Shown piece by piece: positions 1-53,762 of a stretch of DNA of 53,762 bases (positions are counted from its first letter, which is position 1; each line of letters opens with the position of its first letter). The DNA is taken from contig JAFGJG010000016.1 of assembly GCA_016929195.1 (NCBI GenBank), forward strand, positions 1-53,762, read 5' to 3'. Origin of the DNA: Thermoleophilaceae bacterium (GTDB taxonomy: Bacteria > Actinomycetota > Thermoleophilia > Solirubrobacterales > Thermoleophilaceae). A program made the translations under genes and the position numbers. The notes beneath the pieces are model-generated. The model saw only the letters and a program-made list of their open reading frames with translations. It did no database searches and was not told the DNA's origin.

Positions 1-8
1 CGGAAACC

Positions 9-47
9 GTCCTGACTTCTGGTTGCAGAGCAACCACAAGGCAGGAC
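9..47 (-). terminator. Nested inverted repeat downstream of purF
   Basis: The outer arms GTCCTG (9-14) and CAGGAC (42-47) enclose an inner hairpin GGTTGC (21-26) / GCAACC (30-35) with loop AGA. It lies just after the purF stop on the minus strand, and GGTTTCC follows it in that direction, so it is a plausible transcription terminator. The two-tier architecture with short symmetrical internal gaps resembles the palindrome at 53448-53498. The U-tract is weak. Confidence 0.45.
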
Positions 48-58
48 ACTTGCCCCGG

Positions 59-1489
59 CTAGGTGCGAACGACCGCGAGCTCCTCGAGCGCGAACTTGCC
101 GTTGGCGCCGTCGGTGCGCTCGAGGGGGTAGTCGCCGGAGAAGCAGGCGTCGCAGTGAGTCTCGCGCGTGGAGCGGATCGCCTCGTAGACGCCGTCGAGC
201 GAGAGATAGGCGAGCGAGTCGCAGTCGAGCTCCTCCGCGATCTCGTCGACCGTCCGGCCGTGGGCGACCATCTCCTGCGTCGTCGACATGTCCACCCCGT
301 AGTGGCAGGCGTGACGGATCGGCGGCGCGGAGATCCGCATGTGGATCTCGGTCGCGCCCGCGCCGCGCAGCATCTGGACGATCTGGCGGGTGGTGTTGCC
401 GCGGACGATCGAGTCGTCCACCACCACCAGCCGCTTGCCGGCCACGACCTCGCGCAGCGGGTTGAACTTCATCCGCAGGCCGTGCTTGCGCAGCTCCTGG
501 CCGGGCTGGATGAACGTGCGGGCGACGTAGCGGTTCTTGATGAGCCCGTCGTCGCGCGCGATCCCGGACGCCTTCGAGTATCCGGCGGCGGCCGCGTTCC
601 CGGAGTCGGGCACCGCGATGACGACGTCCGCCTCGACGGGCGCCTCGCGCCAGAGGATCTCGCCCATCTTGCGGCGCGAGACCTGCGTGCGGTTGCCCTC
701 GAGGATCGAGTCCGGCCGCGCGAAGTAGATGTGCTCGAAGACGCAGAAGGCCTTGCGCTGCGACTCGACGATCTGGCGCGTCTCGATGCCGCCCTCGCCG
801 AGCGAGACCATCTCGCCCGGCTGCACCTCGCGCAGCAGCTCGGCGCCGATGATGTCGAAGGCGCAGCTCTCGGAGGCAACGCAGTAGCGATCGCCGAGCA
901 TGCCGAGCGACAGCGGCCGGAGGCCGGCGCCGTCGCGGAACGCGACGACCGAGTCCTTCGTCATCACGACCGTGGAGAAGGCGCCCTGGAGGCGCGGCGC
1001 GACCTCGGCCAGCGCGTCCTCGATGCGCTCGGCCGGGTGCGTGGACAGCAGGGCGGCGATGATCTCCGAGTCGGAGGTCCCGCGGAACTGCACGCCCTGG
1101 TCGGTGAGCTCGGAGTGCAGCTCGACGGCGTTGATGAGGTTGCCGTTGTGGGCCAGCGCCACCTGGCGGCGGTCGGAGCGCCACACCGGCTGGGCGTTCT
1201 CCCAGGCGGACGAGCCGGTGGTCGAGTAGCGCACGTGGCCGACGGCCATCTGCCCGCGCAGCGCGCGCAGCTTCTCCTCGTCGAACACCTGCGAGACGAG
1301 GCCCAGGTCGCGCACGGTCATGATGTGGCCCTCGTCCGAGGCCGCGATCCCGGCCGATTCCTGGCCGCGGTGCTGGAGTGCGTACAGCGCGAAGTACGCG
1401 AGCCGTGCGACGTCTGACTCGGGCGCGAAGACGCCGAAGACGCCGCACTCGTCGCGAGGACCGTCGCGGAGGTCGAGCTGGGGATTCAC
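59..1489 (-). CDS. purF: Amidophosphoribosyltransferase
   Basis: The 476-residue protein catalyses the first committed step of purine synthesis, PRPP plus glutamine to 5-phosphoribosylamine. Near the N-terminus DECGVFGVF carries the Ntn-hydrolase nucleophile Cys (about residue 15), so the first residues are a short propeptide as in the GPATase family. The C-terminal phosphoribosyltransferase domain has the PRPP loop VVVDDSIVRGNTTRQ. The start is GTG at 1489; no clear Shine-Dalgarno precedes it. It lies 70 bp downstream of purL on the same strand, so it may be read through from the purine operon. Family assignment is secure. Confidence 0.97.
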   Translation of the reverse strand: MNPQLDLRDGPRDECGVFGVFAPESDVARLAYFALYALQHRGQESAGIAASDEGHIMTVRDLGLVSQVFDEEKLRALRGQMAVGHVRYSTTGSSAWENAQPVWRSDRRQVALAHNGNLINAVELHSELTDQGVQFRGTSDSEIIAALLSTHPAERIEDALAEVAPRLQGAFSTVVMTKDSVVAFRDGAGLRPLSLGMLGDRYCVASESCAFDIIGAELLREVQPGEMVSLGEGGIETRQIVESQRKAFCVFEHIYFARPDSILEGNRTQVSRRKMGEILWREAPVEADVVIAVPDSGNAAAAGYSKASGIARDDGLIKNRYVARTFIQPGQELRKHGLRMKFNPLREVVAGKRLVVVDDSIVRGNTTRQIVQMLRGAGATEIHMRISAPPIRHACHYGVDMSTTQEMVAHGRTVDEIAEELDCDSLAYLSLDGVYEAIRSTRETHCDACFSGDYPLERTDGANGKFALEELAVVRT

Positions 1490-1536
1490 GGGTGCGTGAG
1501 GCGAGGCTCCCTGCTCCGTGGAGGCTACCAGCGCGA

Positions 1537-1555
1537 AGCGGCGGCGACCGCCGCT
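1537..1555 (-). terminator. GC-rich hairpin between purL and purF
   Basis: AGCGGCGG and CCGCCGCT form a perfect 8-bp stem with a CGA loop, starting four bases after the purL stop in the minus direction. No T-tract follows, so this is a pause, processing or attenuation site rather than a clear intrinsic terminator. Confidence 0.35.
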
Positions 1556-1559
1556 CCGC

Positions 1560-3734
1560 TCAGGCGTAGGCAGCCGGAATCGCCCCCTCGAAGCGCTCCG
1601 CGAGCGCTCCCACGTCGAAATCCAGCAAACCCTCGATTTGCAGGTGGTCTCCGCCGACGTCGCCGAGGCGGACGGCCCCCGGCAGGCGATCCACGACGGC
1701 CGCCGGGCCGGCGACGATCGCGCCGCCGGGGCCCTCGCCGAAGAGCGCCACGTTGGGATCGGACGCGCCCAGGGGCGAAAGGTCCACGCTCGCCCCGACG
1801 CGGCCGCTCACGCAGGACTCCGCGAGCGCGCAGGCGAGCCCGCCCTCGGACACGTCGTGCACCGTCGCGAGGCCGCCGCCGCGCACCGCCTCGCGCAGCG
1901 CGGCGAGCCCCTCGGCCTGCACTGCGAGGTCGACCGGCGGCAGGCCGGTCGACAGGCGGCCGCGGAGCTTCTCGAGCTCGGATCCGGCGAGGTCGGGCGT
2001 GAACGGCCCGACCAGCGCGATCACGTGGCCCGGCTCGGTGAACGCGGACACCGGGGTGGACGCGGGGTCCGGGAGCGACCCGACCATCCCCACGATCGGC
2101 GTCGGGTAGATGGCGCCCTCCGCGCCCTCGTTGTAGAGGGACACGTTCCCGCCGACGACGGGCACGCCGAGTGCCAGGCAGGCGTCGCGCAGGCCCTCGA
2201 CGGCGCGGGTGAGCTGCCAGGCGATGTGCGGCTTCTCGGGGTTCCCGAAGTTGAGGCAGTTGGTGAGCCCGAGCGGCTCGGCTCCCACGCAGGCGAGGTT
2301 GCGGGCGCATTCGAGCACGGCCTCGACGGCGCCCGTGTAGGGGTCGGCCGCGACGCGCCTGCCGTTGCCGTCGATCGAGACGGCGATCGCGCCGCTGCCG
2401 CCGTCGCCGGCCAGCTGGAGCACCGCGGCGTCGGCCGCCTCGGGCCGGCGGACGGTGCGAGACCCGACGATCGAGTCGTACTGCTCGAACGCGAAGCGCT
2501 TCGACGCCACGTTGGATGATCCGAGCAGCGCCAGCAGCGCGCGCTCCACGGGAGCGCCCGCGTCGATGCGCGCGGGCGGGTCCGGGTAGAGCCGCCCCGT
2601 GGGCTCCTCGGGCTCGAGGTCGTAGAGCGGGACGTCGTCGACGAGGGCGGCCACCGGCATGTCGCCCACGAGCTCGTCGCCGTCGAACACGCGCAGCGCA
2701 CCCGTGTCGGTGACCGAGCCGATCGCGTTCGCGCGCACCTCCCAGCGCTCGCAGATCTCGAGCAGCTCGGAGAGCCGGCCCGGCTCGATCACGCAGAGCA
2801 TCCGCTCCTGCGACTCCGAGATCATGATCTCGAAGGGCTCCATGCCGGCCTCGCGGAGCGGCACCTTCGAGACGTCGATGTCCAGCCCCACCTCACCCTT
2901 CGAGGCCATCTCCGACGAGCTCGAGGAGAGCCCTGCGGCGCCGAGGTCCTGCAGGGCGACCAGCGTGCCGCGGTCGAGCAGCTCGAGACAGCACTCGAGC
3001 AGCTTCTTCTCCTCGAACGGGTCACCGATCTGCACGGTCGGGCGCTTGGCCGAGTCCTCGGCGGACAGCTCCGCGCTGGCCAGGACCGAGGCGCCCCCGA
3101 TCCCGTCGCGCCCCGTGCGCGCGCCCATCAGGACCAGGAGGTTGCCCACCCCCGAGGCGGCGCTCCGGATCGTGGCGTCGCGGCGGGCCAGCCCCACGCA
3201 CATCGCGTTCACGAGGCAGTTCTGCTCGTAGCTCGGCTCGAACAGCACCTCGCCGCCGACCGTCGGCACTCCGATCGAGTTGCCGTAGTGGCCGATGCCC
3301 TTCACCGACCAGTCGAAGAGGAAGCGGGAGCGCTCGGAGTCGAGCTCGCCGAAGCGCAGCGAATCGAGCACGGCGATCGGGCGCGCGCCGATCGCGAACA
3401 CGTCGCGCAGGATGCCGCCGACGCCGGTGGCCGCCCCCTGGAACGGCTCGACCGCGCTCGGATGGTTGTGGGACTCCACCTTGAAGGCGACCACGAGCCC
3501 GTCCCCCACGTCCACGGCGCCCGCGTTCTCGCCCGGCCCCATCACGACGGCCGGCCCCTCCGTAGGCAGCTCGCGGAGCAGCTTCTTCGAGTGCTTGTAG
3601 GCGCAGTGCTCCGACCACATGAGCGAGAACACCGCCAGCTCGAGCCCGTTCGGCTCGCGGCCCAGGCGCTCGACGATCCCGTCGTACTCGGCGTCCGTGA
3701 GGCCGAGCTCGCGGTGCGGCGCGAGCGTGCTCAC
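1560..3734 (-). CDS. purL: Phosphoribosylformylglycinamidine synthase subunit PurL
   Basis: The 724-residue small-type PurL converts FGAR to FGAM using ATP and ammonia supplied by PurQ. The sequence shows the family signatures [15 protein letters not shown], the ATP/Mg region [11 protein letters not shown] and [12 protein letters not shown], and a second AIRS-like half ending near residue 720. Length fits small PurL, which needs PurS and PurQ, both encoded immediately upstream. The start is GTG at 3734 ([10 protein letters not shown]), overlapping the purQ stop as GTGA, so translation is coupled. The reading frame stays open much further upstream, but that part overlaps purQ and lacks PurL homology. 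Confidence 0.97.
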
Positions 3735-4411
3735 GCGGTGGCGACCAGCGCTTCCACGTGCGCCGCGAGCGACGCGAACAGCACGCCGCCGTCCGCCGAG
3801 CCGGTCAGCGGGTCGACCGCGTGCTCGGGGTGCGGCATCAGGCCCATGACGTTCCGGCCCTGGTTGCAGACGCCGGCGATGTTCCTGAGCGAGCCGTTCG
3901 GGTTCTGCCCGGCGGCGTAGCGGAGCAGCACCTGGCCGTTGGCCTCGAGCTCCTCCAGGGTCACGCCGGGCGCGTAGTAGCGGCCGGTGGTGTGCTTGAC
4001 GGGGATCGAGAGCACATCCCCGGGCCTGCTCGTGCGCGTGAAGGGGGTGTCCGCGTTGACGACCTCCACGTCGACCTGGCGGCAGACGAAGCGCAGCGAC
4101 TCGTTCGGCAGGAGCGCACCCGGCAGCAGCCCCGCCTCGCAGAGCACCTGGAAGCCGTTGCAGATCCCGAGCACCGGCCCGCCGGCGTGCGCGAAGTCCG
4201 CGACCGCCTCCATGGCGGGCGAGAAGCGGGCGATCGCGCCGGCGCGCAGGTAGTCGCCGTAGGAGAAGCCGCCCGGCACCACCACGGCGTCCACGCCGCC
4301 GAGGTCGCGGTCCCCGTGCCAGATCAGCTCGGCGTCCGCGAACCGCCGGCACGCCAGCAGCGCGTCGACCTCGTCGCAGCTCCCCGGGAAGCGGAGGACG
4401 CCGAACGTCAT
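3731..4411 (-). CDS. purQ: Phosphoribosylformylglycinamidine synthase glutaminase PurQ
   Basis: The 226-residue class I glutamine amidotransferase supplies ammonia to PurL. The nucleophile Cys is in [11 protein letters not shown], and the His/Glu of the triad are in LMPHPEHA near the C-terminus. The N-terminus [14 protein letters not shown] is typical of PurQ. The ATG at 4411 overlaps the purS stop (ATGA), and the purQ stop overlaps the purL GTG. The two overlaps keep PurS, PurQ and PurL synthesis linked, fitting their known 2:1:1 complex. Confidence 0.97.
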
Positions 4412-4644
4412 CCGGCCACGTCCTCCAGTACCACCACCTCGTAGTCCTCGATCAGCGGGTTGGCGAGCAGCCGCTCGCACATCTCCGGCACTCGCGCCGG
4501 GTCGTCCACCTCGAGCTCCACGAGCCGGCCGACCTTCACCTCGGAGACGCCCTGGAAGCCGAGTGAGGTGAGCGCGCGCTCGACGGCCTGGCCTGACGGA
4601 TCGAGGATGCCCTCCTTCGGCCGGATGAGCACCCTGGCGGTCAC
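4408..4644 (-). CDS. purS: Phosphoribosylformylglycinamidine synthase subunit PurS
   Basis: A 78-residue protein beginning with GTG ([12 protein letters not shown]) and continuing with [12 protein letters not shown] and [11 protein letters not shown], the characteristic PurS alpha/beta fold. PurS bridges PurQ and small PurL and is needed for ammonia transfer. The GTG overlaps the purC stop, and the purS TGA overlaps the purQ ATG. The gene is short but unambiguous from its sequence and its place between purC and purQ. Confidence 0.95.
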
Positions 4645-5531
4645 CCTCCGGAGCGCTCCAGCCAGGCGCTGAACGGCTCGCCCGTGATCCGCTCGTAGGC
4701 CTCCTGGTAGCGCGCGCGGGTGCCCTCCACGACCTCGTCCGGGATGGGCGGGGCCGGCGGCGACTTGTCCCAGCCCGACCCGGCGGCCCAGTCCCGCACG
4801 AACTGCTTGTCGAAGCTCGGCTGGCCGCGGCCGGGCTCGTACCCGTCGACCGGCCAGAAGCGCGAGGAGTCCGGGGTGAGCACCTCGTCGCCGAGCACGA
4901 TGGTGCCGTCGGGGCGGCGGCCGAACTCGAACTTCGTGTCGGCCAGGATGATCCCGCGCTCGCGCGCGTGGCGCGCGCCATGCTCGTAAATGGCGAGCGA
5001 CAGCCGGCGCAGCTCTTCCAGAAGCTCGCGGTCGCCCACGATCTCGGCCGCGCGGTCGAAGTCCACGTTCTCGTCGTGGTCGCCCAGCTCGGCCTTCGTG
5101 GCAGGCGTGAAGATCGGCTCGGGGAGCTGCTCCGACTCGCTCAGGCCGGGCGGCAGCTCGATCCCGCAGACCGCCCCGGTGGACCCGTAGTCCTTCCAGC
5201 CCGAGCCCGTGATGTAGCCGCGGACCACGCACTCCACGGGCACCATCTCGAGCCGCTCCACGAGCATCCCGCGGCCGCGCGCCTGTTCCGGCACGTCCGT
5301 GTACGACACCAGGTGGTTGGGGACGATCTGCTCGGTCTCCGCCAGCCAGAAGGCCGTCAGGCCGGTGAGCATCTTGCCCTTGTCCGGGATGGGCGTGGGG
5401 TGGACCGCGTCGTAGGTCGAGATGCGGTCGGACACGACCATGAGCAGCCGGTCGTCACCGACGGTGTAGATGTCCCTGACCTTGCCCTGAGAGGCGAGCT
5501 CGAGACCCGGGAGAGCGGCGGCTTCGCTCAC
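4641..5531 (-). CDS. purC: SAICAR synthetase
   Basis: The 296-residue protein joins CAIR and aspartate with ATP. Visible signatures are GKVRDIY, DRISTYD, VECVVRGYITGSGWKDY and the substrate/Mg loop AELGDHDENVDFD. The 296-residue size fits the longer bacterial/yeast PurC form. The start is GTG at 5531. TAGCCT lies on the minus strand exactly 7 nt before that GTG, and there is no Shine-Dalgarno, so a leaderless transcript for purC-S-Q-L starting inside the operon is likely. Confidence 0.96.
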   Translation of the reverse strand: MSEAAALPGLELASQGKVRDIYTVGDDRLLMVVSDRISTYDAVHPTPIPDKGKMLTGLTAFWLAETEQIVPNHLVSYTDVPEQARGRGMLVERLEMVPVECVVRGYITGSGWKDYGSTGAVCGIELPPGLSESEQLPEPIFTPATKAELGDHDENVDFDRAAEIVGDRELLEELRRLSLAIYEHGARHARERGIILADTKFEFGRRPDGTIVLGDEVLTPDSSRFWPVDGYEPGRGQPSFDKQFVRDWAAGSGWDKSPPAPPIPDEVVEGTRARYQEAYERITGEPFSAWLERSGG

Positions 5532-5538
5532 CGCTCCG

Positions 5539-5544
5539 AGGCTA
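5539..5544 (-). promoter_or_regulatory. Putative -10 box of a leaderless purC transcript
   Basis: The minus strand reads TAGCCT, then 7 nt, then the purC GTG. The same TANNNT spacing recurs before many genes here. It would give purC-purS-purQ-purL their own promoter between purB and purC. Confidence 0.5.
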
Positions 5545-5557
5545 ACAGGGGAGCCCG

Positions 5558-6838
5558 CTAGAGCCGGTCGAGGCGCGCGACTATGTCCCGCGCGTTGCGG
5601 ACGAACGCGCCGGCGTCGAACACCGAGTCGAGGTCGAGCTCGGGCGCCGACTCGGCGAGCAGCTCGCGCATCGGGATGCCCTCGCGGTAGGCGCGCTGCG
5701 CGGCCTCCTGCACGATCCGGTAGGCGTCGTCGCGGGAGCGGCCCGCCTCGACGAGGGCGAGCAGCGCCCGCTGCGAGTAGAGCGCCCCGTGGGTGAGCTC
5801 CAGGTTGGAGCGCATCCGATCGGCGTCCACGACCATGCCGTCCACGACCCTGATCGCGAGGTGCTGGGCGTAGTCGAGCAGGATCGTGGCGTCGGGCAGC
5901 GTCACGCGCTCGACGGAGGAGTGGGAGATGTCCCGCTCGTGCCAGAGCGCGACGTTCTCGAGCCCCGCCTGCGCGTAGCCGCGCAGCAGCCGCGCGATGC
6001 CCGTGATGCGCTCGCTCACGATCGGGTTGCGCTTGTGGGGCATCGCCGACGAGCCCTTCTGGGCGCCCGCCCGAAACGGCTCCTCGACCTCGCGGACCTC
6101 GGTGCGCTGGAGGTGGCGCATCTCCGTGGCGAACCGCTCGAGGCCGGCGCCCGCGAGGGCGATCGCGCCGAGCAGCTCCGCGTGGCGGTCGCGCGGCACG
6201 ACCTGGGTGGAGACGTCCTCGCGGGCCAGCCCGAGCCGCCGGAGCACCGCCTCCTCGATCTCGGGGCCGTTCGCGGAGTACGTCCCCACCGCGCCGGACA
6301 GCGCGCCGACCGAGACACCCTGCACGGCGCGCTCCAGCCGGTGCAGGTTGCGGTCGGCCTCGAACGCGAAGCCGGCGAGCTTCACGCCGAACGTCGTGGG
6401 CTCCGCGTGCACCCCATGCGTGCGCCCCACGCAGAGGGTGTGCGCGTGCTCGCGCGCGCGCCGCACGAGCGCCTCCCGCAAGTCGCGCGCCCCCGACACG
6501 AGGACCAGGCCCGCCTGCGAGAGCTGGAGGCCGAGCGCCGTGTCCAGCACATCCGAGGACGTCAGGCCGTGGTGGACCCAGCGGCCCGCCTCGCCGACCG
6601 ACTCGGCGACCACGTCCACGAACGCGGCCACGTCGTGGTCGGTCACCTCCTCGCGCTCCTGGACGGCCTCGACCGTGAAGGCGGCGCGCTCGCGCACGAG
6701 CGCGGCGTCCTCGTCCGGGACCGCACCGGCCTCGGCCAGCGCGTCGACCACCGCCAGCTCCACGGCGAGCCAGGTCTCGAGCTTGCGCTGCTCGGACCAG
6801 AGCGCCCGCATCTCCGGGCGCGTGTAGCGCTCGATCAC
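5558..6838 (-). CDS. purB: Adenylosuccinate lyase
   Basis: The 426-residue fumarase-superfamily lyase acts twice in purine synthesis (SAICAR to AICAR, adenylosuccinate to AMP). The superfamily signature GSSAMPHKRNPI is intact, with VGRTHGVHAEP and HHGLTSSDVLDTA upstream; these supply the catalytic Ser loop and His residues. The GTG at 6838 overlaps the purE stop (GTGA). The stop lies 26 bp from the purC GTG, the largest gap in this part of the operon. Confidence 0.97.
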   Translation of the reverse strand: MIERYTRPEMRALWSEQRKLETWLAVELAVVDALAEAGAVPDEDAALVRERAAFTVEAVQEREEVTDHDVAAFVDVVAESVGEAGRWVHHGLTSSDVLDTALGLQLSQAGLVLVSGARDLREALVRRAREHAHTLCVGRTHGVHAEPTTFGVKLAGFAFEADRNLHRLERAVQGVSVGALSGAVGTYSANGPEIEEAVLRRLGLAREDVSTQVVPRDRHAELLGAIALAGAGLERFATEMRHLQRTEVREVEEPFRAGAQKGSSAMPHKRNPIVSERITGIARLLRGYAQAGLENVALWHERDISHSSVERVTLPDATILLDYAQHLAIRVVDGMVVDADRMRSNLELTHGALYSQRALLALVEAGRSRDDAYRIVQEAAQRAYREGIPMRELLAESAPELDLDSVFDAGAFVRNARDIVARLDRL

Positions 6839-7307
6839 GCGTCGAGGATCCGCGCCGCCAGCACGGCGGCGTTGCGGGCGTTGTCCACGCCCACGCAGGC
6901 GACCGGCACGCCGGGCGGCATCTGGGCGATCGCCAGCAGCGCGTCGAGGCCGCCGGCCACCGACGTCTTGGAGGTGAGCGGCACGCCGATGACCGGCAGG
7001 TCCGTATGCGCCGCGACCACGCCCGGCAGTGCGGCGGCGAGCCCGGCGCCCGCGATGATCACCCGCAGCCCGCGCAGCTTCGCGTTCTTCGCGTACTCGG
7101 CGACGGTGTCGGGGTCGCGGTGCGCGCTCATCACCCGGATCTCGGAGCGCACGCCGCGCTCCTCGAGCTCGGCCTGCGCCTTCTCCATCAGGGGCATGTC
7201 GCTCTTCGAGCCCATGACGATCCCCACCCGGGGCGCGTCCACGTCCAGCTCGTCGAACTGGTGCTCCACCTCCGTCTCCGTCACCGGAGCCCGCTCTTCA
7301 CTTGCCA

Positions 7308-7308
<1 letters not shown>
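6835..7308 (-). CDS. purE: 5-(carboxyamino)imidazole ribonucleotide mutase
   Basis: The 157-residue class I PurE converts N5-CAIR to CAIR. GIVMGSKSDMPLM and MSAHRDPDTV are the phosphate and base loops; most family members have SAHRTP, so Asp replaces the usual Thr. An extra 25-residue acidic leader precedes the core. PurK, the enzyme that makes its substrate, is not in this window. The ATG at 7308 shares one base with the purD stop (TGATG). Confidence 0.94.
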
Positions 7309-8581
<1,273 letters not shown>

Positions 8582-8582
<1 letters not shown>

Positions 8583-8863
8583 TACAGCGAGGCTATGAAG
8601 TCGTCGATGGGGATCGCGGTCAGGGTCTCGTAGTGGCTCGTCCCGCGGGAGCCCAGCTCCATCGACACGCGAGCCACCGTCTGCTCGTCCGGCGCCTCGA
8701 CCACGTTCACGAAGTCGTAGCGGCCCAGGACGGCCCACTGTGCCTTCACGGTCACGCCGAGCTGCTCGATCTCCTTGTTCACCTCGCGAATCCGGGAAGG
8801 ATTGCTCTTCAGCGTCTGCACGCCCTCCGGAGTCAAGGTGCTCAGCATCACGTAGGTCGGCAC
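8582..8863 (-). CDS. GYD-domain protein heading the purine operon
   Basis: A 93-residue protein starting at GTG 8863 (VPTYVMLSTLTPEG), preceded by a good ribosome site, AGAAAGGA. It contains WAVLGRYDFVNVVEAPD, the Gly-Tyr/Arg-Tyr-Asp core of the GYD family (PF08734), a small ferredoxin-like/dimeric barrel fold of unknown function. It is the first gene of the purine operon and overlaps purD by one base. This placement suggests a role tied to purine synthesis, but no activity can be assigned. A TACATT hexamer at 8896-8901 (minus strand) may be the operon -10. Confidence 0.85.
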
Positions 8864-8939
8864 TGTGTTCCTTTCTCTAGATGACCGACGCGCGGAATGT
8901 AGCCTTCCCGCGAATTCGATGGGAGTCAGGAGGACTCGA

Positions 8940-9608
8940 ATGAAGCTGTGCCTCGCCGCCGTGCTCGTGGCGTGCCTCGCCGCGGCGGCCAACGCATCGG
9001 CGGCAACGATGACCGTCACCCCCAGGGAGAGCTGTTACAGCTCCGGCGAGACAGTCACGCTCGCGGGCGAGGGGTTCACGCCGAACGGCAAGGTGAGCAT
9101 CGCCCGCGACGGGCAGACGCTCGACCCGCTGCTGAACCTCAACCCGACCGGCGCCTTCACCGGCGATCTCACGCTCTACCTGCGCTCGGGCAAGGCCAAT
9201 CGGACCTACACGGCGACCGACACGACCGACCCGACGATCGTCGCCACCAGCAGGCTGCTCGTGGTCGCCCCGTCCGTGACGATCCGGCCGGCGGACCTGG
9301 ACGTGGGCCTGCGCGCGCGCATCGGCGCGAAGGGCTTCGCCACCGGGAGGACGCTCTACGCCCACGTCTTCAGGACGGCCGACAGGAACGGGAAGGCGCT
9401 CAAGGGCCAGAAGCCGCGGAACCTGCGGATCGGGAGCCTGAAGACGCGCTGCGGGAAGCTCCTCGCTCGCAGGAAGCTGTTCTCGAAGCGCGCGCCGCTC
9501 GGCGACTACACGATCCAGTTCGACACGTACAGGCGCTACAAGGAGAAGCGGCCGGTCCGCTTCCTCTACGCCGCGCCGGTCACGCTCGAGAGGCGAAACG
9601 GCCGCTAG
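8940..9608 (+). CDS. Secreted protein with Ig-like/IPT-type beta domains
   Basis: A 222-residue protein. The ATG at 8940 is chosen because AGGAGG lies 6 nt upstream and a signal peptide follows at once (MKLCLAAVLVACLAAAANASAA). The mature part begins TMTVTPRESCYSSGETVTLAGEGFTPNGKVSI, the pattern of an IPT/TIG or other Ig-like sandwich, followed by a basic C-terminal half with two further Cys. No enzyme motif is visible; a cell-surface or structural role is inferred. It converges on the next gene, and both stop codons use one CTAG. Confidence 0.75.
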   Translation: MKLCLAAVLVACLAAAANASAATMTVTPRESCYSSGETVTLAGEGFTPNGKVSIARDGQTLDPLLNLNPTGAFTGDLTLYLRSGKANRTYTATDTTDPTIVATSRLLVVAPSVTIRPADLDVGLRARIGAKGFATGRTLYAHVFRTADRNGKALKGQKPRNLRIGSLKTRCGKLLARRKLFSKRAPLGDYTIQFDTYRRYKEKRPVRFLYAAPVTLERRNGR

Positions 9609-9951
9609 GCGCCCGGGTGCCGTGCCCGGACGTGCTCCTCGAGCGCCGCGGTCACCTGCCGGCGCTCGTCGGAGCCGGCCAGGCGAAGCCGCCCGAGCAG
9701 CTCCTTCTGGCCCTCGAGCGGGAGCCCGGCGATCTCCCAGCGGACCACCAGGCGCTCGAACAGGAACTCCACGCGCCGCTGCCAGCGGTCCTCGGCGCTC
9801 GCCGCGGGGCGGGCGTCGAGGTCGGCGAGCTTGCGCAGCGTGCCCTCGGAGAGCTCGTCGCGCAGCGTGAGCACGCCGTCGCCGGCCGGCACGTCCGTGG
9901 TGGAGGCGGCCGCGGCGGGCTCGCTGCGCCTGCGGCGCGAGCGGCGGCCCA

Positions 9952-9952
<1 letters not shown>
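9605..9952 (-). CDS. Conserved hypothetical protein coupled to clpB
   Basis: A 115-residue protein with a very basic N-terminus (MGRRSRRRRSE), a low-complexity Ala/Thr stretch, then an amphipathic helical C-terminal half. Its ATG shares a base with the clpB stop (TGATG), so it is translated from the clpB mRNA and presumably follows the same heat-shock control. I do not recognise the family. The gene is probably real because it is coupled and its helical half is not low complexity. Confidence 0.6.
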
Positions 9953-12492
<2,540 letters not shown>

Positions 12493-12494
12493 AA

Positions 12495-12535
12495 AATCTA
12501 AGTCAAGTTATAGCAGATTCTTCCAGATGCGCCAG
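12495..12535 (-). promoter_or_regulatory. clpB heat-shock promoter with overlapping operator
   Basis: On the minus strand CTGGCG (12530-12535), a 17-nt spacer and TATAAC (12507-12512) form a promoter. An inverted repeat AATCT-N15-AGATT (12495-12519) overlaps the -10 and the expected start site. The same arrangement with the same spacing lies upstream of dnaK; 29 of 41 positions are identical. It overlaps the last codons of the upstream MarR gene. HspR, encoded at 17683-18126, is the likely repressor. Confidence 0.7.
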
Positions 12536-13009
12536 AAGCTTCCGGGTGGAGCGCACGAGCGCATCGCGCTCGCGGGCGGAGAGCGGCGAGAGCAGCTCCT
12601 GCTCGTTCGCCACGTGCTTCCCGACCATCGAGTCGACGAGCTCGAACCCCTCCGGAGTGAGCTCCACCTCGAGCCCGCGCCGGTCGCTCGGATGGGGGAT
12701 GCGGCGCACCAGCCCGCGCCGCTCGAGCCGGTCGAGCCGGTTCGTCATCGTCCCGGTCGCGACGAGCGTCGAACGGGCGAGCCGAGACGGCGAGAGCCGG
12801 TAGGGCGCGCCGGCGCGGCGCAGGGTCAGCAGGACGTCACCCTCTCCAACCTGGAGACCCTCGCTCCGGGCGAGCTCACCGACGCGGCCCCTGAGCAGCG
12901 CGCCCACGCGCATCAGACGTGCGACCGTGGCCATCGTCTCGTGATCGAGGTCCGGCCGCTCGGCGGCCCACTGGGCCGCGAGGGCGTCGATGGAGTCGCC
13001 GTCGGTCAT
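12503..13009 (-). CDS. MarR-family transcriptional regulator
   Basis: A 168-residue winged-helix protein starting at ATG 13009. The DNA-binding core includes [32 protein letters not shown] (recognition helix) and the wing [15 protein letters not shown], all typical of MarR. It is divergent from a cupin gene across a 66-bp gap holding a TTGATATCAA palindrome, so autoregulation and control of the cupin are likely. Its 3-prime end carries the clpB promoter. The effector is unknown. Confidence 0.9.
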
Positions 13010-13033
13010 CTTGACAGGATAGCTCGATCTAAA

Positions 13034-13053
13034 GTAGTTTGATATCAAGATAC
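13034..13053. promoter_or_regulatory. Palindromic operator between MarR and cupin genes
   Basis: GTAGTTTGATATCAAGATAC contains the perfect 10-bp palindrome TTGATATCAA (13039-13048), flanked by GTA/TAC arms with two mismatched positions between. Size and symmetry are typical of MarR-dimer sites. It is AT-rich against a GC-rich background and sits midway between the divergent starts. Confidence 0.6.
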
Positions 13054-13075
13054 TTTTCCCAGAGATAGGAGTGTC

Positions 13076-13576
13076 ATGACCACGACCTTCAGCCTCACCC
13101 CGCACGAGACCGTCACCGTCCGCGAGCACTCGCCCGACGCGCTGGTGGTCGAAGGCCGCTGGAGCGCGCACGGGTCCGCCCCGCCGCCGCACTTCCACCC
13201 CGGCCAGGACGAGCGCTTCGAGGTGCTCGAGGGCGAGCTCACCGCCGTCGTGGACGGCACCGAGCACCGGCTCGGCCCCGGCGCCGTCCTCGCGGTTCCG
13301 CGCGGAGCGGTCCACAAGATGTGGAATTCGGGCGGCGGCGAGACGCGCGCGCTCTGGCGCACCGCGCCCGCCGGCCGCACGCTCGAGTGGTTCGAGGCGC
13401 TCGACGGGCTGGGCCGGCGCCATCCGCCGGGCCGCGCCGGGATGTCGAGCCCGACACGGCTGGCGGCGCTCCTGTCGGAGTACGACGACGTGATCCGGCT
13501 CGCGGCGGGTCCGCGCGCGATCGTCGGCCCGGTGCTGGCCGGGCTGGCGGCGGTCGGGCGGCGCCAGGGGCCCTAG
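13076..13576 (+). CDS. Cupin-domain protein
   Basis: The 166-residue protein carries a single cupin barrel. Motif 1 is PPPHFHPGQDERFEVLEGE (two His and a Glu for metal), and motif 2 is PRGAVHKMWN. An ATG at 13076 follows AGGAG. The C-terminal 60 residues are helical. Substrate is unknown; the divergent MarR regulator and shared palindrome suggest a small-molecule-induced detoxification or isomerase role, which is inference. Its stop and that of potC share one CTAG. Confidence 0.88.
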   Translation: MTTTFSLTPHETVTVREHSPDALVVEGRWSAHGSAPPPHFHPGQDERFEVLEGELTAVVDGTEHRLGPGAVLAVPRGAVHKMWNSGGGETRALWRTAPAGRTLEWFEALDGLGRRHPPGRAGMSSPTRLAALLSEYDDVIRLAAGPRAIVGPVLAGLAAVGRRQGP

Positions 13577-14412
13577 TGGGCCGATGCCGCCGCAGCGGCC
13601 CCGCCGGCGCCCGGCGCAGCCGTGCCCGTGGGGTCCTGCGTCAGGCGGTTCGCCAGGTACACGGGGATGATCGAGATCAGGATCAGCAGCAGCCCGACGA
13701 CGTTCACGATCGGCAGCTGGTTGGGCCGCGAGTAGTTGGTGAAGATCCAGATCGGGAGCGTCTGCTCGGACCCTGCTGTGAACGTGGTGACGATGATCTC
13801 GTCGAACGAGAGGGCGAACGCGAGCAGCGCGCCGGCCACGAGCGCCGAGCGCAGTGAGGGCAGCGTGATGTGCCGGAACGTCTGCCACCCGTCCGCCCCC
13901 AGGTCCTGAGACGCCTCCTCGAGGGAGGTGCCGGTGCGCCTGAGCCGCGCGACCGCGTTGTTGTAGACCACGACGATGCAGAAGGTGGCGTGCCCGACGA
14001 TGATCGTGAACAGCGTCAGGTCCACGTTCAGCACCTGCGTGAAGGTCGAGTTCAGCGCCATGCCGGTGACGATGCCGGGCAGCGCGATCGGCAGGATCAC
14101 GAGGAACGAGATCGTCTCGCGGCCGAAGAAGCGGTACCGCGACACTGCCAGCGCGGCGAGCGTGCCGAGGATCATCGCGAGCGCGGTGGCCCCGAGGCCG
14201 GCCTGCACGGACGTCCACACGGCCTCGCGCACGCCCGGGTTGTCGAACGCCTTCGAGAACCACTCGGTCGTGAGGCCCTCGATCGGCCACGCCTGCGAGC
14301 GCGACTCGTTGAACGCATAGATCCCGATCACGACCAGCGGGATCCAGATGAACGCGAGCGTGATCCCCGTGCCGATCCGCAGCATCAGGCGGGTGCCGTC
14401 CGAGATGTGCAT
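13573..14412 (-). CDS. potC: Polyamine-type ABC transporter permease PotC
   Basis: A 279-residue inner-membrane permease with six predicted helices. The EAA loop that docks on the ATPase reads SLEEASQDLGADGWQTFRHITLP. It begins ATG at 14412, sharing a base with the potB stop. Together with PotA, PotB and PotD it imports spermidine/putrescine or a similar cation; exact substrate cannot be read from sequence. The C-terminus ends in an Ala/Gly-rich tail. Confidence 0.92.
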   Translation of the reverse strand: MHISDGTRLMLRIGTGITLAFIWIPLVVIGIYAFNESRSQAWPIEGLTTEWFSKAFDNPGVREAVWTSVQAGLGATALAMILGTLAALAVSRYRFFGRETISFLVILPIALPGIVTGMALNSTFTQVLNVDLTLFTIIVGHATFCIVVVYNNAVARLRRTGTSLEEASQDLGADGWQTFRHITLPSLRSALVAGALLAFALSFDEIIVTTFTAGSEQTLPIWIFTNYSRPNQLPIVNVVGLLLILISIIPVYLANRLTQDPTGTAAPGAGGAAAAASAH

Positions 14413-15305
14413 CAGAGCGACTCGAACGCGCCCAGCCGCCGCGCGATCAGGAGGTAGACGATCATGATCGCCACCGGCACGGTGGCGAACGCGGCGGCGA
14501 GCGGCAGGTTGTTCGCGATGCCGACGTTGGCGTAGACGACGTTGCCGATGAACTGCGTGCTCGAGACGAGCTGGGGCGTGATGTAGTCGCCCAGCGTCAG
14601 CGAGAACGTGAAGATCGACCCGGCCACGACGGCCGGGAGCGCGAGCGGCAGGATCACCCGGCGGAAGGTCATCCAGGGCTTGCCGCCGAGGTCGCCCGAC
14701 GCGTCGAGCACCGAGTCGGGGATGCGCTCGAGCCCGGCGTATATCGGCAGCACCATGAACGGCAGCCAGAGGTACGAGAACACGAGCCAGGTGGCCACGT
14801 TCCCGAAGCCCGGCCCGTGCAGGCCGAACGGCTCGAGCAGCCAGTTCACGATGCCCGACTCCTGGAGCATGATCCGCCAGGAGTAGACCTTCACGAGGTA
14901 GCTCGACCAGAGCGGCATCAGCACGGCCACCACGAGCAGCGCCCGCACGCGCGGGGTGGCGACCTTCGCCATATAGAAGGCAATCGGGAACGCGAGGATC
15001 GCGTCCGTGACCGTGACAGCGGCGGCGATCGCCACCGTCCGGCCGACGATCGTCCGGTAGACCGGCGTCTCCCAGAGCTCCTGGAAGTTCTGGAGCCCGT
15101 AGTCGTGGACGATCTCGCCGCTGAAGTCGTCGAGCTGCCACAGCGACGCGACGAACAGCACGGCGAGCGAGCCCAGGTAGGCGATGACCAGCCAGCCGAC
15201 GGGGCCGGACAGGAGCAGGCCCAGCTGGGCGCGCGGGTGCCGCCAGAGGAAGCCGGTGAGCCTGCGGCCCACCGGCTTCCCACGACTGGCGGTTGCTGCC
15301 TCCAC
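14412..15305 (-). CDS. potB: Polyamine-type ABC transporter permease PotB
   Basis: A 297-residue permease partner of PotC. A basic N-terminal tail precedes the first helix (LGLLLSGPVGWLVIAYLG), and the EAA loop reads PDSVLDASGDLGGKPWMTFRRVILP. The start is GTG at 15305, 19 bp after the potD stop. It belongs to the MalF/PotB class of binding-protein-dependent permeases. Confidence 0.92.
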   Translation of the reverse strand: MEAATASRGKPVGRRLTGFLWRHPRAQLGLLLSGPVGWLVIAYLGSLAVLFVASLWQLDDFSGEIVHDYGLQNFQELWETPVYRTIVGRTVAIAAAVTVTDAILAFPIAFYMAKVATPRVRALLVVAVLMPLWSSYLVKVYSWRIMLQESGIVNWLLEPFGLHGPGFGNVATWLVFSYLWLPFMVLPIYAGLERIPDSVLDASGDLGGKPWMTFRRVILPLALPAVVAGSIFTFSLTLGDYITPQLVSSTQFIGNVVYANVGIANNLPLAAAFATVPVAIMIVYLLIARRLGAFESL

Positions 15306-15324
15306 TAGGGCGTCGGGACCGCGA

Positions 15325-16533
15325 TCAGCCCTTGATCTCGGTCCAGGCCTTGACCCACTCGGAGTAGTCCTTGCAGGTCGAACCCCGGTCGTCGCCGCAG
15401 TCCGACGTCGGCGTCTGCCAGTAGGCGACCTGGTCGAAGAACTGCTCGTCGTCCGCGTGGAAGATGTCGCAGTGGTCCTTGTTGGCCGTCAGGGCACAGG
15501 ACTTCTCGTTCGCGGGCGCCTCTCCGAACCACTCGGCCACCGCGGCGTTCGCCTTGGGGCTGACGATGTGGTTCATCCACTCGTACATGCAGTTCGGGTG
15601 CTCGGCCTCGGACGAGATCATCCAGGTGTCCGACCAGCCGGTCGCGCCCTCCTTGGGCAGGATCGCCTCGACGGGCGGGGACTTCTTGTCCGCCTGCACG
15701 AGGTTCGCGATCACCTGCCACGTCGTGCCGATCACGGAGTCGCCGCCCGTGAAGGCCGCCTGCTCCTTGGTGTAGTCGGACCAGTACTCGCCGATGTTGT
15801 CCCGCTGCTCCTTCAGCAGGTCCACCGCGGCATTGAACTGCTTGTCGTCCAGCTCGTAGACGTTGTCGATGCCGAGGTCCGGCTGCGTGGCCTTCAGGTA
15901 GAGGGCCGCGTCGGCGATGTAGATCGGGTTGTCGTAGGCCGTGACCTTGCCCTTGTACTTCGCGGCCTCGGCCGGGTCGAGCACCGCGCCCCACGAGTCG
16001 GGCGCCGGCTTGACCACGTCCTTGTTGTACATGAGCAGGTTGGCGCCGCGTCCGTGCGGGATGCCGTAGTTCACGTCGTCGACCGTGTTCCAGGGCTGGT
16101 TCTTCAGCGCCGGGAAGATGTCCTTGTAGTTCGGGACGAGGTCGACGTTGACCGGGTCCACGTCGCCGCCCGCGATCAGACGCCGCGTGGCGTCGCCGGA
16201 CGCCGAGACGCCGTCGTAGCTCCCGGTCCGCATCAGCGTCACCATCTCGTCGGAGGTGTTGCCGATCTTCGTGTTGACCTTGCAGCCGGTCTCCTTCTCG
16301 AAGTCGCTGACCCAGTCGACGTTCGGGTCGGTCGAGCCGTCCTCGACGTAGCCGGCCCAGGCGATCAGGTTCACCTCGCCCTCGCCCTTGCCGAGCTTCT
16401 GGAGCGCCGCCGACTCGTCGCCGCCGCCGTCGCCTCCGTCGTCGTCGTCGCCGCAGCCCGCGGCCGTCAGCGCCGCGAGCGCGAGCGTCAGCGCCGCAAG
16501 CGCCGTCCACCATCGCCATTGCCCTGTCTTCAC
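15325..16533 (-). CDS. potD: Extracellular polyamine-binding protein PotD-like
   Basis: A 402-residue lipoprotein. It starts with GTG at 16533 behind a strong GAGGAGG site and overlaps the potA stop (GTGA). The signal peptide ends at the lipobox LTAAGC, followed by an Asp/Gly-rich linker ([13 protein letters not shown]), then a type 2 periplasmic-binding-protein fold ([14 protein letters not shown] onward, typical of PotD/PotF). Cys pairs near the C-terminus suggest disulphides in the secreted domain. The binding protein lies between the ATPase and the permeases. Confidence 0.9.
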
Positions 16534-17579
16534 GAATCCTCCTCGGTTGTTGCTGCCTCTGGGATTGCGTATGCGTGCTCGCCGGCCCAGCCGACGCGCA
16601 CACGCCGCCCTCTCTGCTCGAGCGCGTCCTGGGACGACATCTCGAGGTTCTGCCGCACTACCTGGAGCTCCCCGCCCCGATCCAGCTCGACCACGAAGCG
16701 CGTGACCATGCCCGCGTACGACACCTCGCGGATCCGACCCTCCTCCACCTCGAAGCCGTCCCCGCGGTCGGGCTCCTCGAGGATCCTCACCTTCTCCGGC
16801 CTGATCGTCACGCGGCGTCCGTCGCGCTCCACGATGTTCGACACGCCGACGAAGCCGGCGACGAACTCGTTGGCCGGATGCTCGTAGACATCCGCGGGCG
16901 CACCGACCTGCTCGATGCGGCCATCGTTGAAGACGGCCAGGCGGTCGCTCATGGTGAGCGCCTCCTCCTGGTCGTGGGTCACGTAGACGAAGGTGATCCC
17001 GACCTCGCCCTGGATCGTCCGAAGCTCGTCCTGCATCTGCTGGCGCAGCTTCAGGTCGAGCGCTCCGAGCGGCTCGTCGAGGAGCAGCACCGCGGGTCTG
17101 TTGACCAGCGCCCGCGCGAGCGCGACGCGCTGGCGCTGGCCGCCCGACAGCTGCGTCGTGCGCCGGTCCTCGTAGCCGCCGAGGCGCACCAGCTCGAGCG
17201 CCTCGCTCGCGCGGCGGCGGCGCTCGTCCTTCGGCACCTTCCTGATGCGCATTCCGTACTCGACGTTCTCGCCGACGCTCATGTGCGGGAAGAGCGCGTA
17301 GTCCTGGAAGACCGTGTTCACGTCGCGCTCGAACGGCGGGACGCCCGTCACGTCGCTCCCGCCGAGCTCGATCGCTCCCTCGTCCGGGCGCTCGAACCCG
17401 GCGATCATCCGCAGGCAGGTCGTCTTGCCCGAGCCCGACGGGCCGAGCATCGTGAAGAACTCGTCCCGGTCGATGGCGAGGTCCACGTGGTCGACAGCGA
17501 CCACGTCGCCGTACAGCTTGCGAACCCCGTTGAGCCGAACGGCGGGAGCGTCCTGGGGCCCGTCCTCCTGCCTGGCCAT
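16530..17579 (-). CDS. potA: Polyamine-type ABC transporter ATPase PotA
   Basis: A 349-residue ATPase with Walker [11 protein letters not shown]-loop [11 protein letters not shown], signature [15 protein letters not shown], Walker [13 protein letters not shown]-loop VTHDQEEAL, and a C-terminal TOBE domain typical of PotA/MalK. I chose ATG 17579 (MARQEDG); a GTG five codons upstream (17594) is an alternative and neither has a clear ribosome site. It is the first gene of the transporter operon. Confidence 0.93.
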
Positions 17580-17613
17580 CGCGGTTTTGTACACCCTGGA
17601 GCCGGACGCGTGC

Positions 17614-17643
17614 CCGCAGCGGCGACAATTTGCGCCGCTGCGG
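17614..17643 (-). terminator. Strong hairpin between hspR and potA
   Basis: CCGCAGCGGCG and CGCCGCTGCGG form a perfect 11-bp stem around the AT-rich loop ACAATTTG. It lies 40 nt past the hspR stop and about 35 nt before potA, both on the minus strand. There is no T-tract, so it could end the dnaK operon by a factor-assisted route or be a 5-prime structure of the potA mRNA. Confidence 0.45.
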
Positions 17644-17682
17644 CCAACGCGCGGCGCCCGAGTACGCCGCGCTAGCGGCCCG

Positions 17683-18126
17683 TCACCGCGTCGGCCGGCG
17701 CACCGGAACGCGCACGACCTGGCCCTTCGCTGCGAGCGAGCGCTCGGGCGGCTGGTAGAGGACGAGCTCGCGCTTGTGGGCGCGGCGCACGCGCTCGATC
17801 TCGGCGCGCAGCTCGCCCTCCATCCGCTCGGCGTGGCGCTCGAGGTTGCGGACGCGGCGGCGCATGCGCTCGAGCTCCTCCTCCAGCTCGAAGACGCGCT
17901 CGACGCCGGCGAGGTTCATTCCGAGCTCGCCGGTGAGCTCCTGGATGCGCCGGAGCCTGGCCACGTCGTCCTGCGAGTAGAGGCGCGTGTTCTTCGGCGA
18001 GCGCTTCGGAGTGATCAGGCCGCGGGCCTCGTAGATGCGGAGCGTCTGGGGATGCATGCCCGCGAGCTCCGCCGCCACCGAGATCATGTAGACGCCGCGC
18101 ACCTGGTCGGGCTCACCCGCGGCCAT
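17683..18126 (-). CDS. hspR: Heat-shock repressor HspR (MerR family)
   Basis: A 147-residue regulator with the MerR helix-turn-helix [24 protein letters not shown] and [14 protein letters not shown], followed by a long coiled coil (about 65-120). In Actinobacteria HspR represses the dnaK operon and clpB, with DnaK as co-repressor. Its position as last gene of dnaK-grpE-dnaJ-hspR makes the assignment firm. ATG 18126 shares a base with the dnaJ stop; a GTG one codon upstream is also possible. Its probable targets are the matching elements at 12495-12535 and 21752-21792. Confidence 0.93.
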
Positions 18127-19211
18127 CACTCACCCCTTCCGGACAGGAGCCGCGAGCGCGGGTTGCCGTCCATCACGGTGGCCAGCTCGTCCACGACCTC
18201 GGCCTGCTCGCGCGAGAGCGAGCGCGGGACGTCCACGACCAGCCGGTAGCGGATGTCGCCCCGCCCGCGGCCGCCGAGCTTCGGCGGGCCCTCGCCCCGC
18301 AGGCGCTGGACCGTGCCGTGCTGGGTGCCCGGTGGGACGCGGATGCGCTTGCTGCCGGACAGCGTCGGCACCTCGATCGTGGCCCCGCGGATCGCCTCGG
18401 GGATCGTGATGGGCACCTCCACCTCGAGGTTGTCGCCCTTGCGCTCGAAGATGTCGGAGGCGGACACGCGAGTGACCACGTAGAGATCGCCCTGCGGGCC
18501 GCCGCGGGGACCGGCCTCGCCCTTGCCCGCCAGCCGCACGCGACTGCCGTCGCGGACGCCGGCGGGGATGTTCACGCGGTAGCGCTTGACCTGGCGCGTG
18601 CGGCCGGTGCCGCTGCATGTCGGGCACGGATCCTTGATCTCGGTCCCGGTGCCGCCGCACTGCCGGCATGGCTGCGAGATCGAGAAGAGGCCCTGCGACT
18701 CGGCCTCGACGCCGCGGCCGTGGCAGCGGCTGCACACCTCCGGCGAGGTGCCCGGCCGCGCGCCCGTGCCGTGGCAGGTCGCGCACGGCGCGGAGAGCGG
18801 GACGCTCACGGGCACCTGCGCGCCGTTCATCGCCTGGTCGAAGGAGATGTGCACGTCGGTCTCGAGGTCGCGGCCGCGCTCCGGCCGCGCGGTGCCGGGC
18901 GCGCCGCGCGAGCCGGTGAAGAGGTCGGACAGGATGTCCCCGAAGCCTCCAAACCCGCCCCGGAACTGGCCGGGGTCGAAGCCGGACCCGAAGACGCCGC
19001 CGCCCGAGTCGTAGGCGCGCCGCTTCTCCGGGTCGGACAGCGTGGAGTACGCCTCCTGGACCTCCTTGAAGCGCTCCTCCGCGGCCGCGTCGCCCGGGTT
19101 GCGGTCGGGGTGGTACTGGCGAGCGAGCTTCCGGTACGCCTTCTTGATGTCGTCGTCGCTCGCCTTGCGGTCGACGCCGAGCGTCTTGTAGGGATCGGTC
19201 ACCGCGGGCAT
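18126..19211 (-). CDS. dnaJ: Co-chaperone DnaJ
   Basis: The 361-residue Hsp40 stimulates DnaK ATPase. The J domain (1-75) has the HPD triad in [12 protein letters not shown], a Gly/Phe-rich linker follows, then four zinc-binding repeats [24 protein letters not shown] and CPTCSGTG, and the C-terminal substrate-binding domains. All eight zinc cysteines are present. The start lies 7 nt after the grpE stop. Confidence 0.97.
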
Positions 19212-19218
19212 CGTGGCC

Positions 19219-19782
19219 TCAACCCGATACCACCACGCGCGCAGGACGCAGGACCTGGCCGTTCGAGCGGTAGCCCTTCTCCACCACGTCCAGGATCACG
19301 CCGGGCTCGGCGCCCTCCTCGGAGCGGGTGGACAGGGCCTCGTGGACCGTGGGATCGAAGGCATCGCCCTTGGGGTCGAACTGCTCGATCCCGTTGCGCT
19401 CGAGCACCGCCACCAGCTCGGAGTGCACGAGCGCCACGCCTTCGGCCAGGTGCTTCTCGGCATCGCCGGCCGAGCCGAGCGCCCGCTCGAGGTTGTCCAC
19501 CACCGGCAGGAGCTCGCGCACGAGGCCGCCGCGGGCGCGCTCGCCCGCGGCCGCCGCCTCGCGCGCGGCCCGCTTCCGGTAGTTCTCGAAGTCGGCCTGG
19601 GCGCGGCGCGCCAGGTCGAGGTACTCGTCGCGCTCGCGCCGGGCGACCGCCAGCGGATCGCCGGGCTCCTCGGTCGCCTTCTCGGCGGCCTCGACTCCGG
19701 CGGCCTCGTTGGCGGGGTCCTCCTCGCCGGCGGGCTCAGCCGCGTCGTCGCGTGACGTCACCGTGTCGTCGCGCTCGGGCAT
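19219..19782 (-). CDS. grpE: Nucleotide exchange factor GrpE
   Basis: A 187-residue protein. An acidic disordered N-terminus (1-45) leads into the long dimerisation helix ([24 protein letters not shown]). The C-terminal beta domain ends with [21 protein letters not shown], the GrpE signature. It releases ADP from DnaK. ATG 19782 is 3 nt from the dnaK stop codon. Confidence 0.97.
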
Positions 19783-19785
19783 CGG

Positions 19786-21711
<1,926 letters not shown>

Positions 21712-21751
21712 CCGATTCCTCTCCTTACCGCTTACATTTCGACATAGAAAA

Positions 21752-21792
21752 AATCTAAGCGAGAGTATGGCAGATTGTTCCGCGCGCGCCAA
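21752..21792 (-). promoter_or_regulatory. dnaK heat-shock promoter with overlapping operator
   Basis: On the minus strand TTGGCG (21787-21792), 17 nt, then CATACT (21764-21769). AATCT-N15-AGATT spans 21752-21776 and covers the -10. Promoter spacing, inverted-repeat spacing and 29 of 41 bases match the clpB element, supporting a shared HspR operator. Neither the CIRCE element nor an exact HAIR sequence is present. Confidence 0.72.
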
Positions 21793-21798
21793 AGTGGT

Positions 21799-21804
21799 TA
21801 GGCT
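21799..21804 (+). promoter_or_regulatory. Putative -10 box, leaderless FKBP gene
   Basis: TAGGCT is followed by 8 nt and the GTG at 21813. There is no Shine-Dalgarno. It abuts the divergent dnaK -35 hexamer. Confidence 0.45.
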
Positions 21805-21812
21805 CCGCGCCC

Positions 21813-22334
21813 GTGCGCCGCGCAACCGCTCTGATGGCCGCTCTGATCGCCGCGATCGCCCTCGTGGCGTGCGGCGGCGGCGACGACCCGGCCGCACCGC
21901 AGGACGCGCGGGAACAGGCGGCCACGGAGACCGAGACGGAGACCACGCCCGCGGACCTCACCGACACGAGCGCGAAGCCGGTCATCCCGCGCCCGAGCGG
22001 ATCGCCACCGGACAAGCTCCAGGTCGAGGACATCGTCAAGGGCAAGGGGCCCGCCGCGAAGAACGGCGACACGGTGACGCTCGACTACGTGGGCACGGCC
22101 TTCTCGACCGGCGAGGAGTTCGGCTCGTCCTGGGAGGGCCAGGCACTGCCCCCGTTCGTGCTCGGCACGGGCAGCGTCATCAAGGGCTGGGACCGCGGGA
22201 TCGTCGGGATGCGCGTCGGCGGCCGGCGCAAGCTCGTGATCCCGCCCGAGCAGGCCTACGGAACCCAGGGGCAGGGGCCGATCGGGCCCAACGAGACGCT
22301 CGTCTTCGTCGTGGACCTGACGCGGATCGGCTGA
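21813..22334 (+). CDS. FKBP-type peptidyl-prolyl isomerase lipoprotein
   Basis: A 173-residue protein. The signal peptide ends in a lipobox (IALVAC), then an Asp/Glu/Thr-rich linker, then a complete FKBP domain (about 65-173): [45 protein letters not shown] and ETLVFVVDL. It probably helps fold exported proteins at the outer face of the membrane. It is divergent from dnaK, so control may be linked. It ends directly against the next gene (TGATCA). Confidence 0.93.
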
Positions 22335-23612
22335 TCAGTCCCCGCTGAAGCTGACCGCGTAGGCGACGAAAGCGACGCACAGGACGGCCGCGCCCGCGTA
22401 GTCGCGGCGCGTCCGCAGGTCCGGCGGCCGCGCCAGCAGCGCGAGAGTCACGAGGACCATCGGGTCGAAGTACTTCTGGTACACGAGCCGCACCGGCAGC
22501 GCGGCCAGGAGGAAGAAGGCGAACGCGACCGCTGGGAGCGACTCGACCCCGGCGCGGCGGACGAGCAGCCACAGCGCGAGCAGGCCGGCGGGCACCAGGA
22601 CGAAGAAGAGGAGCGACGACCCCGCGACCTCGGGGACGCGATCGGCGACCTTCCAGAGCCAGCCGCCGTCACCGGGGCGGCTCGGCGCCTTCGGCTCGTA
22701 GCTGAGCGGCGACACGAGCAGGAGCGCCACGCCGCCCGCGAGCGCGCCGGCGAGCGCCTGCGGCGCCGGGAGCTCGCGCGCGCGCCTGAGCGCCGCCGGC
22801 CCGAAGAGCACCGCCGCGTACGCGCCGAGGAGCGCGAGCGTGAACCCCACCGGCCGCAGGCTCAGCCCCTCGCCGCCCGGCTGGTCTCCGCAGAGCCCGC
22901 ACGAGCCGGGGTCCGAGCCCTTCGGAACGAGGCCGTCCCAGGCGATCACGAGCCCCAGGAGCGGCAGGAGCGCGGCGCCCACGAGCGCGAGGCCGGCGAG
23001 CCTGCGCCCCGGCCGCAGCGCAGCGCGGAGGACGAACCAGCCGGCCACCGCCGCGAGCCAGACGAACGACTGGCGGGTGAGCACCGCAGCGCACAGCGCG
23101 AGGCACGCGAGCGCAAGCGGCGCGAACGAGCCGGACCGGCGGAAGGCCTCCGCGCGCTCGAGCGCCAGGAAGGCGAACAGCAGCGCCAGGTTGTCGGTGA
23201 GCAGCGTGAACGAGGCGCCGAAGAAGTAGGGCGACAGCGTGAAGACCAGCGTGAGCGCGAGCGCCTGCAGCGGCTCGAGCGGCGTGGCGCGGCGGAGCAG
23301 GCGAAGCAACGCGAGCGCCGCGCCGTAGGAGATCGCCGCGTTCAGCAGGCGGAGCTTCCAGGGCTCGAAGCCGGCGACCTTCCCGAAGCCCGCGAACAGC
23401 AGGTGGTAGAGGGGCGTCTGCGCCGCCGGGTACGAGCTGAGGTCCACGTGCTCCGCGAACTGCCGGATCGTCGGCAGGTGGTAGAGCCCGGCGTCCGTGC
23501 CGTGGAACGTGTCGATCTCGACCGTGAGCCCCTGGAGGACCGCGATCGCGACGAGGAAGGGGACGGCGAGCACGCCCGCCGCCACGAGGCGCTCGCGGCG
23601 CGCTTCCGTCAT
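22335..23612 (-). CDS. Polytopic membrane protein, ALG10-like GT-C glycosyltransferase candidate
   Basis: A 425-residue protein with about ten hydrophobic helices, starting at ATG 23612 (overlapping the nth stop as ATGA). The N-terminal loop has DAGLYHLPTIRQFAEH then AQTPLYHLLF and LRLLNAA; later come LLTDNLALLFAFLALERA and AVLTRQSFVWLAA. This order resembles the eukaryotic ALG10/DIE2 (GT59) pattern (DE..H.PQ, TPPGLY, LR..N, FRQTN.W). I infer a polyprenyl-phosphate-sugar-dependent glycosyltransferase; substrate unknown. Other GT-C families remain possible. Confidence 0.6.
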   Translation of the reverse strand: MTEARRERLVAAGVLAVPFLVAIAVLQGLTVEIDTFHGTDAGLYHLPTIRQFAEHVDLSSYPAAQTPLYHLLFAGFGKVAGFEPWKLRLLNAAISYGAALALLRLLRRATPLEPLQALALTLVFTLSPYFFGASFTLLTDNLALLFAFLALERAEAFRRSGSFAPLALACLALCAAVLTRQSFVWLAAVAGWFVLRAALRPGRRLAGLALVGAALLPLLGLVIAWDGLVPKGSDPGSCGLCGDQPGGEGLSLRPVGFTLALLGAYAAVLFGPAALRRARELPAPQALAGALAGGVALLLVSPLSYEPKAPSRPGDGGWLWKVADRVPEVAGSSLLFFVLVPAGLLALWLLVRRAGVESLPAVAFAFFLLAALPVRLVYQKYFDPMVLVTLALLARPPDLRTRRDYAGAAVLCVAFVAYAVSFSGD

Positions 23613-24277
23613 CCCCGGCCGAGCCGGCGCCGGCCCTCGGGACACATCCGCCGCAGCGGGCACTCTGCGCAGCGCGGCGAGCGCGCGTTGCAGGTGCGGC
23701 GGCCGTGGCGGATGAGCAGCACGTGCACCTCGTACGCGTCGCCCTCCGGCGTGAGCCGCAGGAGCTCGTCGTGGGCCTCCTCGAACGAGGCCTTGGGCCG
23801 GAACAGCCCGAGCCGGGTGCCGACCCTGTACACGTGGGTGTCGACCGGCACGTCGTGGCGGCCGAACGAGAAGAGCAGCACGCACGCCGCCGTCTTGCGG
23901 CCCACGCCGGGCAGCCCGACCAGGTAGTCGCGCGCGTCCTCGACCGGCGCCTCGGCCATCCACGAGAGGTCGTCGCCCGCAAGCGCGTCGAGGATCTCGA
24001 CGATCCGGCCCGCCTTCGTCGGCGCGAGGCCGCCCGGCCGGATCGCCTCCTCGACGTCCGCCACGGGGGCGCGCCGGACGTCCTCCCAGGACGGGAAGCG
24101 CTCGCGCAGCCGGTGGTAGGCGACGTCGCGGTTGCGGTCGTTCGTGTTCTGCGAGAGGACGGTGAGCACGAGCTCGTCGACCGGGGCGTGGTGAGCGTGC
24201 AGCACGGGGCGGCCGTACTCCCGGCGGAGGCGGTCGCGGATGGCGAGCAGCCGCCGACGGTCGGGACGCTTGTACAC
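23609..24277 (-). CDS. nth: Endonuclease III
   Basis: The 222-residue base-excision glycosylase/AP lyase acts on oxidised pyrimidines. The HhH motif GLPGVGRKTA carries the catalytic Lys, VPVDTHV the catalytic Asp, and the C-terminus has the [4Fe-4S] loop with C-X6-C-X2-C-X5-C spacing (CNARSPRCAECPLRRMC). QNTNDRN replaces the usual QxTD. The start is GTG 24277; TAGCCT lies exactly 7 nt upstream and there is no ribosome site, so the mRNA is probably leaderless. Confidence 0.95.
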   Translation of the reverse strand: MYKRPDRRRLLAIRDRLRREYGRPVLHAHHAPVDELVLTVLSQNTNDRNRDVAYHRLRERFPSWEDVRRAPVADVEEAIRPGGLAPTKAGRIVEILDALAGDDLSWMAEAPVEDARDYLVGLPGVGRKTAACVLLFSFGRHDVPVDTHVYRVGTRLGLFRPKASFEEAHDELLRLTPEGDAYEVHVLLIRHGRRTCNARSPRCAECPLRRMCPEGRRRLGRG

Positions 24278-24284
24278 GGCGGGA

Positions 24285-24290
24285 AGGCTA
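24285..24290 (-). promoter_or_regulatory. Putative -10 box, leaderless nth
   Basis: The minus strand reads TAGCCT-N7-GTG. Identical in sequence and spacing to the box before purC. Confidence 0.5.
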
Positions 24291-24311
24291 CGACTGGTAT
24301 CAAGCCGGGCC

Positions 24312-25091
24312 GTGGAGGTCAGCGAGCGGCGCGATCGGGTGGGTGACGTGGAGGTGAGCTGGCGCGTGGCCGGCGACGCGCCGGTGCTCTACCTGCACGG
24401 CGTGCCCACGGCGTCCTTCGACTGGATCCCGTTCCTCGAGCGGGGCGGCGGGATCGCGCCCGACCTGCCGGGCTTCGGCAACTCCGGGAAGCCTGCGGAG
24501 TTCGACTACTCGATGGAGGGCTACGCCGACTTCCTCGAGCGCTTCGTGGACCGGCTCGGGCTCGAGCGCATGTCGCTGGTCGTGCACGACTGGGGCGCGG
24601 TCGGCCTGGTGCTCGCGCAGCGACGCCCCGAGCTCGTCGAGCGCCTCGTGATCCTCGGGGCGGTGCCGCTCCTGCCCGGCTACCGCTGGCACCGCGTGGC
24701 GCGGCTCTGGCGCCGGCCGCTCGTGGGCGAGCTCGTGATGGGACTGACCACGCGCTGGGCGTTCCGGCGCGACCTCCCCGCGCCGATCGCCGACCAGGCC
24801 TGGGAGCACTTCGACCACGGCACCCAGCGCGCGATCCTGAAGCTCTACCGGTCGGCTTCCCCCGAGGCGCTGGCGGCCGCCGGCGCGGGCCTCGGGAGCC
24901 TGCGCTGCCCGGCGCTGCTGCTCTGGCCGGAGCGCGACCCGTACATCGACTCGAGGTTCGGGCAGGCATATGCCGACGCGCTCGGCGGCCCCGTGGAGCT
25001 CGAGCTCGTCGACGCCGCCCACTGGCCGTGGCTCGACAGGCCGGAGCTGGTCGAGCGCACGACCGCCTTCACGCGCGCGGGGCTCGGCTAG
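24312..25091 (+). CDS. Alpha/beta hydrolase, haloalkane-dehalogenase-like
   Basis: A 259-residue enzyme. From GTG 24312 the order is oxyanion region YLHGVPTASFDW, DLPGFGNSGKP, nucleophile elbow VVHDWGAVG (Asp93 as nucleophile, Trp94), acid loop LLLWPERDPYID and catalytic His in DAAHWPWLD. HDWG is the haloalkane-dehalogenase elbow rather than the Ser esterase type. The position holding the halide-binding Asn (HGNPT) in subfamily II is Val31, so dehalogenation is uncertain; epoxide hydrolysis is an alternative. It is divergent from nth. Confidence 0.82.
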   Translation: MEVSERRDRVGDVEVSWRVAGDAPVLYLHGVPTASFDWIPFLERGGGIAPDLPGFGNSGKPAEFDYSMEGYADFLERFVDRLGLERMSLVVHDWGAVGLVLAQRRPELVERLVILGAVPLLPGYRWHRVARLWRRPLVGELVMGLTTRWAFRRDLPAPIADQAWEHFDHGTQRAILKLYRSASPEALAAAGAGLGSLRCPALLLWPERDPYIDSRFGQAYADALGGPVELELVDAAHWPWLDRPELVERTTAFTRAGLG

Positions 25092-25094
25092 CCT
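25089..25094 (+). promoter_or_regulatory. Putative -10 box overlapping a stop codon
   Basis: TAGCCT lies 9 nt before the GTG at 25104. Its first three bases are the TAG stop of the upstream hydrolase gene. Confidence 0.4.
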
Positions 25095-25103
25095 TCTACA
25101 GCC

Positions 25104-26819
25104 GTGCTCCGGGCCGCGCTCTCCGCTGTCACGGCGCCGCCTCGAGACCGCTCCGACGAGACGCCGCCGCGTACCCGCCGCTTCGCGCGCGGGGGCGCTC
25201 CGCCATCGGGGCTCGCCTGGTACCGGCGGGTCGACTGGTGGCGGCTCGCGCCGGTGCTGGTCGCCGCTCTGTTCGCGATCGCCTACCTGATCTGGCAGCC
25301 GCGGACGGTCGACCTCGCGGCTCACACGTTCCGCGCCGACCTGTTCGGCGAGGAGGGCTTCACGATCTGGAACGGGCAGTGGTACGGCGGTCACCACACC
25401 CCCGCCTACAGCGTCATCTCGCCGCCGATCGCGTGGCTGCTCAGCCCGCCGGTCGCGCTCGCGTTCACGGCAATCGCATGCGCCGCGCTGTTCGAGCCGC
25501 TCGCACGCGGCCACTTCGGGCCCGAGCGCTCGCGCTGGGGCGCGATCTTCTTCGGCGTCGCGAGCGCGACGCTCCTGTTCACGAGCCGGCTGCCGTTCGG
25601 GATCGGCGTCGCCCTCGGGCTCGCGTCCCTGCTGGCGCTCCAGCGCCGCCGCTACGGGCTCGCGATCCTGTTCGCGTTCCTCTGCCCGCTCGGCAGCCCG
25701 GTCGCCGGCCTGTTCCTCGCGATGGCGGGCACCGCGTTCGCCCTCTCGGAATGGGGCGAACGCAGGAAGCGCCTCGAGGGCATCGCGATCGCGGCGGCCG
25801 CCTTCATCCCGCCGGTGTTCCTCGCATGGGCGTTCCCGGAGGGCGGCTGGGCGCCGTTCCCCTTCACCGCGTACCTGCCGATCCCCCTCTTCTCACTCGT
25901 GTGCCTCTTCCTGTTCCCGCGCGAGGAGAAGGCACTGCGGTGGGGCGCCGCGCTCTACGGAGCGGGCGCCACGCTCGCGCTGTTCCTGGACACGCAGATG
26001 GGCGGCAACGCCGTGCGGCTCGGCGCGCTCTTCGGCGGGCCGGTGATGCTGTGCGCCGTCTGGGGGCAGCCGTGGACCAAGCGGGCCTGGGCGCTGCCGA
26101 TCCTGACGGCCGTGTTCACGGCGCTCGCGTTCTGGATGTGGTCGCCCGCCGTCCGCGACGTCATCAAGTACATCGAGGACCCGGCCGCGAAGTCCGACTA
26201 CTTCGAGCCGCTCCGTCAGTACCTCGCCACGCTCCCCGACCAGCGGCGCATCGAGATCCCGTTCACGCGCAGCCACTGGGAGGGGGCGGAGATCGCGATC
26301 CACACGCCGCTCGCCCGCGGGTGGCTGCGGCAGCTCGACACCGGCCGCAACCCGATCTTCTACGACGGCCCCGTCACGCGCCTGACGTACGCGAGCTGGC
26401 TCGCGGAGAACGCGGTGCGGTACGTGGCGCTGCCGAGCGCCAAGCCGGACAAGAGCTCGTACGCCGAGCGCGCGCTGATCGAGCGCGGGCTGCCCTACCT
26501 GCGACTGCGCTGGACCTCCAAGGACTGGCGCGTGTACGAGGTGCTCCTGCCCACGCCGTTCGTGATCCCGCAGAAGGACTCGAACATCGTGCTCGAGCAG
26601 CTCAGCTCGGACGAGCTCCTGCTCGACGTCAAGCGTCCCGGCGAGGCGATCGTCCGCGTGCGCTGGACGCCCTACTGGTTCGCGACCGGCGCCTGCGTCG
26701 AGCCCTACGGCAACTGGACCCGGGTGATCGCGAACCGTCAGGGATTCGTGCACATGAGTACTCGCTTCTCGCCCGAGCGGCTCTTCTCGCGCGGCCGCCG
26801 CTGCGACGACGGCAGCTAG
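25104..26819 (+). CDS. Polytopic membrane protein with extracytoplasmic C-terminal domain
   Basis: A 571-residue protein. A basic N-terminal tail (1-45), then about ten hydrophobic segments to residue 350, with the first luminal loop holding FRADLFGEEGFTIWNGQWYGGHHTPAYSVISPP, followed by a 210-residue soluble C-terminal part. This plan is that of GT-C type glycosyltransferases or their relatives, but I see no diagnostic signature. Possible partners are the ALG10-like gene at 22335 and the lipid genes that follow. Function unassigned. Confidence 0.7.
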   Translation: MLRAALSAVTAPPRDRSDETPPRTRRFARGGAPPSGLAWYRRVDWWRLAPVLVAALFAIAYLIWQPRTVDLAAHTFRADLFGEEGFTIWNGQWYGGHHTPAYSVISPPIAWLLSPPVALAFTAIACAALFEPLARGHFGPERSRWGAIFFGVASATLLFTSRLPFGIGVALGLASLLALQRRRYGLAILFAFLCPLGSPVAGLFLAMAGTAFALSEWGERRKRLEGIAIAAAAFIPPVFLAWAFPEGGWAPFPFTAYLPIPLFSLVCLFLFPREEKALRWGAALYGAGATLALFLDTQMGGNAVRLGALFGGPVMLCAVWGQPWTKRAWALPILTAVFTALAFWMWSPAVRDVIKYIEDPAAKSDYFEPLRQYLATLPDQRRIEIPFTRSHWEGAEIAIHTPLARGWLRQLDTGRNPIFYDGPVTRLTYASWLAENAVRYVALPSAKPDKSSYAERALIERGLPYLRLRWTSKDWRVYEVLLPTPFVIPQKDSNIVLEQLSSDELLLDVKRPGEAIVRVRWTPYWFATGACVEPYGNWTRVIANRQGFVHMSTRFSPERLFSRGRRCDDGS

Positions 26820-26825
26820 TAGGCT
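26820..26825 (+). promoter_or_regulatory. Putative -10 box, leaderless PAP2 gene
   Basis: TAGGCT-N8-ATG (26834). It starts one base past the stop codon of the preceding gene and has no Shine-Dalgarno. Confidence 0.45.
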
Positions 26826-26833
26826 TGGCGCCC

Positions 26834-27637
26834 ATGCCCCGGTCGTATCCGCTGCTCCAGCAGCTGACCAGGGTCTGGCGTCTCACCGGTCGCTGGCTCC
26901 CGAACGGTTGGCTCGACGCGCTCCGCCAGCTCGCCCTGTTCGCGGGCGCCTATTACGCGTACCGGCTCGTGCGCGGCTTCGTCGACGGGCAGGCCGGCCT
27001 CGCGTTCGAGAACGCGCGCAACCTCGTGCACTTCGAGCGCGCCCTCGGCCTCTTCTTCGAGCCCGGCCTCCAGGCCTGGGCGCGCAGCCAGGACTGGATC
27101 CTCACGGGCGCGAACTGGATGTACGTCAACTCGCACTTCGTGGTCACGACCACCTTCCTGATCTGGCTCTACATCGCGCGCAACCAGGCCTACTACTTCG
27201 TGCGCAACATGTTCATGGTCGCCATGACGCTCGCGCTCGTGGGCTACCTGGTCTACCCGACCGCTCCGCCGCGCTTCCTGCCCGAGTGGGGCTTCACGGA
27301 CTCGGTCGCGTCCTTCGTCGGCGAGTCGGCCGACCGCAGCGCGGACGTGCTCTACAACCCGTTCGCTGCCGTCCCGAGCATGCACGTGGCATTCGCACTG
27401 ATGATCGCGGTACCGGCGTTCTTCCTCGTGCGCAACCGCGTGCTCAGGGCGCTCTGGCTGGTCTATCCGCTGGTCGTGACCTTCGTCGTGGTCGTTACCG
27501 CCAACCACTTCTGGATGGACGCCCTGCTCGGGGCGCTCGTGGCGGCCGTTTCCGCCATCGCGGCGTCCGAGGCGTTCGCCCGCGCCCGGCCCGAGGCGTG
27601 GGCCTGGCGCACGCGCCGCGTCAAGGTCACCGCGTGA
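26834..27637 (+). CDS. AUR1/PAP2-type membrane phosphatase or inositolphosphotransferase
   Basis: A 267-residue membrane protein with about six helices. YPTAPPRFLP, NPFAAVPSMHVAFAL and ANHFWMDALLG are the conserved motifs of the AUR1/Ipt1-like PAP2 family; His in PSMH and His-x3-Asp in HFWMD form the catalytic site. The next gene, overlapping by GTGA, encodes a PIP-synthase-like enzyme, and inositol-1-phosphate synthase follows. I infer a role in inositol lipid metabolism, possibly dephosphorylation of phosphatidylinositol phosphate or transfer of phosphoinositol. Confidence 0.82.
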   Translation: MPRSYPLLQQLTRVWRLTGRWLPNGWLDALRQLALFAGAYYAYRLVRGFVDGQAGLAFENARNLVHFERALGLFFEPGLQAWARSQDWILTGANWMYVNSHFVVTTTFLIWLYIARNQAYYFVRNMFMVAMTLALVGYLVYPTAPPRFLPEWGFTDSVASFVGESADRSADVLYNPFAAVPSMHVAFALMIAVPAFFLVRNRVLRALWLVYPLVVTFVVVVTANHFWMDALLGALVAAVSAIAASEAFARARPEAWAWRTRRVKVTA

Positions 27638-28293
27638 GTTCCGAAGAGCTCGGCACCCGGCCCGCGCGGAGCCGTCCGCGGCGGGGCGGGCGAGACGGGG
27701 CGGGCGAGTTCCGCGCGCTCGCGCGCAACCGCCTGATCGAGTCGCGGCTGACGCCGAACGCGATCTCGCTCACCGGCTTCGTGCTGAACCTCGTCGCGGC
27801 GGTGCTGATCCTCGAGGAGCACTTCGTGCTCGCCGCCGTCGCGTTCATCGTCGGCTCGGTCATGGACACGCTCGACGGCCGCTACTCGCGGATGTCCGGC
27901 AAGGGCACGCAGTTCGGCGCGTTCCTCGACTCGACGCTCGACCGGGTCGAGGAGGGAATAGTCCTCGCCGCCGTCGCCACGTACTACGCCAAGCAGGGGG
28001 AGCAGACCGTCGTCGGGGCCACCGTCCTCGCCGTCGTGGGCTCCTACATGGTCAGCTACACACGTGCGCGCGCCGAGGCGCTCGGCGTGGAGTGCAAGGT
28101 CGGGATCGCCTCGAGGGCGGTGAGAGTCGTCATACTCTCTGCCGGACTGGTGTTCGCTGCCGGAGAGATCGTGGACGACCTCGATCTCCTGGAGCCGGCC
28201 ATCTACGGGGTCGCCGCGCTGACCATCTTTACGACGCTTCAGCGCGTGCTTCACGTTCGCCGGCAGCTCGTGCGGGCATCAGACGAGATGTAA
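27634..28293 (+). CDS. CDP-alcohol phosphatidyltransferase, probable phosphatidylinositol-phosphate synthase
   Basis: A 219-residue membrane enzyme. The metal/CDP motif is D78-x2-D81-G82-x3-R86-x8-G95-x3-D99-x3-D103; all four Asp are present, but Ser85 replaces the usual Ala of DGxx[13 protein letters not shown] closely matches actinobacterial PgsA1, which joins CDP-diacylglycerol and inositol-1-phosphate. The GTG at 27634 overlaps the PAP2 stop. The adjacent inositol-1-phosphate synthase supports the substrate. Related archaetidylinositol-phosphate synthases cannot be excluded. Confidence 0.85.
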
Positions 28294-28325
28294 CCGTTCA
28301 CCCCGCGGCGGGTTGATTCCGGCGG

Positions 28326-28353
28326 GGCCCCGGGAACCGGGGCCGTTTTCTTG
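28326..28353 (+). terminator. Intrinsic terminator after the PAP2/PIP synthase pair
   Basis: GGCCCCGG-GAA-CCGGGGCC forms an 8-bp all-GC stem, followed by GTTTTCTT. It separates the phosphatidyltransferase gene from ino1, so ino1 has its own promoter or is controlled by read-through. Confidence 0.8.
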
Positions 28354-28372
28354 GCTGCATCAGGAGGGCTCA

Positions 28373-29542
28373 GTGACCGAATCGATTTCTACGAACGGTG
28401 GTGCGCGCTACCAGACCGAGAAGGTGCGCGTGGCCATCGTCGGCGTGGGCAACTGCGCATCGTCCTTCGTCCAGGGCGTGGAGTACTACAAGGACGCCGA
28501 TCCGTCCCGGGCGGTACCCGGGCTCATGCACGTGGACCTGGGTGGGTACCACGTACGTGACATCGAGTTCACCGCCGCGTTCGACATCGACGCGGACAAG
28601 GTCGGAAAGGACCTGTCCGAGGCGATCTGGGCGGGCCAGAACAACACCCTGAAGTTCGCGGACGTGCCACACCTCGACGTGCCGGTCTACCGCGGGATGA
28701 CGCACGACGGCCTCGGCAAGTACCTCAAGGAGCGCATCACCAAGGCTCCGGGCGAGACCGACGACATCGTCCAGATCCTCAAGGAGACCAGAACGGACGT
28801 GGTGGTCTCCTACCTGCCGGTCGGCTCCGAGCTGGCCACCAAGTGGTACGTGGAGCAGGTGCTCGAGGCGGGCTGCGGTTTCGTGAACTGCATCCCGGTC
28901 TTCATCGCCTCCGAGAACTACTGGGCGAACCGCTTCCGCAAGGCCGGGCTCCCGATCGTCGGTGACGACATCAAGTCCCAGGTCGGCGCGACGATCCTCC
29001 ACCGGACGCTCGCGAGCCTGTTCCAGGACCGCGGCGTGCGCCTCGCGCGGACGTCGCAGCTGAACGTCGGCGGCAACATGGACTTCTACAACATGCTCGA
29101 GCGCGAGCGGCTGGAGTCCAAGAAGATCTCGAAGACCCAGGCTGTCACGTCGCTCCTGGACGAGAAGCTGCCCGCGGACGACGTGTACATCGGCCCCTCG
29201 GACTACGTGCCGTGGCTGACCGACCGCAAGTGGGCGCACATCCGGCTCGAGGGCGAGGCCTTCGGGGACGTGCCGCTCAGCTTCGAGGCGAAGCTCGAGG
29301 TCTGGGACTCGCCGAACTCAGCGGGCATCGTCACCGACGCCGTGCGCTGCTGCAAGCTGGCGCTCAACCGCGGCATCGGCGGCCCGCTCGAGGAGCCGAG
29401 CTCCTACCTCATGAAGTCACCGCCGGTGCAGGTGCCGGACTCGGTGGCGCGTGAGAACACCGAGCGGTTCATCGCCGAGCATGCCGGCGCTCCCAAGCTG
29501 CCCGGCGGCGAGGCGCGCATCAAGGTCGAGCCGGCCTCGTAG
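28373..29542 (+). CDS. ino1: Inositol-1-phosphate synthase
   Basis: The 389-residue enzyme converts glucose-6-phosphate to inositol-1-phosphate with NAD. GTG 28373 has AGGAGG 6 nt upstream. [18 protein letters not shown] is the NAD-binding loop, and [37 protein letters not shown] and [17 protein letters not shown] are actinobacterial-type signature stretches; the Lys residues in these belong to the active site. It supplies inositol phosphate for the PIP synthase just upstream. Confidence 0.96.
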
Positions 29543-29568
29543 CACCGCTGCACAACTGAGCTCCGGAA

Positions 29569-29597
29569 CGGGCGGCCGCGGGGCCGCCCGTTTCGTT
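29569..29597 (+). terminator. Intrinsic terminator after ino1
   Basis: CGGGCGGCC-GCGG-GGCCGCCCG forms a 9-bp stem followed by TTTCGTT, 27 nt past the ino1 stop. Confidence 0.8.
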
Positions 29598-29604
29598 GCG
29601 GAGT

Positions 29605-29632
29605 CACCCTGCTCGGCCGGGTGCGCACCGAT
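29605..29632 (+). repeat. 28-bp hairpin element, copy 1
   Basis: This 28-bp sequence recurs at 32170-32197 with one mismatch (T for G at the sixth base); the last 22 bp are identical. It contains a CACCC.GC-TCG-GCCGGGTG hairpin (one mismatch here) overlapping the perfect palindrome GGTGCGCACC. A TATCCT hexamer follows 9 nt later, so it occupies the -35/operator region of the downstream gene. Confidence 0.75.
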
Positions 29633-29641
29633 CGCCTCTCC

Positions 29642-29647
29642 TATCCT
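29642..29647 (+). promoter_or_regulatory. Putative -10 box, leaderless fusion gene
   Basis: TATCCT-N6-GTG (29654). It sits 9 nt after the 28-bp element, and no Shine-Dalgarno precedes the GTG. This spacing supports 29654 as the start over the in-frame GTG inside the repeat at 29621. Confidence 0.5.
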
Positions 29648-29653
29648 GCAACC

Positions 29654-31510
29654 GTGCCCTCCGACCGGCTTCGGATCGCCCAGGTCACGCCGTATCCCTG
29701 GGAGCTCCACCACGAGGTCAACCGCTTCGTCGAGCGCCTCTCCGACGAGCTCTGCTCGCGCGGGCACAGCGTCGTCGTCGTGGCACCGTCGGACTCGCGC
29801 GAGCTGGTGCGCGAGGGGCGCGGGAGGATCGACCGCCTGGGGGAGGACCCCGACGCGATCTTCGGCGAGCGCGGCGACGCGTCGCTCGTCGCCGTCGGGC
29901 AGAGCCTGCCGTTCCGGCGCGGGGGCTCGGTCGCTCTCCCGCTCGACGTGTCACGCACGCTCGAGGACCTGCTCGACAACGCCGAGCTCGACTTCGTCCA
30001 CGTGCACGAGCCGTTCGCGCCCAGCGCGGCGTCGGCGGCGCTGCGCCACTCGCGCGCTCTCAACGTCGGCACCTTCCACGGCGCCACGGAGCGGCTGCTG
30101 TCGACGCAGGTGGCGCGCCGCGTCGTCGAGCTGCTCTTCGGGCGGCTCGACGGCCGTACCGTCAGCTTCAGCGCGACTCGCGAGCTGCTCGACCGCTACT
30201 TCCCCGGCGACTACCGGCTGATCCTCCCGGGCGCCGACCTCCTCCACCGAACCGACGCCGACGGCGGGACTCCCGAGATCGTCTTCTCGGACGAGGAGGA
30301 GCGCGGCGCCCTGCGGCTCTTCCTCCGCGCGCTGCGCCGGCTGCCGCTGGACGTGGACTGGCGAGCGACGATCTGGCTGCGCGACCCGGGCAGCGCGCCC
30401 GCGGTGTCGCTGCCGCGCCGGCTGCGCGACCGCGTGACGCTGGCCGGGCCCGCGGACGGGTCCGAGGCGCAGTACCTCGCGCGAGCCCGGGTCGCGGTGG
30501 CGGCCTCCGCGGGCACGGCCCCGGCGCCGCAGCTTGTGCTCCGCGCGCTCGCCGGGGGCGCGGTCCCCGTGGCGGCGAGGCTGCCCCAGTACGAGGAGGT
30601 CCTTCGCGACGGCGAGCTGGGGCTTCTGTTCGAGCCGCGCGACGCGATCACCCTCGCCGGTCAGCTCGAGCGGCTGCTCTCCGAACCGGTGCTGCTCGGC
30701 GAGCTCTCCGGGCGCATCGAGCGCGCCCACCCCGAGCTCGAGTGGTCGCGCACGGCCGACCGCTTCGAGGAGCTGTACGCCGAGATCGCCGCGCGCCGGC
30801 ACGGGACGAACGGCAACCCCGAGCTGCGCAAGCGGCTCGCGGAGCGGCCGTTCGTGGACGTGGACCTGCACATGCACACCGATCATTCGCCCGACTGCGC
30901 CACGCCCGTGGACACGCTCCTCGAGACGGCCAAGCGGGTCGGCCTCGGCGCGATCGCGATCACCGACCACAACGAGGTCTCGGGCGCGCTCGAGGCGCGC
31001 GAGCGCGCGGACGGGATCAAGGTGATCGTGGCCGAGGAGGTCAAGACGGCCGACCAGGGAGAGGTGATCGGCCTCTTCATCGAGGAGAAGATCCCGCGCG
31101 GCATGACCCTTGCGGAGACGATCGCCGAGATCCGCCGGCAGGGCGGGCTCGTGTACGTGCCGCACCCCTTCGACCGGATGCACGCCGTGCCGGACTACGA
31201 GCACCTGCTCGGGGTGGTGGAGGAGATCGACGCGATCGAGGTCTTCAACCCGCGCGTGGCGTTCTCCGCCTTCAACGAGGAGGCCGCGCGGTTCGCGGCC
31301 AAGTACCGGATCGTCGCCGGCGCCGGATCGGACAGCCACGTGGCGCAGGGCCTCGGCACCGTGAAGATCCGCATGCGCGACTTCGACGGCCCCGAGGAGT
31401 TTCTCGAGTCGCTCCGGGACGCGGACATCGTCCGGAAGAAGCAGTCGCTCCTCTACGTCCAGGCCCTCAAGTTCATCCAGACGAAGGGGCCGAAGGGGCG
31501 CAGGAGATGA
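29654..31510 (+). CDS. PimA-like glycosyltransferase domain fused to PHP-domain phosphoesterase
   Basis: A 618-residue fusion. Residues 1-385 form a GT-B fold like PimA/GT4 (RIAQVTPYPWELHHEVNRF, DFVHVHEPFAPS, VGTFHGATERL). The GT4 EX7E glutamates are absent: Ala289 and Arg297 stand where Glu is expected (APAPQLVLRALAGG). Residues 400-618 form a PHP domain with an intact metal site: H406-M-H408, ITDHNE, YVPHPFD and GSDSH. So the PHP part is probably catalytic and the GT part probably a pseudo-enzyme or sugar-nucleotide sensor. It overlaps the next gene by ATGA. Confidence 0.85.
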   Translation: MPSDRLRIAQVTPYPWELHHEVNRFVERLSDELCSRGHSVVVVAPSDSRELVREGRGRIDRLGEDPDAIFGERGDASLVAVGQSLPFRRGGSVALPLDVSRTLEDLLDNAELDFVHVHEPFAPSAASAALRHSRALNVGTFHGATERLLSTQVARRVVELLFGRLDGRTVSFSATRELLDRYFPGDYRLILPGADLLHRTDADGGTPEIVFSDEEERGALRLFLRALRRLPLDVDWRATIWLRDPGSAPAVSLPRRLRDRVTLAGPADGSEAQYLARARVAVAASAGTAPAPQLVLRALAGGAVPVAARLPQYEEVLRDGELGLLFEPRDAITLAGQLERLLSEPVLLGELSGRIERAHPELEWSRTADRFEELYAEIAARRHGTNGNPELRKRLAERPFVDVDLHMHTDHSPDCATPVDTLLETAKRVGLGAIAITDHNEVSGALEARERADGIKVIVAEEVKTADQGEVIGLFIEEKIPRGMTLAETIAEIRRQGGLVYVPHPFDRMHAVPDYEHLLGVVEEIDAIEVFNPRVAFSAFNEEAARFAAKYRIVAGAGSDSHVAQGLGTVKIRMRDFDGPEEFLESLRDADIVRKKQSLLYVQALKFIQTKGPKGRRR

Positions 31511-32163
31511 TGCACGCAAAAGGAGGGGGGGCCGGTCCGTCAAAAGCCATGGTCCAGGTGCCCGCTACCGACGACGAGATCAAGGAGAAGTACCTCGAGC
31601 GGGCGATCCGCGAGCTGAACCAGCTCACGAGGACGATCCAGAGCTGCGACCACTGCCCGCGCGGCAATCTGATGCCGGTGCTCGGCTCGGGGCACCCGCA
31701 GGCGGACATCATGCTCCTGAAGTTCGCGCCGGTCCCCTCCGAGGTCGAGGAGGGCGTGGCGTTCTACGGGCGCGCCGGCAGCGCGCTGATGAAGAGCTTC
31801 AAGCGGCTCGGCATCGATCCGCTGACCGTCTACGGGACGGTGTTCGTGAAGTGCCCGGTCGGCGACACCGACCTGTCCGCGCCGGAGTGCCGCGCGCGCG
31901 TGCTCGATGAGATCGCGATCGTCCAGCCGCGGATCGTCGTCGTGATGGGCGAGGAGGCGCTCGAGGAGCTGAACTCGCTGGGAGTCCCGCTGGGTGCGCA
32001 GATCGCGCCCATGGAGGGCGAGATCCAGCGCCTCACGCCGGCATGCGACGTGCTCTACGTGCCGGACATCGACGCGTCGCTCGACGACGAGCGCGTGAAG
32101 CGCGAGTTCTGGGCCGCGTTCCGGGCGCTCGGCACCTGGTACGAGGACTTTCCTCCGTATTAG
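31507..32163 (+). CDS. Divergent uracil-DNA glycosylase-superfamily protein
   Basis: A 218-residue protein. Four Cys in the layout of Fe-S family 4/5 enzymes (CDHC near residue 39-42, KCPVGD, PEC) and FYGRAGSALMKSFKRLGI resemble UDG family 4. The water-activating motif GEAPG reads KFAPVP, and the C-terminal HPS loop reads YVPDIDA, so standard uracil excision is doubtful. ATG 31507 overlaps the fusion gene stop; ATG 31510 and 31549 are alternatives. AAAAGGAGG at 31518-31526 lies inside the gene with no start at proper distance. Confidence 0.72.
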   Translation: MMHAKGGGAGPSKAMVQVPATDDEIKEKYLERAIRELNQLTRTIQSCDHCPRGNLMPVLGSGHPQADIMLLKFAPVPSEVEEGVAFYGRAGSALMKSFKRLGIDPLTVYGTVFVKCPVGDTDLSAPECRARVLDEIAIVQPRIVVVMGEEALEELNSLGVPLGAQIAPMEGEIQRLTPACDVLYVPDIDASLDDERVKREFWAAFRALGTWYEDFPPY

Positions 32164-32169
32164 CGGAAG

Positions 32170-32197
32170 CACCCGGCTCGGCCGGGTGCGCACCGAT
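32170..32197 (+). repeat. 28-bp hairpin element, copy 2
   Basis: Second copy of the element at 29605-29632. Here the hairpin CACCCGGC-TCG-GCCGGGTG has a perfect 8-bp stem, again overlapping GGTGCGCACC. It begins 7 nt after the UDG-like stop codon. TACCCT (32208-32213) follows 10 nt later as a likely -10. Confidence 0.75.
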
Positions 32198-32241
32198 GCT
32201 GTCCTAGTACCCTCCGTCACAAGCGAAGAGGGAGGTGGGAA

Positions 32242-32679
32242 GTGGCCGAGAAGGCCAGGATCCTCGTCGTCGCCAACCGCACCGCCGAGTCGCCGGAGCT
32301 GCTGGACGCGCTCCAGTCGCGGGCTGTGCGCGGGCCCTGCGAGTTCACGCTCCTCGTGCCCGCCACGCCTCACGGGATCGCCTGGGCGGCCGACATGCAC
32401 TCGGGCGCGTCGGAGGCCGAGGGACACCGCCGCGCGTTCGTGGACGAGCTGCGCGGCGAGGGGCTCGACGTGCGCGACGCCAAGGTCGGCGACGCGGACC
32501 CGCTGGCGGCCGTCTGCGACGAGACGAACTTCTCCGACTACGACGAGCTGATCGTCTCGACGCTGCCGCTCAAGGTCTCGAAGTGGCTTCACATCGACTT
32601 CCCGTCGAAGGCGCGCGCGGCCACCGGCCTCCCCGTGCAGCACGTCGTGGCGAGCGAGGCGAAGGCGGTGGCGCCCTAA
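32242..32679 (+). CDS. UspA-like small alpha/beta protein
   Basis: A 145-residue protein. GTG 32242 is preceded by GGGAGGTGGGA. It opens ARILVVANRTAESPELLDAL and has alternating beta/alpha segments (FTLLVPATPHG, DELIVSTLPLKVSKW, LPVQHVV), the pattern of the universal-stress/HUP fold. No ATP-binding GxxG motif is visible. Its promoter carries the same 28-bp element as the PHP fusion operon, suggesting joint control. Function unknown. Confidence 0.7.
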   Translation: MAEKARILVVANRTAESPELLDALQSRAVRGPCEFTLLVPATPHGIAWAADMHSGASEAEGHRRAFVDELRGEGLDVRDAKVGDADPLAAVCDETNFSDYDELIVSTLPLKVSKWLHIDFPSKARAATGLPVQHVVASEAKAVAP

Positions 32680-32683
32680 CGGC

Positions 32684-32689
32684 TAGTCT
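32684..32689 (+). promoter_or_regulatory. Putative -10 box, leaderless small gene
   Basis: TAGTCT-N7-GTG (32697), without a ribosome site. Confidence 0.45.
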
Positions 32690-32696
32690 CAGGGCC

Positions 32697-32876
32697 GTGG
32701 ACCTGGAGGAGCATTCCCTCGACCCTGTGATCGAGCGCACCTGCGAGGAGTGCGGGGCGCAGCTCACGGACGATGAGATCCGCGCCTCGCTCGAGTCGGG
32801 CGGCCGTTACCTGTGCAGCGTCCACGCGGCCGAGGAGCTGCCCGCCGAGGAGATGGAGACCGAGGGACCGGCCTAG
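32697..32876 (+). CDS. Small Cys-rich protein (zinc-ribbon-like)
   Basis: A 59-residue acidic protein starting at GTG 32697 (VDLEEHSLDPVIE). CEECG at 16-20 and YLCSVH at 39-44 give a C-x2-C...C-x2-H set that could bind zinc. The predicted leaderless promoter and position support a real gene despite its size. It converges on the methyltransferase gene, and both stops share one CTAG. Confidence 0.6.
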   Translation: MDLEEHSLDPVIERTCEECGAQLTDDEIRASLESGGRYLCSVHAAEELPAEEMETEGPA

Positions 32877-34213
32877 CCGGCGCGCCTGAGCAGCGCCACG
32901 CACTCGATGTGCGGCGTCTGCGGGAACATGTCGAACGGCCGGACCGTCTCGAGGACGTAGCCGGCGTCGGCCATCTGCCGGGCGTTCGGCGCCAGCGTGG
33001 TGGGGTTGCAGGACACGTAGACCACGCGCTCGGCCTCGGCCTCGAGCACCCGCCTCACGATCTTCTGCGACAGCCCGGCGCGCGGGGGGTCGACCACCAC
33101 CACGTCCGGCTTGCCGGAGCGCTCGAGCAGCGGCCGCATGGCGGTGCGCACGTCGCCCGCGAAGAAGTGGGCGTTGTCCACCCCGTTCAGGCGCGCGTTC
33201 TCGATCGCGTCGGCCACCGCCTGCTCGACCAGCTCGACGCCCCAGACCTCGCCGGCGTCCAGCGCCAGCGTCAGCGCGATCGTCCCGATCCCGCAGAACA
33301 GGTCGAGCACGCGCTCGCGCCCCGTGAGGGCGGCTAGCCCGCCGGCCGCGCCGTACAGGCGCTCGGCCATCTCGGTGTTCGTCTGGAAGAAGGCGTCCGG
33401 CGAGATCCTGAAGCGGAGCCCGCTGAGCTCCTCCTCGAGCTTCTCGCTCCCCTTGAGCACCTGGGTCTCGCCGTCGCGGGTGGTCTCCGCCACGCCCGCC
33501 GCGCGCGTCCAGAGCACCGAGTCGGCGGGCACGGCCGCGGCGAGCTCCGCGGCCCGGAAGTCGCCCGGGCTCGTGACGATGCGGGCCTGCAGCTGGCCCG
33601 TCCGCCTGCCCTCGCGGACGACGAGGTTGCGGAGCAGCCCCGATTGGTCGCGCCGGTCCCAGGCCGACAGGCCCTCGTCGCGGCACCAGCGCTTCACGGA
33701 CTCGCGCAGCTCGTCCACGCGCTCGGAGGCGAGCACGTCCTCGCTCACGTCGTCGATCAGGTCCCAGCGGCCGGGACGGTGGAAGCCGAGCACCAGCTCT
33801 CCGCGCTCGTCCTCACCGAACGAGTACTCGAGCTTGTTGCGGTAGCCCTCGCGCTGCTCCGCAGCCGTGATCGGCTCGACCGGCGCGTCCTCGAACCCGC
33901 CGAGCCGCTGGAGCGCGTCGCGTACCTGCGACTCCTTCTCGGCGAGCTGGCGCTCGTATGAGAGCACCTGCCAGGGCGCACCGGGGTGCGACGCTCTCGA
34001 CTCGATGCGGTCGGGGCTCGGGTCGAGCAGCTCGACCGAGTCGGCTTCGGCGAACGAGCGCTTCGACTTGGTCACGCGCGCCCGGAGCCTGTCTCCGGGC
34101 AGTCCACCGCGCACGAACACGACGTAGCCCTCGGCGCGCGCCACGCCGGCGCCGCCGTAGGCCAGCCTGTCTATCTGAAGCTCGAGCTCGTCGCCGCGCT
34201 GCGGGCGCGTCAC
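32873..34213 (-). CDS. 23S rRNA (uracil-C5)-methyltransferase, RlmD/RumA family
   Basis: A 446-residue SAM-dependent RNA methyltransferase. A TRAM domain at 5-65 (GGAGVARAEGYVVFVRGGLPGD), SAM motif VLDLFCGIGTIAL, catalytic VYVSCNPTTLA and FDMFPQTPHIECV are all present. The RumA Fe-S motif (CxxxxxCGGCxxQH) reads RASHPGAPWQ (73-82), without Cys, so this member lacks the cluster. Uracil site (1939, 747 or tRNA U54) cannot be decided. GTG 34213 overlaps the upstream stop (GTGA). Confidence 0.88.
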   Translation of the reverse strand: MTRPQRGDELELQIDRLAYGGAGVARAEGYVVFVRGGLPGDRLRARVTKSKRSFAEADSVELLDPSPDRIESRASHPGAPWQVLSYERQLAEKESQVRDALQRLGGFEDAPVEPITAAEQREGYRNKLEYSFGEDERGELVLGFHRPGRWDLIDDVSEDVLASERVDELRESVKRWCRDEGLSAWDRRDQSGLLRNLVVREGRRTGQLQARIVTSPGDFRAAELAAAVPADSVLWTRAAGVAETTRDGETQVLKGSEKLEEELSGLRFRISPDAFFQTNTEMAERLYGAAGGLAALTGRERVLDLFCGIGTIALTLALDAGEVWGVELVEQAVADAIENARLNGVDNAHFFAGDVRTAMRPLLERSGKPDVVVVDPPRAGLSQKIVRRVLEAEAERVVYVSCNPTTLAPNARQMADAGYVLETVRPFDMFPQTPHIECVALLRRAG

Positions 34214-34956
34214 CCGAGCTTCGACTCGATCGCGTTCAGAACCGTCTTGCGGTTGGCGTTGCGGCGCTCGTAGTCGCGCACCTTGCGGAGCTCGGCCGGC
34301 TCGAGGTCGGTCAGCCGGCTCTGGACCTGCGCGGCGGTGAGGTCGTCGAAGGCGGTGATCGGAAAGCTGGGGCCGACGCCCGCCGCCCGTCGCAGGCGGT
34401 CGGCCTGCGCGAGTGCCGGGGACGCCGCGCGGGTGGCCTTGCTGCGAGCGCCGGAGACCTGCTTGCGCGCGTCGCGTGCGGCATCGCTCGCCGCCTTGCG
34501 CGCGTCGCCCGCTCGGTCGTCGATTCCCTCGCGCCCGCGATCGAGCAGTCGCTCGAGGTCCTGGAGCACGTCGTTCGTCTGCTTGCGACCACGCTCGATG
34601 ATGGTCGAGGCGATGCCCTGCGCGCCGTCGACCGTGACCTGGCCGCGCTCGACCGCCTCGCTCAGCGCCTGCTCCACGCGCTCGCGCGTGATCAGCATCA
34701 TGTCGAGCGGGCGGATCAGGTTCTGGCGCAGCGCCTCACGCAGCTCGGCGATCGTCTTCGCGGAGACGTCGGTGCCCGTCTCGGCCGGCTTCGTGGCCGC
34801 GCTCGCGGCCTTTGCCGCACCCTTCGTCGCACGCTGCTGACGTCCGCGCGCCTGACCGCCCTTGCGCGCCGCGGCGGTGCGCTTCGCCTGGGGCGTGCTC
34901 TTCCGTGTGCGGGTGCCGCCGCCGCTCTTCGTCTTGGTGCTCCGTCGCTCAGCCAT
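34210..34956 (-). CDS. Lys/Ala-rich, phasin- or histone-like helical protein
   Basis: A 248-residue protein. Residues 1-55 are Lys/Arg/Ala/Gly/Thr-rich (TKTKSGGGTRTRKSTPQAKRT), like histone H1-type tails. Residues 60-150 are a long amphipathic helical stretch (AELREALRQNLIRPLDMMLITRERV) and the C-terminus has a conserved ITAFDDLTAAQVQSRL / LRKVRDYERRNANRKTVL helix pair. It may bind DNA or a polymer granule. CATAGT lies 7 nt upstream of the ATG, so it is likely leaderless. Confidence 0.72.
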   Translation of the reverse strand: MAERRSTKTKSGGGTRTRKSTPQAKRTAAARKGGQARGRQQRATKGAAKAASAATKPAETGTDVSAKTIAELREALRQNLIRPLDMMLITRERVEQALSEAVERGQVTVDGAQGIASTIIERGRKQTNDVLQDLERLLDRGREGIDDRAGDARKAASDAARDARKQVSGARSKATRAASPALAQADRLRRAAGVGPSFPITAFDDLTAAQVQSRLTDLEPAELRKVRDYERRNANRKTVLNAIESKLG

Positions 34957-34963
34957 GACGTGG

Positions 34964-34969
34964 ACTATG
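34964..34969 (-). promoter_or_regulatory. Putative -10 box, leaderless Lys/Ala-rich gene
   Basis: The minus strand reads CATAGT-N7-ATG (34956). It overlaps the stop codon of the upstream nuclease gene. Confidence 0.4.
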
Positions 34970-35777
34970 GCAGCCTGAACCGCGCCGCGACCGGCGCGTG
35001 GTCGGAGAGCCGGATACGGCGTCCGTCGGGCTCGGCGAGCTCGCGCTCCGCCGGCTCGAGCCGGTGCGGGCGCTCCTCGGTCGCCAGTCCGCGGACGAGC
35101 ACGTGGTCGATGGCGTTCGGACCCGTCGGCTCGCCGAGGCCGAAGCGCTCGCGCAACAGCTCGAACGGGCCCGGGTCGCGGCGCGGGCGGAGGTTGAGGT
35201 CCCCGCCGAGCACGAGCGGGTCGGGCCCGGCCCACTCGACCGCCTGCTCCGCCGCGCGCAGGAGCTCCGCCGACGCGGCCGCCGGCAGACCGGCGCTGGC
35301 ATGGAGGTTCGCCACGCACACGCGGCCGCCGGGCAGCTCCACGCGCGACCAGATCATCCGCCGGCGCTCGGGCCGCTCCGCCAGGCGCATACGGCGTGTC
35401 TCCGCGATGCGTCCGGGACGGCGCACGAGGATCTGGTTCGAGCCGCCCTCGCTCGAGGCGAGCAGGTCCGGGTTGAGGTCGGCCAGCCGCCACTGGAGGG
35501 CGGGCAGGAGGTTGCGTGACGTGCGCACGAGCGCGCCGTCCGAGCGCGTCCGCCGCGCGAAGGCGCGAAACCAGCGCGGCGGGGCCTCCTGCAGCAGCGC
35601 GACGTCCCACGCGAAGCGGTCGAGCAGGAGCGCGAACTCCGGCAGCAGCGAGCGGTTCACCTGGGCGTGCGTGGGGCCGCGCTCGGTGACCTTGAGGAGC
35701 CGCGAACGCGTCGTGAGAAGCGCCGGGTCGGGAGGGAAGTCGCGACCGTGGTAGAGGTTCCAGCTGAGGACTCGCAT
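34965..35777 (-). CDS. Endonuclease/exonuclease/phosphatase family protein
   Basis: A 270-residue EEP-fold hydrolase. MRVLSWNLYHG, VALLQEAP, VCVANLHAS, LVLGGDLNLRP, AIDHVLVRG and LSDHAPV are the metal and catalytic motifs in order. Substrate may be nucleic acid or a phosphoester. It starts at ATG 35777, or two codons upstream at GTG 35783, after AGGAAG. Either start overlaps that of the divergent argF gene, so there is no intergenic region. Confidence 0.88.
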   Translation of the reverse strand: MRVLSWNLYHGRDFPPDPALLTTRSRLLKVTERGPTHAQVNRSLLPEFALLLDRFAWDVALLQEAPPRWFRAFARRTRSDGALVRTSRNLLPALQWRLADLNPDLLASSEGGSNQILVRRPGRIAETRRMRLAERPERRRMIWSRVELPGGRVCVANLHASAGLPAAASAELLRAAEQAVEWAGPDPLVLGGDLNLRPRRDPGPFELLRERFGLGEPTGPNAIDHVLVRGLATEERPHRLEPAERELAEPDGRRIRLSDHAPVAARFRLP

Positions 35778-36637
35778 TGACACGGCACTTCCTGACAGGC
35801 GCGGAGCTTACGAAGGACGAGCTGAACCGGCTCGTCGAGCGGGCGCTCGAGCTGAAGCGCGACCGGCTGGCGTCGCGCGCGCTCGAGGGCAGGAGCGTCG
35901 CGCTCGTGTTCGAGAAGCCGTCCACCCGCACCCGCGCGTCGTTCGACGTTGGCGTGCACGAGCTGGGCGGCCACCCCCTCGTCCTGCGCGGCGACGAGCT
36001 TCAGATCGCGCGCGGCGAGTCCCTCCGCGACTTGGCGCTCGTGCTCTCCCGCATGGTCCACGCGATCGGCGTGCGCACCGGGCCCCACGAGGCGGTCGAG
36101 GAGCTCGCACGGCACGCCGGCGTGCCCGTGGTGAACATGCTGACCCGCGAACACCACCCCTGCCAGGCGCTGGCCGACCTGGTCACGCTGCGCGAGCGCT
36201 TCGGCAGGCTCGACGGCCTGCGGCTCGCGTACGTCGGGGACGGCAACAACGTCGCGCGCTCCCTGGTGATTCTCGGCGAGCTCGCCGGTGTGGACGTGGC
36301 GGTGTCGTCGCCGCCGGAGCTGTCGCTCGACGGGCGCCCGGCCGTGTCGCCTGAGAACGCCGCGAGCGGCGCGCACGCGCTGTACGCCGACGTCTGGGTG
36401 AGCATGGGCGACGAGGACGACACCGAGCTCAAGCGGGAGCTGCTCACCCCCTACCGGCTCGACGAGGCGCTGATGGCCCACGCGCGCGACGACGCGATCG
36501 CGCTCCACTGCCTGCCCGCGCATCCGGGCGAGGAGATCAGCGAGGGCCTCCTGTACGGCGAGCGCTCCGCGGTCTTCGATCAGGCCGAGAACCGGCTGCA
36601 CGCCCAGAAGGCGCTGCTCGAGCTGCTCGTGGGCTGA
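35777..36637 (+). CDS. argF: Ornithine carbamoyltransferase
   Basis: The 286-residue enzyme makes citrulline from ornithine and carbamoyl phosphate. FEKPSTRTRASFD binds carbamoyl phosphate, REHHPCQALADL is the HPxQ loop, DVWVSMGDEDD the ornithine SMG loop, and IALHCLPAHPGEEI carries the active Cys. The start is TTG 35777 after GAGG; no ATG or GTG is available before the conserved HFLTGAELTKDEL. Other arg genes are not nearby. Confidence 0.94.
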   Translation: MTRHFLTGAELTKDELNRLVERALELKRDRLASRALEGRSVALVFEKPSTRTRASFDVGVHELGGHPLVLRGDELQIARGESLRDLALVLSRMVHAIGVRTGPHEAVEELARHAGVPVVNMLTREHHPCQALADLVTLRERFGRLDGLRLAYVGDGNNVARSLVILGELAGVDVAVSSPPELSLDGRPAVSPENAASGAHALYADVWVSMGDEDDTELKRELLTPYRLDEALMAHARDDAIALHCLPAHPGEEISEGLLYGERSAVFDQAENRLHAQKALLELLVG

Positions 36638-36654
36638 ACCGCGCGGGCGGCGGC

Positions 36655-38418
36655 TCAACCGCCCTTGCCCGACCTGCCGCTGCTTCCGGAGGAGCCGCCG
36701 GTCCCCGAGGATCCGCTCCCCGACGACCCGCTCCCCGAGCTTTCGGAGCCCGATGAGCCGCTGCTCCCCGATCCGGAGTTGCCCTGGCCCGAGTTCGCCT
36801 GGCCGGAGTTGCCCTGGCCCGAGTTGCCCTGGCCGGAGTTGCCCGGGCCCGAGTTGCCCTGGCCGGAGTTGCCCGGGGGCGCCTTGACCGTCGTGTCGCC
36901 GCCCGGCGAGGGCCGGTCGCGGCCGTAGGCGTTCCCATTGTCCCCTCCCGCGGCGGGATCGGGCTTCGCGTCGGCTCCGCCCTCAGAAACGCGGGGGGGA
37001 GTATCGGCCGTGCGTGGCTCGGACACCGTGCCGGCCTTCGGAGCCGAGCCTTCACCCGGGGAGGTCGTCGCGCCCGGGCCGGCGGTCGTCCGCCGACCGG
37101 CGGCCCTCTCGGAGCGGGTGGTCACCCGGGCGGCGGCCTTCCGTCCTGTTTCGGGCGTGTCGGTGCCGACCGGGGAACCCGGGGTTCCGGCCGACCGCAC
37201 GAGCGCCGCCGGACGGCTGTTCGCCTGGGACTGCGTGTCGAGGGCCGGGTGCACGAGCGCGCCGCCGACACTTGCGGCCGCGACCGTGGCCACCGCGCCC
37301 TGGGCGATCGGCCCGGCGCCGCCGGAGAGCATCCCGATGATGCGCTCCGGCACGGCGACCAGCACGGACGACCAGGCCGCGGTCCGGCGAGCCGTGTAGT
37401 ACGCGAGGAAGACGCCGACCGCGTGCGCGTCCAGGCGAGTCCCGGCCTCCTCCTTCAGGATCTTCAGCGCCGCCTGCTGCTTCCGCGGCCGGCGGTACGG
37501 GCGGACGGAGGTGATCGCGTCGAAGGTGTCGGCCACGGCGATGATCCGCGCGCCCAGCGGGATCTCGTCGCCGGCCAGGCCGTCGGGGTAGCCGCTGCCG
37601 TCCAACCGCTCGTGGTGGTGGCGCACCATCGCGACGATCTCCGGCTCCTCGAGCGCCTCGAGCAGCGCGGCGCCGCGAACGGGATGCTCCTTTATGAGCT
37701 CGAACTCGTCGTCGGTGAGAGCCCCCGGCTTGTTCAGGACCGCCCGGTCGATCTCGAGCTTGCCCGCATCGTGCACCGCGGCGGCCACGCGAATCCGCGC
37801 CACCTCGTCGTCGGGCAGGCCCATGCGCCTTGCGATCATGTGAGCGTTGCGCGCGACCCGCTGCGAGTGACCGTGCGTGTAGGGGTCACGAGCGTCGAGC
37901 GCCTGGGCCAGGCGCTCGAGGATCTCGATCTGGTGCTCCTGGTCGCGCGCGGCCGCGCCCTCCAGCAGGTCCCGGGTGCGGCGCAGGCGGCGCTCGGTTC
38001 GCAGGCGCCGGGCCCACGACCACAGCATCAGGTCGCCGAAGAGGATGTCCCGGCTCTCGGGACGGCGCTGCCAGAGCCACGAGCCTGCGCTCGCAACCGC
38101 GACGGACAGCGCGCCCGCGACCACGAGCGAGAGAATGATCGACGTCTCGCCGGTGAGGATCTGGACCAGCTCGACGGACGCGAGCGGAGCCGCGACGGTT
38201 CCGAGCGTCACGGCGAGGGCATGCGGCAGGTAGCGCCACGTGCTGCGCGTCTTCACCTCCTCGGCGGCGGGAGCGGGCTGGGCGTGGCGCTCGCCGGGCG
38301 GCTTGGCGAGCAGGGTGGTCATCTCCCCGGTCTGTTCGGCACTCGGGGCCCCTGCGTTGAGCGCAAGTTGGCGCTGATGGACAAGGCGTTCGGGTCTCGT
38401 CTGCGTACCCGCCATCAT
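36655..38418 (-). CDS. Membrane HD-GYP phosphodiesterase with repetitive C-terminal tail
   Basis: A 587-residue protein. Two helices at about 65-85 and 94-116, then an HD-GYP domain (170-320) with HDAGK (216-220), HHHERLDGSGYPDG and ADTFDAI; all catalytic motifs are intact, so it can hydrolyse cyclic di-GMP. A third hydrophobic segment at 345-375 is followed by about 200 disordered residues: Pro/Thr/Ala-rich, then GNSGQ/P repeats, then Ser/Gly. That tail would face outward if residue 345-375 spans the membrane. ATG 38418 and 38415 are both possible. Confidence 0.86.
   Translation of the reverse strand: MMAGTQTRPERLVHQRQLALNAGAPSAEQTGEMTTLLAKPPGERHAQPAPAAEEVKTRSTWRYLPHALAVTLGTVAAPLASVELVQILTGETSIILSLVVAGALSVAVASAGSWLWQRRPESRDILFGDLMLWSWARRLRTERRLRRTRDLLEGAAARDQEHQIEILERLAQALDARDPYTHGHSQRVARNAHMIARRMGLPDDEVARIRVAAAVHDAGKLEIDRAVLNKPGALTDDEFELIKEHPVRGAALLEALEEPEIVAMVRHHHERLDGSGYPDGLAGDEIPLGARIIAVADTFDAITSVRPYRRPRKQQAALKILKEEAGTRLDAHAVGVFLAYYTARRTAAWSSVLVAVPERIIGMLSGGAGPIAQGAVATVAAASVGGALVHPALDTQSQANSRPAALVRSAGTPGSPVGTDTPETGRKAAARVTTRSERAAGRRTTAGPGATTSPGEGSAPKAGTVSEPRTADTPPRVSEGGADAKPDPAAGGDNGNAYGRDRPSPGGDTTVKAPPGNSGQGNSGPGNSGQGNSGQGNSGQANSGQGNSGSGSSGSSGSESSGSGSSGSGSSGTGGSSGSSGRSGKGG
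36776..36880 (-). repeat. 15-bp tandem repeat encoding NSGQG-type pentapeptides
   Basis: GAGTT recurs every 15 bp seven times (36776, 36791, 36806, 36821, 36836, 36851, 36866), with units alternating ...CTGGCCC and ...CTGGCCG. It lies inside the HD-GYP gene and encodes its GNSGQ/GNSGP tail; copy number is likely to vary by slippage in units of five codons. Confidence 0.85.
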
Positions 38419-38447
38419 GTGCCGGAGCACTCGACCCTTGGAGGACC

Positions 38448-38885
38448 ATGAAGACTCTGCTAGCGACGATCTGCGCCAGTCTCGCGCTCGGCCTCGTGGC
38501 GGCCGGCTGCGGCGGGGACGACGACGACAACGGCGGGGACTCCGGGTCGGCCGCCACGACCACCGAGAAGCCCGCCGAGACGACCGGAGGCGGCAGCGGC
38601 GGCGCCGAGGCGGAGGCGAGCGCCAAGGTGTCGATGAAGGACATCGCCTTCAACCCGAGCAACATCACCGTCGCCAAGGGCGGGTCCGTCACGTGGACCA
38701 ACGACGACTCCGTCGGTCATGACGTGACGAAGGACTCCGGCCCCGGACCCGACTTCAAGTCCGGCGACCCGGGCGGCATCGCGTCCGGCGACGCCTTCAC
38801 TCAGAAGTTCGACGCCCCTGGCTCGATCAAGTACGTCTGCACCGTGCACCCCGGCATGGAGGGAACGGTCACCGTCACGAAGTGA
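38448..38885 (+). CDS. Cupredoxin lipoprotein (plastocyanin/amicyanin-like)
   Basis: A 145-residue protein. The signal peptide ends in a lipobox (LVAAGC), followed by an Asp/Gly/Thr-rich linker and a type 1 copper domain (about 60-145). Copper ligands are His in SVGHDV and Cys, His, Met in VCTVHPGM. It likely shuttles electrons at the cell surface. ATG 38448 follows GGAGGA. It is divergent from the HD-GYP gene with a 29-bp gap. Confidence 0.92.
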   Translation: MKTLLATICASLALGLVAAGCGGDDDDNGGDSGSAATTTEKPAETTGGGSGGAEAEASAKVSMKDIAFNPSNITVAKGGSVTWTNDDSVGHDVTKDSGPGPDFKSGDPGGIASGDAFTQKFDAPGSIKYVCTVHPGMEGTVTVTK

Positions 38886-38892
38886 CGGTGAC

Positions 38893-41488
<2,596 letters not shown>

Positions 41489-41493
41489 CACCT

Positions 41494-41574
41494 TCCCTTC
41501 GCCGGCATTACCCGGTTCAGGTTCCACGGTCGGCGGCGCCGCAGCCGCCCTCTCAGCCCGTTCCCCGAGCTCCC
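41494..41574 (-). promoter_or_regulatory. TPP riboswitch (THI box)
   Basis: The minus strand carries the aptamer blocks in order: GAGCTCGGGGAACGGG, CTGAGAGGG (41548-41556 region), a GC-rich optional stem (GGCGGC...GCCGCC), ACCTGAACCGGGTAATGCC and GGCGAAGGGA. These match the conserved pyrimidine- and pyrophosphate-binding helices. The thiO ribosome site GGGAAGG overlaps the last block, so thiamine pyrophosphate probably blocks translation initiation of thiO-thiSG. Confidence 0.93.
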
Positions 41575-41586
41575 GTACCTACGCGC

Positions 41587-41799
41587 TCAATCGTATCGCC
41601 GGGTGGGGTACTCGTCCGGCGAGCGGGGACGGTCGTTCACGAGGAACATCACCGCCAGCGAGATCACCAGCCCGATGATCCCGACGATCATCAGGATCAG
41701 CCCGACGGTCTGGAGCTCGATGCCCTGGACGGTGGCCGTGACGGCGTAGCGCAGGATGGCGCCCACCGCGATCAGGAAGATTGAGGTGCCGATTCCCAT
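41587..41799 (-). CDS. Small membrane protein (DUF6458-like)
   Basis: A 70-residue protein. MGIGTSIFLIAVGAILRYAVTA forms helix 1, a short loop TVQGIELQTVG follows, and helix 2 is LILMIVGIIGLVISLAVMFLV with a charged tail. This matches the actinobacterial DUF6458 pattern. Function unknown. It ends just before the TPP riboswitch on the same strand. Confidence 0.82.
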   Translation of the reverse strand: MGIGTSIFLIAVGAILRYAVTATVQGIELQTVGLILMIVGIIGLVISLAVMFLVNDRPRSPDEYPTRRYD

Positions 41800-41930
41800 G
41801 AGGATCTGAAGGGCACGCTAGCCGATCTGCTAGACGTTCTGGACCGCCCACGCGCAACTCGGGCGGAGGGCAAGTGTTCCGGGTGGACCTCGGCCGCAAT
41901 GCCCTCGAGACGGAGGCCGGCTCTCAGATC

Positions 41931-43391
41931 ATGACCAAGTCCCTCAGGACCATCTTCCTATGCGCTCTGGCGCTCGCCGTGCTCGCGGCGGGTGCCGGAT
42001 CCGCGCACGCGAACAGCAGGCAGGTGACGATCATGCAGGACGACGGCCTGCTGTTCCGCTCCGGCGGCGCGGTGCGCGACCAGACGCTCGACGAGATGGC
42101 CGCGCTCGGCGCCGACGTGATCAAGGCGCAGGTCTACTGGAACGAGATCTCGCCCCGCGTGCGCCGCAAGCCCACCGGCTTCGACTCGGCCGACCCCGCC
42201 AGCTACGACTTCGCCGCCTACGACGCGCTCGTCCGGGCGATTGTCGCCCGCGGCATGACGCCGTTCCTCGTCATCGGCAACCGCGCCCCCGACTGGGCCG
42301 TGAAGAAGGTGACGAAGTCCCCGCACGACGGCATCTACCGCCCGAGCAGCAAGGAGTTCCGGCAGTTCGCCCAGGCGGTCGGCCGGCGCTACTCGGGTGA
42401 CTACAACGGGCTGCCGCGGGTGGAGCTGTGGTCGATCTGGAACGAGGCCAACCTGGCGAGCTGGCTCGCCCCCCAGCGCTCGCGGAAGGGCGTGCCGATC
42501 GCCCCGTCGCTCTACCGCAACCTCTACCTGGCGGGCCGTGGCGGCCTCGCCGACACCGGCCACGGGAGCGACACGATCCTGCTCGGCGAGCTGATGCCGC
42601 TCGGCGCCGGCTCGAGGAGCAAGTTCACGCCCACGGACTTCCTGCGCGAGATGGTCTGCCTGGACCGCGCCTACCGCCCCTACCGGGGCACGGCCGCGAA
42701 GGCGCGCGGCTGCCCGAAGAAGGTCAAGCGCATCCCCACCTCCGGCATCGCACTCCACCCCTACCTGCCGCGCGCCGGCCTCAGGGCCCGCCCGCGCGCC
42801 GGTGAGGTGCCGATCACGCGGCTGTCGACGATGACGAGGCAGCTGGACCTGCTCGGCCGGCGCGCCAAGCTGCCGCGGCGCCTGCCGATCTGGCTCACGG
42901 AGTTCGGCTTCCAGACCGATCCGCCCGACCCGTTCCAGACGGCGATCAGGCGCGTCCCCGGGATGATGGACCAGAGCGAGTGGATCGCCTTCCGCAACCG
43001 CCGCGTGCGCTCCTACTCGCAGTACACGCTGCGCGACGAGGGCCTCAAGCCGGGCAGCCGCTTCCAGCGCTACTCCGGCTTCCAGATGGGGCTCCGCTTC
43101 GCGAGCGGCAGGGCGAAGAAGGGCGTGTACGACGCCTTCCGCATGCCCGTGTTCGTGCGTCTGCTCTCGTCGAGCCGCGTGGAGGTTTTCGGCGGGCTCC
43201 GGACCGGAGCCCGTGCGGTGGCGCGGATCGAGTCCCGCCGCCGGGGTGGTCGCTACCGTCCGCTCGGCAAGGCGCGCCTCAGCTCCGCCGGGTACTTCCG
43301 GAAGGTGCTCAGCGTGGGCGGGGCGAATGTCCGTACCTACAGGGTCACGATCAGTGGCCACCGGCGTGTCAAGAAGCCCGTCACGCCCTGA
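41931..43391 (+). CDS. Secreted clan GH-A glycoside hydrolase-like protein (1)
   Basis: A 486-residue protein. ATG 41931 gives a signal peptide ending AGSAHA. A TIM barrel (about 30-400) follows with acid/base Glu in LWSIWNEANL and nucleophile Glu in IWLTEFGFQ, the GH-A pair, as in GH5/39/42. A Cys-bracketed basic loop (VCLDRAYRPYR to RGCPKK) recurs in the next gene. A C-terminal beta domain (410-486) may bind glycan. Substrate unknown. The 131 bp before it hold no other gene. Confidence 0.82.
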   Translation: MTKSLRTIFLCALALAVLAAGAGSAHANSRQVTIMQDDGLLFRSGGAVRDQTLDEMAALGADVIKAQVYWNEISPRVRRKPTGFDSADPASYDFAAYDALVRAIVARGMTPFLVIGNRAPDWAVKKVTKSPHDGIYRPSSKEFRQFAQAVGRRYSGDYNGLPRVELWSIWNEANLASWLAPQRSRKGVPIAPSLYRNLYLAGRGGLADTGHGSDTILLGELMPLGAGSRSKFTPTDFLREMVCLDRAYRPYRGTAAKARGCPKKVKRIPTSGIALHPYLPRAGLRARPRAGEVPITRLSTMTRQLDLLGRRAKLPRRLPIWLTEFGFQTDPPDPFQTAIRRVPGMMDQSEWIAFRNRRVRSYSQYTLRDEGLKPGSRFQRYSGFQMGLRFASGRAKKGVYDAFRMPVFVRLLSSSRVEVFGGLRTGARAVARIESRRRGGRYRPLGKARLSSAGYFRKVLSVGGANVRTYRVTISGHRRVKKPVTP

Positions 43392-43429
43392 CAGCACCCG
43401 ACAGCGCCGTTAAGGAGACACGTCCGCAG

Positions 43430-44632
43430 ATGAGATCGTTCCGGAGCCGCCTGCTCCTCATGACGACCCTGGCCACCCTGGTCGTGCTGCCCGCCTGCCA
43501 GGGCGACGGCGGCGAGGCCTCGGCGGCGAAGAAGATGGAGCTCGCGCTCCAGGACGACGCGGTCTTCGTCAATCCCACCTACTTCGATCGTCAGCGCGCG
43601 TTCGACCACCTGCGCGCGCTCGGCATCACCCGTCTGCGCGTGAGCCTCGGCTGGGCGAACGTGATGCCGCAGACGCAGGCCAGGAAGAAGAAGCAGCCGA
43701 AGGACATCGGCTGGCTGTTCGGCCTCTACGACAACCTGATCGACGCGGCGGCGTCGCAGGGCGTCCGGGTGCACCTGAACATCAACGGGCCGGCGCCGGC
43801 CTGGGCCGCCGGCAACAAGAGGAAGGGCCCGGTACGCCCGAGCGTGAGCAAGTTCGCGCAGTTCGCGAAGCTCGCCGCGACCCACTTCGCCGGCCGTGTG
43901 GACCGCTACAGCGTCTGGAACGAGCCGAACTGGAAGTCGTGGCTCAACCCGCCGAGCGGCCACCTCTACCGCTCGCTCTACGTGAAGGCCTACGCGCAGA
44001 TCCGCAAGGCGGACCCGGACGCCGACATCCTGATCGGCGAGACGAGCCCGTACGCGCGCGCCGGCCTCTCGGTGGCACCGATCGCGTTCCTGCGCCAGCT
44101 GGCGTGCGTGAACAAGAAGTACAAGCGCATCCGCAAGTGCCCGAAGGTGCAGGCCGACGGCTACGCACACCATCCGTACGACTTCGCCCACGCGCCCAAC
44201 TACAAGCGCCCCGGCAAGGACAACGCGACGCTCGGCACGCTCTCGAACCTGACGCGCGCGCTCGACCGCCTCAAGAAGTCCGGCGGCCTGCGCAAGCGCG
44301 GCGGGGGCAAGATGCCGCTCTACCTGACCGAGTACGGCTACTTCGCGACCGGGCACCGCGCCCTCTCGGCGAAGAAGCGGTCCAAGTACCTCCCGCAGGC
44401 GTACGGCATCGCGCTCAAGAACCCGCGCGTCAAGTCGTTCCTCCAGTACCTCCTGATTGCGCCGCCGAAGCGCTTCGAGTTCTCGTTCTTCAACACGGCG
44501 CTCGTGACCACGCGGAACAAGACCTATCCGCAGTACCGCTCGCTCAAGCGCTGGTACCAGCGCAACCGCGGCAAGGTCAAGCGTCCGACCGGCGACCCGA
44601 TCTCGCTGCCGGCCGCGCGGGCCGTCCCGTAG
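43430..44632 (+). CDS. Secreted clan GH-A glycoside hydrolase-like lipoprotein (2)
   Basis: A 400-residue paralog of the preceding gene, 38 bp downstream. The lipobox VVLPAC anchors it. YSVWNEPNWKSWL and LYLTEYGYFA hold the two Glu. The Cys loop is LACVNKKYKRIRKCPK. It lacks the C-terminal beta domain of protein 1 and ends in a basic tail. AAGGAGA lies 13 nt before ATG 43430, somewhat far. It probably forms an operon with gene 1. Confidence 0.82.
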   Translation: MRSFRSRLLLMTTLATLVVLPACQGDGGEASAAKKMELALQDDAVFVNPTYFDRQRAFDHLRALGITRLRVSLGWANVMPQTQARKKKQPKDIGWLFGLYDNLIDAAASQGVRVHLNINGPAPAWAAGNKRKGPVRPSVSKFAQFAKLAATHFAGRVDRYSVWNEPNWKSWLNPPSGHLYRSLYVKAYAQIRKADPDADILIGETSPYARAGLSVAPIAFLRQLACVNKKYKRIRKCPKVQADGYAHHPYDFAHAPNYKRPGKDNATLGTLSNLTRALDRLKKSGGLRKRGGGKMPLYLTEYGYFATGHRALSAKKRSKYLPQAYGIALKNPRVKSFLQYLLIAPPKRFEFSFFNTALVTTRNKTYPQYRSLKRWYQRNRGKVKRPTGDPISLPAARAVP

Positions 44633-44636
44633 GACG

Positions 44637-45293
44637 CTGAGCGGCTCGGCGGGAGCCGCGGGAGAAGCCCGGCGCGGGCGGCTTCACCGCGCCCGGCTCT
44701 ACTTCGTCACGGACATCCACCCGCGGCTCGAGGCCGTGACCGCCGCCGCCCTGGCGGGCGGGGTGGACATGGTGCAGCTCCGCGACAAGTCCGCGGTCGA
44801 CGACGAGCTGCGTGAAGCGGCTGCCGAGCTGCGCGGGCTCTGCGACGAGCACGAGGCGCTCCTGTGGCTGAACGACCGGCCCGGCCTGGCGCTCGAGTGC
44901 GGATTCGACGGCGTGCATGTCGGGCAGGACGACGAGCCCGTGGAGGCGGTGCGCGCGCAGGTCGGCCCCGAGCTCTTGGTGGGGCTCTCCACGCACTCGC
45001 CCGAGCAGCTCGAGCGGGCGCTGGGAGGCGAGGCCGACCAGCTCAGCGTGGGCCCCGTCTGGGAGACGCCCACGAAGGAGGGAAGGCCCGCGGCCGGGCT
45101 TGGCTACGTGCGCCACGCCGCCGCCCGCGCGGCCGGGCGGGCCTGGTTCGCGATCGGCGGGATCGACATGGATAACGTCCGCGAGGTGACCGAAGCGGGC
45201 GCGGAGCGCATCGTGGTGGTGAGGGCGATCCGCGACGCCGCGGACCCACGCGCCGCGGCCGCGGCCCTGCGTGCGGCGCTGCCGGATGTCTAG
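44637..45293 (+). CDS. thiE: Thiamine-phosphate synthase lacking a canonical start
   Basis: ThiE couples the pyrimidine and thiazole halves of thiamine. ARLYFVTDIHPRLEAVTAAALAGG starts at about 44688 in frame (first beta strand), then VDMVQLRDKS, GVHVGQDD, LSVGPVWETPTKEGRPAAG and FAIGGIDMDNVREV. From 44637 to 44735 the frame holds no ATG, GTG or TTG; the first GTG (44736) would remove the first strand. I mark 44637 because a CTG there gives a normal length (218 residues). A non-AUG start or a base error is needed to explain it. Confidence 0.8.
   Translation: MSGSAGAAGEARRGRLHRARLYFVTDIHPRLEAVTAAALAGGVDMVQLRDKSAVDDELREAAAELRGLCDEHEALLWLNDRPGLALECGFDGVHVGQDDEPVEAVRAQVGPELLVGLSTHSPEQLERALGGEADQLSVGPVWETPTKEGRPAAGLGYVRHAAARAAGRAWFAIGGIDMDNVREVTEAGAERIVVVRAIRDAADPRAAAAALRAALPDV
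44641..44659 (+). other. Hairpin at the thiE 5-prime end
   Basis: GCGGCTC-GGCGG-GAGCCGC is a 7-bp stem starting 8 nt after the preceding stop codon. A second imperfect stem follows at 44668-44696 (CCGGCGCGG / CCGCGCCCGG). No THI box is present here, unlike thiO. Confidence 0.4.
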
Positions 45294-45768
45294 GAGGCCG
45301 CAGAAGAGGAAGCGCTCGGGGGCCGCGGCGATGGAGCGCGGCTACGCCCGCTCGCGCAGGAAGAACGAGGAGGCGCGGGCGGCGCTCGCGCCGCTCGCTC
45401 CGGGGGAACGGCCCACGGCGGTCACCGTGGCGTTCGTGGTCGCGGTGCTGCTCGCGATCGCCAACGTGGTCGCGCTCGTCGCCGACTACGACTCCGGCGA
45501 CGGCCAGAAGACCGGCACGACGATCGTGGGCACGGTCATCCTCGTGCTGGTCGCCGCCGGGATGTGGCGGGCGCGCTACTGGGCGGTGCTCGGCATGCAG
45601 ACGCTGCTCGCGCTGGCGCTCGTGATCGCCTCGCTCTGGCTGCTCACCGCGAACAACCTCGCGGCCGTGCTGCTGTCGCTGACCGTGCTGGCGGTGGCCG
45701 GCACGCTCTTCTGGTTCCTCGTGAAGGCGATGGCGCGCATCCAGATGCCGCAGCGCCCGGGCGCCTAG
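45286..45768 (+). CDS. Small integral membrane protein
   Basis: A 160-residue protein starting at ATG 45286, overlapping the thiE stop by 8 nt (M45331 is an alternative). A basic N-terminus (RRPQKRKRSG) precedes four hydrophobic segments between about 48 and 150 (VTVAFVVAVLLAIANVVALV, TTIVGTVILVLVAAGMW, AVLGMQTLLALALVIASLW, AVLLSLTVLAVAGTLFWFLV). No family recognised. Coupling to thiE may only reflect compact gene order. Confidence 0.7.
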   Translation: MSRRPQKRKRSGAAAMERGYARSRRKNEEARAALAPLAPGERPTAVTVAFVVAVLLAIANVVALVADYDSGDGQKTGTTIVGTVILVLVAAGMWRARYWAVLGMQTLLALALVIASLWLLTANNLAAVLLSLTVLAVAGTLFWFLVKAMARIQMPQRPGA

Positions 45769-45772
45769 GCGC

Positions 45773-46906
45773 TCAGCGGCAGCGGCCCGCCGCGGTCTTC
45801 CGGCAGCCCTGGTTCTTCCGCGCGGACGCCGCGTAGGCGGCGAGCGCGCGCGTCTTCGCGAACGCCGTGCCGTCCCAGCGGAGCAGGCCGGCGTAGTCGA
45901 ACAGGTCGTTCCCGTCGTACTTCGTTGCCCACGTGTACCAGTAGACGCGCCCGATCCGCTCGCGCTTGCGGCGCTTCACCGTGAGGTCGTAGACCTGGCG
46001 CAGGCGCTGCGCCATGCCCTTCGCGTTCGTCTCCCACTTGAGCTGCCACGAGGCGCGCTCCTTGCCGGGAGCCTTGCCCTTCGACGACGGCCAGGTGGCC
46101 TCGGTGATCCAGATCGGCTTGCGGCCCTGCCTGGCCTTCTTCATCACCTTGCGGACGAGCCGCTCGCCGCGGATGACGCTCCACGGGTAGACGGTGAACG
46201 GGTTGATCGCCACCACGTCCATGTACTTCGCGCCGCCGGCCCGGTAGATGCTCTTGAGGTACTTCCAGGGGAAGCTGGCGAGAGCCGTGTTCACGACCGT
46301 CGCCCCGGGGTCGGCCCTCTTGACCGCCCTGTAGGCGTCCTTCAGGAGCAGCGTGTAGCGCTCGGCCCACGGTTCGCCGCCCTCGGTGTGCCAGTAGTCC
46401 TCGAAGTGCGGCTCGTTCCAGATCTGCCAGGTGCGGATCGGAACCTTCGGGACGCTCGGGTTCTCCGTCCAGAACGTCCCCCTGGGGCCGTAGCGGCCGA
46501 TCAGCGCGGTGAGGTAGGCGGAGTAGTCGGCCGGGAGCCTGGGGCCCGAGCTGAAGTAGCCGGGGTGGTCGCGCGCCCAGTACGGCGTGTAGATCACGAC
46601 CGGCAGGACGCTCACGCGGTGGGCGGCCGCCAGCGCCACCACCTGGTCGGTCTCCGTGAAGCTGGGCGGCCTGCCGGCGAGCGGCTGGGCGGCCGCCCAC
46701 GAGAAGACGGTGCGGATCGACTCGACGCCCGACTTCGCCATCAGCGCGAACTGGGCGTCGCGGGTGGCGGCGTCGGCCTCGGTCCCGGCGCGGTTCCACA
46801 TGACGCCGTAGAAGCCGTGCGGGACCCTCCGCTTCGCGGCATGGGCCGGCAGCGCGCAGGCGAGCGCGAGCGCGGCCGTGATGAGAAGAACGAGTGCGCG
46901 CCTCAT
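45773..46906 (-). CDS. Secreted clan GH-A glycoside hydrolase-like protein (3)
   Basis: A 377-residue protein with signal peptide MRRALVLLITAALALACALPAHA. The TIM barrel has acid/base Glu in WQIWNEPHFEDYW and nucleophile Glu in IWITEATWPS. It lacks the Cys loop of the other two copies and has its own Cys near the C-terminus (GCRKTAAGRC). The ATG at 46906 follows CACGGGGA; TAGCCT about 21 nt upstream may be its -10. Substrate unknown. Confidence 0.82.
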   Translation of the reverse strand: MRRALVLLITAALALACALPAHAAKRRVPHGFYGVMWNRAGTEADAATRDAQFALMAKSGVESIRTVFSWAAAQPLAGRPPSFTETDQVVALAAAHRVSVLPVVIYTPYWARDHPGYFSSGPRLPADYSAYLTALIGRYGPRGTFWTENPSVPKVPIRTWQIWNEPHFEDYWHTEGGEPWAERYTLLLKDAYRAVKRADPGATVVNTALASFPWKYLKSIYRAGGAKYMDVVAINPFTVYPWSVIRGERLVRKVMKKARQGRKPIWITEATWPSSKGKAPGKERASWQLKWETNAKGMAQRLRQVYDLTVKRRKRERIGRVYWYTWATKYDGNDLFDYAGLLRWDGTAFAKTRALAAYAASARKNQGCRKTAAGRCR

Positions 46907-46985
46907 GGGTCCCCGTGAGAACAGCGCAGGCTAGAGAGGGATGCGGTCGCGCCTCTCAACCGGGCGCGACCGCACCGGTGCGGCT

Positions 46986-47255
46986 TCAGGCGTCGTTCGT
47001 GATCCAGACGTCGGGCTGGGAGGTCACGCCGAGCTTCTGCATCGTCTCGCGCAGGTCGTCCGAGCCGATGAACTCGCGCGCGCGGGCCACGTCGTCGGTG
47101 GTCAGCACGATCGTGACCGAGTTCGGGTTCTCGACGTCGCGGTAGAGGCCCACGTCCGTCAGGCCGTACTCGCGGCGGACCGAGCCGTGATCGTCGAACC
47201 CGGGCTTCCAGGTGTCGAAGTCGGCCACGTCGTGGCGAACGAAGATGGTGCTCAT
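46986..47255 (-). CDS. Small dimeric alpha/beta-barrel protein
   Basis: An 89-residue protein. STIFVRHDVADFDTWKPGFDDH and LYRDVENPNSVTIVLTTDDVARAREFI fit the ferredoxin-like fold of antibiotic-monooxygenase/cyclase-like proteins. ATG 47255 follows GGAGG. It is divergent from a MarR gene across a 69-bp gap with two inverted repeats, so it is probably the regulator's target. Confidence 0.72.
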   Translation of the reverse strand: MSTIFVRHDVADFDTWKPGFDDHGSVRREYGLTDVGLYRDVENPNSVTIVLTTDDVARAREFIGSDDLRETMQKLGVTSQPDVWITNDA

Positions 47256-47271
47256 CCTGCCTCCCTCTGAA

Positions 47272-47311
47272 ATGCTACGATTTGCATTAGTCCTGTTGCG
47301 AACATTTGCAG
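47272..47311. promoter_or_regulatory. Paired inverted repeats between divergent MarR and barrel genes
   Basis: ATGC-N8-GCAT (47272-47287) and TTGC-N8-GCAG (47296-47311) share TGC-N8-GCA symmetry and lie 24 bp apart centre to centre. They sit between a MarR gene and its divergent neighbour, in an AT-rich gap, as expected for two MarR dimer sites. Confidence 0.6.
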
Positions 47312-47324
47312 ATCGGATTATTTC

Positions 47325-47807
47325 GTGTCAAGCCGAGAGCCATTTCCCGGAGCCCACGCCTGGCGTGTGTTCCTCGAGTGCTCGTGGGCGCTGACCGACA
47401 TCCTCGAGGCGGAGCTGATGGAGGCGCGCGGGATGTCGATCCGCTGGTACGACGTCCTCGTCCACCTCGAGGACGCGCCCGAGGGCCTGGGCATGAACGA
47501 GGTCGCCGAACGGATCCTCCACTCGAAGAGCGGGCTCACCCGCGTCATCGACAACATGGAGAAGGCGGGCTTCGTCCGGCGTGAGCGGCCTGCGGAGGAC
47601 CGCCGGCGCGTGCTCGTGTTCATCACGCCCGGCGGCAGGAAGGCGCTCGACGCCGCACGCGTTGTGCACAGGGACGGGATCCGCCGCCATTTCAGCGAGC
47701 ACCTCTCGCGCGCGGACCGGGACGAGCTCGCGCGTGTGCTGGAGCACGTCCGCACGCACGTGCGCCCGCTGCGGCCGGGCCGTGTCAGCGGTGGCCCCGG
47801 GCGCTGA
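47325..47807 (+). CDS. MarR-family transcriptional regulator
   Basis: A 160-residue winged-helix protein. MSIRWYDVLVHLEDAPEG, MNEVAERILHSKSGLTRVIDNMEKAGFVRR (recognition helix) and PAEDRRRVLVFITPGG (wing) are clear MarR signatures. The start is GTG 47325. A B12-binding protein follows after 20 bp on the same strand, so the two may act together. The effector is not evident from sequence. Confidence 0.9.
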   Translation: MSSREPFPGAHAWRVFLECSWALTDILEAELMEARGMSIRWYDVLVHLEDAPEGLGMNEVAERILHSKSGLTRVIDNMEKAGFVRRERPAEDRRRVLVFITPGGRKALDAARVVHRDGIRRHFSEHLSRADRDELARVLEHVRTHVRPLRPGRVSGGPGR

Positions 47808-47814
47808 CGCCCGT

Positions 47815-47820
47815 TAGCTT
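47815..47820 (+). promoter_or_regulatory. Putative -10 box, leaderless B12-binding gene
   Basis: TAGCTT-N7-GTG (47828). No Shine-Dalgarno, so the B12-binding gene may be transcribed separately from the MarR gene. Confidence 0.45.
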
Positions 47821-47827
47821 CTCCGGT

Positions 47828-48508
47828 GTGGAACACGGCCGTGACGAGTTCCGCAAGCGGCTGGTGGCCGAGGCCCTTTCGGATCGATTCGGGATGGCGC
47901 TCCTGGCGGGCGACCTCAAGGGCGCAGAGGAGATCGCGCGGGAGGCGCTCGAGCTGACGCTCGACGAGGCGATGCTCTACGACAGCGTGGTTCGGCCGGC
48001 CATGCACCGCGTCGGCGTGCTCTGGGCCGCGGGCGAGATCAGCGTCGCCCACGAGCACCTGGCCACGACGATCGCCACACGCGTGCTGGTGCTCGCGCAC
48101 GAGCTGGCGGGGATGCCCGAGCACCGCGTGGACCAGCGCGTGATGCTGGCCGGCGTGGAGGGCGAGCAGCACGTGATGGCGCTCGACATGGCGGCGAAGC
48201 TCCTCGAGTCGGCCGGCTACGAGGTCCTGGAGCTCGGCCCGGACGTGCCGACCAGCGCGCTGACGGGCATCGTCGAGGAGCACCGGCCGTCGCTGTTCGC
48301 GCTGACCGCCACCATGCCTGAGGCCGGCCGGCGCGTGCCGATCGTGCTCGACTCGGTGCTCGGGGCGGGCGGCGACGTCGGCCTCATCCTCGGCGGGGAG
48401 GGCGTGCCGCCGGGCCTCGAGCTGGCCCCGCGCGTGTCCGTGGTCGAGAGCGTGGCCCGCGTCGTCGATGCTGCCGACGCGCTCGTGCGCCGCGCCGGGC
48501 TCAACTAG
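47828..48508 (+). CDS. Stand-alone B12-binding protein of CarH photoreceptor type
   Basis: A 226-residue protein. Residues 10-95 form a four-helix cap ending LWAAGEISVAHEH, giving W66-x9-E76-H77, the signature that marks light-dependent adenosylcobalamin photoreceptors (CarH/LitR). The Rossmann domain (105-226) has GEQHVMAL with His115 as the expected lower cobalt ligand, then LELGPDVPTSAL. The MerR DNA-binding domain of CarH is missing. Light-sensing is inferred; a methyltransferase corrinoid protein is an alternative. Confidence 0.83.
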   Translation: MEHGRDEFRKRLVAEALSDRFGMALLAGDLKGAEEIAREALELTLDEAMLYDSVVRPAMHRVGVLWAAGEISVAHEHLATTIATRVLVLAHELAGMPEHRVDQRVMLAGVEGEQHVMALDMAAKLLESAGYEVLELGPDVPTSALTGIVEEHRPSLFALTATMPEAGRRVPIVLDSVLGAGGDVGLILGGEGVPPGLELAPRVSVVESVARVVDAADALVRRAGLN

Positions 48509-48519
48509 CTCAGCGTCTA

Positions 48520-48525
48520 TAACCT
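48520..48525 (+). promoter_or_regulatory. Putative -10 box of lpd
   Basis: TAACCT-N8-GTG (48534), overlapping TATAAC (48518-48523). No ribosome site. Confidence 0.35.
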
Positions 48526-48533
48526 CACCGCCC

Positions 48534-49916
48534 GTGCCGGAGGAACGCTACGACTGCATCGTGATCGGCTCGGGGCCGGGCGGCTATGTGGGCGCCATCC
48601 GGGCCGCCCAGCTCGGCCTCAAGACCGCCGTGGTCGAGAAGGGGAACACCGGCGGGCGCTGCCTGAACGAGGCCTGCATCCCCGCCAAGGCGATCCTGCG
48701 CGTGGCCGAGGTGATGTCGGAGGTGGAGCACGCCGGGTCGTTCGGGATCGAGGTCTCGGACGCGTCTGTCAACTACGGCGGCGCCGTCAAGCACCGCGAC
48801 AAGGTGATCAAGACCCTGACCGGCGGCGTCGGGATGCTGTTCGAGAAGAACGGGATCGACCTGATCGAGGGCTTCGGCTCCGTGACCGACGACGGCAACG
48901 TGAAGATCGGCGGGCAGTTCGACGGGACCGAGATCCAGACCGACCGGGTCGTCCTGGCGTGCGGCTCGGTGGCGAAGCCGATCCTCGGGCTGGAGTTCGG
49001 CGGGCGCGTGCTGGACACCGCCGCGATGTGGCTCTTGAACGAGCAGCCGTCGCGGTTGTGCGTGATCGGCGCCGGCGCCTCGGGGACGGAGATCGCCTCG
49101 GCTTTCGGCCGCCTCGGCACGTCGGTGACGCTGGTCGAGGCGCTGGATCAGATCCTTCCGCTGGAGGAGCCCGAGATCGCGAAGGCGTGCGCGCGCGAGA
49201 TCGCGAAGCAGAACGTGAAGATCGAGACGGGGGCGAAGGTGGAGGACGTGTCGCCGGGCGATGCGTCCGTCTCGGTCACTGTGAATGGCTCCGCCGAGGA
49301 GTTCGACTACCTCGTGATCGCGGCCGGCCGCGGCCCCGACGTGGAGGGGCTCGGGCTGGAGGAGGCGGGGATCGAGGTGGACGAGCGCGGTCTCATCAAG
49401 GTCGACGGGCGGCTGCGCACCTCACGCGAGGGCGTGTGGGCGATCGGCGACATGGTCCCCGGGCCTGCGCTGGCCCACAAGGCCTCCGACGAGGGGATCA
49501 TCGCGGTCGAGGACGCGGCCGGGAGGGAGACGCACCCGATCGACTACGCGTACGTACCGGCCGTGACCTTCTGCCACCCGCAGGTGGCTTCGTTCGGGTT
49601 GACGGAGGCGGAGGCGCGCGAAGCGGGCCACGAAGTGGTCGTCGGGAAGGTGCCGATGGGCGCCGTCGGGGCTCCCACCGTCTACGGCGACCGCGGCGGC
49701 ATGGTCAAGATCGTCGGCGACTCCAAGCACGGCGAGCTGCTCGGCGCCTCGATCGTCTCCGTGAAGGCCGCCGACCTGATTCAGGAACTGGTGAACGCGC
49801 GCGAGCTCGAGGGCGGCTATCCGGAAGTCGCGCGGATCATTCACCCCCACCCGGCGTTCGCCGAGGCCGTCATGGAGGCGGCCCGGGCGACGGACGGGTG
49901 GCTCATCCACGGCTGA
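48534..49916 (+). CDS. lpd: Dihydrolipoamide dehydrogenase
   Basis: The 460-residue FAD/NAD disulphide oxidoreductase is the E3 subunit of 2-oxoacid dehydrogenase complexes. IVIGSGPGGYVGAIRAAQ binds FAD, GRCLNEACIPAKA has the redox CxxxxC, CVIGAGASGTEIASAF binds NAD, GVWAIGDMV is the second FAD loop and IIHPHPAFAEAVMEA holds the His-Glu pair. An E1 alpha gene begins 3.7 kb downstream, so the other subunits probably lie beyond the window. Confidence 0.95.
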   Translation: MPEERYDCIVIGSGPGGYVGAIRAAQLGLKTAVVEKGNTGGRCLNEACIPAKAILRVAEVMSEVEHAGSFGIEVSDASVNYGGAVKHRDKVIKTLTGGVGMLFEKNGIDLIEGFGSVTDDGNVKIGGQFDGTEIQTDRVVLACGSVAKPILGLEFGGRVLDTAAMWLLNEQPSRLCVIGAGASGTEIASAFGRLGTSVTLVEALDQILPLEEPEIAKACAREIAKQNVKIETGAKVEDVSPGDASVSVTVNGSAEEFDYLVIAAGRGPDVEGLGLEEAGIEVDERGLIKVDGRLRTSREGVWAIGDMVPGPALAHKASDEGIIAVEDAAGRETHPIDYAYVPAVTFCHPQVASFGLTEAEAREAGHEVVVGKVPMGAVGAPTVYGDRGGMVKIVGDSKHGELLGASIVSVKAADLIQELVNARELEGGYPEVARIIHPHPAFAEAVMEAARATDGWLIHG

Positions 49917-49925
49917 AAAAGAGCC

Positions 49926-50046
49926 ACTCCGGTTTTGCGCAGATGCGCCGGAGTAATAAGGTGACATAACTCCCGGGTAGCAGCCTCGTCGAGCAGCGAC
50001 CTCTCGTCGACGGGGGCGAGTTTGGCGCCCGGTGCTCTTGCACCGG
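49926..50046. other. Structured intergenic region
   Basis: The 167 bp between lpd and the next gene hold three helices: ACTCCGG (49926-49932) with CCGGAGT (49948-49954) around an inner GCGC-AGAT-GCGC; a GTCGA/TCGAC pair near 49989-50010; and a perfect CCGGTGC-TCTT-GCACCGG hairpin (50029-50046). It could be a terminator, a leader RNA or a small RNA. I could not match it to a known riboswitch. Confidence 0.45.
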
Positions 50047-50083
50047 ACAGCCACATCCGTAACAGCCGTCGCACGGGAGGGTC

Positions 50084-52237
50084 ATGCAGTTGTCAGGAAG
50101 CAGGAAACGCCTCCGAGGGGCGTCGATCGTCTGCGCGCTGGTCGGAGTCGCGGGATCGTGTGGGGCCGCAGACGCTCGCCCCTACACCGTGGTGTCGTGT
50201 GATGCCGCGCTCGGCGGGCCGTCGGCGGCCGAGGCGTGGACGCCATCGACGTCGATCCCCGGGAGCTCGTACGCGGTCTGCCCGAGCACGGGCGGCGACA
50301 ACACCGGCGTGAGCGACCGGATCCCCCGAGCCACCGGCGCCGGGCTGAGCTACTCGGCTCACACCTTCAGCGCCCCGCCGGGAACGCGGATCACGGGTCT
50401 GCGCTGGGCAGGCCGGATCGCTCGGGGGAACTGCACCTGGGGGGCTTGGCTCGCGGCCCTGCCGAGCGGAACGCCGCTGCTCGGCGTGAAGCCCAACCTC
50501 GGCTGCGCCGTCTCGGGCCTCGACCTCCGGACCGCCTCGATACCGGTGACGATTCCCGCGGGAACGACCCGCCTCCAGCAGATGATCGCCTGCGGCGCCG
50601 CGGCGGGCTGCCAGCCGGGAGCGACGTTCCACACGACCGCCTCGGTCGTGACGATCGACGACCCGACGCTGCCCACGGTGTCGGCGAGCGGGGCGCTGGT
50701 GAGCGGCCGGTGGGTGCGGGGCGAGCAAGCGGTCACTGTGAGCGGCCAGGACAACACGGGTGTCGCCCGGACGTGGGTGACGGTCGGATCTCAAACGCGG
50801 TCGACTCCGTGGGCATGCAGATACACGAGCCCCCAACCCTGCGCGAATCACGCGGGGCCGCTATCCGTGGGAACGCTCGGGATCACGAGCGGTCAGTACC
50901 GGGTGAGCGTCGGCGCCCAGGACGCAGCCGGCAACATCAGAACGGTCGCTTACGACGCTCGTATCGACAACGAGCCCCCAGGACGCGTCCGCCCGTCGGT
51001 CGACCTTGGACAGGCTTGGCGTCGCTCCAACAGGTTCACGATCCGCTGGCAGAAGCCACCTCAGACCCACGCTCCCATTGTGCGCGCCTGGTATCGCCTT
51101 TGTGGACCCCAGGGCTGTGAGACCGGGCAAGTCAGCGGCAGTACGGAAACGCTCGCGAACCTCACAGTGAACGGATCGGGGGCGCACTCGCTCGAGATCT
51201 GGCTCGAAGACGCGGCAGGAAACCAGTCATTCGTCCTGGGCGCGTCTGACCCCGTATTCCTGCGCTTGGACCAGGAACCCCCATCGCTCGCGTTCGAGCC
51301 CCAGAGCGAAACCGATCCGCTCCGCGTCGCGGTGCGTGCCTCAGATTCGCACTCCGGCGTAGACACAGGCGAGATCGAAATCCGCAAGCGCGACGGAAAC
51401 ACCTGGCACGCGCTCGCTGCGGCGCGTGAAGGCTCAGCGCTCGTCGCGTATGTCGACGACGAGCGTTTCCGATCTGGGGCATACGAGTTTCGCGCAAGAG
51501 TCCGGGATCACGCTGGCAACGAGGCTTCCACAGACCGCAGAACAACGGGCGCTCGTGCGACCATCGATCTGCCGGCGCGGTTTGCCACCGGTCTGGTCGT
51601 CGGGCGCCGGAAGTTGCATCGGCATGGCAAGCGACGCCGCGTGCGCCTACTTCGGCACAGCAGAGCACGATACGGGTCGAGAATCAGTCTGCACGGAAGG
51701 CTGAGCAATCCCGACGGCCAGCCGCTCGACGCCGCGACGATTCAGGTGTCTTCCGACTCCCCCGGAGACGCCGTCGGGCTGGTCCCCGTCGGAGTGGCGC
51801 GAACCGACCGCCAGGGCCGGTTCACGTACATCGCTCGTGCGACCCGAAACCGCGTGCTCAGGTTCCGCTACTCGGGCTCCCGCAGAATCCGATCGGCGAC
51901 GGCTGACTTCACGATGAGTGTTCCGGCCGTGAGCTCGCTACGAGCCAGGCCGCGGCGCCTGAGAAACGGCCAGTCCGTGCGACTGAGCGGAAGAGTGCGA
52001 ACGCGACCACTTCCGGCGTCCGGAAAGCTCATCGAGGTTCAGGCGTACTTCCGTGGAAGATTCCGGACCTTCTCGACCACGCGGGCCGACTCCACCGGCC
52101 GCTGGCGCTTCGTCTACCGGTTCGGCGGGACGCGAGGGCGAGTCCCGTACCGCTTGCGCGCGTTCATTCCCGCAGAGGGGGGCTACCCATTCACGACCGG
52201 ACGATCACCTGTCGCCCGGGTCATCGTCAGCGGGTGA
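50084..52237 (+). CDS. Large secreted multi-Ig-domain surface protein
   Basis: A 717-residue protein. A signal peptide (1-30) precedes a Cys-containing N-terminal domain, then repeated beta-sandwich units marked by DNTGVARTWV, DAAGNIRTVAYDARIDNEPP, DAAGNQSFVLG, DSHSGVDTGEIEI and DHAGNEASTDRR, and two C-terminal carboxypeptidase-regulatory/Big-like units (HGRLSNPDGQPL, LSGRVRTRPL). This suggests an adhesin or wall-associated protein. ATG 50084 follows GGGAGG. Codon use from about 50.8 kb on is less GC-biased than in neighbours. Confidence 0.78.
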   Translation: MQLSGSRKRLRGASIVCALVGVAGSCGAADARPYTVVSCDAALGGPSAAEAWTPSTSIPGSSYAVCPSTGGDNTGVSDRIPRATGAGLSYSAHTFSAPPGTRITGLRWAGRIARGNCTWGAWLAALPSGTPLLGVKPNLGCAVSGLDLRTASIPVTIPAGTTRLQQMIACGAAAGCQPGATFHTTASVVTIDDPTLPTVSASGALVSGRWVRGEQAVTVSGQDNTGVARTWVTVGSQTRSTPWACRYTSPQPCANHAGPLSVGTLGITSGQYRVSVGAQDAAGNIRTVAYDARIDNEPPGRVRPSVDLGQAWRRSNRFTIRWQKPPQTHAPIVRAWYRLCGPQGCETGQVSGSTETLANLTVNGSGAHSLEIWLEDAAGNQSFVLGASDPVFLRLDQEPPSLAFEPQSETDPLRVAVRASDSHSGVDTGEIEIRKRDGNTWHALAAAREGSALVAYVDDERFRSGAYEFRARVRDHAGNEASTDRRTTGARATIDLPARFATGLVVGRRKLHRHGKRRRVRLLRHSRARYGSRISLHGRLSNPDGQPLDAATIQVSSDSPGDAVGLVPVGVARTDRQGRFTYIARATRNRVLRFRYSGSRRIRSATADFTMSVPAVSSLRARPRRLRNGQSVRLSGRVRTRPLPASGKLIEVQAYFRGRFRTFSTTRADSTGRWRFVYRFGGTRGRVPYRLRAFIPAEGGYPFTTGRSPVARVIVSG

Positions 52238-52265
52238 TTCGACCGGTTAGTACCTTCTGCGCGAA

Positions 52266-52871
52266 TTGTTTCGCCGTCTGTCTAGCCACCTGACGTACGC
52301 GAATGTGGTCGCGACTCTCGCGCTGGTCGTTGCGCTTGGAGGCACCTCGTATGCGGCGCTCCGCATCGGCAGCCCGCAGATCGTCAATAACAGTGTCCGC
52401 AGCAAGGATCTTCGGAACGGAACGATCCTCGGTCGCGACGTGCGAAACCGCAGTCTGAACGGAAGGGAGATCGAGCCGGGAAGCATCGGCGGAGTCCAGG
52501 TAGACGAAGCCCGTCTAGCCCCGGTACCGAACTCGCTGCGCTTCCAGGGTCGCGTGCTCTCGGAGCTAATCGTTGACTGCCCAGGTTCCGCGCGCGCCAC
52601 AGGCGCAATCTGCGTAGAACAAACTCCTCGGGCCGCAATGACGTTCGATGCGGCCGACGCGCAGTGCGAGAACGTCCGTGGCCGTTTGCCGTTGCTCGTG
52701 GAACTGCTGAATTCCGCCTACGACCCAGTGACACCCGAGTGGACGGCGAACGTCCTCTCGGTAGGTGCCGAAGGGCTCACAACTGTGATCTACGGCGGCA
52801 GCACTATCACCTCTTCCGCCACCAGCGTTTCGCGCCCCTACCGCTGCGTCTTCCCGCTCTCCAACGAATGA
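52266..52871 (+). CDS. Secreted protein of the SHLTYANVVATLALVVALGG family
   Basis: A 201-residue protein, start TTG 52266. The N-terminal segment LSSHLTYANVVATLALVVALGGTSYAA is a recurrent export signal in Thermoleophilia. A repeat-like section follows (NNSVRSKDLRNGTILGRDVRNRSLNGREIEPGS), with three VRxxDLxNG-type units that suggest a beta-helix, then a Cys-containing C-terminal domain (AQCENVRGRLPLLVELLNSA). Probably a surface protein; function unknown. It overlaps the next gene (ATGA). Confidence 0.75.
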   Translation: MFRRLSSHLTYANVVATLALVVALGGTSYAALRIGSPQIVNNSVRSKDLRNGTILGRDVRNRSLNGREIEPGSIGGVQVDEARLAPVPNSLRFQGRVLSELIVDCPGSARATGAICVEQTPRAAMTFDAADAQCENVRGRLPLLVELLNSAYDPVTPEWTANVLSVGAEGLTTVIYGGSTITSSATSVSRPYRCVFPLSNE

Positions 52872-53446
52872 CCACCGAGCAGCCGACCTTCTACTTCGAC
52901 CTCGCCTCTCCCTACGCCTATCTGGCGGCGGAGCGCATCCATGACGTCCTCCCCGTCACGCCGGTATGGCAGCCCATCCTCCTAGGCGGTATCTGGCAGC
53001 AGTCGGGCGGCCGGTCGTGGGCCGTCACGGACAAGCGGGCCGAGGGCATCGCGGACGTCGAGCAGCGCGCGAGCGACCGCGGCCTCATGCCGATCCGCTG
53101 GCCCGACCCCTGGCCGGCCAACTCCCTCTACGCCATGCGCGCGGCCATCTTCGCTCAGCAGATCGGGCGCACCGTCGCCTTCTCGCTCGCCGCGTTCCGG
53201 CAGGCCTTCGCCGGCGGCAAGGACCTCTCGAACGTCGACAACGTCCTCATCGCCGCGGCCGCCTGCGAGCTCCATCCGAACGCGATCCTCAAGGCGATCG
53301 AAACCCAGTCCGTCAAGGAACGGCTCAAGGAGGCCACGGCCGAGGCCTACGAGCGCGGGGTGCGCGGTGTTCCGAGCGTGGTCGTCGGCGACCGGGTGTT
53401 CTGGGGCGACGACAAGCTCGAGGAGGCGGCCGAGGCGCTGCGCTGA
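52868..53446 (+). CDS. HCCA isomerase/DsbA-like (GST kappa) protein
   Basis: A 192-residue thioredoxin-fold protein. FYFDLASPYAYLA has Ser at the position of the DsbA CxxC, as in 2-hydroxychromene-2-carboxylate isomerases and kappa GSTs, and GVRGVPSVVVGDRVFWGDDKLEEA is the matching C-terminal motif. Substrate unknown; a glutathione- or mycothiol-linked isomerase is inferred. ATG 52868 overlaps the stop of the surface protein, an unexpected partner. Confidence 0.85.
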   Translation: MTTEQPTFYFDLASPYAYLAAERIHDVLPVTPVWQPILLGGIWQQSGGRSWAVTDKRAEGIADVEQRASDRGLMPIRWPDPWPANSLYAMRAAIFAQQIGRTVAFSLAAFRQAFAGGKDLSNVDNVLIAAAACELHPNAILKAIETQSVKERLKEATAEAYERGVRGVPSVVVGDRVFWGDDKLEEAAEALR

Positions 53447-53447
53447 C

Positions 53448-53498
53448 GGGGGTGCCGTCAGTTGTGCATCACATGGATGCATAAGTGACGGCACCCCC
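53448..53498. repeat. 51-nt nested palindrome
   Basis: GGGGGTGCCGTCA (53448-53460) and TGACGGCACCCCC (53486-53498) form a perfect 13-bp outer stem. Inside, TGCATC-ACATG-GATGCA (53465-53481) forms a 6-bp stem, with 4-nt gaps on each side. It begins 1 nt after a stop codon. It could be a bidirectional terminator or a REP-like dispersed palindrome. Confidence 0.7.
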
Positions 53499-53516
53499 CG
53501 GCGAAATCGGCCGAAC

Positions 53517-53530
53517 CCCCCGATCGGGGG
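53517..53530. other. Palindrome upstream of the E1 alpha gene
   Basis: CCCCCGATCGGGGG is a perfect 14-bp palindrome, 40 nt upstream of the probable -10 of the next gene; a possible regulator site. Confidence 0.3.
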
Positions 53531-53569
53531 CCGCGGGCGCGGCACGACTGACGCTCGGGGGGCACCGGG

Positions 53570-53575
53570 TACAGT
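53570..53575 (+). promoter_or_regulatory. Putative -10 box, leaderless E1 alpha gene
   Basis: TACAGT-N7-ATG (53583), with no ribosome site between. Confidence 0.45.
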
Positions 53576-53582
53576 CCGAGCG

Positions 53583-53762
53583 ATGGCCACCAAGAGCGCC
53601 AGTACCGGCAAGAAGTCCGAGAACGGCGAGCTGAAGGCCCGGACCCACTCGCTTCCGGACGAGGAGACCTGCCGGCTCGTCCTGAGCAAGATGCTGCTCA
53701 TCCGCCGCTTCGAGGAGCGCGCCGGCGAGATGTACGCCAAGGCCAAGGTCGGCGGCTTCCTC
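53583..53762 (+). CDS. 2-oxoacid/pyruvate dehydrogenase E1 component alpha subunit (partial)
   Basis: The first 60 residues only, cut by the window end. A Lys/Ser-rich leader is followed by VLSKMLLIRRFEERAGEMYAKAKVGGFL, the conserved start of thiamine-diphosphate-dependent E1 alpha subunits (pyruvate, acetoin or branched-chain type). The lpd gene upstream and the thiamine genes in this window fit the cofactor and E3 needs. Which oxoacid is used cannot be read from this fragment. Confidence 0.85.
   Translation, partial: MATKSASTGKKSENGELKARTHSLPDEETCRLVLSKMLLIRRFEERAGEMYAKAKVGGFL

What the first reader, a model, noticed from the sequence alone, without database searches (positions are those of the whole stretch)
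26834..28293. Candidate phosphatidylinositol-phosphate phosphatase or inositolphosphotransferase next to PIP synthase
Actinobacterial PI is made from CDP-DAG and inositol-1-phosphate through PIP, which then needs a phosphatase that has been hard to assign. Here an AUR1-type PAP2 protein overlaps the PIP-synthase-like gene (GTGA), and ino1 follows. The PAP2 active site is intact.
Basis: partly seen in the sequence, partly recalled or inferred. Interest (0 to 1): 0.6.

Follow-up and report, generated by a model that had tools for sequence, protein, structure and literature searches.

The report
AUR1-like enzyme in inositol-lipid gene cluster
In a soil bacterium related to Solirubrobacter, a membrane enzyme resembling the fungal inositol-sphingolipid synthase AUR1 sits in a conserved gene cluster that makes inositol lipids, but the still-missing phosphatase of that pathway is more likely to be a different protein encoded three genes further along.

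Summary
A 267-aa PAP2_3 protein (26834-27637) overlaps a PIP-synthase-like gene (27634-28293) by GTGA, and ino1 (28373-29542) follows. The PIP synthase keeps every inositol-phosphate-binding residue reported for M. tuberculosis PgsA1. PAP2 lies directly upstream of PIP synthase in 88 of 150 listed genomes of the class, in 7 of 12 families, so the pairing is real and conserved. The phosphatase interpretation is only partly supported. PAP2 looks AUR1-type: its best solved-structure matches are fungal inositol phosphorylceramide synthases, which are transferases. Its catalytic His/His/Asp are invariant, but the active site is predicted outside the membrane (42/42 homologues), while the M. tuberculosis PIP synthase takes inositol phosphate from the cytoplasm. 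Whole families have PIP synthase and no such PAP2. It is found in all 200 class genomes, and in this order the sugar-donor residues are lost while the PHP site is kept. I favour PAP2 as an outward-facing phosphoinositol transferase (0.45), with the PHP domain the better PIP-phosphatase candidate (about 0.4). No biochemistry is shown.

The parts
26834..27637 (+). AUR1-type PAP2_3 membrane protein, 267 aa
   Evidence: PF14378 3.6e-41; AF2 model pLDDT 87, best structural match AUR1 IPC synthase Z 18.1 over 224 aa
27257..27274 (+). PTAPPR motif (residues 142-147), the position of PAP2 motif C1
   Evidence: P142, A144, P145, P146 invariant, R147 invariant in A3; aligned to P-APPW of AUR1
27374..27385 (+). 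PSMH (residues 181-184), motif C2 with catalytic His184
   Evidence: invariant in 42 homologues
27503..27520 (+). NHFWMD (residues 224-229), motif C3 with His225 and Asp229
   Evidence: N224, H225, D229 invariant; aligned to HHYFVD of AUR1
27634..27637 (+). GTGA stop/start overlap of PAP2 and PIP synthase
   Evidence: sequence
27634..28293 (+). phosphatidylinositol-phosphate-synthase-like CDP-alcohol phosphotransferase, 219 aa
   Evidence: PF01066; best solved relatives M. tuberculosis PgsA1 4e-18; ino-P residues R104, S141, R144, R146, R161, R164, R204 conserved
28326..28344 (+). terminator-like hairpin followed by TTTT between PIP synthase and ino1
   Evidence: in only 2 of 105 relatives, so not a conserved feature
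28373..29542 (+). myo-inositol-1-phosphate synthase (ino1)
   Evidence: PF01658 1.6e-35; TIGR03450 570 bits, cut-off 638
29621..31510 (+). PimA-like GT4 domain fused to a PHP phosphoesterase, 629 aa; second phosphatase candidate
   Evidence: GT profile best match PimA 3e-65; match in 200/200 class genomes
30815..31507 (+). PHP metal-dependent phosphoesterase domain
   Evidence: PF02811; metal motifs intact; AF2 model matches PHP structures Z 18-20
25104..26819 (+). 571-aa membrane protein of unknown family, conserved upstream of PAP2 in the own order
   Evidence: only a weak PF10131 match, E 0.02
24240..25091 (+). alpha/beta hydrolase conserved at the upstream end of the cluster in the own order
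   Evidence: PF00561, synteny

Best explanation
The window holds an inositol-lipid biosynthesis cluster of a Thermoleophilaceae bacterium. INO1 makes inositol phosphate; the CDP-alcohol enzyme joins it to CDP-diacylglycerol to give PIP (inferred from conserved residues). PIP is then dephosphorylated on the cytoplasmic side, most plausibly by the PHP domain of the PimA-like/PHP fusion protein (inferred). PI that reaches the outer leaflet is used by the AUR1-type PAP2 protein as a phosphoinositol donor: His225 would attack the PI phosphate to form a phospho-enzyme, releasing diacylglycerol, and the phosphoinositol is passed to a lipid or glycan acceptor that is not yet known. A ceramide-like lipid is possible in this order, which carries an SPT-like gene. 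Shown here: gene order, conservation, fold, active-site residues, predicted topology. Inferred: the reactions, the acceptor, and the PHP role.
For: A profile of 22 PAP2 homologues matched only AUR1 chains in the whole PDB at E <= 0.1. The model's best structural matches are AUR1 (9vj4 Z 18.1 over 224 residues, 9ivc Z 17.8 over 235), ahead of LpxE (15.1 over 164), the B. subtilis PGP phosphatase (12.4) and E. coli PgpB (9.3-10.9). Catalytic H184, H225 and D229 are invariant. Active-site loops are net negative and the opposite loops net positive in 42 of 42 sequences. The PIP synthase pocket residues are conserved. Pairing: 88 of 150 genomes, 7 families; linked copies group together in the tree except the two of family f6. 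In Bacteroides an AUR1-like gene, PIP synthase and MIPS sit in one cluster with a separate phosphatase, and the AUR1-like gene is the phosphoinositol transferase (PMC9246714). Relatives make PI: Solirubrobacter PI and PIM (PMC10722151), Conexibacter woesei PI as main polar lipid (PMC3035278).
Against: The fold match shows no activity, and PAP2_3 proteins in general match the same models: another PAP2_3 of this genome scores 34.5 bits on NF052609, the window protein 31.9, cut-off 480. No acceptor is identified; the SPT-like gene is in 60/60 genomes of the order but has no close counterpart in the other PAP2-bearing families f6, f7, f10 and f11. In f4 the PAP2 gene is missing from an otherwise intact cluster and the SPT-like gene is kept. 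The PHP domain has lost its metal site in the three f5 genomes examined.
Confidence: 0.45

Rival explanations
1. The PAP2 protein is itself the PIP phosphatase: it hydrolyses the inositol phosphate monoester of PIP to give PI.
For: Conserved position directly before PIP synthase, overlapping it in the window; active site intact; no PgpA-type gene, the family of the Bacteroides PIP phosphatase, in this genome (PMC9246714). PAP2 enzymes do remove phosphate from lipid head groups, e.g. PgpB on PGP (known families).
Against: Active site predicted outside whereas PIP is made inside; closest solved relatives are transferases; PIP synthase occurs without linked PAP2 in f4, f5, f8, f9 and in most of the phylum (75 of 296 genomes have this PAP2 kind, 280 of 296 a PIP-synthase-profile match).
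Confidence: 0.2
2. The PHP domain of the fusion protein at 29621-31510 is a phosphatase of something else (a soluble inositol or sugar phosphate, or a nucleotide) and neither candidate in the cluster is the PIP phosphatase.
For: Characterised PHP enzymes act on soluble substrates or nucleic acids (nearest structures include RNase AM and PsfC). In f5 genomes the PHP motifs are lost although the gene stays beside PIP synthase.
Against: Fusion to a PimA-like domain, strict conservation of the metal motifs outside f5 (67 of 70 full-length copies), constant neighbourhood with PIP synthase and ino1.
Confidence: 0.35
3. The PAP2 protein is a general lipid-phosphate phosphatase (undecaprenyl pyrophosphate, phosphatidic acid or PGP) that happens to be co-transcribed with inositol-lipid genes.
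For: Extracytoplasmic active site is typical of such enzymes; the upstream membrane protein is conserved beside it in the own order and a polyprenyl-linked function for that pair is not excluded.
Against: The genome has another PAP2 protein that matches PgpB and undecaprenyl-diphosphatase models; the window protein does not. The linkage to PIP synthase holds in families where the upstream membrane protein was not found (f6, f7, f10, f11).
Confidence: 0.25
4. The GT-PHP fusion is a mycothiol enzyme pair (MshA-like transferase plus the missing MshA2 phosphatase).
For: ino1 in actinobacteria also feeds mycothiol; the phosphatase after MshA is unassigned (general knowledge).
Against: No MshC above cut-off in this genome (best 286 bits against 485); the GT domain matches PimA (3e-65) far better than MshA structures (about 1e-22 to 1e-28).
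Confidence: 0.03

Closest known systems
Bacteroides thetaiotaomicron inositol-lipid cluster BT_1522-BT_1526 (PMC9246714)
   Same: One cluster holds an AUR1-like PAP2 protein, a PIP synthase and a myo-inositol phosphate synthase, plus a phosphatase candidate.
   Different: There the phosphatase BT_1525 is PgpA-family and AUR1-like BT_1522 makes phosphoinositol dihydroceramide. Here no PgpA was found in the genome, the extra phosphatase candidate is a PHP domain fused to a PimA-like domain, and the window PAP2 scores 31.9 bits against a 480-bit cut-off on the phosphoinositol dihydroceramide synthase model.
Fungal AUR1 inositol phosphorylceramide synthase
   Same: Fold over almost the whole protein (Z about 18), P-APP motif, PSxH, HxxxD.
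   Different: About 16% identity; no Kei1 partner sought; acceptor unknown.
M. tuberculosis PgsA1 (Rv2612c) PIP synthase
   Same: CDP-alcohol motif and all reported inositol-phosphate residues, with K135 as Arg.
   Different: Neighbour genes differ (ino1 and GT-PHP here). Scores are below the NCBIfam cut-off: 128.7 against 170 for PIP synthase, 139.7 against 180 for archaetidylinositol phosphate synthase.
PimA, phosphatidylinositol mannosyltransferase
   Same: GT domain of the downstream fusion, profile E 3e-65.
   Different: In the window's order the positions of PimA R196, K202, E274 and E282 are mostly replaced, all four in the window protein, and a PHP domain is attached.

Membership tests
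AUR1-like PAP2_3 | PF14378 domain above gathering score | tested here: met
   141.5 bits, cut-off 27
AUR1-like PAP2_3 | catalytic His (PSxH), His and Asp (HxxxD) | tested here: met
   H184, H225, D229 invariant, aligned to AUR1
AUR1-like PAP2_3 | AUR1 fold over the full length | tested here: met
   9vj4 Z 18.1, rmsd 3.6, 224 aligned; 9ivc Z 17.8, rmsd 5.1, 235 aligned
AUR1-like PAP2_3 | active site on the non-cytoplasmic side | tested here: met
   prediction only: positive-inside count, 42 of 42 sequences
Phosphoinositol dihydroceramide synthase (NF052609, BT_1522 type) | equivalog score above cut-off | tested here: not met
   31.9 bits against 480; hence not filed there
Phosphoinositol dihydroceramide synthase (NF052609, BT_1522 type) | transfer of phosphoinositol to ceramide | not testable with these tools
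   needs enzyme assay or lipidomics
PIP synthase | CDP-alcohol phosphotransferase motif D(x2)DG(x2)(A/S)R(x8)G(x3)D(x3)D | tested here: met
   D78 D81 G82 R86 G95 D99 D103 invariant in 25 sequences
PIP synthase | inositol-phosphate residues of PgsA1 (R94, S132, K135, R137, R152, R155, R195) | tested here: met
   R104, S141, R144 (Lys to Arg), R146, R161, R164, R204
PIP synthase | NCBIfam NF045883 cut-off | tested here: not met
   128.7 against 170 bits; so PIP-synthase-like by residues, not a curated equivalog
PIP phosphatase of Bacteroides type (BT_1525, PgpA family) | PF04608 gene in the genome | tested here: not met
   no match in the own genome, controls ring
PIP phosphatase (functional) | PIP accumulates when the gene is removed | not testable with these tools
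   experiment needed for both PAP2 and PHP candidates
PHP phosphoesterase | metal-ligand motifs HxH, DH, E, PHP, SDxH | tested here: met
   present in the window and in 67 of 70 full-length copies; lost in 3 copies, all of family f5
PHP phosphoesterase | PHP fold | tested here: met
   3e38 Z 20.5, TM0559 Z 19.2, PsfC Z 18.1
PimA | GDP-mannose site and EX7E residues (R196, K202, E274, E282; recalled from the PimA literature) | tested here: not met
   S, G, A, R in the window protein; not filed as an active PimA
Mycothiol pathway | MshC above cut-off in the genome | tested here: not met
   286 bits against 485

The most novel reading that the evidence does not exclude
The phosphatase that turns PIP into PI, listed as unidentified for mycobacteria (PMC6506517), is in this deep actinobacterial class a PHP phosphoesterase fused to a PimA-derived domain that in this order has lost its sugar-donor residues and may serve to hold the enzyme at the PI head group. 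The AUR1-type PAP2 protein beside PIP synthase then makes a new outer-leaflet phosphoinositol lipid from the PI, possibly a sphingolipid.
Probability: 0.3. Interest if true: 0.75.

Novelty: new variant of a known kind. Interest (0 to 1): 0.5.

Why it matters
The step from PIP to PI has no assigned enzyme in mycobacteria (PMC6506517), where PI-derived lipids are needed for the cell wall. A conserved cluster that carries PIP synthase, inositol phosphate synthase and two separate phosphate-handling candidates makes the question testable in a few assays. It also places an AUR1-type enzyme in an inositol-lipid context in a bacterial phylum other than Bacteroidetes, which would mean an undescribed inositol lipid in soil bacteria.

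Tried and rejected
Sequence search of the single PAP2 protein against PDB found nothing; only the profile reached AUR1. The weak NF052609 match was first taken as evidence for IPC synthase, but a control PAP2_3 of the same genome scores the same, so it only marks the PAP2_3 subfamily. Linkage of PAP2 or of PHP relatives to PIP synthase outside the class: none seen among the listed coordinates. The ceramide acceptor as a general explanation: rejected for the class, because the SPT-like gene is confined to the own order apart from weaker matches. Mycothiol reading: no MshC. Operon continuity: a terminator-like hairpin lies before ino1 in the window but in only 2 of 105 relatives, and the region folds no better than shuffles (z -0.87), so I draw nothing from it. 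A published structure paper for IPC synthase was sought and not found in the library. First ORF pickers mis-called membrane genes in this high-GC genome; marker profiles were used instead.

Full report
What is there. The PAP2 gene (26834-27637) and the CDP-alcohol phosphotransferase gene (27634-28293) overlap by GTGA, and ino1 (28373-29542) follows. Pfam gives PAP2_3, CDP-OH_P_transf and Inos-1-P_synth. The named relatives are Solirubrobacterales and Thermoleophilaceae, and the window's own assembly is a 3.46-Mb draft.

PIP synthase. The best solved relative of the CDP-alcohol enzyme is M. tuberculosis PgsA1. The residues that line its inositol-phosphate pocket (R94, S132, K135, R137, R152, R155, R195; PMC6506517) correspond to R104, S141, R144, R146, R161, R164 and R204. 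R104, S141, R144, R161, R164 and R204 are invariant in 25 class sequences. NCBIfam scores lie between PIP synthase and archaetidylinositol phosphate synthase and below both cut-offs. With ino1 next door, PIP synthase is the safest reading. Relatives in the order make PI (PMC3035278) and PI mannosides (PMC10722151).

Conservation of the pairing. In 200 genomes of the class, PIP synthase matched in 197 and PAP2 in 153. Among the 150 genomes whose PIP synthase was listed with coordinates, PAP2 is the immediate upstream gene on the same strand in 88 (families f1 7, f2 13, f3 22, f6 3, f7 38, f10 1, f11 4) and within 12 kb in 8 more. In f4, f5, f8 and f9 no PAP2 is adjacent; none is listed in the f4, f8 and f9 genomes. 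In f4 and in one f3 genome (L083) the upstream membrane gene abuts PIP synthase directly, so PAP2 appears cleanly lost. The 80 closest PAP2 relatives in named genomes all lie in this cluster as far as their contigs reach. In a tree of 62 PAP2 proteins the linked copies of f1, f2, f3, f7, f10 and f11 fall in one supported group that also holds some unlinked paralogues, while the two linked f6 copies lie apart. The order PIP synthase, ino1, GT-PHP is kept more widely than PAP2: GT-PHP lies in 32 of 40 fetched neighbourhoods, and most of the rest are cut by contig ends or have it just beyond the stretch fetched. Outside the class I saw no PAP2 next to PIP synthase among the listed coordinates of 296 genomes of the phylum.

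What kind of PAP2. A profile of 22 homologues searched against all PDB sequences finds only AUR1, E 1e-4. The AlphaFold2 model (pLDDT 87) matches AUR1 over almost the whole protein (Z 18.1/224 residues and 17.8/235), then LpxE 15.1/164, the B. subtilis PGP phosphatase 12.4/168 and E. coli PgpB 9.3-10.9. The Foldseek E-values themselves are modest, about 2e-3. Catalytic His184, His225 and Asp229 are invariant. The loops that carry the motifs are acidic and the other side is basic in all 42 homologues, so the active site should face outward, as in AUR1 (lumenal) and PgpB (both from general knowledge). The PIP synthase pocket opens to the cytoplasm (PMC6506517).

The other phosphatase candidate. 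The GT half of the fusion matches PimA far above any other structure (3e-65). In the window's order the positions of PimA R196, K202, E274 and E282 are mostly replaced; in the window they are S, G, A and R, while an f6 member keeps K, E and E (the roles of these residues are from my knowledge of PimA). The PHP half is the better conserved half in 57 of 58 comparisons (mean 71% against 48% identity). It keeps its metal motifs in 67 of 70 full-length copies, the three exceptions all being f5, and its model matches PHP phosphoesterases at Z 18-20, among them PsfC. The fusion query matches in all 200 class genomes, in the weakest cases perhaps only through other GT4 proteins. No PgpA, the family of the Bacteroides PIP phosphatase, was found in the genome. 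A cytoplasmic phosphoesterase fused to a PI-enzyme-derived domain, beside PIP synthase, is therefore my leading candidate for PIP phosphatase at about 0.4. The degenerate f5 copies are the main unexplained point, and neither candidate accounts for two f5 genomes (G019, G049), where PAP2 is missing and the PHP match is weak and does not reach the HxH motif.

Acceptor. The genome has a gene closest to serine palmitoyltransferase (best structures SPT 2.5e-91; NCBIfam SPT models lead but below cut-off). It is present in 60 of 60 genomes of the order at 63% identity or more, with nothing close in f6, f7, f10 and f11, and in the genomes viewed it lies divergently beside a GNAT-like gene. A ceramide acceptor is thus possible in this order and is not the general answer for the class.

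Comparison. The nearest described system is the Bacteroides cluster, where an AUR1-like protein makes phosphoinositol dihydroceramide, BT_1523 is PIP synthase, BT_1525 (PgpA family) is the probable PIP phosphatase and BT_1526 is MIPS (PMC9246714). Here the phosphatase slot would be filled by a PHP domain.

Verdict. Observation confirmed; interpretation partly supported; a new variant of a known kind of cluster. All functions remain inferred.

Noticed in passing
29621-31510 (+): PimA-like glycosyltransferase fused to an intact PHP phosphoesterase, near PIP synthase and ino1 across the class; the GT donor-site residues are lost in this order.
   Followed up: yes
L076 6457-7050, L078 3012-3614, L079 7740-8327 (family f5): In these genomes the same fusion protein has lost the PHP metal motifs and most GT donor residues but keeps its place beside PIP synthase; its role there is unexplained.
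   Followed up: partly
25104-26819 (+): A 571-aa membrane protein with invariant D70, W93, H97 and others, conserved next to PAP2 in the own order; no Pfam or NCBIfam family at E below 1e-3, only a weak PF10131 hint (E 0.02).
   Followed up: partly
L185 1450-2682 (own genome, contig C155): Serine-palmitoyltransferase-like gene in every genome of the order searched (60 of 60), divergent from a GNAT-like gene in the neighbours viewed: possible undescribed sphingolipid synthesis in Solirubrobacterales.
   Followed up: partly
L092 (G142) 7404-8459 and 9828-10595; G167 contig C54: Two PAP2 copies in one cluster, separated in L092 by the membrane protein gene.
   Followed up: partly
L065 3456-9008 (family f4): Cluster from which PAP2 is cleanly missing between the membrane protein gene and PIP synthase.
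   Followed up: yes
28326-28344 (+): Strong terminator-like hairpin plus TTTT between PIP synthase and ino1, in only 2 of 105 relatives.
   Followed up: yes
about 31507-32163 (+): Uracil-DNA-glycosylase-like gene (named by eye, not tested) that stays next to GT-PHP across the class.
   Followed up: no
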